Under the pieces are notes generated by a model that was given only the letters and a program-made list of their open reading frames with translations, did not search any database and was not told the origin of the DNA. From a bacterium (GTDB lineage: Bacteria; Krumholzibacteriota; Krumholzibacteriia; LZORAL124-64-63), in assembly GCA_024231905.1 (NCBI GenBank), contig JAAEQC010000033.1, positions 248,001 through 312,000 on the forward strand: a stretch of DNA of 64,000 nucleotides, in the 5' to 3' direction. Below, one piece after another: positions 1 through 64,000 of the stretch; within the stretch, counting starts at the first letter, position 1, and every line of letters begins with the position of its first letter. The translations under genes were made by a program, and so were the position numbers.

Positions 1-2
1 AG

Positions 3-2357
3 CTTGGGGACGTACACAGCCAGGCCGAGGCATTGAGCAGTGCTGGTAGCTACATGAATGGTTTCAGTGACCTCACTGTTGCCCTGGAGCATCAGCTTCA
101 CGCCCGCGACCTGTTTGAATCCATCGGCGACCTCCGCGGTGTGGGGCGAACTCTGCTCCGCGCGGGTCTCGTGCATAGTGAACTTGGTGACCACGACCGG
201 AAACTGGATTACACGAAGCAGGCGCTTGAAGCGTTCAGGGGCGCCGGGTACGAAAATGGCCAGGCTTCCGCTTTGAACAACATCGGGATGTATTACCTGA
301 AAATCGATCAACCGCAGGAGGCTTTGCCTTACTTCGAGGAGTCCCTGGAAATCAAGCGACGGATCGGCGAAGAGCGGGGTGCCGCGCGACGGCTGAACAA
401 CATTGGCTCTACATACCTGAGACTTGGCCGTTGGGACGAGGCGCGTGATTTCGCCGAGCAAGCCTACAAAAAAAACATGGAATTGGCATATCCGCCGGGC
501 GTTTCCCACAGTCTCAAAATCCTCGCAAAAATAGACCATGCGCAAGGCAAGTTCCAGGCTGCCCTTGAATCAGTACAAGAGGCAATAAGGATAATCGAAG
601 ACGGCGGCGCACAAAGTGAACTGATCGTTTCCTACGCGTTGCTGGTCGAGCTATATGAACAGCTCGGCGACCCGGCAGCGGCACTGGCGGCCCTGCGCCG
701 CCACAACGAGATCAAGAGCACTATCGTCAACGAGGAGAATGTCCAGCAGATCGCCCGCATGGAGGCCCGATACCGGGTAAAAGAGCAGACTCAGGAGATC
801 GAACTGCTGAGGCGGGAGCAGGCCGTCCAGGCCCTGGAAGTCGAGCAGCAGCGCAACGTGCGCAGCGCCCTGATAGTCGGCTTTGGGCTCATCTGCCTGA
901 TCGGTCTCCTCCTGTTCAACCGGTTCCGGATCCGGGCACGAGAGAAATTGATGGTGGCCACCGTCGAGCACGAACGACAGGTCAGCACCCAGTTACGCGA
1001 GATAGACCAGCTCAAGGACGAGTTCCTGGCCAACACCTCGCATGAGCTGCGCTCTCCCCTGATGGGCATTACCGGCCTGGCGCAGGCCATGTTCGAGGAC
1101 CCTGCCGTCGAGCTGCCCGAGAAGATCCGTTCCGATCTCGAAATGATCCACATGAGCGGCCGCCGGCTCGGCTCGCTAGTGGAGGACATCCTCGACTATT
1201 CGAAGCTGCAGCGGGGCAGCTCCGGCTTTGTGCTCGCTCCGGTGGAGATCCGGGCGCTGACCGATGTCGTCCTGACGCTGGCGGGGCCGCTGGTGGGCGA
1301 CAAGGAACTCGAACTGGTCAACGCGGTGGAGTCGGACCTGCCGGGCGTCGAGGCGGACGAGGCCCGCATCCACCAGATCCTTTTGAACCTGGTGGGCAAC
1401 GCGATCAAGTGTAGCGAGAACGGTACGATCACAGTTTCAGCCAGTGTCGCGGACGATGAACTCGTCGTGCGGGTCACCGACTCGGGCAGAGGTATCGAAC
1501 CGGGCAGGCTCGAGCGAATTTTTGATTCGTCCAGGTTGGATGACGAGAGTGTCCGGAGCGAAACCGGCGGCAACGGGCTCGGGCTTCCGATCAGTAAGCA
1601 TCTCGTCGAGTTGCACGGCGGCAGGATCTGGGTGGAGTCGGAGCCCGGCTGCGGTGCGGTTTTCTCTTTCACGCTCCCGCTGAATCGGGCGCCGGCAACC
1701 ATCGTGCCGGACGTGGAAACCACTCACCGGCAACCAGCAGCCGGCGAGGGCCGGGAGGAGGATCTGTCCACCGAGGGCGCCTCGATCCTGGTCGTGGACG
1801 ACGAGGAAGTGATCTGCCGCGTCCTGGAGAGACAGCTCGTCGCCGAGGGGCATCGAGTGTGGACAGTGTCGAACGGAGAGGAGGCACTGGCGATCGTTGC
1901 GGAGGAGGAAGTCGATCTCGTGCTGCTCGACGTGATAATGCCGCGGATGTCGGGCTACGAGCTGTGTCGGAAGCTCCGCGAACACCACTCGCTCGAGGAG
2001 TTGCCGATCCTGCTGCTGTCGGGAATGAAGGGAGAGCAAAGCCACGTGGCGGGTTTCGAGGAAGGGGCGAACGACTATATCCGCAAACCGATCAGCCAGG
2101 ATGAGCTACAGGTTCGAGTGCAGACCCACCTCAAACTGCTCCGGATGCACCGAGCCAAGTCGGAGGAAGTGAAGATCCTGCAGGGGCTGTTGCCGATCTG
2201 CATGCACTGCAAGAAGATCCGCAGCGAGAACGACGAGTGGTGCCAACTCGAGTCATACATCGACCAGCACTCGGAAGCTCAGTTCAGCCACGGGGTCTGC
2301 CCGGACTGTGCCGCTCACCACTACGGGGACCTCGATTTGTCGAGTGGCAGGAAATAG
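3..2357 (+). CDS. Hybrid sensor histidine kinase: TPR repeats, TM segment, HisKA/HATPase, response-regulator receiver (5' truncated by window edge)
   Basis: Frame is open to the window edge upstream of the listed start at 33. TPR motifs (ALNNIGMYYLKIDQPQEALPYFEESLEI), HisKA box (FLANTSHELRSPLMGI), HATPase N/G boxes (LLNLVGNAIK, GGNGLGLPISK), receiver (ILVVDDEEVICRVLERQL...VDLVLLDVIMPRMSG). Confidence 0.93.
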   Translation, partial: LGDVHSQAEALSSAGSYMNGFSDLTVALEHQLHARDLFESIGDLRGVGRTLLRAGLVHSELGDHDRKLDYTKQALEAFRGAGYENGQASALNNIGMYYLKIDQPQEALPYFEESLEIKRRIGEERGAARRLNNIGSTYLRLGRWDEARDFAEQAYKKNMELAYPPGVSHSLKILAKIDHAQGKFQAALESVQEAIRIIEDGGAQSELIVSYALLVELYEQLGDPAAALAALRRHNEIKSTIVNEENVQQIARMEARYRVKEQTQEIELLRREQAVQALEVEQQRNVRSALIVGFGLICLIGLLLFNRFRIRAREKLMVATVEHERQVSTQLREIDQLKDEFLANTSHELRSPLMGITGLAQAMFEDPAVELPEKIRSDLEMIHMSGRRLGSLVEDILDYSKLQRGSSGFVLAPVEIRALTDVVLTLAGPLVGDKELELVNAVESDLPGVEADEARIHQILLNLVGNAIKCSENGTITVSASVADDELVVRVTDSGRGIEPGRLERIFDSSRLDDESVRSETGGNGLGLPISKHLVELHGGRIWVESEPGCGAVFSFTLPLNRAPATIVPDVETTHRQPAAGEGREEDLSTEGASILVVDDEEVICRVLERQLVAEGHRVWTVSNGEEALAIVAEEEVDLVLLDVIMPRMSGYELCRKLREHHSLEELPILLLSGMKGEQSHVAGFEEGANDYIRKPISQDELQVRVQTHLKLLRMHRAKSEEVKILQGLLPICMHCKKIRSENDEWCQLESYIDQHSEAQFSHGVCPDCAAHHYGDLDLSSGRK

Positions 2358-2452
2358 CGCAGTACGCCGCCAAAGGGACTCAATGGATTTGGCCACTGAC
2401 CGCTGTGTGGCTTTCACCGCTCGTTTCCGACACTTCGAAAGAGTTACGATTC

Positions 2453-2740
2453 ATGGATCGCCGTCGCGCCCTAGAAGAGAGGCGCACCAGCCTGGACCTT
2501 CCGGCCCTCAAAACCGACTTCCTGAACGAGATCCTGACCAACCTCATGGGCGTTGTGGAGGCGGTCCCGAATGCGCAAAAAGCACCTTCTCCAGTTACTC
2601 CTGGAGAAGGTGCTTATCAAGGACCAGTGCACGTTTGAAGTCTGGTATCGACTCCCCCAGCTATCTGGGTTTCGCACACTGGGACATTTGGTACCCCGTA
2701 CGTCCCAGTATGCGAAACGTAGAACGTTACCCAGAGGCTT
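2453..2740 (-). repeat. tRNA-3'-end/hairpin repeat unit U1 (long form with recombinase C-terminal relic on + strand)
   Basis: Hairpin AAGCACCTTCTCC..GGAGAAGGTGCTT 2580-2615; core GGTACCCCGTACG 2690-2702; arms TTCGCACACTGG / CCAGTATGCGAA. Strand given in tRNA-Glu orientation. Confidence 0.85.
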
Positions 2741-2865
2741 CGCATACCACGTGTTTTTTTGTCTCTCGGCGACTCCGGCATGCCAGGCAAAGATCCCCAG
2801 GCAGGCGTCCAGAGTCGGATCCCCGCGGATTGCGGTCCACACGCTCGGACACTGCGTCCGAGGGA

Positions 2866-5943
<3,078 letters not shown>

Positions 5944-5954
5944 GCCGCTACCCC

Positions 5955-7484
5955 CTAGGTTCCCGGTTGCACTTCACAGCAACCGGCGCCGATGCTCCCC
6001 TTGAGGATCTCGGTCTTGAGCAGGAAGCTGCCCTGGGTGACGACGGTCTCGCCGCCCTGTAGGCCGTGACGGACCTCGACCAGCGCGCCCGCCGCCGGTC
6101 CGAGGTGGACCTTGGTGGGGCGGTAAGTCGTGGCCGACTCCCGCACGAAGACCACGTTGCAGCAGCCTTCCCACTGGACGGCCGCGCGGGGCACGACCAC
6201 CGTGGGCCGAGCTTCGCGCACCGTCACGACGGCCCGGGCGAACATGTTGGCGCGCAGGGCGCCGTCAGGGTTCACCAGTTCGGCCCGCGCCTGCAAGGTG
6301 CGCGTACGCGGGTCAAGATGGGCGGCCACCCGGGTGACGGTGGCCCCAACGGGATCGCCGGGACGCCCCGCGAGGTGCAGGACCAGCGATTGACCCACCG
6401 CCACGTCGCGGAAGTCAGCCTCGTAGACGTCCAACCGGGCCCACATCCGCGTGACGTCGGCCACGGCGAAGAGGGGCGAGGCCGCGGAGGCGAAATCTCC
6501 CACCACGGCATTCCGCTCCACGACGATGCCGGCGATGGGCGTGGTCACCGGATATTCGTTGGACGTTTCCCCGGAGCGGGCGACTTCGGCGATCCGAGCC
6601 GCCGACAGCCCCAGCCCAGCGAGCTCCTGTTCGGCTCGCGACCTGGCGATCCGGCTCTCCGCCAGGTTCGTTTCCGCGGCCAGTAGATCGCGCTCCGTCG
6701 CCGCTCCCCGCGCCAGCAGATCCTTCTCGCGCTCGTGGTTTCTGGCCCAGAGCGCCTCGGACGCCAGGGCCTGCAGGTAGGCGGCCTTGGCGGCACCGAA
6801 GGCGGGCGAGACGATCACCGCCAGCAAATCGCCCGGTTCGAGCCGGTCGCCCAGATCCCGAGTTACCGACCGGATCAGCCCGCCGACCGGGGGAGTCAGG
6901 CGCGCGAGGCGATTCCCGTCGTAGTCCAGGACCGCGTTGCACTCGACCAGCCGCGAGACGGACCGGACAGCCACCTCGGTATGCTCCAGGCCGACCTCCT
7001 CAGCGATGGTCTCGCGCTCGAAGTTCAAGGTCAGGAACTGGGTCGTGCAGGTGACCGAAGGAGCCCGCCGGTAACGCGGCCCGGTGTCCGACGGCTCCCC
7101 CGCCGACGCCGGGACCTCGGCGTTCGCGTCCACAAGATGCGGGTTGCATTCGAGGCAGCGGGACTCGGGCAAACCGTGCCCGGCGCACCAGTCGCCCACG
7201 GCCTCGTAGGCCGGGATCACGGCGGGATTGCAGATCCAACACAGAGCCTCGGCCACGTCGTGGCCCGCACACCAGCCCATCTCCTCGACGAGACCGGGGT
7301 TGCAGAAGGGGCAGGCCGATTCGGCGATGGCGTGCTCGGCGCACCAGTCGGCGGCACCGTCACCGGAAACCGCGACGGCGGGAGTATCGGCACCCACCTC
7401 GTCGGTGGCCCGGTTCCCGCAGCCACCGGCCGCCACCGCCATGACGGCCCAGGTTCCCAGGAAAATCATCGGCATGGATTTCAT
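5955..7484 (-). CDS. RND efflux periplasmic adaptor (CzcB/CusB-like) with N-terminal Cys/His-rich triplicate repeat
   Basis: Lipoyl/barrel-sandwich and MFP motifs (GLIRSVTRDLGDRLEPGDLLAVIVSP; TTPIAGIVVERNAVVGDFASAASPLFAVADVTRMWARLDV), between RND pump and outer-membrane channel genes. Confidence 0.92.
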   Translation of the reverse strand: MKSMPMIFLGTWAVMAVAAGGCGNRATDEVGADTPAVAVSGDGAADWCAEHAIAESACPFCNPGLVEEMGWCAGHDVAEALCWICNPAVIPAYEAVGDWCAGHGLPESRCLECNPHLVDANAEVPASAGEPSDTGPRYRRAPSVTCTTQFLTLNFERETIAEEVGLEHTEVAVRSVSRLVECNAVLDYDGNRLARLTPPVGGLIRSVTRDLGDRLEPGDLLAVIVSPAFGAAKAAYLQALASEALWARNHEREKDLLARGAATERDLLAAETNLAESRIARSRAEQELAGLGLSAARIAEVARSGETSNEYPVTTPIAGIVVERNAVVGDFASAASPLFAVADVTRMWARLDVYEADFRDVAVGQSLVLHLAGRPGDPVGATVTRVAAHLDPRTRTLQARAELVNPDGALRANMFARAVVTVREARPTVVVPRAAVQWEGCCNVVFVRESATTYRPTKVHLGPAAGALVEVRHGLQGGETVVTQGSFLLKTEILKGSIGAGCCEVQPGT

Positions 7485-8788
7485 CGTTCCTCTCCCTCGA
7501 GGGCGTAGGGACCGGCGCCGAGCAGGCCCATGAGGTCGGCTTCGGCCAAGGCCAGGTCCAGTCGCAATGCGAGGATGCGCAAGCGCACATCCATGAAGGT
7601 TCGCTGGGCGTCGACGAGCTCCAGGAATGCCAGGCGTCCGGACCGGTACGCCACGCGAGCCTGGGTCAGCGCGCGCTCCGCGGCCGGCTCGATGTCGCCG
7701 GCGAGACGGTCGAGTTGAGTGCGCAGGGTACGGTGGTCGGCCCGGGCGGAGGTCAGGGCAGCGGCGAGCCCATCGACCGCGAGCCGTTCCTCGATTCGGG
7801 CGCGTATCACCAGGGATGCCGTCTCGGCGACCCTGCCCTGGTTGCGGTGGAAAAGGGGCAGGGGCAGGCTGACCCCGCCCTCCCAGAAGTGCTCCGCGTC
7901 GGGGCCCGAACGCCCGTAGGCGACGAAGAGGTTCAAGTCCGGGATCCGCTCCTTCCGCGCCGTCTCCAGCCGGGCCTCGGCGGCCTCGACCCCGCGGCGG
8001 GCGGCGCGCAGGGACGGATGATCCGTCCCGCCGGTCGCATCGTCCGGGAGGGGGTCACCCGCACCGAGAGCCGAATCGAGACTCCCCCGAATCCTCTCCG
8101 GCGGAACATCGACGCCGCCGAACACGACCCCGGCCTCGGCCGCGCTACGCACGCGCCGACGCTCCAGGTCCTGCCGGGCCGTCTCGACGTCGTAGAGTTC
8201 CAGCAGGGCGCGGGTCACGTGGGCTTCGGGGGCCGCTCGGGCCTCGAAGCGGGTCCGCGCCATGTCGAGCGTACGTTCGGCCTCCACCGCTAAATCCGTG
8301 ATCTCGGCCTCGGCCTCACGGTAGTGGAGCTGGTTTGCCCACCAGGCGTGGATCCGGCCGTAGATTTCGCGGCGCGCCTCCTGCTCGGTCTCAAGGACCC
8401 GGTCGACCTCGGCGCGGGCCGCATCCACCGCCGCCCCGCGTCGGCCGCCGATCAATATGGCCTGGGATAGCTCCACCTTCCGCTTGTTGAAGGCAGGGTC
8501 GTCCACCGACACCTCCTCCATGGCGAAGGAGAGCTCGGGATTGGGATACAGACCCGCCTGGCTCATGCGTCCGGTCCGGATCAGTACGTCGGTCCGGGCC
8601 ACGGCCAACTCGGGATTCGCCAGTTCGGCGATCCGGAACAGGTCATCGAGGCCGAGGGAAGGGCGGGCCACGATCTGCGCGATTTCCCGATCGACGGATG
8701 TCTGAAGCGAGTATGGCCGGACGTCGTCCGCCACCGCGTTCACCGCCCAGATCAGGATCAATAGTGGCAGGTACCGCGATATCGTCAT
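7481..8788 (-). CDS. TolC-family outer membrane efflux protein (CzcC-like)
   Basis: Signal peptide MTISRYLPLLILIWAVNAVADD; helical OEP repeats; 4-bp overlap with the adaptor gene. Confidence 0.9.
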   Translation of the reverse strand: MTISRYLPLLILIWAVNAVADDVRPYSLQTSVDREIAQIVARPSLGLDDLFRIAELANPELAVARTDVLIRTGRMSQAGLYPNPELSFAMEEVSVDDPAFNKRKVELSQAILIGGRRGAAVDAARAEVDRVLETEQEARREIYGRIHAWWANQLHYREAEAEITDLAVEAERTLDMARTRFEARAAPEAHVTRALLELYDVETARQDLERRRVRSAAEAGVVFGGVDVPPERIRGSLDSALGAGDPLPDDATGGTDHPSLRAARRGVEAAEARLETARKERIPDLNLFVAYGRSGPDAEHFWEGGVSLPLPLFHRNQGRVAETASLVIRARIEERLAVDGLAAALTSARADHRTLRTQLDRLAGDIEPAAERALTQARVAYRSGRLAFLELVDAQRTFMDVRLRILALRLDLALAEADLMGLLGAGPYALEGEER

Positions 8789-8879
8789 CACACGCAGTCC
8801 TTTCGAAAAAGCGGCGGAACGTTCTGCAACGCGACCGGAACCGCCGGTTGCGGGCAATCGAAGGTCGTGGGAATCGGAG

Positions 8880-9242
8880 TCAGACCTGCGGGGGGCGGTA
8901 GTGCAGCACCGCGGTGTCGCGCGGCGTGTCGGAGGTGGCGGCGAGCAGGCAACCGTTCACGGTCGGTGCGTGCCCGAGCCCGAGGATGTAGGGAGGGACC
9001 ATGGCGATGCCGGAACAGCAAGGGAGGCTGCAATGCTGGCAGCCCGGCTCGCAGCCGACATCGTCAGCAGGAGGGAGATCTCCACTGCAGCAAGGATCGT
9101 CGTACGGGGCAATGGGAGGCTCGTCGTAGGGATCCCCATCTGGATGGGAGTCCATGCCGCATGCCGCGTCGACGGGGCCCGGCACCAGCGCCAGCCCCAG
9201 GGCGATGACCATCAGTAGCGGTAGCGGGCGGATAGGCTTCAT
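8880..9242 (-). CDS. Small secreted Cys-rich protein upstream of the efflux operon
   Basis: 120 aa, MKPIRPLPLLMVIALGLALVPGPVDAACGMDSHPDGDPYDEPPIAPYDDPCCSGDLPPADDVGCEPGCQHCSLPCCSG...; signal peptide and 9 cysteines; co-oriented with czc-like genes. Confidence 0.7.
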   Translation of the reverse strand: MKPIRPLPLLMVIALGLALVPGPVDAACGMDSHPDGDPYDEPPIAPYDDPCCSGDLPPADDVGCEPGCQHCSLPCCSGIAMVPPYILGLGHAPTVNGCLLAATSDTPRDTAVLHYRPPQV

Positions 9243-9331
9243 GATCTCCACCAGGATCGGGCGTATTCTTTGCGACGATGCGGATAACCTAGTCCGTCGA
9301 TAGGTTTTCGTCAAATTCAGCAACGCAAAAG

Positions 9332-9450
9332 AACGCCTCCGCCGCAAGGGGGCAGAGGCGCTCAGATGGTGGTACCCGTAGGCTACAGAGTGCGAAACGC
9401 GGATCTGCGTCGCGAGAGTGCGCCACGGCTCATGCGGTATTTCGCTTGTC
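9332..9450 (-). repeat. tRNA-3'-end/hairpin repeat unit U2 (short, diverged)
   Basis: AACGCCTCCGCCGCAAGGGGGCAGAGGCGCT hairpin followed by TGGTACCCGTAGGCTACAGAGTGCGAAACGCGGATCTGCGTCGCG. Confidence 0.75.
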
Positions 9451-9879
9451 GTCGACTCCCACGCCACGCGGTCGGTCATCGCGAGAGGTCTCCATGGTTC
9501 GGGTTCGACTGGCCGGCCATTCGGCGACCGCCGGCGCCGGGCGAGAAGCTTGTTGCGCAATATGGTGCGGAATCTGTCGCGGCCGCACGGGAATGATGGA
9601 ATTACGGTCGGAATGGAGTAGATCAGAGAATCCCGCAAGGCTACAAAGAATGATCTAGGTCTGGATCAAGGTTGGGCGCATGAGCCCCGTATTCGATAAT
9701 GATCCTCCGTTCGCCGGTTGAGACCTGGTTCGCATCGTTCGCGACAAGAATCCACGGGAACGTGTGCCTGTTAAAAAGGTCTTGGTATAGCTGTACCAGT
9801 TCACTGCAGCAAGCGTGGGAGGACCTTCCCAGCCCGGGGCGGTCCAGGATGACCCCTTCTTCACGTTGACCGTTCAAGG

Positions 9880-11982
9880 TCACTTCAGGAGCGTCACCGC
9901 CCGGGTCGAACGGAAATCACCCGCCACCAGCCGGTAGAAGTAGACGCCCGAAGCCAGCGACTGGTCGCGACGGTCCTTGCCGTCCCAGACGCGGACGTGG
10001 CTACCAGCTACCAGCAACCCACCGTCCTCCAATGAACGTACCAACCGGCCGCGCAGGTCGTAGACCTTCAGTTCCACCCGGCTGGCGTGGGGAAGGTGGA
10101 AGCGGATCTCGGTGGTCGGGTTGAAGGGATTCGGCGTCGCCGGGAACAGTGCGAACTTCGCGGCAGCCGGCAGGGTCGGATGGACCGCCGATACGAAGCC
10201 CGTCACCGCTGCGAAATCACGGAGGTCGGCGGCATCCAGCTCCGTTGGGATGGATCCCAGGTCGCGCCCCGCGCCGTCCGCGAAATTGCCGTGGCCGGAC
10301 ACGGGGTACCACAGGTGGTTCCAGTCGATGGATCCATGCAGTACCTGGTTCGGCGAGGGGGGGTCCTTCTTACGCATTCGGCTGATATCCTGAGCGACGG
10401 GAGCGACATCGGCGACCGGATCCCCATTCCAGTTGATGGGTACCTGGTGGGCCCAGACGATTCCCCACGCCGGGGATTGGCCATCCGGAGCGGCATTGAA
10501 GTAGAGGACGCGATCGGATGGGCCGCCGGCACCGAGCGGTTCCCACAGCTCCCCTTCGTCCAGCGTACTGAGCAGGGTGCGGGAGTAGTCGAGTACCCAA
10601 TCTTCGGCGGTCGCGGGGTACGGCATCTGGCGGGAGTAGTTCATGACCGAAAGGTAGTTGGGCTTGCAGTTGATCTCGTCGTAGCCGCCGTGTTTCAAAC
10701 CGAGCGTATGACCGAGCTCGTGCATGAAGGTGCCCGCGAGCGCGCGCTGGGCGTCCAGTGGCGCCTCGAGGGCCGTGTAACCCGCCGCGACGATGAAATC
10801 GTCACCGGGTACCTCGGCGCGGCCCGTGGTGGTATCGTATTCGGCGGTGAGGGTATCGGCTCTGGTGAGGAGGGAATCGGCCCACAGGCAGTAGCGGAAA
10901 ATCTTTTCGCGGGCCTTCTTCACGTCTTCCTTTTTCGAGTGCTGTTGATCGGCGAGCGAACCGAAGTGCACGGCCTTGAGGGAGTCGAAAAATCCCGGCC
11001 AGGGGCTACCGATCAGTGTCTGCCGTTCCAGGTCGGTCTCGTCGATCATGACGTGGAGGACGACGCCGGCCTGACCGTTGGGATTGTCGATCATGCCGGC
11101 CGGCGCCGTGTCGAAGGCCATGACGACGTCATCGATCGCATCCGTGTCGACCGGGACGCCCGCCATGGCGTCGAGTTCGATGAAGAGATCCTTGTGGTCC
11201 GGGTCGGAATCCAGGACGATATCCACGGTCCCGTTGTCGTCCACGTCGATGCCGTCGGTCTCCCAGACATCGAGCAGTCCGTCGCCGTCCCTGTCGCCGA
11301 AATCGAGGGTGAAATCGAAATGGGAGGTGCCGGACACCGTTCCGGTGCCGGAAGTGGTGACGAGGGACCGCGCACCCACCGACAGGGTGATCGGGGTCCC
11401 GTCCATGACCGACTGGATATGAAAAAACGTGACGGGATCGGCGCCGGTCCCGGCATTTGCCATCTCAATGATGACGAAGGGAACACCGAGCGAATCGGTG
11501 CCGGTGACCCAAATCGTTGCTGCACCCCCGCCGCCAAGACCCTCGGTTGTTGCTTCGATGGTTCCCCCCAGGGAAAAGACCGCCTTGACGGGAACCTGGA
11601 ACTCGATCTGCATCCCGGAACCCGCGTCCGCGGCAGCGGAGGTGTCCACGACGTTGGCGGTGGCGGAACCGTCGGCGTTACCGTTTCCCCTGATGTGGAA
11701 CTGGCTGATTCTCGAATCCTGCGCGGCATTCCCGTTCGCCGTGGTGCCCTCCTCCCCGCTCACGGCGTCGACGAAACCCATCACGTACGGCCCGTTGCCG
11801 AAGGCGGTATCGGTATGGCTGGCGTTGCCGCCGGGTTCGATGCTCTGGGATTGGAGCAAGAGATGGACGGTGCGAACCTGGGAGTTCACCTGGATGACCG
11901 GCGGTACGTACGGATCGGCCAGGGCAGGCGTGACGAGCGGAACGCAGAGTGTGACGGCAAGCAGGGCATACATACGGTTCAT
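9880..11982 (-). CDS. Secreted zinc metallopeptidase-like protein with C-terminal FlgD-like/T9SS-like domain
   Basis: HELGHTLGLKHGG zincin motif; signal peptide; C-terminus NPFNPTTEIRFHLPHASRVELKVYDLRGRLVRSLEDGGLLVAGSHVRVWDGKDRRDQSLASGVYFYRLVAGDF. Confidence 0.88.
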   Translation of the reverse strand: MNRMYALLAVTLCVPLVTPALADPYVPPVIQVNSQVRTVHLLLQSQSIEPGGNASHTDTAFGNGPYVMGFVDAVSGEEGTTANGNAAQDSRISQFHIRGNGNADGSATANVVDTSAAADAGSGMQIEFQVPVKAVFSLGGTIEATTEGLGGGGAATIWVTGTDSLGVPFVIIEMANAGTGADPVTFFHIQSVMDGTPITLSVGARSLVTTSGTGTVSGTSHFDFTLDFGDRDGDGLLDVWETDGIDVDDNGTVDIVLDSDPDHKDLFIELDAMAGVPVDTDAIDDVVMAFDTAPAGMIDNPNGQAGVVLHVMIDETDLERQTLIGSPWPGFFDSLKAVHFGSLADQQHSKKEDVKKAREKIFRYCLWADSLLTRADTLTAEYDTTTGRAEVPGDDFIVAAGYTALEAPLDAQRALAGTFMHELGHTLGLKHGGYDEINCKPNYLSVMNYSRQMPYPATAEDWVLDYSRTLLSTLDEGELWEPLGAGGPSDRVLYFNAAPDGQSPAWGIVWAHQVPINWNGDPVADVAPVAQDISRMRKKDPPSPNQVLHGSIDWNHLWYPVSGHGNFADGAGRDLGSIPTELDAADLRDFAAVTGFVSAVHPTLPAAAKFALFPATPNPFNPTTEIRFHLPHASRVELKVYDLRGRLVRSLEDGGLLVAGSHVRVWDGKDRRDQSLASGVYFYRLVAGDFRSTRAVTLLK

Positions 11983-12097
11983 GGTGACGTTCCGATCCCT
12001 CTTCGGGTCGTCTAACGCGATTTCTCACCCGCATACAATAGCAGTATTGTCCTATTTTGGCAACCGAGGTGGAGGCGCTCGTAAACCCGCACAAAAA

Positions 12098-12117
12098 AGG
12101 CACATCCTCCTGTGCCT
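12098..12117 (-). terminator. Possible intrinsic terminator on the minus strand (AGGCACA..TGTGCCT with adjacent A6/T6)
   Basis: 7-bp perfect stem, 6-nt loop, T6 tract on minus strand. Confidence 0.4.
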
Positions 12118-12550
12118 GCCGACAATTCCGTCCGGGTTGAAGCTAATTGAGTCACGCGGTCGGCGATATCACCTATCGCCACACAAATAGCTCATGAATC
12201 CATGATTCTGGCTCCCAATATCTCGCTAGTGGCCCTGAGCTGAGATCTACTGTCATAATACCGCGCTTAGCTAACTGCTAATTCGGCGGGACGGACGAAT
12301 GAACGGGAGGGACAGGTCTACTGGCTCCATTGGAACGGGTTGCTTGATTCCACCGGCGAAAGGATATGTGGAAGGGACAACCCGCTGGTCAACTGACCTT
12401 CGCACGGCACACGTGGACACAGCGAGTCACGTTTGAGATAGTACCCGGACAGAGTCAGGGGCGGGCTGCCGTTGCGCGCGGCTCGCTCGTGTCCTGCATT
12501 GCTGGCGCGCGCCGTGCACACGAGCGTGCGACTGCGTACGGAGGCGACCA

Positions 12551-13453
12551 GTGTTCCAGCGGTATATGCTTGTCTACATTTTCCTGAGTTTCTCGATTGG
12601 GCTTGCGTGCCTCGGAGTCACGCTCGTGCTGGCCAAGCGTAAGGACAGCCACTTGGCACGTGCGTTTCTGGCATTTTACGCCGTCCTCAGCCTCCTGGTC
12701 ATAAGCGGTCTACTGCTCGCCTTCGCTGATGTGTTTCCCCGCGAAATCAACCCGTCGACGCACTTCGTACTGGAGTACATCGAATCTATTCCCGGCTTTT
12801 ACGGCGTCATGTTCACGCTCCCGTTTTTCGTGCATCGCGTCTATGGTGTTGCGAGCCGAGCACGCGATCGGTTCCTCCTCTCATTGACGCTGTTGGCAGC
12901 CCTCGGCCAGCACATCACCGAGTACGCGCTCGACGACAAGTGGGATCAACGCGGCGATACCATCGAGAACGGGCTGTTCGTCGCGGTTGTGACATACGCC
13001 TACTGGATTGCATTCTCTCGCTTCCGCTCCGAAGGCATCGACCGACGGCTTGCCATTCGTATCCTGGCGCTCATGGTGGTTGGCGTCCCCGGGATGTTCT
13101 ACGATATATTTCTGGCTGACACGACGGGTCTGCGCGTCTATCCCATTATGTATTGTATCCTAAGCGTAATCGTGACATGGACCCTCGTGAACCAGCCAAG
13201 CACGGCACAGCGCCTTCCGCCTAACACCGACTTTGGGCTGAGCAAGCGCGAATCCGAAGTGATGCATCTAGTTCAACGCGGACTGAGCAACAAGGGTATT
13301 GGAGAGAAGCTGCACATTTCTCCCAATACGGTCAAAACGCACCTACGTGCAGTTTTTGAGAAGACCGGAGTTCGTTCGCGCTTTGAACTGATCGCTCAAA
13401 CCAACGAACGGACCGAAGATCTCCTCCAAACCGAAGACGATTCCATCCCTTAG
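12551..13453 (+). CDS. Integral-membrane LuxR-family transcriptional regulator (N-terminal multi-TM, C-terminal HTH)
   Basis: GTG start; 6-7 hydrophobic segments then LSKRESEVMHLVQRGLSNKGIGEKLHISPNTVKTHLRAVFEKTGVRSRFELI. Confidence 0.88.
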   Translation: MFQRYMLVYIFLSFSIGLACLGVTLVLAKRKDSHLARAFLAFYAVLSLLVISGLLLAFADVFPREINPSTHFVLEYIESIPGFYGVMFTLPFFVHRVYGVASRARDRFLLSLTLLAALGQHITEYALDDKWDQRGDTIENGLFVAVVTYAYWIAFSRFRSEGIDRRLAIRILALMVVGVPGMFYDIFLADTTGLRVYPIMYCILSVIVTWTLVNQPSTAQRLPPNTDFGLSKRESEVMHLVQRGLSNKGIGEKLHISPNTVKTHLRAVFEKTGVRSRFELIAQTNERTEDLLQTEDDSIP

Positions 13454-13614
13454 CCCGACTTCGCCCCCCCCGCGACGAACAAATCACCCCGAAGGATGAC
13501 CCGAAATCACCCTCATGAGCGATTGTTGGAGCACGGTCGAATGCGTACCGTTGTGGGTGTCTGAACGCCGATTTCTCGTTTGATGGCAAACAACCTAGAG
13601 AATGGTGGGGAACC

Positions 13615-14838
13615 ATGAAGATTCTTCGCGTCATTGTGATGGCGACATCAGCGACGGCTATTCTTCTGGCCGCGATGACCTCTGCTGCTTCCGGCACCTC
13701 TTGGCCGGCCCGCGTGCTCGTAACAAACGACAACGGGATCGCTGATCCAGGTCTGATCGAACTCGCACGGGCACTGGCGCTCGTGACTGAAACCCATGTG
13801 GTTGCACCCGCAGCCGACCAAAGCGGGATGTCGAACCTCATGTCGGCAGTCCGCGAACGCCAGTTTCGCATCGAAAAACGCGACATCGGCGCGGGGATCG
13901 AAGCCTACGCTTTGGATGGAACGCCGGCCGATTGTGTGGTATTCGGGTTGGCCGGACCTCTGCGTGAGCAACTCCCCGATCTCGTGATATCGGGCATTAA
14001 CGGCGGACCCAACCTTGGCGACGACTGGTTCGGGTCGGGCACGATCGGCGCTGCCCGGTGCTCGGCTTACCTGGGGATTCCAGCGATCGCCGTTTCCGGT
14101 CTGGACGACGACGACCCTGACGCCATGCGCGCGGTCGTCGATTGGGTAGTGGCACTGGTACGAAGCGACGCAGCCAGGGAACTGCGGGCGCCTCAGTACC
14201 TGACGGTGAGTGTGCCCGTGGTTCATCCGAGCAGCATCGAAGGTGTCGAGGTCGTGACGCGCGCCAGAGGACTTGTCACCGGTTCGCTGGAGGTCGACAG
14301 CACGGGTTCCGATGACCGAAAGTGGCAAACGTGGCACTTGTCACTCACGGTCGATTCGTCAATAGCACCGAAACGATCGGATGTGGACGCCGCCGCACGC
14401 AACATGATCGCGGTTGTGCCGATGCGAGCCGACGAGTCTGACCCGGCGCTTGGCGAAACTTTGCGAGCACGAGCGGACCTCATTCCAGATTGGGAGCCCC
14501 CGCAGGCACACCCGAGCGCTCTGAACGAATGTCGAGCCGGCCTCGGTGTTACGATAGACGACGCCGAGGACAGCTCGGGTCGGGAGTGGGGCGTCCTGAT
14601 CGTACAGGTTATGCCCAAAGGACGCGCCGCCGAGATCGGTCTGCGTGCCGAAGATGTCCTCGTCGCCCTCAACGGCACGCCACTTGTCACTGCCCGCGGG
14701 TCAAGCGACGACCCCGTTGATGTTATACAGCGGCTTCTGGGTGAATTCGGGTGCGGCGACACCGTAACGTTGGACTACGTGAGGAACAACGAGCGTCGCC
14801 AGATCAACTTCACCATCCCGGATACGCGCCAACGGTGA
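13615..14838 (+). CDS. Exported SurE-family (5'/3'-nucleotidase) protein with C-terminal PDZ domain
   Basis: Signal peptide then VLVTNDNGIADPGLIELARAL, VVAPAADQSGMS, GTPADCVVFGL, DLVISGINGGPNLGDDWFGSGTIGAA; C-term GVLIVQVMPKGRAAEIGLRAEDVLVALNGTPL. Confidence 0.88.
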   Translation: MKILRVIVMATSATAILLAAMTSAASGTSWPARVLVTNDNGIADPGLIELARALALVTETHVVAPAADQSGMSNLMSAVRERQFRIEKRDIGAGIEAYALDGTPADCVVFGLAGPLREQLPDLVISGINGGPNLGDDWFGSGTIGAARCSAYLGIPAIAVSGLDDDDPDAMRAVVDWVVALVRSDAARELRAPQYLTVSVPVVHPSSIEGVEVVTRARGLVTGSLEVDSTGSDDRKWQTWHLSLTVDSSIAPKRSDVDAAARNMIAVVPMRADESDPALGETLRARADLIPDWEPPQAHPSALNECRAGLGVTIDDAEDSSGREWGVLIVQVMPKGRAAEIGLRAEDVLVALNGTPLVTARGSSDDPVDVIQRLLGEFGCGDTVTLDYVRNNERRQINFTIPDTRQR

Positions 14839-15194
14839 CCGACGGTGCAGCCGCCTTCGTCATCGAAAGACTCTGGACGCTACCGATATTACCATTGGGC
14901 GACTCGGCTGAACCTTCAGTGGAGAGGATTATCCGCGGAGAACTGTCTTTCCGGATAGGATCGGAAAGGGAACATCGAGTCTCAGACTCGTCGCCTACTA
15001 CGGCACCTCCCGGCTACGATCGTAGCTACTTCGAAATGTTGGAATAAGTCGGGCAAGTCCTGTAGCGTCCATTTAGAGATGTCTCCTCTTTCAGCCGCTA
15101 TTAGTTGAACGCCCCCCCATCTCAGCCGAGTTCACGCCAAGCTTGAGGAGGGGCAGTCATGCCGTTCTGAAACCGCAAGAGAACCCACAAGGAA

Positions 15195-15430
15195 GCCACC
15201 GGGGCGGCGGCCCTAAAGACGGATTTCCTGAACGAGATCCTGACCAAGTTGAAGGGCGTCGTCGAAGCCGTCCCGAACCTGGAAAATAAGCACCCTCTCC
15301 AGCTTCTAGTGGAGAAGGTGCTTATCAAGGACCAGTGTACGTTCGAAGTCTGGTATCGACTCCCCCAGTTTCCTGGTGTTCGCACACTGGGCGATATCGC
15401 ACCCCGTTGGTTACAGTGTGCGACCGTGCC
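15195..15430 (-). repeat. tRNA-3'-end/hairpin repeat unit U3 (long form with recombinase relic)
   Basis: Hairpin 15288-15323; arms TTCGCACACTG 15379-15389 and CAGTGTGCGA 15414 on; core diverged to GCACCCCGTTGG. Confidence 0.82.
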
Positions 15431-15578
15431 AAAACGCTCTGTCTCAGGCGACAACCCCGCGCGGTGTTCAGCGTCTCAACTGATCCCGCAATCCGGGACA
15501 AGGCTGCCAGTGGTCATTCCAAAGTTCTGGTGCGGCTCACCGGCCTGGACGCGTCACGGCCCACGCGACCCGAACCCA

Positions 15579-17099
15579 TCAATCGACTTGGCGGATGAAC
15601 ACGAACCCATCCCCAACCATTTCCTCTCTGACCACCAGTTCCTCGACTTCTCCGTTCGGGCCCAGACGAAACTGCAGGCCCAGCATGTCGAATTCGAACT
15701 TGATCTTGTTCTGCAAAATCCAGACATCGTGGTGGAAATGCTCCATCGGCCAGGTCACCAGACCGTTGAAATCGCCGACCAGTTGGTTGTCCTTGCCCGG
15801 CGTCACCTCGAGCACACCGTAGGCCTGGTTAACATAGCGTCCGGCGTATTTCTCCAACTCCAGGGTCGGCCTGGTGCCCGGTATCCTGGTCGCCAGCAGG
15901 CCGGCGTCTCTTTCGGCAATCCCCTCGGCCATGTTCTGCCAGACCTGCAGGTATTCGCCATTGTGGTCGTACTCTTCCAGCCCCAGCAAACGATCGTAGA
16001 TGATCCGTGGCAGGGCGTCGTGCAGGGAGTGGTGCTTCAGGTTGGTCAGCACCACGATTCCCAGGCCCTCGAACGGCATGAAACTCATGTTCGCGCAGTA
16101 CCCCGAAACGATGCCCGAGTGGGAAACGAGGTGATGTCCTCGATAGTTGTACACGTTCCAGCCCAGGCTGTAGGCGCTGGTCCGGAAATTCGCCGTGCTG
16201 CTGTAGCCGCGCCCGATGTACGGAGTGATGATTGCTTCCCAGATCGGCTTGTCCAGCAGGGGCCGGCCGTCGTTCAAGCACAGCTCCAGCCATTTCAGGA
16301 GATCGTCGACACTGGATATCACTCCGCCGGCGGGATTGAACGTGTCCCATTTCTCGACGTCCAGCAGGTAGGGTTCAGCCGACAGATCGCGGAGCGGAAC
16401 CTGGCAAGGCTGAGCATGGTTGCCCGAAGCCTTCATGTCTTGCAGCGAGAAGCATGTACTGTTCATTCCCAGGGGATCGAACACCTCCCGCCCGACGTAA
16501 TCCTCCCAGACGCTCCCGGTCGCGACCTCCAGCGCGTGGGCGGCAAGGGCGTAATTCAGATTACTGTACACGAACCGTTCCCTGAAGCCTGCGGCCAGGG
16601 GCAGATACCTCACCCGCTCGCATAGCTCGGCACGGCTGAAGTTCGAACCGTGGCTAAGCAGGCTGTAGCGACCCAGGCCCGACTGATGCGTCAGCAAATC
16701 GCCAATCGTGGCCGCTTCGGTTGCCCAATCGTCCTCCAACTCGAAGCCGGTGATGATGTCTTTGATGGTTGCTGCCGGTGAGACATGTTCCTTTTGCATC
16801 GCCACACCGTACGAAAGTGCGGTCAGGGCCTTCGAGCATGATCCGATGCGAAAGAGGGTGGCGGTGTTCACCGGCTCCTTGCCTTCGAGGCTCCGGTAAC
16901 CGAATCCCTCGGCGAAAATCACTTTCCCGTCGCTGATGATTCCCACGGCCATGCCGGGGATCTGCCACTGTGCCTGCAAGGCTGATATCTCCTGCTTCAG
17001 GCTCTCGACAGAGCCCACGGGTTCGGCAAACAAGGGACCGACCGCAAGCGAAACCAGGCAAGCGGTCACGATGGACGGAACCATGAGCGAACGGGGCAT
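15579..17099 (-). CDS. Secreted serine hydrolase, beta-lactamase/transpeptidase-like (class C fold)
   Basis: 506 aa; FRIGSCSKALTAL (SxxK), YSNLNYALAAHALE (YxN), HSGIVSGY. Confidence 0.9.
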   Translation of the reverse strand: MPRSLMVPSIVTACLVSLAVGPLFAEPVGSVESLKQEISALQAQWQIPGMAVGIISDGKVIFAEGFGYRSLEGKEPVNTATLFRIGSCSKALTALSYGVAMQKEHVSPAATIKDIITGFELEDDWATEAATIGDLLTHQSGLGRYSLLSHGSNFSRAELCERVRYLPLAAGFRERFVYSNLNYALAAHALEVATGSVWEDYVGREVFDPLGMNSTCFSLQDMKASGNHAQPCQVPLRDLSAEPYLLDVEKWDTFNPAGGVISSVDDLLKWLELCLNDGRPLLDKPIWEAIITPYIGRGYSSTANFRTSAYSLGWNVYNYRGHHLVSHSGIVSGYCANMSFMPFEGLGIVVLTNLKHHSLHDALPRIIYDRLLGLEEYDHNGEYLQVWQNMAEGIAERDAGLLATRIPGTRPTLELEKYAGRYVNQAYGVLEVTPGKDNQLVGDFNGLVTWPMEHFHHDVWILQNKIKFEFDMLGLQFRLGPNGEVEELVVREEMVGDGFVFIRQVD

Positions 17100-17308
17100 T
17101 TCGATCCTCCTGGAGTGGGTTACCTGATTTGATGCTCACGGGAACGAATTGGTTGCATTTCATGCCGGCCAAGCCAGGAATGTCCGGTATCAAAGATTAA
17201 TCGGGAGCATAGTCCACAAGAATCCGGAATCGAACGGTTCTTGCAGGTCGTCGCATCTCAAGACATAGACTTCGCGTGATGACGCCGTGACTCCGCAGTC
17301 ATAGAAAG

Positions 17309-17380
17309 AGCACCTCCTCCAGTATCCTGGCGGAGGTGCTTCTGATTTGGTTCCCCGTTGGTTACAGTGTGCGAACCGCT
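17309..17380 (-). repeat. tRNA-3'-end/hairpin repeat unit U4 (short)
   Basis: AGCACCTCCTCC..CGGAGGTGCT hairpin, then TTTGGTTCCCCGTTGGTTACAGTGTGCGAAC. Confidence 0.8.
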
Positions 17381-17501
17381 GACCGGCGTGCGAAGACGTC
17401 ACCGGGCGCAGCACAACATTCCGCATTTCGCTCGCCCGTGGCCCACACGGCAAAGCGCCCGGGTCTCCATCGGCTCATGTAGTCTTCGGTCCAGTCACCG
17501 T

Positions 17502-18599
17502 CTACCGGCAGGCTACCCAGAAACCGTTGCTAATGGCCAAACCCACGATGGTGTGCGTCACCAAGTAGACGTGATACGTGGCGTAGGTGCTGTAGACTCC
17601 CAGTCCAAGTTCCTGTGTCACACAGGGATAACTGCATTCCTGGTTCTCGATGAAGGACACGGCTATGTACCGCTGTAGGTGGACACCAAACTCGACATTA
17701 CCCAGGAAAGGCATGTAGCCGGCCCAATCCCCGAAGAAGAGATCCCAGAGATCCGCGGCGAGGATCACGACCCTGGCCACGAGATACCCCGAGAGATCGA
17801 GCCCGAAATCCAACGAGAACAATTCGCAGGTCCCGCACGCAGCGATCTGGGACTGGTAGGACACGAGCTCGCCTCTTCGCGCCTCGATCAGGGCGGGCAG
17901 GTCGACGTCCCGCACCCTGGTCCAGGTCGCGCAGGACCTGTCGATGTAGAGCGTGTACAGGACCTGGATGGCCTCGATGATACCGCCTTCGATGGTGTTC
18001 CACAGCGCATCGCCGTACTGCTCCTCCATCGCTCCGGTCAGGTGCTCGGTGGAGACGGCATCCAGGTCGATCTTTCCCCACGTCCAATAGTCGTGGAACG
18101 TCGTGGTCACGGTCATCGTGGCGCCGTCATAGGAGTCGGGCAGGATCACGAGCCAATCCTCGGTGTCGATGTCCTTGCCGAAGGCACAGGGTGTTTCGCC
18201 TTCCTCGACCACCATGCCCGCGACCGGGAAGTGGATCTCCAGCTCGGCCCCGTACGGTTTCGGATAGCCCGACCCCAGATTGAACTGGTCGTCCCAACGC
18301 GTGTAAGCGAAGCACCCCGCCGGCGCCACGCCGGCCCAGGCATGTTCATCGACGTACAGGGACCGGCAGACATCGAAGGAGCCGGCCGACACGACGATGC
18401 GCAGCCCGTCCGTGAAATTGCCGGGATCCGAGACCTCGACCGTCCCACCCTCGGGGCCGGTGAGTCCCTCGCCGATGCAGGCGTCGTCATCGCCTCCTCC
18501 GGGTGAACCGGGTTCATCGTCCCCGCCGCAGGCCGACAACGATATGAGTGCCAGAATGACAACTATCTTCGATCCAGCGACACGATTCGCGTTCCTCAT
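17502..18599 (-). CDS. Hypothetical lipoprotein
   Basis: 365 aa; lipobox VVILALISLSACGGDDEPGSPGGGDDD. Confidence 0.75.
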   Translation of the reverse strand: MRNANRVAGSKIVVILALISLSACGGDDEPGSPGGGDDDACIGEGLTGPEGGTVEVSDPGNFTDGLRIVVSAGSFDVCRSLYVDEHAWAGVAPAGCFAYTRWDDQFNLGSGYPKPYGAELEIHFPVAGMVVEEGETPCAFGKDIDTEDWLVILPDSYDGATMTVTTTFHDYWTWGKIDLDAVSTEHLTGAMEEQYGDALWNTIEGGIIEAIQVLYTLYIDRSCATWTRVRDVDLPALIEARRGELVSYQSQIAACGTCELFSLDFGLDLSGYLVARVVILAADLWDLFFGDWAGYMPFLGNVEFGVHLQRYIAVSFIENQECSYPCVTQELGLGVYSTYATYHVYLVTHTIVGLAISNGFWVACR

Positions 18600-18888
18600 G
18601 ATACCCCCCGAACGAAAGCGGTCATGTCGGCCCCATGTGAGCGGGCGCCCGGCGCCTGCCGAGCGCGAGACAGGCGCGCCCGCCAGTTGGAAAACGATTT
18701 TCAGAATTCCACTCTACCAGAATTCCGCGCGCCGCCAGCAACTTCTTTAGAAATCCTGGACCTGGCACGATTAACAGACCTGCCCGAATTCCTGGACAGG
18801 GGTGCGGCAATGGAGGCTGCGACATCGGTCAATGGTGGATATGAATACTCGATTCCAAGTTCAGGAAGCGGTCGGACTTGGCCAGAAG

Positions 18889-19060
18889 AAGCGCCTCCCC
18901 CGGTTCTTCCGGAGGAGGCGCTTTCAAGTGGTGCCCCGTAGGTTCCAGTGTGCGAAACATGGATCGGCGTCACGGGAAGGCGCCGCGGCTCATGCGGTGT
19001 TTCGCTTATTAGCACCTCCCGTCCCTCCAGGGAAGGCACCGAAAGGGATCTCTGGCGTCC
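18889..19060 (-). repeat. tRNA-3'-end/hairpin repeat unit U5 (short)
   Basis: AAGCGCCTCCCCCGGTTCTTCCGGAGGAGGCGCTT hairpin, then TGGTGCCCCGTAGGTTCCAGTGTGCGAAACATGGATCGGCGTC. Confidence 0.82.
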
Positions 19061-19098
19061 GAGTGTGGATGGCATGCTGAACACACTCGGCTGACCCG

Positions 19099-21837
19099 TC
19101 ACTCGATATCGGAATCGAAATTATCCACCAGCCACACGTCCAGAAGACTTTCGTCGACGGAGAGGACGACGCGATTGCCGTCGGGCGTGATGTCGGAGAC
19201 GGTGGCATTGTCCAGAGGGATGGTCAGGTGTTCCTCGGGTTCGCCACCCTGCGCAGGGATGCGGAATACCCGCTTGCCCTTTCTTTGGCTATCAGCCTCG
19301 AACAAGTAGATCCATTCCCCGTCTTCCGACCAGCCGATCGGATACCCGGTTATTGGACTTGCCAGACACTTCTCCGAGCCATCCTCCAGCGAAACCGACC
19401 AGATACCTGGCTTCTGCCCCTGATCGTCAGGCCTGTTCCAACAGGCCGCCACAGTCGATCCGTCGGGAGAATACGACGGCCAGAAGATCCAGCCGACGGA
19501 CTCATCCGCCACCAGGTGTTCCTCCTCCTCCGTTTCGGCGTCGAGTAGGAAGAAATTCCGGTTGCCCGGCCGCTGATAGAGGATGCGCTCACCCGGAGCC
19601 CAGGTCAGTCCAATCGATGCATGCGTCTTCTCGTATGATCGAAGATCGCCGCCCTTGGCGCTGATCGTCCAGACGCCGGCCGTTCCCTCGGATTCGGCGA
19701 TGAAGACGATGGTCTCGCCGTCGGGCGACCAGGCAGGGGACACGACCGCCCGGTCGACGAACGAGAGCGATCCGGCCGTGACGTCGAGGAAACTGATCCT
19801 GCTGGGTTCCCCTCCCGTAACCGGAATCGTGTAGATCTGCTCGACGTCGCCGCTGCGCCGGCAAAAGGCGATGGTTTGGCCATCCGGTGACAGCGCAGGC
19901 ATCCTATCCCAGTGTTGGCCGCTGGTCAGTCGGATCGGCTCCCGGATGCCCGCGGGGCGGGCCGGATCCCTCTCCACCAGCCACAAGTCGTGATTCTCCT
20001 TGCACTCCACGTAGGCCATACTCCGCCCATCACCGGCGACAGCGATTGAGAATCCGTCGATCCCGGCGGTGACCAGGGTCGGTTCACCCTCGGCGATACC
20101 AGTCTCCGGATTCACTGGTTGTTTCATCAGGTCTCCTACCCGGGCCCCCGGCCGCGACAGATGGTAGTAGAACGCGTCGCCGGTCGGCGACGCCCAGGCG
20201 AGAGACAGTATTGCCGATTCCGTCTCGAGAATCCGGTTCTTCTCGGTGCCGTCCGGCTGGACCGTCCAGACGACGTACTTCGAAACGACGGGATCATAGG
20301 TCAGTACGAGGATCCGCGGCGCCGGCGACCAATCGATTGCAGCATGCCACTGGGTACTGTCGGCGATGGTGATCCGGCTCAAAACGGCGTCCGTACCCCG
20401 ATCCCAAATCTGGAGAGGAAATACGCCGGAAGCAGCAGCACCTACGAATTCGGTGCCATCAGGAGACCAGTCAACACTACGCGCGAATCGCGTAGTAGCA
20501 ACGTTCCCCCCGAGTCGAGGAACCACGAATGTGCTCCACTCGCCGTTCCTCTTTCCGGTGGCCAGGATCTGCGCGCCGTTCGGTGACCACTGCAGGCAAT
20601 GGCCGTCTTCGATCCCGTCCAGAACCAGGACAGGGCTTCCCCCGTTGAGGTCCTGGACGAAGACCTCGTAGGTCTGTGTAGCGCCCTTTTCGACGTAGGC
20701 CAGCCACTGGCCGTCCGCCGAAAGCGCCGCCCCCTGCACCTTGCCGCTGAACGTCACTTGCCTGTAGGTCGCGGCCAACTCTTTCTTGGGTTCGGATGCC
20801 GGCCTCGTCTTCGTCCAGACAGCGACCAGCAGGACCGCGGCCAGGAGCGGAGCGAAGGACCACCACCGCACCGACGAAGCCCGCCCGGGCCGTCGGACCG
20901 AACCTACGGCTCCCGTCGGTACCGACCCCGTCTCCAGTTCTCCCGAATCCATCTCCGCCTTCAGACCGGCCAACTCGTTGCGGACATCCCGGGCACTCTG
21001 GTACCGGAGGTCCGGGTCCTTCTCCAGGCAATGGCCGACGATGCGGCCGAGGTGACGGGGCAGGTCCGGTTTGAGTTCGGTCAGGCGTCGCGGGTCGTCT
21101 TTGAGGATCGCGCTGAGTGTGGAAATCTGCGTCTCGCCCCGGAATGGGCGGCCACCCGTGGCCATCTCGTACAGGACGATGCCGAGGGAAAAGATATCGG
21201 ATCGATGGTCTACTGGTTTGCCCTCCGCCTGCTCCGGCGACATATAGGCGGCGGTCCCGAGGATGCGCCCTTCCGCGGTGTGGCTTTCCAGGGTCATCGT
21301 CTTGGCCAGGTCGGACCCCGCCTCCGGGTCCACCAGCTTGGCCAGTCCGAAATCCAGCACGTGGAGCCGGCCCTTCCGGTCGATCATCACGTTGGCCGGT
21401 TTGAGGTCGCGGTGGGTGATGCCGTTCTCATGCGCGGTCGCCACCGCGTCGGCGAGAGGAATCCCAAAGGAAAAGAACTCCTCGACCGGCAGCCCCCCCG
21501 TCGGGATCCGCGCCGCGAGAGTGTCGCCCTCGACCAGTTCCATGGTCAGGAAATGAACGCCCTGGTCTTCTTCCACGGAATGGATGGTGACGATGTTGGG
21601 GTGCTGCAACGCGGCGACGGTGCGCGCTTCCCGCTGGAATCGCTTGCGGCGTTCGGGATCTGCTGCAACGTCGTCCGGGAGGACCTTGAGCGCGATTTCA
21701 CGGGTCAGCCTCGTGTCCCGAGCCCGGTAGACGTCTCCCATGCCGCCGGATCCCAGCCTGCCGAGGATTTCGTAGTGTGCCAGCGTCCGACCGATCATCC
21801 GGGGAATCCTTCCGGTTCCCTGCGGCTCGGCGATCAT
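19099..21837 (-). CDS. Ser/Thr protein kinase with TM segment and C-terminal PD40/WD40-like beta-propeller
   Basis: YEILGRLGSGGMGDVYRARDTRL...GITHRDLKPANVMID...DFGLAKL; repeated SPDG motifs downstream. Confidence 0.94.
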   Translation of the reverse strand: MIAEPQGTGRIPRMIGRTLAHYEILGRLGSGGMGDVYRARDTRLTREIALKVLPDDVAADPERRKRFQREARTVAALQHPNIVTIHSVEEDQGVHFLTMELVEGDTLAARIPTGGLPVEEFFSFGIPLADAVATAHENGITHRDLKPANVMIDRKGRLHVLDFGLAKLVDPEAGSDLAKTMTLESHTAEGRILGTAAYMSPEQAEGKPVDHRSDIFSLGIVLYEMATGGRPFRGETQISTLSAILKDDPRRLTELKPDLPRHLGRIVGHCLEKDPDLRYQSARDVRNELAGLKAEMDSGELETGSVPTGAVGSVRRPGRASSVRWWSFAPLLAAVLLVAVWTKTRPASEPKKELAATYRQVTFSGKVQGAALSADGQWLAYVEKGATQTYEVFVQDLNGGSPVLVLDGIEDGHCLQWSPNGAQILATGKRNGEWSTFVVPRLGGNVATTRFARSVDWSPDGTEFVGAAASGVFPLQIWDRGTDAVLSRITIADSTQWHAAIDWSPAPRILVLTYDPVVSKYVVWTVQPDGTEKNRILETESAILSLAWASPTGDAFYYHLSRPGARVGDLMKQPVNPETGIAEGEPTLVTAGIDGFSIAVAGDGRSMAYVECKENHDLWLVERDPARPAGIREPIRLTSGQHWDRMPALSPDGQTIAFCRRSGDVEQIYTIPVTGGEPSRISFLDVTAGSLSFVDRAVVSPAWSPDGETIVFIAESEGTAGVWTISAKGGDLRSYEKTHASIGLTWAPGERILYQRPGNRNFFLLDAETEEEEHLVADESVGWIFWPSYSPDGSTVAACWNRPDDQGQKPGIWSVSLEDGSEKCLASPITGYPIGWSEDGEWIYLFEADSQRKGKRVFRIPAQGGEPEEHLTIPLDNATVSDITPDGNRVVLSVDESLLDVWLVDNFDSDIE

Positions 21838-21948
21838 CGCTGAGTTGTCCTGCGGCCGCGACCATCCCCCCGCGTCGAGGAGCCGATGATATCACGGTTT
21901 CACTCGAAACTCCACGGGGCGTCGGAGCTGTCTTTCCCACGCCAAGAA

Positions 21949-22210
21949 AAGCGCCTTCTCCAGATGCTCCTGGAGAAGGCGCTTCATAGAACCAGCGTGC
22001 GATTGAAGCAGGACCTCGGCTATCCTGGTTCGCACACTGTGATGTTGGTACCCCGTAGGTTACAGTGTGCGAAATGGGGATCGGTGTCGCGAGGAAGCGT
22101 GGGCGCTCATGTTGCGTTCCGTGTATCGACAACTTCTGTTCCTCAGGGCGGAGTCCCCGAAGACATCTCAAAATTCCGAGTTCGTCTTGCCGGGCAGTCG
22201 ATGACTGGAC
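21949..22210 (-). repeat. tRNA-3'-end/hairpin repeat unit U6 (intermediate form)
   Basis: AAGCGCCTTCTCC..GGAGAAGGCGCTT 21949-21984; TTCGCACACTG 22029-22039; TTGGTACCCCGTAGGTTA; CAGTGTGCGAA 22063-22073; downstream TCCGAGTTCGTC tract. Confidence 0.87.
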
Positions 22211-22628
22211 CTGCCCGTCTTTACTTACCTAGATGATTCGGCTCCCCAGATGGGGACAACATAGGGAACTCGGGGGCTCAGACTCGACGGCAGTCGAAAT
22301 GGACCCTAACTTGCCGGTTTGAGGCCGGATGGAATAATTGGCAGGCACACGGGACGAATCAGTTGTATTCACCTTGCGTTTTTGATATGACTCAATCATC
22401 CAGGGGCGGATGTTCATAGATCCAGCAACTGGCGCGAATGAAAAGCACTATATACGGGGCGCACGTTTCTCCTCGGAACGCCGGCATTGATGACCCGTCA
22501 TCACAGCTTTCGCGCAGATGCAGAATTCATCGGTGAAACACCCCGCTCTCGGGCCTGCCCGGTTGGAATCAACCCAACCGCAAACCGAGATGGTGCCATG
22601 ACATGTGCAGACTCTTGGAGGGACTACC

Positions 22629-23078
22629 ATGACGCAAAAAAGAAATATCGCCCTGTTGCTGATCCTGGTGTTCATCGCTCTCTGTGCGGGCTGCTCGGAC
22701 GACGACTGTCCCACCTGTCCAGACACGGGACCAACAGGCCCGCTCGCGGACTGGATCGGCGAGTACGATACGGCTACCAAGTGGGGCGGCGAGTTCGGCG
22801 TGTGGCAGGCCAGCAGTGACCTCATCGTCGCCGAGGGCGGATACATCATCTACGGAACAGCCCTCATCCTGAATCCTACCATCGACGGCGACAACGTCTC
22901 GTGGACCACTACAGACGGCAACGCGCACAACGTGAACATCACCTTCGTCACAAGCCAGACCAGTGACTACTACTGGGGCGACCAAGGTGGCGGTGCGAGC
23001 GGAAAACTGTTCACCGGAACGAGGCAGAGCGGAGGAGACGGTCCTCTTGATTTCCGTGGCCTCGTCGGTGAAGACTGA
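22629..23078 (+). CDS. Small hypothetical lipoprotein
   Basis: MTQKRNIALLLILVFIALCAGCSDDDCPTCPDTGPTGPLADW; lipobox LCAGC. Confidence 0.75.
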   Translation: MTQKRNIALLLILVFIALCAGCSDDDCPTCPDTGPTGPLADWIGEYDTATKWGGEFGVWQASSDLIVAEGGYIIYGTALILNPTIDGDNVSWTTTDGNAHNVNITFVTSQTSDYYWGDQGGGASGKLFTGTRQSGGDGPLDFRGLVGED

Positions 23079-23138
23079 CCGGTTGTGCCGACCTCGCTCG
23101 CGGGTGACGTCAGCGTTTCGAAAGTCGTAGGCAAAGAA

Positions 23139-23352
23139 AGAGACTCCCTCGCACGAGGGAGTCTCTTGATGTGGTACCCCGTACGTCCCAGTATGGGAAA
23201 CAAGTGCGCATCGCCCCTCTTTCGCCGAAGGCGCAGGCAATCTTCTGTGTATCAACAAATTCCAGCAGTATTGAGGGGCCACCTCAGGATATCCGAATTC
23301 GGTTGGCTGGCTGACCGATCATAGCCTCGAATGGATTATCTAGTAGGCACAA
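23139..23352 (-). repeat. tRNA-3'-end/hairpin repeat unit U7 (short hairpin plus ~180-bp conserved tract, ends in GGATTAT..GTAGGCACA motif)
   Basis: AGAGACTCCCTC GCAC GAGGGAGTCTCT; TGGTACCCCGTACGTCCCAGTATGGGAAAC; shares long tract with U9 and U11. Confidence 0.87.
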
Positions 23353-23557
23353 CAGTGCGAACAGGAGACCGACGCTGCCGTCGTGTGCCATGGCGTGTGT
23401 GGTATTCCGCTTTGATACGATTTCCTCTCTCGTGCCAATCCAGGCCGAAGCCGAATCCGTACCGGTCCGGAGATTCTTTGTATTGAGCCCCTCGGACGGA
23501 TAGTCGAGTATAGAGGCGTTGGCGAGTCCCGCCCCCATCGGTGTTCCTTAATAAGAG

Positions 23558-24454
23558 GTGACGGGGATGCAGGTCGATCCGTTCCAAGTCGGCTGGAAGT
23601 TGCTGGCCCCAGTTCTCCTTCTACTGTTGCTGGGTCTTTTTCTGGCTGCTACAAGATTGACCAGGGACCGCTACCGAGCACCGGGCTACCTGGGCTACTT
23701 CTGGATCTTCCTCTTCATCTGCGTCGTCACCGACTTCCTCTCCTTCACTCCTGCCGTCTGGCTGATGGCTCTCGTCTCCTTCCGAGCCCTGCGGGAGTAC
23801 TTCTCCCTGGTCGACCTGCGTCTTGAGGATCGCTGGGGCGTCCTGGGATCCTATCTGTCGATACCTTTCATGATCTATCTCATCCAGATCGACTGGTACG
23901 GTTTCTTCATCATCTCCATTCCGGTCTATGTCTTCATCATCGTACCATTCCTGGTCGCGCTCGGGGACAACCGGGGTCGCGGGAGCCTGCTCTCCATCGG
24001 GGCCATCGATTTCGGCCTGTTCTTCTTCGTCTACTGCCTGGGGCACATCGCCTACCTGGCCTTTTATTCCACCTGGCTGGTGCTGCTGCTCCTGCTGACG
24101 GTGACGGCGTGCAAGGTGGCGAGTACCTTGGCTGCAAAGCTGGGAAGGGTGCCCGCTTTCATCCTCTCCTGCGTGATCTGCCTGGCCCTGACCCTGGGAC
24201 TGCGGTCCCTGACCCTCGTGCCGACCGGGCCCGCGATCTTCCTTGGCTTCCTGGTCCCGCTATTGGCGCAGATGGGGGATTACACGATTGGCGTGCTGGA
24301 ACGGGACCTGGGCATAAGTACCGAGGATCTCGAACCCGGCCGCGGTCATGTGCTGGACTCCCTGGAGTCCTTTCTCTTCACGGCCCCGATCTTTTTCCAC
24401 TACCTGCGCTGGGTCATGAAATTCGGCGACGAGATCAACCGTCATGCGTTCTGA
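23558..24454 (+). CDS. CDP-diacylglycerol synthase-like (CdsA-type) integral membrane protein
   Basis: ~8 TM segments; signature-like LLAQMGDYTIGVLERDLGI near C-terminus; adjacent phospholipid genes. Confidence 0.7.
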   Translation: MTGMQVDPFQVGWKLLAPVLLLLLLGLFLAATRLTRDRYRAPGYLGYFWIFLFICVVTDFLSFTPAVWLMALVSFRALREYFSLVDLRLEDRWGVLGSYLSIPFMIYLIQIDWYGFFIISIPVYVFIIVPFLVALGDNRGRGSLLSIGAIDFGLFFFVYCLGHIAYLAFYSTWLVLLLLLTVTACKVASTLAAKLGRVPAFILSCVICLALTLGLRSLTLVPTGPAIFLGFLVPLLAQMGDYTIGVLERDLGISTEDLEPGRGHVLDSLESFLFTAPIFFHYLRWVMKFGDEINRHAF

Positions 24455-25865
24455 CCCTCGCAGGTGGCTCGCCCTGTTCGCGCATATGCTTGTGCTCCGC
24501 CCCCTGCTGCATCTGGTCTTCGGACTGAACATTCGCGGCAAGGAGAACCTCCCTGTCCAGGGGCCCTGCATCCTGGCCGCCAACCACAACAGCCATCTCG
24601 ACATCCTCGTGACCTACGCCGCCCTGCCTGTCCGCCTGATCCTCTCCGCGCACGTGGTAGCCGCCCAGGATTACTTCGCCCCCCATCGTCTGCTTTTTGC
24701 CGTCGTCGATTTTCTCTTCAAACCCGTCTGGGTGGACCGCGCGTCGGGCGGTGGCGACTGCCTGGAGAGGATGAACTCCCACCTCGACGCCGGGGACAGC
24801 ATCATCATCTTCCCGGAGGGGACGCGGGGTGAAGCGGGCAAGCTGAGCCGCTTCCGCTACGGGGTCGGCAAGTTGGCCTCCGAGAATCCCGGGATTCCGC
24901 TGCTCCCGGTCCTGCTGCGCGGAACCGAGCGTGCCCTGCCCCGCAAGGCATCTCTCCCCTTGCCCATCTGGCAACATGTCAGCATCGGACCTCCCCTGGA
25001 ACTCTTGGACAGGGCCAAGGATAACGCTGAGGCCCTGCGTGAAAGCATCAAGGCCCTCGAGCGGTCCGAAGTCGCCTCGCGCCACCAGCGGCGACCGGAG
25101 CGCCACCGACCGTTCGTGGTCGCAGTGCTCGGCATCGACGGATCCGGTAAAAGCACGTTGTCACGGCGCCTCTGCCTGGACCTTTCCCGGAAGGACAGCA
25201 CATGCCTGATCGGCGACAGCCTGGAGTTGTTCGCCGGCGGCGAACCTAAGACCGCGCAGCCTCTGCTGAAGGAGAAGCTCCGCCGCTGGATCAGCGCCCA
25301 GGCCAAGGACGCCAAATCACTAACCCGCTACAAGATCCCCAAGCTGACCGAACTCCTGCTGCGCGACGCCCTCCTGGGGGAGGCGAAGCGATGGTACGGT
25401 CCCGACCTGGTATTCATGGACGGCTCCCCCATTCTTAATATGACCGCCTGGTCGATCCTCTACCGACCGGATCTGATGAGTGAAGAGTTCTGTGCGAAAG
25501 CTGTCGCGCTGTTGGCTGGTACGGGCATGGCGAATGACCCTCTGTTCAAGGAATTTCCCGAACTGAAGGTGATGAAACGACTGGGCTTGGCCCGCCTCTC
25601 CTTGCCCGACGCGGTGATCTTTCTCGACGTTCCTCCGGAGGTCTCGATGGCGAGGATCGAGGCGCGCGGCGAGAAGATGCAGGTCCATGAATCCGAAGAG
25701 AAACTGGGTCGGCTGCGGGAAGCCTATCTCCTGGTGACCAAAGCCACGGGTGAGGGAATAGGCTTGCCGACCTTCGTGCTGGATGGGGATCGCGACCTGG
25801 ACTCGATCATCATTGATGCCTGCGGAGCAGTGGTGAACGCTCGCGCCACCCGGGAGGTCGATTGA
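24444..25865 (+). CDS. Fusion protein: PlsC-type acyltransferase + P-loop (thymidylate-kinase-like) kinase domain
   Basis: NHNSHLDILVTYAAL (HX4D-type) and FPEGTRGEAGKLSRFRYG acyltransferase motifs; then VVAVLGIDGSGKSTLSRRL Walker A and VIFLDVPPEVSMARIEARGE. Confidence 0.85.
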   Translation: MRSDPRRWLALFAHMLVLRPLLHLVFGLNIRGKENLPVQGPCILAANHNSHLDILVTYAALPVRLILSAHVVAAQDYFAPHRLLFAVVDFLFKPVWVDRASGGGDCLERMNSHLDAGDSIIIFPEGTRGEAGKLSRFRYGVGKLASENPGIPLLPVLLRGTERALPRKASLPLPIWQHVSIGPPLELLDRAKDNAEALRESIKALERSEVASRHQRRPERHRPFVVAVLGIDGSGKSTLSRRLCLDLSRKDSTCLIGDSLELFAGGEPKTAQPLLKEKLRRWISAQAKDAKSLTRYKIPKLTELLLRDALLGEAKRWYGPDLVFMDGSPILNMTAWSILYRPDLMSEEFCAKAVALLAGTGMANDPLFKEFPELKVMKRLGLARLSLPDAVIFLDVPPEVSMARIEARGEKMQVHESEEKLGRLREAYLLVTKATGEGIGLPTFVLDGDRDLDSIIIDACGAVVNARATREVD

Positions 25866-25866
25866 A

Positions 25867-26877
25867 ATGAGTACGACCATCGACGTGATCGCGACCACGG
25901 TCTCCGGGTCGATCAGCGACTGGGGCAAGGTCAAACGCATCCAGCCCCTGTTTGCCGAGCACGGCTTCGAGGACCTGCACCTGCACGTCGTGGACAGCCA
26001 CATCGAAGCCCGGGAGAAGGCTTGCGAACTGCTGACCGGCGGGCGGCGCCTTCTGATCTCGGCGGGCGGTTCGGGGACCTTCAATGCGGTGCTCGAAGGA
26101 TGTTGCGACACCGGGGTTCCTCTGGGCGAGATCCGCCTGGGATTCCTGCGCAAAGGGTCGGCTGATCTGATCGGCAAGACCCTGGGTATGCCTGACGAGA
26201 TCGAGGCCGCCGTGAGAGTCTTCGCCGATTCGATCCGCGCCGGCCACTGCATACCGTGCGATGTCCTGTCCGCCCGGGACTCGGGAGAGGACACCGCGCC
26301 CCGGCATTTCATCGGTTACGGCGGGGCCGGGGTATTCGGCCGCATCCCGCATTTCACGGAGAACCGCTTCATGAAGTGGTACAAGGGTGTGCTCAGCCAG
26401 TTCTTCGGCGATCTGGGGCCTTTCACGACGGGCATGACCCTGGCCCTGCTGGAGAAGATGGTGAAGGGACCCCTCGGCCGGCAGGAGTGGAGTATCCTCG
26501 CGGACGGACAGGCCGCCGTGTCCGGCCGCTTCCAGGCCCTGATCATCGTCAACGGATATCTCGGCCCCGACATGCCCTACTCGAGAGATGACCTGGGATC
26601 CGGCCGTTTTCACCTGTTCGCGCTTCGCGACCTGGGTTCCCGGAACCTGCTTAGCCAGGCGCGCCGCGCGCGTGACGGCTCGATCATGCAGGATGCTGCC
26701 AGGTGGGGAATGGAACATATCCCCGTCGAGGGGAAATTGAACCTGCAAAGCGCGGGCGGCAGGGATTTCCCATTCAACGTGGACGGCTCCACGTTGGCCT
26801 GCCGGGGCGCAGTGACTGTCCAGCGTGTGGACAGCATCAACTTGATCGCCCGGCTGCCGGATCAGTCAGGCGGCTAG
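25867..26877 (+). CDS. Diacylglycerol/sphingosine-kinase-family lipid kinase (DAGK catalytic domain)
   Basis: LISAGGSGTFNAVLEG (GGDGT-like) and IRLGFLRKGSADLIGKTLG; 1 nt from the upstream gene. Confidence 0.75.
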   Translation: MSTTIDVIATTVSGSISDWGKVKRIQPLFAEHGFEDLHLHVVDSHIEAREKACELLTGGRRLLISAGGSGTFNAVLEGCCDTGVPLGEIRLGFLRKGSADLIGKTLGMPDEIEAAVRVFADSIRAGHCIPCDVLSARDSGEDTAPRHFIGYGGAGVFGRIPHFTENRFMKWYKGVLSQFFGDLGPFTTGMTLALLEKMVKGPLGRQEWSILADGQAAVSGRFQALIIVNGYLGPDMPYSRDDLGSGRFHLFALRDLGSRNLLSQARRARDGSIMQDAARWGMEHIPVEGKLNLQSAGGRDFPFNVDGSTLACRGAVTVQRVDSINLIARLPDQSGG

Positions 26878-26947
26878 GATTCTGAATCGTCTTGCCGGAG
26901 TGATGCGGCCAACCGGAACGAGCTCCTCGTTTGTCTCAATCAACAAG

Positions 26948-27165
26948 AAGCGCCTTCTCCCGCAATTTCGGGAGGAGGCGCTTCTGAAATGGTACCCCGT
27001 GGGTTACAGTGTGCGAATCACGAGACAGCATCGTCAGGAAGTCCTGCGTCTTGCGCGGTCTTCCTTCTATCAACGCATCCCTCCCCCTGCGGCGGCGTGT
27101 CCAACGTAGCTGCCAAGATCCGAGTCCGACAGGCCAGCAAGGTCTGCGAGCAAAGAGCAGCCACG
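26948..27165 (-). repeat. tRNA-3'-end/hairpin repeat unit U8 (short)
   Basis: AAGCGCCTTCTCCCGCAATTTCGGGAGGAGGCGCTT then TGGTACCCCGTGGGTTACAGTGTGCGAA; downstream AAGATCCGAGTCCGACAGGCCAGC. Confidence 0.85.
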
Positions 27166-27348
27166 CTGCTCGCAATACGTCACGTGACAGACCAGAGGAT
27201 CCCGCATCCCGATATTGATCTTGCCTCCGATTTTCGTCCAGACCAAGGCCAATTCCGGCATCCGTGCAGGGTCCCATAACCTGGACCCGGGACATACACC
27301 GCCCCCGGCCCGCAGGCCACCGGTCCAGGTCTGCCACGACCGGTAGAC

Positions 27349-28068
27349 CTAGAACCATCCCTTCCACCAGGGCCTTTCGGTGACCTTTACCTCGTGATCC
27401 ACCAGCGAGACCTCGCCCGCCTCGTCAAGCAGAGCGTAACCGGTCCAGCTCTCGGGCAGTCCCAGGTAGCGCGTGCCCTCCGCCTCTCGGTCGAACCACT
27501 GGTGATGATGCCCGAAGAACCACCAGCGCGGCCGGTAGCGTTCGGCCAGACGTTCCAGTTCCGGAACACCCGGAGTTCCATAGTGCTCGAGGCCCGGAGT
27601 GCTGGGTACGCCGATGCCGGCGGGGCAGTCATGCGTGAGCACCAGGTCGACCTCGGCCGAATCGTGGGCCAGGCAGGCCTGCAGGTCGTGGTCGGTGATC
27701 TCGCAGCCGCGGGGCGTGATGGCCGCGTCCATGTAGCGCGCGCCGCCCAGGCACAGTCCGCGCCAGCCGCCCAGCCGGTGGATCGCGCCGCGCGGCACGA
27801 AGGTCACCACGTCGGAGTAGCGGGAGGCCAGGTCGGGCAGCTCGGCGTGGTCCTCGTGGTTGCCCTCGATGCAGGCCACCGGCCGCAGGAAGCTGCGACC
27901 GCCGCGTTCGAAATGCTCGCGCATGGTGTCGCGGAAGAAGCCGAAGTCGCCGGTCACGAAGACCTGGTCGATGGGCCGGCCGAGCGATTCCTCGGCGTGG
28001 CGGACCTGCGCGTCGATCACCTCGTAGCGGGTGTGGACGTCGCTGATGATCAGGATCGGGCCGCTCAC
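27349..28068 (-). CDS. Metallophosphoesterase
   Basis: ILIISDVHTRYEVIDAQV, VTGDFGFFRD, EGNHEDHAEL, LTHDCPAGIG, FGHHHQW. Confidence 0.88.
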   Translation of the reverse strand: MSGPILIISDVHTRYEVIDAQVRHAEESLGRPIDQVFVTGDFGFFRDTMREHFERGGRSFLRPVACIEGNHEDHAELPDLASRYSDVVTFVPRGAIHRLGGWRGLCLGGARYMDAAITPRGCEITDHDLQACLAHDSAEVDLVLTHDCPAGIGVPSTPGLEHYGTPGVPELERLAERYRPRWWFFGHHHQWFDREAEGTRYLGLPESWTGYALLDEAGEVSLVDHEVKVTERPWWKGWF

Positions 28069-30134
28069 GACGGCGCGCCGAAATCGAGTTGAAGGCCGTC
28101 CTGCAGGGCCTTGATCTGGACGAAGGCGGACTTGAGAGCCTCGCGTTCGACATCGTCCAGGTCGACGGGCGCCAGCAGGTTGTCCACCGTCAGCTTGGCC
28201 GTGCGCCGGCGGCTCTGGTGCCGCAGACGCAGGTTCAGCAGCGTGCGGAAGGCGAGTCGCGCTTCGGACGAGGTCTTATCCTTGATGTGCCCCGCCCGAC
28301 CCAGCTCCCGCAGACGATCGAGGGTACTGGTGACCGTCACGCCATGCTGCAGGGCCCGCAGTCGCGTCAAGTCCACCAGTTGGGCCTGCACGCCCTTGAT
28401 ATCCAGCACGCTGCGGCCGTCCTCGCCGTCCTCGAGCACGAAGCGGCCGAAGGTGTTCAGCGGCGGCTCGTAGGCCAGCACGCTGTGGGCCAACAGCGGC
28501 AGGAAGCGCGGATGCCGTTGGACCGCGGTGGTCAGGTGCTCCTGCAGTGCGGGTACCAGTGTGCCCTCGTCCAGCTCGCCGCGGAAGTCGAAGAAGAACT
28601 TGGCGCGCAGCAGGTCGTCCGGCTCCAGGCCGGTCAGCCAGCGATCGAAGGTGGCGCGCCAACCGGACAGGGACAGGCAGCAGTCGGGCTCGCTGGCCAT
28701 GATCCTGCCTTTGCAGTAGGCGTAGCCCGATCCGGCCAGCAGGTCGGACAGGCGGGCGCCCATCCGCAGGAAGTACTGCTGCACGTACTCGAAGTCCTCG
28801 TCGGGCACGTCCTCGAAGATGAGCGCGTGGTCCTGGTCGGCCAGCAGGGTGACCTCGCTGCGGCCCAGGCTGCCCATGAGCATGAAGTCGAAGCGGGCCG
28901 GCGGCGGGCCTAGCTCGGCGACGATGAACTCGACGGCTTTCCGCACCACGCCGTCGGCGTTGGCCGAGAGCATGCGGCTGGTCTCCACGGCGTCGGCGCC
29001 TTGCTTCATCATCAGGGCGGCCAGGTCGCGGGTGCGGCGGCTGACGGCCTCCAGATCGTCCAGGTTCTCGGCGGAGTGGATGTTCAGTTCACGCGGCTGC
29101 GACAGGCGCGCCGCCACGGCCATGAAGCCGGTCCGGCCCTGGACCACGATGCGCGACAGGGTGAGCGTGACGCGCATCGTGTCGCCGTCCTTGTGGACCA
29201 GTTCGACCTCGTAGCGGGACGGCGGCTCGATGCCGTCGGTGACGTCCTGCCAGAAGCGACGGCCACGGTCGGTCTCCTCGTCGGTGGGTCGTATGAGATC
29301 GGCCGGATCCAGCCCGGCGAATTCGTCTCGCTCATAACCCAGCAGGTGCAGCATGCTGCGATTGGCGTAGAGGCCCTCTCCGGCCATGGACATCAGGATG
29401 GCTTCGCCCGCCGACTCGACCAGCGAGCGGTACTTCTCCTCGCTGCCCCGCAGGGCGGCGGCGGCGCGCAGGCGGCCGCGCTCGGCCTGGAAGCTGGCGC
29501 GCAGCAGGACGACCATCAGCAGGGCGACGACGGCCAGGATAACGAGCACCGCCGTCTGCAGGTTGCTCTTCAGGGCGGCGATCTCGGCGTCGACATCCTC
29601 GGTGTACACCCCGGTGCCGATGATCCAGCCCCAGGGCTGGAATCCCTTCACGTAGGACAGTTTGGGCACGATGCGGGTACTGTCGTCCTTCCACTGCCAC
29701 ATGTAGTCCACGTAGCCGGCGCCGTCGCGCTGGACGACGCGGACCATCTCCACGAACAACCGCTTGCCCTCGGGATCTCCGAAGGAGTTCAGGTCCTGGC
29801 CTTCCAGATCCGGCCGGTACGGGTGCACCACCATGCGCGGGACCAGGTCGATGACGAAGAAGTAGTCCTTGCTCTGTTGCCCGTAGTGCAGGTTGCGCAC
29901 CTGGGCCACGGCCTGGGCCTGCGCCTGCCGGCGGGTCAGCCCTCCGGCCTCTTCCTCGGCGGCGAAGCGGGCCATGACGTTCCAGGCCGACTCGGTCAGC
30001 TCGCGGATCATGAGCCGCTTCTGGTCCATGACCACCCGGTCCAGCGAGGGCAGCAGGTACAGAAACACGACTCCCGAGAACAGGATGATGGCCAGCAAGG
30101 CGGGCAGGACGGTTCGCAGCGCGAGCGATTTCAT
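28065..30134 (-). CDS. Membrane sensor: cache domain + PAS + DUF294-type putative nucleotidyltransferase
   Basis: Cache signature (KDYFFVIDLVPRMVVHPYRPDLEGQDL...GWIIGTGVYTEDVD), PAS region, FMLMGSLGRSEVTLLADQDHALIFED nucleotidyltransferase motif. Confidence 0.85.
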   Translation of the reverse strand: MKSLALRTVLPALLAIILFSGVVFLYLLPSLDRVVMDQKRLMIRELTESAWNVMARFAAEEEAGGLTRRQAQAQAVAQVRNLHYGQQSKDYFFVIDLVPRMVVHPYRPDLEGQDLNSFGDPEGKRLFVEMVRVVQRDGAGYVDYMWQWKDDSTRIVPKLSYVKGFQPWGWIIGTGVYTEDVDAEIAALKSNLQTAVLVILAVVALLMVVLLRASFQAERGRLRAAAALRGSEEKYRSLVESAGEAILMSMAGEGLYANRSMLHLLGYERDEFAGLDPADLIRPTDEETDRGRRFWQDVTDGIEPPSRYEVELVHKDGDTMRVTLTLSRIVVQGRTGFMAVAARLSQPRELNIHSAENLDDLEAVSRRTRDLAALMMKQGADAVETSRMLSANADGVVRKAVEFIVAELGPPPARFDFMLMGSLGRSEVTLLADQDHALIFEDVPDEDFEYVQQYFLRMGARLSDLLAGSGYAYCKGRIMASEPDCCLSLSGWRATFDRWLTGLEPDDLLRAKFFFDFRGELDEGTLVPALQEHLTTAVQRHPRFLPLLAHSVLAYEPPLNTFGRFVLEDGEDGRSVLDIKGVQAQLVDLTRLRALQHGVTVTSTLDRLRELGRAGHIKDKTSSEARLAFRTLLNLRLRHQSRRRTAKLTVDNLLAPVDLDDVEREALKSAFVQIKALQDGLQLDFGAPS

Positions 30135-30376
30135 GAGGTTCCCGTCGGGAATGGACCGGGGTGATGGCGATCCGCGACTCTAGAACGGCGTCGGGACGGG
30201 ATCAAGAACGGTGTCGAGTTGGAGTGCTTTCTGACGCGACTTCCGACAATGTAGGTCGCTTTTATAACCAAGCCTCAATTGAACCTGTGGGTTTTTCTTG
30301 GTCGGGCAATGCCCGGACGCTAGATTTGGCGCTTCGCATCGATCAGCTCATTTCATTTCCCACCGGAGGTCCACCG

Positions 30377-30664
30377 ATGCATCACGGCCCGGCCGTCGAT
30401 TCTGGCCCCGATCCCGCCAGCGGCTACAAGAGCCGGCTCGGTGTGCGAATGTTCATCATCTACTGCCTCGTCTACGCGGGCTTCGTGGCGACCAACGTCC
30501 TCACGGAGGGCCGCGCCATGCAGAAGATCGTAATATCCGGCCTGAACCTGGCCGTCGTCTACGGCATGGGCCTGATCGTCCTGGCCCTGATCATGGCGCT
30601 GATCTACAACGCCCTGTGCACGAACAAGGAGAAGGAACTGGCCGATGGGGAGGTGCAGCGATGA
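30377..30664 (+). CDS. DUF4212-type small membrane subunit of Na+/solute symporter
   Basis: Two TM segments, immediately upstream and overlapping the symporter gene. Confidence 0.75.
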   Translation: MHHGPAVDSGPDPASGYKSRLGVRMFIIYCLVYAGFVATNVLTEGRAMQKIVISGLNLAVVYGMGLIVLALIMALIYNALCTNKEKELADGEVQR

Positions 30665-32514
30665 ACCTCCACGGAAGCATGCTTTCGACCGTCATCTTCG
30701 GCGTGTTCGTGGCGCTGGTGCTCTGGATGAGCTACTACTTCGCCCGCCGCGCCCGCTCGGCGGCCGGCTACTTCGCCGCCGGCGGCCAGATCCACTGGGC
30801 CGTCAACGGTATCAGCTTCGCGGGCGACTACCTGTCCGCCGCCTCCTTCCTGGGCATCTGCGGCATGATCGCCACCCTGGGTTACGACGGCTTCCTGTAC
30901 TCCATCGGCTACCTGGCCGGCTGGGTCGTGGCCCTGTTCGTCGTGGCCGAGCCCATGAAACGCATGGGCAAGTTCACCTTCACCGACGCCCTGGACGCCA
31001 AGTTCGACCACCGCGGCATCAAGCTGGCGGCGGCCATCAGCACCCTGGTGGTGTCGATCTGCTACCTGATCCCGCAGATGAACGGCGCCGGCTCCCTGGT
31101 CGAGCCCCTGCTGGGCCTGCCCCACTGGGTGGGCGTGGTCATCGTGGGCATCATCGTGATCACCATCGTCGCCACGGCAGGCATGACCTCGACCACCTAC
31201 GTGCAGTTCCTCAAGGGCGGACTGCTGCTGATCTTCTCGACCATCCTCGTGGTCGTGCTCATGTTCCGCGGCATCGACACCGATGCCAAGGGCCTGGTGG
31301 ACGACGCGGGCGAACCCCTGCGCTTCACCCCCGTCGAGACCACCCACGACGGACTGCTGACCGACGGCTACACCCTCGCCCATTCCGAAGGTGACTTCTC
31401 GAAGTACAGCCTGGCGGGCAAGGACTCCTGGTGGGTCCTGGACGGCGACCGCCTCTTCGAATGCCAATGGGAGACCGCCGATCTGGTTAACGGTGAGCCC
31501 GACGGGTTGCTGGAACCGGTGGGACGCCTGCGCAACATCGGCGGCGTCGAAGGAGAAAGCACCGGCCGCGTCTCGATCGTGTCCTTCCTGTCGCACCTGA
31601 CGCACCCGGAAACCCGCATAGAGCAGTGGCACAAGACCAAGGTCATCGACGAGGCCGGCACCAAGACCACCGTCTACTACCCCAAGACGGTCAACGGCAC
31701 CGACCTGATGAAGCCCGGCGCGAAGTTCAAGGTGAAGACCGGCTGGGAGAAGCTGAACTTCGTCTCGCTGATGCTGGCCCTGTTCCTCGGCACAGCCGCC
31801 CTGCCGCACATTCTGATCCGCTACTACACGGTGCCCAGCCCGGCCTGCGCGCGGAAGTCGACCATCGTGGCCATCGCGGCCATCGGCTTCTTCTACGTGC
31901 TGACCCTGTTCATGGGCCTGGGCGCGGGAATCAGCGGCACGGTCAACCCGGCGGACAACAACATGTCGGCGCCCCTGCTGGCCCTGTCCTTCGGCGGCGT
32001 GCTCTTCGCCATCATCTCGGCCATCGCCTTCGCGACGGTACTGGGCACGGTCGCCGGCCTGATCGTGGCCGCGTCGGGAGCCGTGGCCCACGACCTGATG
32101 GACCGCTTCGGGAACATGAACCTGGGCGAGCGCGAGAAAGTGCGCGCCGGCAAGATCGCCGCCTTCGGCGTCGGCATCATCGCCATCGTGCTGGGCATCG
32201 TCTTCCGCGGCGTGAACGTCAGCTTCCTGGTAGGCTGGGCCTTCGCCGTGGCCGCCTCGGCGAACCTGCCCTCCATCGTCATGCTGCTGTTCTGGAAGAA
32301 GACCACGGCAGAGGGCATCACGGCGTCCATCTTCGTGGGCATCGTCGCCGCGCTGGGCATCATCCTGACCGGCCCGGCCATGTTCGCCGGCCCCTACGGC
32401 AAGACTGCCGCCGACGCGCTGCACCCGCTGGGACAGCCGGGGATCATCGCGATTCCGTTGAGCTTCCTGACGCTGGTGGTGGTAAGCCTGATGACGCAGA
32501 AGAAGAAGGCGTAA
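30661..32514 (+). CDS. Sodium:solute symporter (SSS family)
   Basis: RSAAGYFAAGGQIHWAVNGISFAGDYLSAASFLGICGM; multi-TM; 4-bp overlap with the DUF4212-like gene. Confidence 0.9.
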   Translation: MNLHGSMLSTVIFGVFVALVLWMSYYFARRARSAAGYFAAGGQIHWAVNGISFAGDYLSAASFLGICGMIATLGYDGFLYSIGYLAGWVVALFVVAEPMKRMGKFTFTDALDAKFDHRGIKLAAAISTLVVSICYLIPQMNGAGSLVEPLLGLPHWVGVVIVGIIVITIVATAGMTSTTYVQFLKGGLLLIFSTILVVVLMFRGIDTDAKGLVDDAGEPLRFTPVETTHDGLLTDGYTLAHSEGDFSKYSLAGKDSWWVLDGDRLFECQWETADLVNGEPDGLLEPVGRLRNIGGVEGESTGRVSIVSFLSHLTHPETRIEQWHKTKVIDEAGTKTTVYYPKTVNGTDLMKPGAKFKVKTGWEKLNFVSLMLALFLGTAALPHILIRYYTVPSPACARKSTIVAIAAIGFFYVLTLFMGLGAGISGTVNPADNNMSAPLLALSFGGVLFAIISAIAFATVLGTVAGLIVAASGAVAHDLMDRFGNMNLGEREKVRAGKIAAFGVGIIAIVLGIVFRGVNVSFLVGWAFAVAASANLPSIVMLLFWKKTTAEGITASIFVGIVAALGIILTGPAMFAGPYGKTAADALHPLGQPGIIAIPLSFLTLVVVSLMTQKKKA

Positions 32515-32534
32515 GCGGACGCTGAAGATCGAAG

Positions 32535-32569
32535 GAGGACCGGCGGGGCCTGGGGCTCCGCCGGTTCCT
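32535..32569 (+). terminator. Intrinsic terminator-like hairpin downstream of the symporter
   Basis: AGGACCGGCGGGGCCTGGGGCTCCGCCGGTTCCT. Confidence 0.6.
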
Positions 32570-32596
32570 CGTTCTGAGCACAGGGCTCGATGGCCG

Positions 32597-32820
32597 CCCC
32601 AACCCTATCAACCCCGTGACCGCCATCGGCTTCGATCTGCATCGGCCACAGCCGCTGACCCCGCGCGCGTAGGATCTGGCTGAACGGCGCGTGGCTACGC
32701 TGCTGGAGAGCGAACCCCTGCCCGCGGCGACCCACAATGTGCGCTGGCAGGGGAGGAACCACCGAGGGCGCTAGGTCGCCTCCGGAGTCTACCTGCACCG
32801 GATCGAGTGCTCTTCGTTCA
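32597..32820 (+). pseudogene. Relic of a FlgD-like C-terminal domain (in-frame stops)
   Basis: NPVTAIGFDLHRPQPLTPRA*DLAERRVATLLESEPLPAATHNVRWQGRNHRGR*VASGVYLHRIECSS resembles FlgD-like Ig domains. Confidence 0.7.
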
Positions 32821-32878
32821 TGTCTAGTCAGCGGATGAAGCTCGCGCGTTAGGCCGAACCGAGGTTTCTCGAAGAGAA

Positions 32879-33145
32879 GAAGCGCCTCCCCGGCAATCCG
32901 GAGGAGGCGCTTCGATCTGGTACCCCGTACGTCCCAGTATGCGAAACAAATGCGAGTCGCCCCTCTTTCGCCAATAGCGCAGGCAATCTTCTGTGTATCA
33001 ACAAATTCCAGAGGTTCTGAGGGGCCGCCTCAGGATATCCGAATTCGGTTAGCTGGCTGACCGGTCAAAGCCTCCCAGCTTCTAATCTGGGACCAAACCT
33101 CCACAATGCTGCCTTTGCCTCGGATGGATTATTTGGTAGGCACAC
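32879..33145 (-). repeat. tRNA-3'-end/hairpin repeat unit U9 (extended conserved tract, ends in GGATGGATTATTTGGTAGGCACA)
   Basis: Hairpin 32879-32913; GGTACCCCGTACG 32919-32931; near-identical to U7 and U11 through ATATCCGAATTCGGTTRGCTGGCTGACC. Confidence 0.88.
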
Positions 33146-33209
33146 CGGTTCGGAGCGAAAATACGAGCGGTTCTCGGACTGGGTCCGGGTGTCGACGTAA
33201 CCTCCACGC

Positions 33210-34481
33210 TTAGAGGAGAGTACCACCCCGCCCCTGCCTCCCGCTGACCAGCACCCGGTGCATCCACAACATGTGCACCAGATCCCGATCCCCTGGTCGC
33301 GCAGCCAGCGTCCCCCGGTAGGACCCTTGCCGCCGCACGGTCTCGAGCAGCGACACCACGTGCTCATCCCCCATGGATATCAGACAGGCATGCCCCGTGG
33401 CCGCGTTGCGCATCACCACCCCGGCTTCGTTGTCCACCATCTCGAGGCGGTCACTCACCTGCAGCGGGTCCAGGCTCACGAGCCGCTTCCGCCGCAGGTG
33501 CTTGTTGATGCTGAGCAGGATTCCGTCCGCCATGTGTGAGGGTGTGATGCGCGCGAGACAGTCGCGGCCACTGCAGGCATCGCTCTGTTCGTAGCCACAC
33601 GCCAGGCAGGGTCCCGGGTCTTGGATGATCACGGCCTTGCGGCCGGCGGGACGCCAGACGTTCGAGGAAGTCGGCCCGAATATAGTGACCGTGGGCAGAC
33701 CCACCGCGGCGGCCACGTGACCCGTCCCTGAATCGTTGCCGATATGGAGGTCGAGGCCGGCCAGGATCGCGGCCACCAGGCCGATCGATTGCCCCACCAG
33801 CAAATGGTGGTGCCCGGCGGGCAGCGCGGCATGGAGGCGGGACACCTCGCGGTCCGTCTTCTTGCGTCCCAGCAGCACGAGGTGGGCGCCGAACTCCCGG
33901 GTCAGCCAGTCGCAGACCGTAACGAATCCTTCGAGGCCCCACTGCTTGGGCTGGTATCCGGCGCTCGGATTCACCGCGACGATCAACGGGCGGTTGCGGC
34001 GGGTAAAGCGTTGGTCGATCCACTGCCGGGCCGCGGTGGCGTCCTCGGGTCGGAGGGCGATTTTCGGCGCCGTGCGCCGCGGTTCGTAACCGTGGAGGGC
34101 GAGCCCATCCAGAAGGCCGCGGTAAAGATGCTTGCGCCAGGTGGGGACTCCCACGTGCTGCACCCGCCCCGCGGCACCGGTCCGGGCGGGCACGTATCCG
34201 GGCGGGAAGGAACACTCGACGTTAAAGACCTGGTCGTAGCCCTGGAGGTGGTGCTCGAGCCCGGCGACGGGTTCCGGCTGCAGGAAGTCGTCGGCCAGCC
34301 CGTGATAGAGTTCCCATCCCTCGGGCCGGGCCATAACCGTCACCCGGGCGGCCGGATGATGCCGCCGGATTTCCCGCACCACGGGCAGGGCCAGCACATT
34401 GTCGCCCAGGTTATCGACACGCCGGATGAGGATGCGCCGCGCGGGATTGCGACGGCGCGAAGAAGAAGGTCGGCCCGACAT
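33210..34481 (-). CDS. Glycosyltransferase family 9 (heptosyltransferase-like) with extra C-terminal PqqD/RRE-like region
   Basis: ILIRRVDNLGDNVLALPVVREIRR, VAVNPSAGYQPKQWGLEGF, GNDSGTGHVAAAVGLPTVTIFGPTSSNVWRP; C-term QVSDRLEMVDNEAGVVMRNAATGHACLISMGDEHVVSLLETVRRQGSYRGTL. Confidence 0.85.
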   Translation of the reverse strand: MSGRPSSSRRRNPARRILIRRVDNLGDNVLALPVVREIRRHHPAARVTVMARPEGWELYHGLADDFLQPEPVAGLEHHLQGYDQVFNVECSFPPGYVPARTGAAGRVQHVGVPTWRKHLYRGLLDGLALHGYEPRRTAPKIALRPEDATAARQWIDQRFTRRNRPLIVAVNPSAGYQPKQWGLEGFVTVCDWLTREFGAHLVLLGRKKTDREVSRLHAALPAGHHHLLVGQSIGLVAAILAGLDLHIGNDSGTGHVAAAVGLPTVTIFGPTSSNVWRPAGRKAVIIQDPGPCLACGYEQSDACSGRDCLARITPSHMADGILLSINKHLRRKRLVSLDPLQVSDRLEMVDNEAGVVMRNAATGHACLISMGDEHVVSLLETVRRQGSYRGTLAARPGDRDLVHMLWMHRVLVSGRQGRGGTLL

Positions 34482-34486
34482 GGGGA

Positions 34487-34672
34487 TCAGTAGTAGCCGT
34501 AGCCGCCGCCCACCGGTTCGGCGGGAGAGGTCGAGTCAGAGCAACCGAAGGTGCTGAGCGAGACGACGGAGCACGTCGCCGTGGCGATCACCGTGTAGCC
34601 GATCCCCTTGAGGACCTTGCGGCGGGTGGGCTTGGCAGCACCAAGCGTCGGCTTGCGTTCCTTGTCGGACAT
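34487..34672 (-). CDS. 61-aa peptide with RR-containing leader, Cys, and GGGYGYY C-terminus (candidate modified peptide or small lipoprotein)
   Basis: MSDKERKPTLGAAKPTRRKVLKGIGYTVIATATCSVVSLSTFGCSDSTSPAEPVGGGYGYY; stop codon is 5 nt upstream of the GT9 start. Confidence 0.7.
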   Translation of the reverse strand: MSDKERKPTLGAAKPTRRKVLKGIGYTVIATATCSVVSLSTFGCSDSTSPAEPVGGGYGYY

Positions 34673-34770
34673 GGTTTCCCCCCACTCGAACTCGAAAGGC
34701 ATGAAGTCGAGATGGAGGGAGTGTATCTGAGAACGTGGGGAGAGTCAATGAGGGCCGGTTCCGCGAGGGG

Positions 34771-34934
34771 TGTGCCTACCAAATAATCCGTCCGCGTTGA
34801 CATATAGATACTTAGGGAACCGCGAGAGTCCGACGGTCGACTAGCCCGGATTCGGAGTTTCCACCGATGGATCAGATAGATCCAACAGTCCCAGTAGATC
34901 AAATAGAGGCCGGATGGAATAAATGGTAGGCACA
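34771..34934. repeat. MITE-like ~164-bp segment bounded by inverted copies of the TGTGCCTACCAnnTAnTCCnTCC motif
   Basis: Left TGTGCCTACCAAATAATCCGTCC; right GGATGGAATAAATGGTAGGCACA. Confidence 0.5.
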
Positions 34935-35355
34935 GGAGGCGCTGTCGGCCCAGATCGAGGAACTGGAAGAGCGGAGCCGCACCCTCCAGGAGAGGCGCTC
35001 CAGCCTCGACCTGCCGGCCCTGAAGACCGAGTTCCTGAACGAGATCCTGACCAACCTGCAGGGCGTCGTCGAGGCAGTCCCCAATCCACAAAAAAAGCAC
35101 CTTCTCCAGCTGCTCCTGGAGAAGGTGCTTATCAAGGACCAGCGTACGATCGAAGTCTGGTATCGACTCCCCCAGTTTCCTGGTGTTCGCACACTGGGCG
35201 ATATGGTACCCCGTAGGTTACAGTGTGCGAAACATGGATCGGCGTTGCGCGGAGGCTCCGCGATCCGCGCGGTTTTCCATCTTCCGACGCTTCCCGCACG
35301 CCAAGGGGAGGCATCCACTGAACCAGCCCAGATTCGAATTCGGCAAGCTGGCTAG
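34930..35355 (+). pseudogene. C-terminal fragment of a site-specific (probably serine) recombinase, no start, reads through the tRNA-3'-end core
   Basis: Open frame AQEALSAQIEELEERSRTLQERRSSLDLPALKTEFLNEILTNLQGVVEAVPNPQKKHLLQLLLEKVLIKDQRTIEVWYRLPQFPGVRTLGDMVPRRLQCAKHG; coiled-coil plus 'VLIKD.RTIEVWYRLP' ending typical of recombinase-family C-termini. Confidence 0.65.
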
Positions 35356-35356
35356 C
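34930..35356 (-). repeat. tRNA-3'-end/hairpin repeat unit U10 (long form)
   Basis: Hairpin 35095-35130; TTCGCACACTG 35186-35196; GGTACCCCGTAGG 35205-35217; CAGTGTGCGAA 35221-35231; CAGATTCGAATTCGGCAAGCTGGC at end. Confidence 0.88.
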
Positions 35357-35518
35357 CAACGCAAGGAGCAGGCTCTGCGGAATGGCATGGACTGCCTTGA
35401 GAGATCGGGAGTATCGATACGGGCCTGACGGAGCCGAATAGAGCGCGGGGGTCAAGATCGGCAGGAAGAGCGGAAGGCGAATCAAGATCTGATGCAGGCA
35501 CCGGGCATCGGAATGCCA

Positions 35519-36403
35519 TCAATTCTCCTGACAGGCCCCCACTTCCAACATCTCCTCGATCAGCTCGATCACCAGTTCCGGCTGATCCTGATGGATGACG
35601 TGACCGGCGTTTTCTGCCGGCACGTGCCTGCCCCGGGTCATGTCCGACACGAGTGAGCAGTGGTATTCTCGGATGTAAGCGTAGAAAGCGTCGATGACCT
35701 CGTCTCCAAAGCCTGCCAAGTAACCCTGGGCGCGCGACCGGTCCAGGCCCGAGACGACGACCAGTGGAAGGTCGTGCGGGAAGTCAGCATCCAGCATGCG
35801 GGCCAGTGTCTCCTCCTTGTAGCGGATCTCCTGGCCGAATCCGCCCGGTCGCTCAGCCAACCTCGCCCAGGTCCCGTCCCAGAATGCCCGCCATTCCGCC
35901 CGCACGTCACCCTCCAGGTGGTCCAGGCCGAACGCATCGAGGACATCCTTGTCACCCGGATCCAGCAGGATCATGCCGGCAATGTCCGCGGGATGCTCCT
36001 GGACGAGAATCCGGGCGTACATGCAACCCGCCGAATGGGCCACGACCACATAGGGTGCGGGGACATCGAGTGCCGCGAGGAGCGCTCGGAGCTCCCGCAC
36101 GATGTTCAGCCCGTGCCGTGGCTCGCGCCCCATTCCGCTGCCCTGGTGACCCGCACGTTCGTATGTGATTGTCCGGGCGGATTCGGCGACGGAAGCTACG
36201 ACCTCATCCCAGTAGTTCATGGTGGCCGATCCACCGCTGAGGAAGACGACGACCGGCTCGCCCGTGCCACGATCCCAGCATTCGAGTTGGTAGCCGCCGA
36301 CATCGACAAACTCAGCCCGAACTGGGCCACCCCACATGGCATTGGCGAGGAGGAGGATCGACGGGAGAAACCGCAGTGCGGCGAATCGTCCGACTGAGCC
36401 CAT
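35519..36403 (-). CDS. Secreted alpha/beta hydrolase
   Basis: VVVFLSGGSATMNYWDEV, ITYERAGHQGSGMG, VVAHSAGCMYARI nucleophile elbow, AGHVIHQDQPELVI. Confidence 0.88.
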   Translation of the reverse strand: MGSVGRFAALRFLPSILLLANAMWGGPVRAEFVDVGGYQLECWDRGTGEPVVVFLSGGSATMNYWDEVVASVAESARTITYERAGHQGSGMGREPRHGLNIVRELRALLAALDVPAPYVVVAHSAGCMYARILVQEHPADIAGMILLDPGDKDVLDAFGLDHLEGDVRAEWRAFWDGTWARLAERPGGFGQEIRYKEETLARMLDADFPHDLPLVVVSGLDRSRAQGYLAGFGDEVIDAFYAYIREYHCSLVSDMTRGRHVPAENAGHVIHQDQPELVIELIEEMLEVGACQEN

Positions 36404-36637
36404 GGAGCGAACCCTTTCCTGTCGTCCGGCAGCGGGATCGGGGGCTCCGTCGGCCGGGCCATGATGAATTTAGCGAGGGCCACGCGGGCCGTCAATACGA
36501 TGGCCGAGGCGGAATCCGCCGTCGCCGCGTTTGCAACCCCCTTGTGTCTAAAGAGAATACCTGAGATTCTCCATCCCATGATTCCATGGCAGGTCTCGTT
36601 GTCTGTGAAGATCCAACAGCGGATCGCGCGTTAAAGA

Positions 36638-36957
36638 AACGCCTTCCCGGAATCTCCGGGAAGGCGCTTTTATGTGGTACCCCGTAGGTCCCAGTATGCG
36701 AAACAAATGCGAGTCGCCCATCTTTCGCCAATGGCGCAGGCAATCTTCCGTATATCAACAAGTTCCAGAGATTATAAGGGGCCGCCTCAGGATATCCGAA
36801 TTCGGTTGGCTGGCTGACCGGTCTAAGCCTCCCCTTCCTCAAACCTCCCAGTTTCTGATTTTGGACCGAGCCTTCACAAGGCGGCATTTGCCGCGGATGG
36901 ATTATTTGGTAGGCATAGGCGAAGGTTGTCTCGGATGGATTAAATGGTAGGCACAGG
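36638..36957 (-). repeat. tRNA-3'-end/hairpin repeat unit U11 (extended tract, ends with two tandem GGATGGATTA..GGTAGGCA motifs)
   Basis: Hairpin CGCCTTCCCGGA..TCCGGGAAGGCG; GGTACCCCGTAGGTCCCAGTATGCGAAACAAATGCGAGTCGCCC; motifs at 36895 and 36933. Confidence 0.88.
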
Positions 36958-37092
36958 CGATGTTCCGCGCGCCGCCCGTGCCTGCTTGACGCTGTGTATT
37001 CATTTGTGGTAACCTCGTTGTTTGGAGGGCATTTGCTTCGTCCATCATTCGAGTCATTGCATCTTCACGCCTTCCTGCGCGAAGGAGATGCC

Positions 37093-38658
37093 ATGCACGC
37101 ACGACGGCCCATATACCCGATCGCTTTGCTGCTCACCTGTCTGGTCACCGCCTGCGGTGAGGACTCCCCCACCGAACCGGCGAATAACGTTTCAGCTCCG
37201 GCCGCTCCCTCCGGACTGACCGCCACTCCGCTGGACGGCGAGTCGATCCGCCTCGCGTGGTCGGACAACTCCACGATCGAGGATGGCTTCGCCGTCCATC
37301 GCTGCGAGGCCGACAGCTGGGCCTGCGTGGAAACCACCGCCGTGAACATCGAGTCGTTCGTCAACACGGGTCTCGCGCCGCTGACGACATACTCGTACAC
37401 CGTCGTCGCCTTCAACGCCCAGGGGACGGCCTCGGCGGACACGGTCGAGGCCACGACGACGCCGGCCGGCGACCCGCCCACGCCGCCCTCCAACCCGTCG
37501 CCGGTCGACGGCGCCGGCGATCAGGCCCCCATCGTCACCCTGTCGTGGACCTGCAGTGATCCCAACGGCGATGCTCTCGTCTACGATGTCTACTTCGGCC
37601 GCCACCCCTACCTCTTCGCCGCGGAATACGCTACCACGAGCATCGACGTTTTCGATCTGGAGTTCGACGAGGAGTACTCCTGGTATGTCGTCGCCAAGGA
37701 TACGGCGGGCCACGAGACGACCGGACCGACCTGGACGTTCACCGTCCGGGACGGGGGTTTCACGGTCGTCGGTTCCTACGACTACGGCTACATGGGGTCC
37801 GACGCCATCGAGGCCGTCGTGAGGAACGGCATCATCTACCTGGCGCATGGTTATTTCGGATTCGACATGTTCGACATCGGAAGCCCCACGGCTCCGCAGT
37901 TCCTCGGGCGGTACCTCGTCGGCCAGCACACCGACCGCGTAACCGGCGTGCGCGTGCAGGGCTCACTGGCCTATCTCTCCTACGGCGACCTCGGCATGCA
38001 CATCGTCGACGTGTCCGTCCCGTCGAGCCCGTCGCTCGTGGGCAAGCTCGACTACACGACCTATACGGGCGCGATCGATCTTTCGGGCGGCCACGCGTAC
38101 CTCTGCCGGTGGGAAGACGGCCTGCTGATCGTGGACGTCTCGACGCCCGCGACCCCCGTCGAGGCGCAAACGTACGATACGCCGGGCGAAGCCGCGGACA
38201 TCCTCGTCGACGGCACCACCGCCTTCGTCGCCGACGGTACGGGTGGCCTGCTCGTCCTCGACCTAACGACGCCGACGAGCCCGTCCCCACTCGGCAGCGC
38301 GGCGACCTCCGCCGCTATCTACACTCTGACCCGCGACGGCGACCTGATCTACGCCAGCGGCGCGACCGGCGTGTCGATCATCGATGTCGGCACTCCGTCA
38401 TCGCCGGTCGTGGTCGGCCACTACCCTGTCGGGGGCTTCGGGCCGAGCCGCGTCGCCGTCCTCGATGGCGTCTTCGGCCACCACATATTCTTCGCCGACA
38501 GCCCGAAGATGATCGCCGTCGACGTCGCGGATCCGACCACGCCGGCGCTGGCCGGCGAGTACACGCCTCCGAACTTCACGCGCTTCCCGCTGGCGGCCTG
38601 GGGCTACATATATTTCTTCGAGAGCGACCGCATCGCGGTGCTGAGCTTCATGCCCTGA
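37093..38658 (+). CDS. Lipoprotein with fibronectin-III-like domain(s) and LVIVD-type beta-propeller repeats
   Basis: Lipobox LLTCLVTACGEDSPTEP; FN3-like APSGLTATPLDGESIRLAWSDNS; repeats LAYLSYGDLGMHIVDVSVPSSPSLVG / HAYLCRWEDGLLIVDVSTPATPVE. Confidence 0.85.
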   Translation: MHARRPIYPIALLLTCLVTACGEDSPTEPANNVSAPAAPSGLTATPLDGESIRLAWSDNSTIEDGFAVHRCEADSWACVETTAVNIESFVNTGLAPLTTYSYTVVAFNAQGTASADTVEATTTPAGDPPTPPSNPSPVDGAGDQAPIVTLSWTCSDPNGDALVYDVYFGRHPYLFAAEYATTSIDVFDLEFDEEYSWYVVAKDTAGHETTGPTWTFTVRDGGFTVVGSYDYGYMGSDAIEAVVRNGIIYLAHGYFGFDMFDIGSPTAPQFLGRYLVGQHTDRVTGVRVQGSLAYLSYGDLGMHIVDVSVPSSPSLVGKLDYTTYTGAIDLSGGHAYLCRWEDGLLIVDVSTPATPVEAQTYDTPGEAADILVDGTTAFVADGTGGLLVLDLTTPTSPSPLGSAATSAAIYTLTRDGDLIYASGATGVSIIDVGTPSSPVVVGHYPVGGFGPSRVAVLDGVFGHHIFFADSPKMIAVDVADPTTPALAGEYTPPNFTRFPLAAWGYIYFFESDRIAVLSFMP

Positions 38659-38734
38659 CACTCGAAGACCAGGAGGCCTCGGTTCTGACACCGGGGCCGC
38701 TTCTCGTCCGCAAGCTGCGATGGGGGCGCTCACT

Positions 38735-39015
38735 TCACGAGTGTCAATCGGACTGCCCCTGACGGCGGGTATCCGGGCCCTCTTCTCCTGCACCTCCCGC
38801 AGCACCCGCAGCGTGGCGCCGGCCGGGCCGGTGCTGTCGACGACCGCCCGTCTCAGCTGGGCGTTGGGTGCCAGGACTCCGTAGTACCGGTGTTTGTGGG
38901 CCGCGGCGAGGTCACCAACCCGGCCAGCCGCTTCAGCAGTTGGAGTGGGGTCAGGACCTGTTCCGTGCGGCCAACCATGGTGGGCTTGCGCAGACTGTAG
39001 ACCAGGGTATCGGTG
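38735..39015 (-). pseudogene. Frameshifted relic of an IS91-like (Y2) transposase C-terminus
   Basis: Minus-strand translation LVYSLRKPTMVGRTEQVLTPLQLLKRLAGLV then, after frameshift, AAHKHRYYGVLAPNAQLRRAVVDSTGPAG. Confidence 0.6.
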
Positions 39016-39076
39016 TTCAGCCTGCCGCGGCGCTCCTGGGCTAGCGGCGGCCGACGGTCCGTCCGGATCAGAAAAT

Positions 39077-39107
39077 GCGCCTCCCCCGGCGATTCCGGGG
39101 AAGGCGC
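39077..39107 (-). terminator. Intrinsic terminator of the tRNA-Gln/tRNA-Glu transcript; prototype of the repeat hairpins
   Basis: GCGCCTTCCCC..GGGGGAGGCGC followed by ATTTTC on minus strand, 6 nt after the CCA end. Confidence 0.8.
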
Positions 39108-39113
39108 TTAGAG

Positions 39114-39189
39114 TGGTACCCCGTACGGGACTCGAACCCGTGTTACCGGCGTGAGAGGCCAGCGTCCTAGGCCACTAGACGAACGGGGC
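39114..39189 (-). tRNA. tRNA-Glu (anticodon CUC), CCA encoded
   Basis: GCCCCGTTCGTCTAGTGGCCTAGGACGCTGGCCTCTCACGCCGGTAACACGGGTTCGAGTCCCGTACGGGGTACCA folds as cloverleaf; loop CTCTCAC. Confidence 0.97.
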
Positions 39190-39228
39190 ACGTTCTTTTG
39201 CGAACCCGTTGCTCGGGTTCTTGATTCG

Positions 39229-39302
39229 TGGTTGCCCGGGAAGGATTCGAACCCTCATCGACTGAGCCAGAGTCAGCTGTCCTGCCGTTGGACGACCGGG
39301 CA
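39229..39302 (-). tRNA. tRNA-Gln (anticodon CUG), CCA encoded
   Basis: TGCCCGGTCGTCCAACGGCAGGACAGCTGACTCTGGCTCAGTCGATGAGGGTTCGAATCCTTCCCGGGCAACCA; U1-A72 and anticodon loop CTCTGGC. Confidence 0.95.
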
Positions 39303-39374
39303 CTCAAGGCCGGAAATATATAAGGGACGCTGCGGTCGTGCAAGTACCGATCCTCGGCTTTTTTCGGCCTGTTT

Positions 39375-41549
39375 TCACCGGTTCGGCCCGTCCCCGGCCT
39401 CTTCCCGGGGCGCCGATCGCCGCTCCACGGGCCGGTACCGCCCCAATTCCCGGTGCATCAGGCCATGCAGCGCCTCCGGGGACTCCAGATCCATGGGCCC
39501 CACCGACCAGCCCGCCGGAGCCAGCAGGAAGGGCTCGGACTGGGCGCCGCCGATGCCCCCATGGCTGCTGATCTGCTCCTCGAAGACCACCACGTTGTCC
39601 CCTTCCACGGGCCAGGTGCCGTGGAGCACGAGGTCGCCACTGTCCGGGTAGCTCAGGAGCTGGGCCAGCTCGCCGGCCCAGCGGTCCGGCTGGCGGAAAG
39701 GCCCCAGGGGATCGTGATCGCCGCCCAGTTGGCCGGTGATGAGGTTGCGCACACCGCCGTCGCACAGGGCCACCGCATCGCCGAACTCGCGACCGGCCAG
39801 GACCAGGCCGATGCCCAGATGCCGCGTCAAGCTCTCCACCAGACCCGGGTACAGGACGCAGATCTCCTCCAGGTGCAGCGGCCGCTCGTGCCCCGTGAAG
39901 TAGACATGGGCCAGGCTCCCGGACTCGCAGACCACCACCTCGGCGTCGTCCGCGCCGACGGGCGCATCCCCCTCGGCCAGCCGGGACAATGTGCGTCGGC
40001 TGCGCTTGGCGGCCCACCCCAAAGCTCCTGAGGGCGTCTCCTCCAGCTCGGCCAGCAGGTGGGCGGTGTAGCTCTGGTCCGGGTTGAAGACCCGACCCGG
40101 GTCGTACTCGCCCGTGCGCGCCACACCCACCAGGCGGGCCACGGTGGCCGCCAGCGGCTCGCCGCAGAGGACCCGGAAGGGCACGCTGGGCGTCTGCCCG
40201 TGGTCGGACATGAGGACGATGTCGTAGCGCACCGGCGACTGGCGTCCCGCCCGCCGGCGCAACTTCCGTAACTGGCGGTCGAAGGACGCCAGCGAGAGCT
40301 GCGATTCATAGCTCACCGGTCCCGCGTGGTGGGCCACGTCGTCGTAGCCCACGAAGTTGCTGTAGATGACCGGCACGCCGCGCACCATGTCCTGCTTCAG
40401 CCAGAAGAAGCTCAGGTCCCGCAAGAAGGAGTTGGCCACCGCCCGGCGTGCCACCCGCTGGAAGCTGAAGCGCAGGTGGGGCTTGGAGCGGTCCAGGCGG
40501 CGGGCCCCGGCCAGGACCAGCCCCTTCAGGAGGTCCCACACGCCACCCAACACGGCCGTGGTGTAGGCAAAGGGGCTGAGGAAGAAGAGGTTGAAGTCGG
40601 CGTGCTCGCCCTCGCGCCGCTCATCCGCCGCCTCGCCCAGGGCGCTGACGGTCATGAGGCGCTTGGCCGCACCGCCGCTCATGAAGGTGTTCACGCAGGA
40701 TCCGCCGGCCAGCAGAGGCCGGTCGCCCCGGGCAGCCACCTCCGCCTCCAGACGCCGCAGGTCCTCGGGCTGGCTGACCACGCACAAGCGCTGGGCCGTG
40801 CGGTCGAACCAGCGGTAGCCCGGCACGTTGTGCCGGTCGCCGTAGAAGAGCCCCGCCTGCACCGCCGGGGTGTTGGACGGCACGCCGCAGTGCCAGGCGT
40901 GCAACCGGTGTGAGCCCCGGGCCAGCATAGCCGTCATGGTGGGCATGCGGCCCCGCTCGAGCACCCGGCGCAGACTGCCCAGGGAGAGTCCGTCCACCTG
41001 CAGGATCAGGAGGCCGCGCAGGGGTTTGCGCTCGGGTCGGGGCCCGAAGCGGCGGCCCAGGCGGTAGATGAGCGACTGGTAGAAGGGGTAGGCCTCGTCG
41101 ATCCCCAGCCAGCCCACCACGCTGGTGGACACCGCGAGCATGATCAACGTACCCAGCAGGACGTCGCCGTAGTGGCCCGCGTGGAAGGCCGGTTCGGCCC
41201 GGGCCGCCAGCCACAGGATCAGTCCGTTGAACAGGAGGGTGGGCAGGCCGAGGGTGAAACCGTTCAGGGGCAGGGTCAGGAAGAGCAGTACGGGCCGCAA
41301 CACGATGATCAGCAGGGCGAAGATCACCGGCAGGCGCAGCATGGCGACCCACCAGCCGGGCACGCTCGTGTCCAGGCGGAACCCGGGCAGCAGCACCGTG
41401 GCCAGCAGCAGGGACAGCACCGCCACGATCCAGACCAGGACGTAGCGGCCGAGAATGCCCAGCGCCGTTCTCGCGTCTGACCCCTTTCGTCGGCGGCGCG
41501 CGTCAGGCGGAGGCGGCGGTCTCCAGCCGGCGCACCGTACGCGGCCCAC
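39375..41549 (-). CDS. Fusion: holin-superfamily-IV-like membrane domain + alkaline phosphatase/phosphodiesterase domain (true start probably downstream of 41549)
   Basis: Four N-terminal TM segments (VLVWIVAVLSLLLATVLLPGFRLD...), then LLILQVDGLSLGSLRRVLERGRMPTMTAMLARG and VLMSDHGQTP. Confidence 0.8.
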   Translation of the reverse strand: MGRVRCAGWRPPPPPDARRRRKGSDARTALGILGRYVLVWIVAVLSLLLATVLLPGFRLDTSVPGWWVAMLRLPVIFALLIIVLRPVLLFLTLPLNGFTLGLPTLLFNGLILWLAARAEPAFHAGHYGDVLLGTLIMLAVSTSVVGWLGIDEAYPFYQSLIYRLGRRFGPRPERKPLRGLLILQVDGLSLGSLRRVLERGRMPTMTAMLARGSHRLHAWHCGVPSNTPAVQAGLFYGDRHNVPGYRWFDRTAQRLCVVSQPEDLRRLEAEVAARGDRPLLAGGSCVNTFMSGGAAKRLMTVSALGEAADERREGEHADFNLFFLSPFAYTTAVLGGVWDLLKGLVLAGARRLDRSKPHLRFSFQRVARRAVANSFLRDLSFFWLKQDMVRGVPVIYSNFVGYDDVAHHAGPVSYESQLSLASFDRQLRKLRRRAGRQSPVRYDIVLMSDHGQTPSVPFRVLCGEPLAATVARLVGVARTGEYDPGRVFNPDQSYTAHLLAELEETPSGALGWAAKRSRRTLSRLAEGDAPVGADDAEVVVCESGSLAHVYFTGHERPLHLEEICVLYPGLVESLTRHLGIGLVLAGREFGDAVALCDGGVRNLITGQLGGDHDPLGPFRQPDRWAGELAQLLSYPDSGDLVLHGTWPVEGDNVVVFEEQISSHGGIGGAQSEPFLLAPAGWSVGPMDLESPEALHGLMHRELGRYRPVERRSAPREEAGDGPNR

Positions 41550-42999
41550 CCAGCAGTTCCATGACCTCGAAGATACCCGCGCTGCGGGACTGACCCGAGA
41601 GCGCCACCCGGGCCGGATGGATGAGGTCGCCGGCCTTCAGCCCGAGCTTCTCCGCCAGTTCGCGCACGACGCCCTCGAAGGCTTCTGCCTCCTGCGGCGC
41701 ATCCAGGTCGAGACTCTCGGATAGAGCGCCGGCCAGGACCTTCAGGCGGCTGCGGCCCTCGTCGGTGGCCACGTGCTCGTCCCAGGCCTCCTGGTCCTTG
41801 AAGTGGTCGTCGGTGAAGAAGAAGCCGATCTGCTCGGGCAGGTTCACCAGACTGCTGAAGCGTCCGCCCAGCATGGCCAGCAGGCGGGCCAGGTAGGCGC
41901 GGGTGTCGTCCGCCCCGTGAATGCGCCAGTCGTCGGCCAGGCCCCAGCCCTGCTTCTCGATCATGGGCAGGGCCAGGTCCAGACGCTCCTCGGGGGTCAG
42001 GCGCTTGATGTGCATGGCGTTGATGTGGGCGAGCTTGTCGTAGTCGAAAGCCGCGGGCGAGGAGTTCACCTTCTTGAGACTGAACTTGCCCACGATGGCC
42101 TTGGTGCGCATGACCTCGTCGGCGCTGCCCCCCGGGGACCAGCCCAGCAGGGCCAGGTAGTTCACCATGGCCTCGGGGATGATGCCCTGGTCGGCGAACT
42201 CGGCCACGCTGGTGGCGCCGTGGCGCTTGCTGAGGCGCTTCTTGTCCGGTCCCAGGATCATGGGCATGTGCCCGAACTTGGGCGGCTTCCAGTCCAGGGC
42301 CTGGTAGATCAGCAGCTGGAAGGGCGTGTTGGACACGTGGTCGTCGCCCCGCAAGACGTGGGTGATGCCCATGAGGTGGTCGTCCACCACGCAGGCGAAC
42401 TGGTAGGTGGGGAAACCGTCGGCCTTGACGATGACCCGGTCCACCAGGACCTCGTTCTGGAACTCGCGTTTGTCGACGATGACGTCGTACCAGAAGGTGC
42501 TGCCCTCGTCCGGAGTGCGCAGGCGCCAGGCGTGGGGCCGGCTCTCGGCCTCGAAGGCGGCGATGGCGTCGGCGTCCAGGTGGCGGCAATGGCCGTCGTA
42601 GCCTTCCCACACGCCGCCGGCCTCGCGCACGGCGGCCTCCCGGGCGGCCAGGTCGTCGGCGTTGCAGAAGCAGCGGTAGACCTTGTCCTCGGTGGCCAGC
42701 TTGATGAGGTGGGCCCGGTACAGGTCCAGGCGCTCGGACTGGCGGTAGGGGCCGAAATCGCCGCCCGCGTCGGGTCCTTCGTCCCAGTCCAGTCCCAGCC
42801 AGTTCATGCCCTCGAGGATGGCGGCGTAGCTCTCGTCCGAGCTGCGCTCCTGGTCCGTGTCCTCGATGCGCAGGACGAAGGTGCCACCCTGGCTCCGAGC
42901 GTACAGCCAGTTGAAGAGGGCGGTGCGGGCGCCGCCCACGTGCAGGTGGCCCGTGGGACTCGGCGCGAAGCGGACGCGGGGCGGGACAGGTGCGTTCAT
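41503..42999 (-). CDS. gltX: Glutamyl-tRNA synthetase
   Basis: VRFAPSPTGHLHVGGARTALFNWLYAR (HIGH-like), LRIEDTDQERS, KKRLSKRHGATSV (KMSKS-like). Confidence 0.97.
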   Translation of the reverse strand: MNAPVPPRVRFAPSPTGHLHVGGARTALFNWLYARSQGGTFVLRIEDTDQERSSDESYAAILEGMNWLGLDWDEGPDAGGDFGPYRQSERLDLYRAHLIKLATEDKVYRCFCNADDLAAREAAVREAGGVWEGYDGHCRHLDADAIAAFEAESRPHAWRLRTPDEGSTFWYDVIVDKREFQNEVLVDRVIVKADGFPTYQFACVVDDHLMGITHVLRGDDHVSNTPFQLLIYQALDWKPPKFGHMPMILGPDKKRLSKRHGATSVAEFADQGIIPEAMVNYLALLGWSPGGSADEVMRTKAIVGKFSLKKVNSSPAAFDYDKLAHINAMHIKRLTPEERLDLALPMIEKQGWGLADDWRIHGADDTRAYLARLLAMLGGRFSSLVNLPEQIGFFFTDDHFKDQEAWDEHVATDEGRSRLKVLAGALSESLDLDAPQEAEAFEGVVRELAEKLGLKAGDLIHPARVALSGQSRSAGIFEVMELLGGPRTVRRLETAASA

Positions 43000-43045
43000 G
43001 GGGTGCGGGACCTTTCCTGTGGTCGCCGGCGCCGGCGCGCGCGGC

Positions 43046-44086
43046 TCAGCGTTCGACGTGGGGACGGCGGGCCTCGATGGCCTCGCCCAAGGGTTCCCCA
43101 AGTTGGACCGGATCCACCATCCGCGCAAGCCCCGCCAGGTCCTCGCCCCATTCGGCCAGGGCGGCGGCGTCCGGGTCGGCCCCGTCGCGCACCGCCTGCA
43201 GGAAGGCGCGCAGGGCCGTCAGTCCGCCCTGGTTCTCCACCAGCTCCCAGGCGCAGAGGAAAGACGTGTAGCAGGCCCGGCGGTGGAGGTAGCGGTCCTG
43301 GCCCCGGTCCGGATTCACACCCGCGCCCAGGATCTCCGACGCCTCCTCCGGCGTCATGAGCACCGGCCCCTCCTTGCGGAACTCGGCCATGTAATTGACG
43401 AGGTGGACGCCGTCCTCGGACAGGTACTCCACCAGTCCCTGGCGCAGCCACAGGGGCAGGTCCACGGGCAGGCCCTGGTCCAGGAGCCACTCGGCCACGA
43501 CCTGGTAGGCGGCGTGGCCGTCCAGGGTGCGCGCCTGGAGGGTGCCGATGGGTTGCAGCAGGGCCCGGCTGCCCTCGCGCTGGTAGAAGTGCCAGATGTC
43601 CAGGCCCGTCACTTCCCGGAAGTGGGGCACGTTGTCGGTGTTCACCATGATCAGGGTGTCCGGGGCGTCGAAGCCCAGCAGGGCGGTCAGTTCGCGATGA
43701 GCCATGTCCGCCAGGCCGAGGAACGGGAGCATGTCGCAGGGGCCGTAGCCCGCGTGGTGCACCAGCACCAGGTTGCCGCGGGACTTGGCCTCGTCGGTCA
43801 TGCGCACGTCGCGGGCGGAGATGAATCCGCCACGATCGCAGTAGGCCCCGGGGCCGTAGGGCTCGCCGTCCGCGTCCACCGGCGCCTGCCAGTCGGACCA
43901 GGTATGAGCGTGCATATGATCCGGGAAGCCAGCCAGTTCCAACTGCCGCGCATTGCAGCGGGGAAAGACCGTGTCCGGGGTCAGGGGCGGCAGGTCGGCC
44001 GGGTGGAACTGGGCCACCGCCGGCAGGGCGAACAGGATGAACAGGGCGCAGCAGAGCAGGGCGGCCGGGGTCGGGTTTCGCATCAC
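43046..44086 (-). CDS. Hypothetical secreted protein (possible peptidase MA-like)
   Basis: Signal peptide MMRNPTPAALLCCALFILFALPAVAQ; 346 aa. Confidence 0.6.
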   Translation of the reverse strand: MMRNPTPAALLCCALFILFALPAVAQFHPADLPPLTPDTVFPRCNARQLELAGFPDHMHAHTWSDWQAPVDADGEPYGPGAYCDRGGFISARDVRMTDEAKSRGNLVLVHHAGYGPCDMLPFLGLADMAHRELTALLGFDAPDTLIMVNTDNVPHFREVTGLDIWHFYQREGSRALLQPIGTLQARTLDGHAAYQVVAEWLLDQGLPVDLPLWLRQGLVEYLSEDGVHLVNYMAEFRKEGPVLMTPEEASEILGAGVNPDRGQDRYLHRRACYTSFLCAWELVENQGGLTALRAFLQAVRDGADPDAAALAEWGEDLAGLARMVDPVQLGEPLGEAIEARRPHVER

Positions 44087-44090
44087 GGTC

Positions 44091-45791
44091 CTACAGCTCC
44101 TTGGCTCGCTTGTACAGCTTCTCGGCCTGCTTCTTCTGGCCCAGCTTGTCGTAGACGAGCCCCATGTTGTTGTACACCGCCGGCGTCTCCTCGATGGACG
44201 CGGCGTGGTCGTAGGCGTCCAGGGCCTCGTCCCACCGGCCCAGGTAGTAGTAGGCCAGTCCCTGGCTGTAGTAGACCCGGTAGGACTCGGGTTCGAGATC
44301 GGCCATGGCCGTGAACGAGACGACGGCTTCCTCGTAGCGCTCGGCGTCCATGAGCGACAGCGAAAGGTTGTACCGGGCCTCGATCATGGTCGGATCGAGT
44401 TCGAGGGCCTTCCCGTAGGCCTTGACGGCGGTGCTGACTCGGCCGCTCTTGCGGGCGCAGATGCCGAGGTTGTAGGCCAGCTTGGATTCCGGCTGCAGTT
44501 CCAGGGCGTGCTCGTAGGGGTCGACGGCCGCCCCGTACTGCTTGGTCACCCGCAGGCACTGGGCCAGGGCGATCCAGGCCGGCGCCATGTCCGGCCGCTC
44601 CTTGACGACCTTGCGCAGGGACGCGATGGCCGCGTGGTACTTCTTCTCGCGAATCTGGCTGACGGCGTAGTTGTAGACCACCTCCGGCTTGGTGTCCGCG
44701 CTGGTCACGCCGGCCTTGAGGTATTCGGCCGCCTCGTCGTCACGACCCAGGCGCATGAGCAGGTTGCCGATGGCCAGGCGCAGGTCCGGGAACTCGGGAT
44801 CGATCTCGTAGGCCTTCCCGTAGGCGATCACGGCGTCGTCCAGACGGGCGGTCTTTTCGTGGACCTTGGCCGTGGCGATCCAGGTGCCGGCCCTGTCCGG
44901 GTGCTCGTCCCGGGCCAGGCGGGCGGCCACGCGAGCCTTCATGGATTCGTCGGCCCGCAGGTAGACGTCCACGATGCGCGGCAGCAGGTCGTCCCGGTCG
45001 GGCATCATCTCGTAGGCTGCCTCGTACTCGGCGGCCGCGTCCAGGTCCAGGCCGGAGGTCTCCAGGAGCTTGGCGTCGTCCACGTGCTGGGTCACCTGGT
45101 TGTGGACGATGGCCGCAGCCTCCCGGTGGCCGTCGTCCTGGGGACCGGTGCGGTCGCGGAAGGAGCGGGCCTGTTTCGTGTACTGGGCCAGCAGTTTGCG
45201 GACCGCGTCCTCCTCGCCCGCTTCGTGTTCCAGCTTGTTCAGGGCCAGGACCAGGCGCAGACCCTCGGGGCCCAGGCCGTAGTCCGAGCCGGCCAGTCCT
45301 TCCCGGTAGGTGGCACGGGCCTCGTCCAGGAGTCCGGCACGGGCCTGTGCGCCACCGATGAGGCGCCAGAAGTCATGCCCGCCCAACTCGTCGAAGCGCT
45401 GGTAGGCCCGGAACTCGGCGATGGCCATGTCGTGGTCGTCGAGGCGGCTGAAGGCCATGCCGAGGTTGCGGTGGTAGTCGCCGTAGCGGGGGTTGGCCTG
45501 GATGGCCCTGATGAACGAATCCCGGGCCAGGTCGAACCGGTCCTGGTTGGCATAGATCACGCCCAGATCGTTCCAGCCCTGGTGATCGGCCGGATTCCCC
45601 GCCAGTCGCTGGTCCAGTTCGGCGATCCGCTCGGCGTCGCTGGGCTCGGGCTGCTGGTCACGGCCCAGTTCGGGATCGCTGCCGGTGGAATCCTGGGCGG
45701 AAACCGCCACCGGACAGGTGGCGAATACGGCCAGAGCCAACAGGATCGTGAGGGCCGGAGTGCCGCCGGCCCGGTATGCGCGCTGCATCAT
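44091..45791 (-). CDS. Secreted TPR-repeat protein
   Basis: MMQRAYRAGGTPALTILLALAVFATCPVAVSAQ signal; repeated TPR units (e.g., LAYNLGICARKSGRVSTAVKAYGKALELDP). Confidence 0.85.
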   Translation of the reverse strand: MMQRAYRAGGTPALTILLALAVFATCPVAVSAQDSTGSDPELGRDQQPEPSDAERIAELDQRLAGNPADHQGWNDLGVIYANQDRFDLARDSFIRAIQANPRYGDYHRNLGMAFSRLDDHDMAIAEFRAYQRFDELGGHDFWRLIGGAQARAGLLDEARATYREGLAGSDYGLGPEGLRLVLALNKLEHEAGEEDAVRKLLAQYTKQARSFRDRTGPQDDGHREAAAIVHNQVTQHVDDAKLLETSGLDLDAAAEYEAAYEMMPDRDDLLPRIVDVYLRADESMKARVAARLARDEHPDRAGTWIATAKVHEKTARLDDAVIAYGKAYEIDPEFPDLRLAIGNLLMRLGRDDEAAEYLKAGVTSADTKPEVVYNYAVSQIREKKYHAAIASLRKVVKERPDMAPAWIALAQCLRVTKQYGAAVDPYEHALELQPESKLAYNLGICARKSGRVSTAVKAYGKALELDPTMIEARYNLSLSLMDAERYEEAVVSFTAMADLEPESYRVYYSQGLAYYYLGRWDEALDAYDHAASIEETPAVYNNMGLVYDKLGQKKQAEKLYKRAKEL

Positions 45792-45992
45792 GGTCCTTTC
45801 GTCAGGCGGCGCCGTCCGCGCGGATGCGGAAAGCGCCTCCCGCTTCAACATGACCGGAAACGAAAATATCCCACGAATTCCGCCTTGGGCGACTCGTGGA
45901 CCGCGTCCGACCGGATGATAGGGAGGGGGCGGCGTCCTGTCCAGTCCGCGCGGCCGCTTGACTGGGGCGCTGGTTGCTGTTGCTTTAAGGAC

Positions 45993-46805
45993 ATGATTCT
46001 CTGCCACATCCTGGGCGCCGGTGGCGCCACCCCGCTGCCGGGCCACTCACCGGCGGCGTACCACATGGAAGTGGACGGCGACCCGATCCTGTTGGATCCG
46101 GGCCCCGGCGCCCTCGTGCGCCTGGTGGCCGCCGGTCGCGCGCCCGGCGGCGTGGACGACGTGGCCCACCTGCTGCTGAGCCACCTCCATCCTGATCATT
46201 GCCTGGACTTGGTGACCATCCTCTTCGCCGCCCACTCCCCCCTGCCTGCGTGCACGGATCCCCTGCTCATCACCGGCCCACCGGGGCTGCGCTACCTGCT
46301 GGAACGGTTCACCGGCATCTGGGGCAGCTCCCTGGAACCCCGCCGGCGGGAACTGCAGGTTCGGGAAGTGGTTGCAGGCGAGGCCTTCGATCTGCCGGGC
46401 GGCGGGCGCGTGGAAGGATTCGCCGTGGACCATCCCCAGGACCGGATGGCGGAGGTATGCCTCGGCTACCGTTTCCTGGACGGCGAGGGGCGCTCACTGG
46501 TCTACTCGGGCGACACGGGGCCCTGCCCCGGCCTGACCCGGGCCGCCGCGGGCTGCGATCTGCTGGTGGTGGAATGCTCCACCACCGACGAGCTGGCCAC
46601 ACCCGGCCACATGACCCCGACCGGGGTGGGCGAACTGTGCGCCGCCGCCGCCCCCGGCCGGGTCGCCCTGACCCACCAGTACCCGCCGGCGGCGGAACTG
46701 GACCTGCGGCCCCTGGTGGGCCGCCACACCGAAATACCCGTGATCCAGGCCCGGGACGGCACCGTGTTGTCCGTCCCGGCCCCTGAGGGAGAGCCCACAC
46801 CATGA
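45993..46805 (+). CDS. MBL-fold metal-dependent hydrolase (RNase Z-like)
   Basis: LLLSHLHPDHCLDL, VYSGDTGPCPGL, VVECST, LTHQYP. Confidence 0.87.
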   Translation: MILCHILGAGGATPLPGHSPAAYHMEVDGDPILLDPGPGALVRLVAAGRAPGGVDDVAHLLLSHLHPDHCLDLVTILFAAHSPLPACTDPLLITGPPGLRYLLERFTGIWGSSLEPRRRELQVREVVAGEAFDLPGGGRVEGFAVDHPQDRMAEVCLGYRFLDGEGRSLVYSGDTGPCPGLTRAAAGCDLLVVECSTTDELATPGHMTPTGVGELCAAAAPGRVALTHQYPPAAELDLRPLVGRHTEIPVIQARDGTVLSVPAPEGEPTP

Positions 46806-47644
46806 AACGCTTGCTCATGCTCCTGGCCGCCGTCCTGCTCGCCGCCGCCCCCGCCACGGCCCAGACCGACGCTCCGATCCCGCGCAGCGCCGCCGCCGAG
46901 GGCAACGGCGAGTTCGAGATGGTCCTCGTCCACGGCCTCGGCTCCAACGCCGACGTGTGGACCGACATGCGCCCCTACCTGGGCAAGGTGTTCACCACCT
47001 GGGCCTTCGAGTTGAGCGGTCACGGCGCGACCCAGCCCGTACTCGACCCCACGGTGGAATCGGAGGCCCTGCGGTTGGCCGAATTCCTGGAGGCCGAGGG
47101 CATCACCTACCCCACGGTGGTGGGGCACGGCATCGGCGGCATGGTCGCCCTGCGCTTCGCCCTGGACCATCCCCACCTGTGCCACCGGCTCATCCTCCTG
47201 GACTCGGTGCCCCGCCAGCTCGGTACCGACGACGAGAAGGCCGCCACCGCCACCCGTCTGGCCGAGGACTACAACCGCTTCGTGTACAGCCGGTACGCCC
47301 GCCTCAGCTCCAAGCCGGATATCACCGAGCGCATCGTGGACACGGCCCTCAGGACCCACGAGCCGTCCTTCACTTCGGTTTTCATGAGCACCATGGATTT
47401 CGACGTGACCGAGGAGCTGAACGGGCTGAGCGTGCCAATGCTCATCGTCGGCAGCGAGATGATGTTCCCGTCCAACGAGGACAGCCACGCCATCCTCGAA
47501 GCCGTGGGCTTCGGCCACGCCCGCGCCCTCAGCTTCAAGCGCCTGGCGCTGGCCGGTCATTTCGTCATGCTGGAGCGGCCGGTGTACCTGGCCAGCGTGC
47601 TGATGGCTTTCGGGGTGACGGCGGAGTACGAATTCGAGCACTAG
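46802..47644 (+). CDS. Secreted alpha/beta hydrolase
   Basis: VLVHGLGSNADVWTDMRPYL, VVGHGIGGMVALRFA, ALAGHFVMLERP; ATGA overlap with upstream gene. Confidence 0.87.
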   Translation: MKRLLMLLAAVLLAAAPATAQTDAPIPRSAAAEGNGEFEMVLVHGLGSNADVWTDMRPYLGKVFTTWAFELSGHGATQPVLDPTVESEALRLAEFLEAEGITYPTVVGHGIGGMVALRFALDHPHLCHRLILLDSVPRQLGTDDEKAATATRLAEDYNRFVYSRYARLSSKPDITERIVDTALRTHEPSFTSVFMSTMDFDVTEELNGLSVPMLIVGSEMMFPSNEDSHAILEAVGFGHARALSFKRLALAGHFVMLERPVYLASVLMAFGVTAEYEFEH

Positions 47645-47649
47645 ACTCG

Positions 47650-50331
<2,682 letters not shown>

Positions 50332-50355
50332 TCCCACGCGCGAGCGGTGATGGAC

Positions 50356-50385
50356 AAGGGCGCCGATCTTCCGATCGGCGCCCTT
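50356..50385 (+). terminator. Strong intrinsic terminator downstream of the ammonia-lyase
   Basis: AAGGGCGCCGATC TTCC GATCGGCGCCCTT then CTTTC. Confidence 0.85.
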
Positions 50386-50423
50386 CTTTCCGTGCGGGAA
50401 CCCAGTCGCGCTGCAGGTGAGAA

Positions 50424-52496
50424 CTAACTCAACATCTTCCACAGGTATGCGTAGGTCAGCGCCCACATGTATGCCCGCTGGTTGAGGTTCGCCGCGGCGC
50501 TGTGCCCACCCTCGATGTTCTCGTAGTAGTAGACCGGCTTGTCCAGATCGGTCAGCAGCGCCACCATCTTGCGCGCGTGGCCCGGGTGCACGCGGTCGTC
50601 GCGAGTCGAGGTGTAGAAGAGCGCCTCGGGGTAGTCCGCGTCCGGATCGACGTTCTGGTACGGCGACCAGGCGGACATGTAGTCGTCCCAGTCCCCGGTG
50701 TCCGGGTCGCCGTACTCGGCCATCCAGGAGGCGCCCGCCAGCAACTTGTTGTAGCGCTTCATGTCCAGCAACGGCACCTGGCAGACCACGGCCTCGTACA
50801 GGTCCGGCCGCTGGACCATGCAGGCGCCCACCAGCAAGCCGCCCTGGGATCCTCCGACGATGCCCAGATGCTCGGGCGAGGTGACACGGCGGGCGATCAG
50901 ATCCTCGGCCACGGCGATGAAGTCGTCGAAGTTGCGCTGGTGGTTCTCCTGCACGGCAGCCCGGTGCCACTCGGGACCGAACTCGCCGCCGCCGCGGATG
51001 TTGGCCAGCACGTAGACGCCGCCGCGTCCGACCCAGGCCTTGCCCGTGGTCGCCGAGTAGCGAGGCCTCATGCTGATCTCGAAGCCGCCGTAGCCGTAGA
51101 GCTGGGTCGGGTTCACGCCGTTGGCCTCGTAGCCCTGGGGCATGAAGATGAAGTAGGGGATCTTCGTGCCGTCCTTCGACGTCGCCTCGTACTGGTCGAC
51201 GGTCATGCCGTCGGTGTCGAAGAAATCCGGCGTGCTCTTGGCCCGCTCCGCCGCCTGGCCGTCCGCCACGTAATAGAGGCTCGCCGGGGTCAGGAAGTCC
51301 GTGTATGTGAAGAAGAAGTCGTCGCTGGTATCGCTGGTGCCGGTGATGCCGGCCGAGCCCAGGCCCGGCAACTCGATCTCTTCGCTCTTCCAGGCATCAT
51401 CGGCCAGTGAGACCTTGTAGATCCGGCTGCGCACGTTGTCCAGGGTACCGATCAACAGGTGATTCTCGGTGTTGCCGACGCTGTCCAGAGAGACCCGCTC
51501 CTGCGGCCGGAACAACACCTCGAACTCGCGATCCCCGGCCAGGAACGCTTCGAGGTCCAGGGCGAGCAGGGCGTCGGCGGGGTAGGTCGTCCCGGCAGGG
51601 GTCCAGTCGCTGCGCAGGTTGACCAGCAGGTGCTTCTTGAAGACGCCCTTCACGCTGGCGTCGTCGGGAACCTCGATCCGGACCAGTTCTCCGTGACGCA
51701 ACAGGTACTTCTCGCCCCGGAAGAACTCCGGCGTCCGGCTGACCATGTCGTAGTTGCCCTCGGGACTGTGGATCGTGTAGGCCTGCACCGCGACGTCCGT
51801 CTGCTGGCCCTCGAAGACCAGGGTGGCCTCGGACAGGGGCGTGCCCCGCCGCCACGTCTTGACCAGGCGCGGGTAGCCCGAGTCCGTCAACGAACCCTCG
51901 CCGAAATCGGTCGCGAGCCACACCGTGTCCAGGTCTCGCCAGGCCACGTCCGATTTGGCTTCGGGCACCTGGAAACCGTCGGCGACGAACTCCTTGGCCA
52001 CGCCGTCGAACTCCCGCACGACAATGGCGTCACCGCCGCCGCGGGAGAGGCTGATCAGGAAGCGTTCGTAGGCCGGGTAGAGGCCGCTGGCGCCCTTCCA
52101 CACCCAGTTCTCGTCCTCGGCGGCGGCCAGGGCATCCAGGTCGAGGACCGTCTCCCACCGGGGATCATCCGTCAGATACTGCTCGAGGTTCGTGCGCCGC
52201 CAGATCCCGCGCACGTGCTCGGCGTCCTGCCAGAAGTTGTAGAGCTGGTCGCCGCGCACGGCCACGTAGGGGATCCGGTCGCGGGAGTTGTAGATCTCCT
52301 GCAATTCGGCGTGGATCGGCGCGAACTCGGCCACGGTCTCCAGTTCGGCCGTGTCGGCATCGCTGCGCTCCTGGACCCAGGCGAGAGCCCTCTCCCCATC
52401 GACATCCTCGAGCCAGAGGTAGGGATCATCTGCGGCGACGGCCGTCACAGCGAACAACAGGAATACGTAGAGCGGGACGAGTCTGGTGATGCGCAT
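50424..52496 (-). CDS. Prolyl oligopeptidase family serine peptidase (S9A)
   Basis: DPYLWLEDVDGERALAWVQERS; GGFEISMRPRYS; GIVGGSQGGLLVGACMVQRPDLYEAVVCQVPLLDMKRYNKL; ENIEGGHSAAAN. Confidence 0.95.
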   Translation of the reverse strand: MRITRLVPLYVFLLFAVTAVAADDPYLWLEDVDGERALAWVQERSDADTAELETVAEFAPIHAELQEIYNSRDRIPYVAVRGDQLYNFWQDAEHVRGIWRRTNLEQYLTDDPRWETVLDLDALAAAEDENWVWKGASGLYPAYERFLISLSRGGGDAIVVREFDGVAKEFVADGFQVPEAKSDVAWRDLDTVWLATDFGEGSLTDSGYPRLVKTWRRGTPLSEATLVFEGQQTDVAVQAYTIHSPEGNYDMVSRTPEFFRGEKYLLRHGELVRIEVPDDASVKGVFKKHLLVNLRSDWTPAGTTYPADALLALDLEAFLAGDREFEVLFRPQERVSLDSVGNTENHLLIGTLDNVRSRIYKVSLADDAWKSEEIELPGLGSAGITGTSDTSDDFFFTYTDFLTPASLYYVADGQAAERAKSTPDFFDTDGMTVDQYEATSKDGTKIPYFIFMPQGYEANGVNPTQLYGYGGFEISMRPRYSATTGKAWVGRGGVYVLANIRGGGEFGPEWHRAAVQENHQRNFDDFIAVAEDLIARRVTSPEHLGIVGGSQGGLLVGACMVQRPDLYEAVVCQVPLLDMKRYNKLLAGASWMAEYGDPDTGDWDDYMSAWSPYQNVDPDADYPEALFYTSTRDDRVHPGHARKMVALLTDLDKPVYYYENIEGGHSAAANLNQRAYMWALTYAYLWKMLS

Positions 52497-52803
52497 GGCG
52501 GCTCCTTTGGCAACGTCTGGACCGACCGGAGAGTATAGGGTATTCCGCTACACTGATCCCGGGAAGCCGCCTGGTCAAGATATCCGGAAGGGCCGGTCGG
52601 GCCGGGTGCTCCCCTTCGACGCGTCGCTGCTGCCCGGAAACGCTCCCGGGCCAACGGATCGCCGCCACGGCGGAGTAGAAAGTGGGCGATCCGGCGGAAT
52701 GGGGAACCGCGCTTCCGCAGTCCGGGATGGCTTTCCCAGGATAATGTGCTTCTTTAGCGAGTGTCCCGATCCCATGTGACCCCTGAAGCGTCGGAGTATC
52801 CTC

Positions 52804-54573
<1,770 letters not shown>

Positions 54574-54598
54574 TCACAGCGGCTGGGCTCCCGGTCCC

Positions 54599-56224
54599 TT
54601 AACCGTGCACCCCCGCCGCTTCCCCTCCGGTGCTCGTCACGAACTCCCGGTAGGACCCGTCATAGACCAGCGGCGCCTCCCCCGGTCGCAGCTCCAGCAC
54701 CCGGTTGCTGAGCCCCTTCAGGAACGTCCGGTCGTGGCTCACGAAGAGCATGGTCCCCGTGAACTCCCGCAGCGAGTCCACGAGCATCTCCTTGGTCTCC
54801 AGGTCCAGGTGGTTGGTCGGCTCGTCCAGCACCAGGAAGTTGGGTGGATCGAAGAGCATCTCCGCCAGCACCAGCCGTGACTTCTCACCGCCCGAGAGGA
54901 TCCGGATGGGCTTGTCCACGTCGTCGTCGCGAAACTGGAACGCCCCCAGGAGATTGCGCAGCACGCCGCGGCCCTCCACCGGAAAGGCCTGCTGCACGTG
55001 TTCGAGGACCGTACGGCGCGGGTCCAGTTGCTCCAGGGACTGCTGGGCGAAGTACCCCAGCTTCAGGTTCGATCCCAGCCGCACCGTGCCCGCGTCCGGC
55101 GCCAGGTGCCCCGCCACCAGCTTCAGCAGGGTGGTCTTGCCGGCGCCGTTGCGCCCCAGCACACACCAGCGCTCCGTGCGGCGGATCATGAGATCGAAAT
55201 CCTCGTAGACGACCCGGGGCCCATAGGCCTTGGACAGTCCCTTCAACCGGGCCACGTCGTCCCCCGAGCGGGGCGGCGGACTGAACTGGAACTCGACGAT
55301 CTGGCGTCGCCGCGGCGGTTCGACCCGCTCGATCTTCTCCAGCTTCTTCACCCGGCTCTGCACCTGGGCCGCCTTGGCAGCCTGGGAGCGGAAGCGTTCC
55401 ACGAAACGCTGCTCCTTGGCCAGCATGGCCTGCTGGCGGGCGTAGCTGGCTTCCCGGTTGGCCTCGGCTATCTTGCGTTGCGCCACGAAGTAATCGTAGT
55501 CACCGGTGTAGGCCGTGAACTCGCCGCCGTCGATGTCCACCACCCGGCCGACGACCCGGTTCATGAAGTCCTTGTCGTGGCAGGTGAGCAGGACGGCGCC
55601 CGGGTAGTCCCGGATGAACTTCTCCAGCCAGAGGATCGACTCGATGTCCAGGTGGTTGGTGGGCTCGTCCATGAGCAGTACGTCCGGCCGGGCCAGCAGA
55701 ACGCGCGCCATGCCGATGCGCATCTTCCAGCCCCCCGAGAGGGCGCCGGTGTCACCGGCGATCTGGTCCTCGGCGAAGCCCAGCCCGGCGAGCACCTCCT
55801 TGGCCCGGGCCTCCAGCTCGTAGCCACCCTGGCTCTGGTAGAGGTCCAGCACCTCGCCGTAGCGGGGCAGGATCTTCTCCATGTCGCCGGCTCGTTCCGG
55901 ATCGGCCAGGGCCGCCTGGATCTCCTCCAGCTCGTGATGCAGCTCGCCCACCTGGCCGCAGCCGGCGATGGTCTCGTCCAGGACCGAGCGTCCGGCCAGC
56001 TCGCCCATGTCCTGGCGGAAGTAGCCGATGGTGGTGCGCCGGGGCACCGAGATCGAGCCCTCGTCGGGCTCCTCTTCACCTGTGATCAAGCGGAAAACCG
56101 TGGTCTTGCCCGAGCCGTTGGGACCGACCAGACCCACTTTCTCGCCGGGGTTGAGCTGGAAGGACGTCTCCACGAAGAGGATCTGTCGGCCGTGGCGCTT
56201 GGAGATGTTGGTCAGGTTGATCAT
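54599..56224 (-). CDS. ABC-F family ATP-binding protein
   Basis: Two ABC cassettes (GPNGSGKTT...LSGGWKMR...LLMDEPTNHLD; GRNGAGKTT...LSGGEKSR...LVLDEPTNHLD); no TM segments. Confidence 0.95.
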   Translation of the reverse strand: MINLTNISKRHGRQILFVETSFQLNPGEKVGLVGPNGSGKTTVFRLITGEEEPDEGSISVPRRTTIGYFRQDMGELAGRSVLDETIAGCGQVGELHHELEEIQAALADPERAGDMEKILPRYGEVLDLYQSQGGYELEARAKEVLAGLGFAEDQIAGDTGALSGGWKMRIGMARVLLARPDVLLMDEPTNHLDIESILWLEKFIRDYPGAVLLTCHDKDFMNRVVGRVVDIDGGEFTAYTGDYDYFVAQRKIAEANREASYARQQAMLAKEQRFVERFRSQAAKAAQVQSRVKKLEKIERVEPPRRRQIVEFQFSPPPRSGDDVARLKGLSKAYGPRVVYEDFDLMIRRTERWCVLGRNGAGKTTLLKLVAGHLAPDAGTVRLGSNLKLGYFAQQSLEQLDPRRTVLEHVQQAFPVEGRGVLRNLLGAFQFRDDDVDKPIRILSGGEKSRLVLAEMLFDPPNFLVLDEPTNHLDLETKEMLVDSLREFTGTMLFVSHDRTFLKGLSNRVLELRPGEAPLVYDGSYREFVTSTGGEAAGVHG

Positions 56225-56276
56225 GGACGGGTCCGCCTGGTGCCGGTGGTTGATGGACTCCGGGACGAGGTAACGC

Positions 56277-58031
56277 TCACGCGGTCGAGGCGGCGTCTCG
56301 ACCCGGCTTGGGCGGGCGGACCCGCGCCGTCGCGTCTGCGGGGGAGTCCAGGGGCATCGGTCGGCCAAAGAAATAGCCCTGTCCCAGGCGTACCCCCAGC
56401 TCGAGCAGCACTTCCTGCTCGGCCGCCGTTTCCACACCCTCGGCCACGACCTTGGCGCCCAGGGCCTCGGCCACCAACAACAGGCGGTTGAGGGACCGGC
56501 GGCGGTCGGCGTCCGTGTCCAGGCCGGCGACCATGCGCTTGTCGATCTTCATGATCTGGGGTTGGAGCATGATCAGGCCCTCTAGGCAGCTGTTGCCGAA
56601 GCCCACATCGTCCACGGCGATCTGCAGGCCGGCCGCCTGCAGTTCACGGACGGGACCCACCAGCACCGAGGGGTCGCTCAGGAGCTGCTGCTCGCTGATC
56701 TCCAGGCAGCAGTGGCCCCGGCCGCCGTTGGCCCCGCGCAGGACCCGCACCAGCTCCGGGGTCGGGGTCTGGAGCAGGGTGGCCGGCATGATGTTCACGT
56801 GGAAACGGTCCAGTCCACCCCGGCGCGCCGTACCCACGCAGAGCTTGAGGCAGCGCAGGTCCAGAGCCTGCAGGATGTCCTGCTCCTGGCAGAAGCGGAA
56901 GAGATCGTCTGGTCGGCGCAGAGGACCGCGCGGGCCGCGCACGAGCATCTCGTGGCTGACGATGCGGCCGTCCCGGAGGTTGACGATGGGCTGGGCCACC
57001 ACGCTCAGGACGTCGCCGCGCAGCAGGTCGCGCACCGTGTCCGGACCGGTTTCCATCGACTCGAGCTGCTCCACCTCGCGTGGTCCGGCCCCGCGGATCA
57101 CTCGGTTGCCGCCGCCGGCCTTGCCCCGCTGCAGGGCGTAGTGGGCCCGGGCCAGCACCTCGTCGAAACACAGGGAGTCGGGCGCCACGGCGACCACCGC
57201 CAGGCTGGCGGTGGCGGTGATGGTGTGGGCGCCGGCCTTGATGGCGTCGCGGCCCATGGACAGACGGATCTGCTCGGCCACGGTCTCGGCCTGCTCGCGG
57301 TCCGCTCCGGGCAGGAATACCACGAAGCGGTCGGTGCCGCAGCGGCCGGCGTGATCACCCTCCTGGAGGGACTCCAAAGTGCGGCGGGCGGCGTTCACCA
57401 GGACCAGGTCACCCACCCCGTGGCCCAGGGTGGCGTTGACGCCGGCGAAGTCGTCCAGATCCAACAAGACCATCATGAGATCCCGCTCGTCGCGGCGGCA
57501 GCGGGCCAGTTCGTCCATCATGACCCGCTCGAGGCCCTTGCGGTTCAACAATCCCGTCAGTCCGTCCTGGTGGGTGAGCCAGTCCAGGCGGGCCGAGAGC
57601 ACGGCCAGTTCCCGGTTCACGTGGACCTCGCGGTGGGTGTAGCCCAGGGCGCGGCCCCAGTGGGCCGGGTCGAAGTCGTCCGTGTCGAGGCATTCGTGGG
57701 CCCCGGCGGACAGGGCCTCGCGGCATACGCGACCACCGCTGCCCTTGACCAGGGCGACGATGGGCAGATCGGGTCCGGTGGCGCTGAAGCGGCGCAGGGC
57801 CGTGATCTGGTCCGTGTCCGCTGGTCCGGGACCGACCAGCACGAGATCCACCGCGCCCACCTGCAGATGGACCAGGGCGTCCTTCAGGTGCGTGTGATGG
57901 GCCACGCGCCAGGCACCGGCGCGCGGGGACGACAGCAACTCGCCCACCCGTCCGGCGAACTCGGGATCTTCGTGCAGGAAGAGCAGGCGGCGGATCGACG
58001 GATCGTCGGCCGGCTGGGGATCGACCATCAT
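56277..58031 (-). CDS. Receiver-like + degenerate GGDEF + EAL-like domain protein
   Basis: LLDLDDFAGVNATLGHGVGDLVL...RCGTDRFVVFLPG (GGDEF position degenerate); HEMLVRGPRG (EAL position), CLEISEQQL, VAEGVETAAEQ. Confidence 0.88.
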   Translation of the reverse strand: MMVDPQPADDPSIRRLLFLHEDPEFAGRVGELLSSPRAGAWRVAHHTHLKDALVHLQVGAVDLVLVGPGPADTDQITALRRFSATGPDLPIVALVKGSGGRVCREALSAGAHECLDTDDFDPAHWGRALGYTHREVHVNRELAVLSARLDWLTHQDGLTGLLNRKGLERVMMDELARCRRDERDLMMVLLDLDDFAGVNATLGHGVGDLVLVNAARRTLESLQEGDHAGRCGTDRFVVFLPGADREQAETVAEQIRLSMGRDAIKAGAHTITATASLAVVAVAPDSLCFDEVLARAHYALQRGKAGGGNRVIRGAGPREVEQLESMETGPDTVRDLLRGDVLSVVAQPIVNLRDGRIVSHEMLVRGPRGPLRRPDDLFRFCQEQDILQALDLRCLKLCVGTARRGGLDRFHVNIMPATLLQTPTPELVRVLRGANGGRGHCCLEISEQQLLSDPSVLVGPVRELQAAGLQIAVDDVGFGNSCLEGLIMLQPQIMKIDKRMVAGLDTDADRRRSLNRLLLVAEALGAKVVAEGVETAAEQEVLLELGVRLGQGYFFGRPMPLDSPADATARVRPPKPGRDAASTA

Positions 58032-58141
58032 GGAGCGTCCCTCGAATCCCTTCGTGTGGTAGGCGCCGCGTCCGTGCGGCAGGGTCCGACAACAGGGACG
58101 GTACAACGGCTAACCTGGGTGTGCAACCGGGGATTGGGGAC

Positions 58142-59086
58142 TCAGACCAGGTCCCTGACCACCTTCACCGCCGGACCCGCGTCGTTCATGACGTAGAAGT
58201 GGATGCAGGGGGCACCGCCCTCCATGAGACCCTCCACCTGACGCCGGGCCCAGCGCCGGCCGATCTCCGCCACGTGGGCCTCGTTCTCGGTAATCTCGTC
58301 CACCAGTTCGTCGGGGATTGAGACGTGGAAGTGTTTGGGCAGGGTGGTCAGCTGGCGCACACCGTCGATGAGCTTGATGCCCGGGATGATGGGAACGGTG
58401 ATGCCCGCCTCGCGGCATTTGTCCACGTAGGCGAAGTAGTCGGCGTTGTCGAAGCACATCTGGGTCACGACGTAGCCCGCGCCCGCGTCCACCTTGGCTT
58501 TGAGGTACTTGATGTCGGTCTTGAAATTGGGCGCCTCGATGTGCTTCTCCGGATACCCCCCCACGCCCACGCAGAAATCCACGGGTTCGCTGCCGGTGAG
58601 GTCCTCCAGGTAGCGGCCCTGGCGCAGGTCCGCCAGCTGGGACACCAGATCCACGGCGTAGAGGTTGCGCCGGCGGCTCTTGTCGTAGGCCTTCACGTAG
58701 TTGGGCTCGTCGCCGCGGATCGCCAGCACGTTGTGGATGCCCAGGTAATTCAGCTCGATGACCGCGTCCTCGGTCTCCTCCTTGGTGAAACCGGTGCACA
58801 GGAGGTGGGGCACGGTGTCGATGCCCCAGCGGTTCTGGATGATGCCGCAGATGCTGAGGGTGCCCGGACGCTTCTTGCGGACGCGGCGAGTCAGGGTCCC
58901 ATCGGGCTGCTCGTCGTAGATGGCCTCGGCCGAGTGGCTGGTCACGTCGACGAAGGGGGGCTTCACCGGCGCGATCTGCTCCACCATGCGGATGATGTCA
59001 CCCACGGATTTGCCGCGGGCCGGCGGGATGATCTCGAAGCTGAAGAGCGTGCGCTCGGCGCGGTCCAGATGTTCGGTGACGTGCAT
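58142..59086 (-). CDS. metF: Methylenetetrahydrofolate reductase
   Basis: FSFEIIPPARGKSVGDI, NVLAIRGDEPNYVKAYDKSRRRNLYAVDLV, GAGYVVTQMCFDNADYFAYVDKCREAGI; next to metH. Confidence 0.93.
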   Translation of the reverse strand: MHVTEHLDRAERTLFSFEIIPPARGKSVGDIIRMVEQIAPVKPPFVDVTSHSAEAIYDEQPDGTLTRRVRKKRPGTLSICGIIQNRWGIDTVPHLLCTGFTKEETEDAVIELNYLGIHNVLAIRGDEPNYVKAYDKSRRRNLYAVDLVSQLADLRQGRYLEDLTGSEPVDFCVGVGGYPEKHIEAPNFKTDIKYLKAKVDAGAGYVVTQMCFDNADYFAYVDKCREAGITVPIIPGIKLIDGVRQLTTLPKHFHVSIPDELVDEITENEAHVAEIGRRWARRQVEGLMEGGAPCIHFYVMNDAGPAVKVVRDLV

Positions 59087-59121
59087 GACCGGTCCTCGTC
59101 GTTGGCGCGGAGCGCCGGTGT

Positions 59122-62100
59122 TCAGTCGAGATTCGCCGCCAGCAGGCGGACCGCTTCCTCGTTGGTGATCCCCGCCCGGGCGGCGTAGTCCAGCGCCTGG
59201 TCGCGGCCGATGCGCCCCATGCCGAAGTAGCGGGCTTCCGGATGGGCAAGATACCACCCGGCGACGCTGGCCGCCGGAGCCATGGCGAAATTGTCGGTGA
59301 GGGACGCGCCGATGGCGGCAGTGGCGTCCAGCAATTCGAAGACGGCGCCCTTGGCCACATGGTCCGGACAGGCCGGGTAGCCGGGCGCCGGGCGGATGCC
59401 GCGGAAGCGTTCGGCGATGAGATCCTCGTTGCCGATGGATTCGTCCGGGGCGTAGCCCCACAGTTCGCGCCGCACCTTCAGGTGGAGCCATTCGGCCGCG
59501 GCCTCGGCCAGGCGGTCGGCCAGGGCCTTGGCCAGGATGGACCCGAAGTCGTCACCGGCGGCCTCCAGGCGCGCGGCTTCGGTGTCGCCGCCGGTGACGC
59601 TCACCACGAAGGCTCCCAGCCAATCCTCGGGCCCCGCGGCCGGGGCCATGAAGTCCACCAGGCTCAGGTTGGGGCGGCCGGCGCCACTGCGCCGCTGCTG
59701 CCGCAGGAAGGGCACCCGGCGCAGGATCTCGGACCGGTCCTCACCCGTGTACACGATCACGTCGTCGCCGTCGCGGGCCGCCGGAAAAAGCCCAGCCACG
59801 GCCCGCACTTGTGCGGTGGCGTTCTTCTCCCAGGCCTCCAGCAGTTCCAGGGCCTCGCCGTGGAGCCGCTGCGCCTCGGCGCCCATCTCCGCGTCGTCGA
59901 AGATGGCCGGGTAGCGGCCCAGCAGCCGCCAGGTGTGGAAGAACGGAGTCCAGTCGATGAACGGCGCCAGGGTGGCGGGCGTGGCGGTCAGGCGGTGGAC
60001 GCCCGGCCGCTTGGGGCGCTCGGGCGTGTGGACCGACCAGTCCAGTTCGAGGGCGCCCGCGCGCGCTTCGGTCAGGGTCAGGAGCTGCTTCTTCTCGGCC
60101 GCCGCGGCCCGCTCGCTGCGCACCCGCTCGTACTCGGCGGCCACCCGACGCACGGTGTCGCTGCGGGTCTCGGGTTTGATGAGGGCGCCAATGACGCCGG
60201 CGGCCCGGGAAGCGTCCGGCACGTGGATCACGCCCGGCGCATAGAAGGGGGCGATCTTCACCGCCGTGTGGACCCGGCTCGTGGTGGCCCCGCCGATCAG
60301 CAGGGGGATGTCCAGACCGGCCCGCTGCATCTCCTGGGCCACGTGGACCATCTCGCTCAGGGACGGCGTGATGAGCCCGCTGAGACCTATGATGTCGACT
60401 TCCTCGCGCACTGCCGTCTCGATGATCCTGTCCACCGGCACCATGACGCCCAGGTCGATGACCTCGTAGTTGTTGCAGCCCAGGACCACGCCCACGATGT
60501 TCTTGCCGATGTCGTGGACGTCACCCTTGACCGTAGCCATGAGCACCTTGCCCGCGTTGGACGCGCCGCCCCGTTTCTCCTCTTCCAGGTACGGCTCCAG
60601 CACGTTCACCGCCCGCTTCATGACCCGCGCCGAGCGGATGACCTGGGGCAGGAACATCTTCCCCTCGCCGAAGAGTTGGCCGACCCGGTCCATACCGGCC
60701 ATGAGCGGTCCCTCGATGACTTGCAGGGGGCCGGGCAATTCCGCCAGGGCCGCCAGGGTGTCCTCCTCCACGAAGCGGGCGTCGCCGCTCAGGAGGGCGT
60801 GGGCCAGGCGTTCGGCCAGGGTGCCGACCCGCCAGGAGAGGTCCTCGGTCTGGGCGGTCTTGTGGCCGGCCACGCGGGTGGCCAGCTCGGTGAGGCGGTC
60901 GGTGGCTTCCGGGTCGCGGTTGAAGAGCACGTCCTCCACCGTCTGCAGCAGTTCGGGATCGATCTCCTCGTACACCGCCAGCTGGCCCGCGTTGACGATG
61001 CCCAGGTCCAGACCGGCGCCGATGGCGTGGTAGAGGAAGGACGAGTGCATGGCCTCGCGCACGGTGTTGTTGCCGCGGAAGCTGAAGCTCAGGTTCGAAA
61101 TGCCGCCGGAGACGAGGGCACCCGGGCAGTTCTCCTTGATAAAGCGGCAGGTCTCGATGAAGTCCATGGCATAGGTGGCGTGTTCGGGCAGACCGGTGGC
61201 CACGGCGAAGACGTTGGGATCGAAGATGACGTCCGCTGGGGCGAAGCCCTCCTCTTGCACCAGGACCCGCCAGGCCCGGGCCACGATGTCCAGCCGGCGG
61301 TCCAGGGAATCGGCCTGGCCGGCCTCGTCGAAGGCCATGACCACGGCCGCCGCCCCATAGCGCCTGACCAGGCGCGCCCGACGACGGAACTCGGGTTCGC
61401 CGTCCTTGAGGCTCAGGGAGTTGACCACGCCCTTGCCCTGGATGCGCTGCAGGCCGGCCTCGATGACCGACCAGTCGCTGGAGTCGATCATCACGGGCAC
61501 GCGGGCGATCTCCGGGTCGCCCGCCAGCACGTTCAGGAAGGTGGCCATGGCCGCCGGGGCGTCGAGCATGGCGTCGTCCATGTTCACGTCGACGATCTGG
61601 GCCCCGCCGCGGACCTGCTGGCGGCCCACCTCCAGAGCCTCTTCCCATTTCTCCTCGTGGATCAGCCGGGCGAACTTGCGGCTGCCCGCCACATTGGTCC
61701 GTTCGCCCACATTCACGAAGAGGGACTCGTCGTCCACGATCAGGGGTTCGAGACCGGCCAGGTGGGTGCCGCGCCGCGCCGCGGGAACCGGACGGGGCGC
61801 CACGCCCTCCACCGCCGCGGCGATGGCCGCGATGTGCTCCGGCGTGGTGCCGCAACAGCCGCCCACGATGTTCAGGAGGCCAGCTTCGGCGAACTCTCCC
61901 AGGATGGCCGCCATCTGCTCGGGCGTCTCGTCGTACCCCCCCATCTCGTTGGGCAGGCCGGCGTTGGGGTAGGCCGAGACCAGGGTGTCGGCCACGGCGG
62001 AGATTTCCTCTACGAAGGGCCACATGGCCGTGGCGCCCAGGGCGCAGTTCAGGCCGAAGACGGCCGGATCGGCGTGGCGCAGGGAGATCCAGAAGGCCTC

Positions 62101-62790
62101 GGGAGTCTGGCCCGTGAGGGTGCGGCCGCTGGCGTCGGTGATGGTGCCGGAGATCCAGACGGGGAAGTCCACAAGCCCCCGCCGTCGCAGAACCGCGTCC
62201 AGGGCGAACACGGCCGCCTTGGCGTTGAGGGGGTCGAAGATGGTCTCCACCGCCAGGATGTCCGCGCCCCCGTCCAGCAGGCCCTCGGCGGCTTCGGTGT
62301 AGGCTGCCACCAGTTCGTTGAAGGTGATGTTGCGCCGGGACGGATCGTCCACGTCGGGCGAGATGGAGCAGGTGCGGTTGGTGGGCGCCAGGGAACCGGC
62401 TACGAAGCGCGGACGCTCCGGGTCGCCGGCCGTGGCGGCGTCGGCGGCCTCCCGCGCCAGCCGGGCCGCCGCCTGGTTGATCTCCCGGACCAGGTGGGCC
62501 GTACCGTAGTCGGACTGGGAGACGGAAGTGCCATTGAAGGTGTTGGTGGTGGCGATGTCCGCGCCGGCCGCGAAGTAGGCCGCGTGGATGCCGCAAATCA
62601 CCTCCGGCTGGGTCAGGCACAGCAGGTCGTTGTTCCCCTGCAGGGGCTGCGGATGGTCGGCGAAACGCTCGCCCCTGAAACCGGCCTCATCGAGCTCCGC
62701 GGCCTGGATCATGGTGCCCATGGCCCCGTCCAGGACCAGGATGCGGCGGGCGGCCAGTTCGGCCAGGCGGGTACGGGTCAGGCGCGTCAT
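59122..62790 (-). CDS. metH: Methionine synthase (cobalamin-dependent)
   Basis: [70 protein letters not shown], reactivation domain. Confidence 0.98.
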
Positions 62791-63728
62791 GATCCGGCGG
62801 AGGCCAGCGAGACCCGGGACCGCGCCTCCTCGATGGCCCCGGAGTTGTGGCGGAGCATGGCCCGTATGTCGTCCACGTAGGCCTGGCGCCGTTCCGAGTA
62901 GGACAGAAGGCCCGCGGCCATGGTCGTGGCATCGGGCTCCAGCCCGCGGGCCCGCTGTTCGGCCCGGATCCGTCGCAGATCGGCGTAGCTGTAGCCCGCG
63001 TTGAGATTGCGCATGTAGCTGCCCACGGACTCGTCCACCGACGAGAAACGCGCCACCTCGTAGGTGGCCCCGTCGGGACGCGCCGCCGGCACCATGCCGC
63101 AGTCCCGGCTGAAGCACCACTGTCCGAAGAAGTTGTTGCCCTCGCGGGCGAAGCGCGAGGTGCCCCAGGCGGATTCGTTGGCCGCCTGCACCAGGACCAG
63201 ATCCACGGGCAGGACGTCCACCCGGCACAGCAGGGTCTCCCAGAATCCGTCGGCGGCGGGTTCGAGCTCCTTCAGCCGGAACTCCTGGCACACGTCGGTC
63301 AACCAGAGCCGGTCGTCCGCGTCCAGGGGATGGTTCCAGCGCAGGTGGTCGCGAACATAGCCCAGGCGTTTGCGGAGTTCGACCAGGCGCCGGTTCTCGC
63401 GCTCGATCACCGGCAGCAGGTAGCTGAAGAAACTCACCTTCTTGCGCTGGACGTCGCGTATGGCGCCGAAATCCGGAATCCCCTGGGTGTAGGACACGGC
63501 CAACGGGCCGGGGCCCGCCCGCCGCAACCAGGAGGGCAGCGCCTGCACCGGACGGAGGGGTCCAGGGACCGCGGCGCGGGCGCGGCGCATCTCGGCCGTG
63601 GGTCGCGACGGCAGTTCGGCCTGGTCCGCCCCGGCCTTGGCCAGGCGGGCCCCGAGCACGCCGCCGCAACCGAGCACCAGGACGATGCCGGCCAGCAGGA
63701 TGCTTGGCGTGTTGCGCACGAACCTCAT
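62787..63728 (-). CDS. Bax-like glucosaminidase-domain protein
   Basis: [28 protein letters not shown]; 4-bp overlap with metH. Confidence 0.85.
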
Positions 63729-63729
63729 C

Positions 63730-64000
63730 TCAGCTCCCGTGTTCCGCGCCCACGATCCACGTGTGGCTGTACCAGTACCAGCGCCCCGGCCAGACCGAGG
63801 GCGCCGTCACATTATAGCGGCTGCGGCCCGGCGATAGGGGTACCTCGGTCTGCACCTGGAGGACCGTCCCGTCCCCCTCGCTTATGGTGACCGCGGCGCG
63901 CCGCCCGTCAGCGAAGGCGCCGATGCCCCGCCACTCGTTGGCCGCCGGCTCCAGGCGGAGTTGCAGCACCGGCCGCAGGACCTCGTTCTCGTCGGCGCCC
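63730..64000 (-). CDS. C-terminal part of an unidentified protein extending beyond the window
   Basis: Frame open from the window edge (ADENEVLRPVLQLRLEPAANEWRGIGAFADGRRAAVTISEGDG...). Confidence 0.55.
   Translation of the reverse strand, partial: GADENEVLRPVLQLRLEPAANEWRGIGAFADGRRAAVTISEGDGTVLQVQTEVPLSPGRSRYNVTAPSVWPGRWYWYSHTWIVGAEHGS

Follow-up and report, generated by a model that had tools for sequence, protein, structure and literature searches.

A coupled small-peptide and GT9 glycosyltransferase gene pair carried as cargo of one unit in a tRNA-Glu-associated array

Two genes lie in tandem on the minus strand of the 64,000-nucleotide stretch analysed here (the window). One encodes a 61-aa peptide (34487..34672 including the stop; ORF 34490–34672, stop 34489–34487) and the other a GT9 glycosyltransferase of 423 aa (33210..34481), with 5 nt between the peptide stop and the GT9 start. 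Both reading frames, their sequences and the gap are as the initial annotation described them. An alternative in-frame ATG at 34702 would give a 71-aa version of the peptide; the start at 34672 is favoured because of its G6-AAACC-ATG context, in which a G-run 5 nt before the ATG (34678..34683, minus strand) reads as a possible Shine-Dalgarno element. No obvious Shine-Dalgarno sequence was seen at the GT9 start. A single sigma-70-like promoter, TTGACT-17 nt-TACACT (34720..34748, minus strand), was found upstream of the peptide only, by consensus match alone, and shuffled sequence yields 0.3 such sites on average.

Codon statistics trained on the neighbourhood genes gave a same-strand, in-frame coding signal over the peptide, the GT9 core and the C-terminal GT9 tail alike. 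The peptide frame scored a log-likelihood of +0.213 per codon, which none of 5000 shuffles reached, and the tail frame scored +0.129, the other five frames all being negative. GC at third codon positions was 0.87 in the peptide and 0.84 in the tail. Since the tail signal is in frame, neither readthrough nor a frameshift explains the tail. The coupled pair and the unusual architecture of its GT9 protein are real. The score of the whole GT9 gene, 0.18 per codon, is below that of neighbours such as the gene at 28065–30134 (307/689), which would fit horizontal acquisition.

The peptide reads MSDKERKPTLGAAKPTRRKVLKGIGYTVIATATCSVVSLSTFG|CSDSTSPAEPVGGGYGYY, the bar standing before C44. It consists of an n-region, the Tat motif TRRKVLK, a hydrophobic stretch, a lipobox-like STFG|C44 and 17 further residues that end in GGGYGYY. 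To the eye, TRRKVLK is close to the consensus S/T-R-R-x-F-L-K, with V for F, and the genome encodes TatC (E 5.7e-63). STFG|C does not fit the strict lipobox L-[AS]-[GA]-C; presumably it fits the broad PROSITE lipoprotein pattern. The peptide is best read as carrying a predicted Tat-type signal and lipobox-like site, and the earlier caveat that its leader could be a Tat or lipoprotein signal is supported. Of the composition ascribed to it at the outset, the Gly/Tyr tail is present as GGGYGYY, while the “Ser/Thr-rich core” amounts to four residues (S45, S47, T48 and S49).

The peptide has no Pfam match. It resembles the small Tat-target peptides of model TIGR02811 in being short and bearing a Tat signal, but the likeness is confined to the signal region; the match was sub-threshold (E 0.044, 14.1 bits against a cut-off of 48.45), and membership was rejected because the score lies far under the cut-off. 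Its best matches in the phylum were ordinary lipoproteins whose mature parts begin much alike (GCSDSTDP and GCSDTTDP, compared with GCSDSTSP here), and these candidates were rejected as relatives because they match as ordinary lipoprotein signals. The single other DNA match in the phylum to GYGYY followed by a stop is not an ORF end and was likewise discarded. Neither 80 genomes of the phylum nor a GTDB scan covering 421 candidate stretches yielded a relative of the peptide.

Our analysis bears out the GT9 identity of the second gene. The protein matches PF01075 (Pfam, E 3.3e-22; 79.5 bits against a gathering score of 22), and AlphaFold2 with 16 relatives gave a GT-B core with pLDDT mostly 80–97. 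Foldseek placed the model with GT9 heptosyltransferases (PDB 3tov and 1psw, E ~1e-18) and then TibC; by sequence, the closest solved structures are WaaF, a Veillonella GT9 and WaaC. All six residues that are invariant across 17 sequences (G26, D27, W181, D250, G252 and H255) are kept, so that both the conserved GD of the N-lobe and the D-x-G-x-x-H of the C-lobe are present. Assignment to the GT9 family is secure, with glycosyltransferase activity predicted from sequence and model. No named heptosyltransferase model scores the protein above its curated cut-off. A plasmid search for its relatives returned generic GT9 proteins only, and one viral contig matches it across just 36 residues.

Comparison with characterised GT9 enzymes reveals both likeness and difference. 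The protein shares the GT-B fold and the family-invariant residues with the LPS heptosyltransferases WaaC and WaaF, which are among its best structural matches (PDB 1psw, 2gt1 and 3tov). In contrast to them, it carries an additional C-terminal domain of ~93 aa, scores below the named heptosyltransferase cut-offs, and has no LPS genes in its immediate neighbourhood. GT9 also includes known protein O-heptosyltransferases such as TibC (PMC4358343). The autotransporter heptosyltransferases of the TibC/BAHT type have the same fold and a Cys-rich, finger-like C-lobe segment, here a CX2CX7CX4C motif at residues 292–308 (33558..33608, minus strand), with a similar Cys pattern in the consensus of its relatives. 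The spacing differs from that of TibC, where the cysteines are at 339/342/358/370 (CX2CX15CX11C; PMC4358343). TibC/BAHT has an N-terminal beta-barrel, whereas this model opens with the Rossmann lobe at residue 16, and no autotransporter is present here. A protein as acceptor is a proposed analogy.

The C-terminal region itself, first put at ~80 aa, is genuine and extends over ~93 aa (residues 331–423; 33213..33491, minus strand). It is missing from the 19 best-matching GT9 relatives, whose C-terminal overhangs measure 5–41 aa. Its proposed similarity to PqqD found no sequence support in Pfam, NCBIfam, or profile and PSSM scoring. The tail has no Pfam or NCBIfam match, and a PF05402 search of the genome did not match it. 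Scored with an HMM and a hand-made PSSM built from PqqD proteins of the phylum, in which PqqD domains are common (60/78 genomes), the tail did no better than its own shuffles (463/2000 and 1530/2000 in two tests). No believable relative of the tail was found in 80 genomes of the phylum. The loci inspected behind weak matches (E 0.009–0.1; L058–L060 among them) encode proteins other than GT9 and were rejected; from reading alone, we take them to be HDOD-type proteins. A true PqqD domain protein is encoded elsewhere in the genome (L022, G000:C178:44293-44490), with an HPr-kinase-like ORF and a possible signal-peptidase-like ORF, both read by eye, as its neighbours.

Structure prediction leaves the tail an orphan domain whose only likeness to an RRE is a fold predicted at low confidence. 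Modelled from its single sequence (pLDDT 47, range 35–58), it has a beta-beta-beta-alpha-alpha order, and the full-length model, with confidence about as low, shows the same order. The 50 best PDB matches of the tail include six stand-alone RRE chains (5v1u A/C/D, 5v1v_A, 6jx3_B and 8t19_A) and two SuiB chains; all matches have E >= 0.5, none is significant, and the search tool warns that low-confidence models give meaningless matches. The top query TM-score among the listed matches belongs to the PbtF RRE (0.45/0.51), at a non-significant E of 1.5. The fold order and the recurrence of RRE domains among non-significant matches are only suggestive of an RRE-like tail. RRE-fused RiPP enzymes (PF05402/PqqD-like) similarly carry an extra domain of ~90 aa, have a short peptide adjoining and display the element order predicted here; however, the tail lacks profile similarity, and the second of their three helices is not predicted. 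RREs fused to other glycosyltransferases (PF00535) have been reported (PMC12710340), and no GT9–RRE fusion was found in the literature searched.

The expectation that the peptide would recur beside other GT9 genes failed in 80 genomes of the phylum and in GTDB scans, and the GTDB scans found no relative of the tail. Since peptide and tail are single occurrences in these searches, no conserved pairing supports their co-function. Nor did the 80 genomes or the GTDB scans show a precursor conserved beside its modifying enzyme, as in RiPP clusters.

The pair is the cargo of one unit in an array of ~37 kb (window 2689–39189), which holds about ten copies or close variants of an att-like core, TGGTACCCCGTA, all on the plus strand. 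The core is the 3' end of the tRNA-Glu(CTC) gene at 39114–39189. Each site has a shared arm of ~20–30 nt on its right side and, on its left side, a terminator-like hairpin or the 3' end of a large serine recombinase gene. The unit carrying the pair spans 32918 to 35204. Its left border is a copy of the core with a terminator-like hairpin at left (32918..32929, plus strand), and its right border is a further copy (35204..35215, plus strand), preceded by the 3'-end remnant of a large serine recombinase gene (34936..35203, plus strand). The remnant is 58–69% identical to the ends of 513–518-aa recombinases in relatives.

Units of the array mostly hold 1–3 genes, and within the window the recombinases are present only as 3' remnants. 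The cargo includes RND efflux, a beta-lactamase-fold protein, a protein kinase, a lipid-type operon, the GT9–peptide pair, an alpha/beta hydrolase and an LVIVD protein. In relatives, an intact recombinase (Resolvase, Recombinase and Zn_ribbon_recom domains) ends exactly at tRNA-Glu. Large serine recombinases were located in relatives at L119:147-1688, L120:1-1809 and L121:247-1803 (~515 aa in L119 and L121), where their last codons overlap the tRNA-Glu 3' end; they are likely the integrase family of the array. No further copy of the full array repeat was found elsewhere in this genome.

The array looks as if cis-mobilizable units had accreted in tandem, and its layout resembles that of an integron. 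An integron attC reading of the dispersed repeats was rejected, as they instead repeat the 3' end of tRNA-Glu. Site-specific elements that accrete in tandem have been described for the ssrA islands of Dehalococcoides, which likewise have a serine recombinase, units in tandem with copies of an RNA-gene 3' end at their borders, and recombinase-less units (PMC3146451). The present array differs from those islands in using tRNA-Glu rather than ssrA, in its units of mostly 1–3 genes and in the reduction of its recombinases to 3' remnants within the window.

We tentatively favour, at well short of even chances, the reading that the GT9 enzyme glycosylates the peptide before Tat export. In this reading the pair is an operon of two cargo genes within an integrated mobile unit, making a very small Tat-type lipoprotein and, via translational coupling, a heptosyltransferase-type GT-B enzyme with its added C-terminal domain. 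The cytosolic enzyme would perhaps dock the peptide through its tail and transfer onto it a sugar drawn from a nucleotide donor, for example ADP-heptose, for whose synthesis the genome has a gene (RfaE/HldE domain I, 366 bits against a cut-off of 345). Putative acceptors are the four Ser/Thr residues or the tyrosines Y58, Y60 and Y61, and the modified peptide would be exported by Tat and lipidated at C44. The 5-nt coupling, the in-frame coding and the lone promoter-like site argue for this reading, as do the GT9 domain with its invariant residues, TibC among the structural matches, and the presence of TatC and RfaE/HldE domain I. The absence of LPS genes nearby would be expected of a self-contained module, and the reported RRE–glycosyltransferase fusions, the element order of the tail model and its RRE and SuiB matches point the same way. 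The lack of conserved pairing, of PqqD sequence similarity and of confident modelling (pLDDT 35–58, all E >= 0.5) argues against it, as does the export signal, which fills the whole N-terminal half of the peptide and leaves little space for a dedicated leader. A fuller version, in which an RRE-fused GT9 of a RiPP-like system glycosylates a tiny lipopeptide that is Tat-exported and membrane-anchored, as a stand-alone cassette of the tRNA-Glu array, is quite unlikely.

Other explanations would separate the two products. The enzyme may be an ordinary surface GT9 that extends LPS or another glycan, with a functionally separate, merely co-transcribed small Tat/Sec lipoprotein and a tail that is a lineage-specific extension without peptide binding. 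The best-characterised GT9 relatives are LPS heptosyltransferases, mature starts resembling GCSDSTSP are found repeatedly among the phylum's ordinary lipoproteins, and conserved pairing was not found; yet the gene is isolated from LPS genes and coupled to the peptide at 5 nt, and a mature part of 17 residues is too small to hold a usual lipoprotein domain. This explanation falls only a little short of the favoured one in likelihood. It is unlikely that the short ORF acts as a coupling or leader sequence, or is what truncation has left of a larger Tat lipoprotein, and has been kept for driving GT9 translation. Such a role would suit a GT9 start that lies 5 nt past the peptide stop without an obvious Shine-Dalgarno, at a locus where gene remnants are abundant, but the ORF has a complete export signal, an in-frame codon signal and the distinctive GGGYGYY end, and no longer homologue was found. 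Least probable is a GT9 that glycosylates another protein encoded elsewhere, with the small lipoprotein in an accessory role, for instance as a membrane anchor. Protein heptosyltransferases are known in GT9 (PMC4358343), but this one lacks a TibC-type N-terminal beta-barrel, and the neighbourhood offered no candidate substrate.

Should the tail prove to be an RRE with the peptide as its substrate, GT9 would be added to the enzyme families that make peptide natural products, and a glycosylated lipopeptide leaving through Tat would represent an unusual means of delivery. The pair is at present a single orphan example, and what it chiefly teaches is that pairs of this kind can move as cargo of cassette arrays anchored at tRNA genes.

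Around the operon, a 26-nt repeat forms an inverted pair (33121..33146, plus strand, and 34769..34794, minus strand) with arms 96% complementary. The short unit CGGATGGATTATTTGGTAGGCACA is found at both arms and at 34911–34934, 36894–36917 and 36932–36955; it is inverted around the peptide–GT9 operon and forms a 38-nt direct tandem before the LVIVD gene. A TIR-transposon reading of the inverted repeats was rejected, given no visible target duplication and the direct tandem elsewhere. The gene at 28065–30134 joins a Cache sensor and a PAS domain to DUF294 nucleotidyltransferase domains in one protein and adjoins a symporter-like gene.
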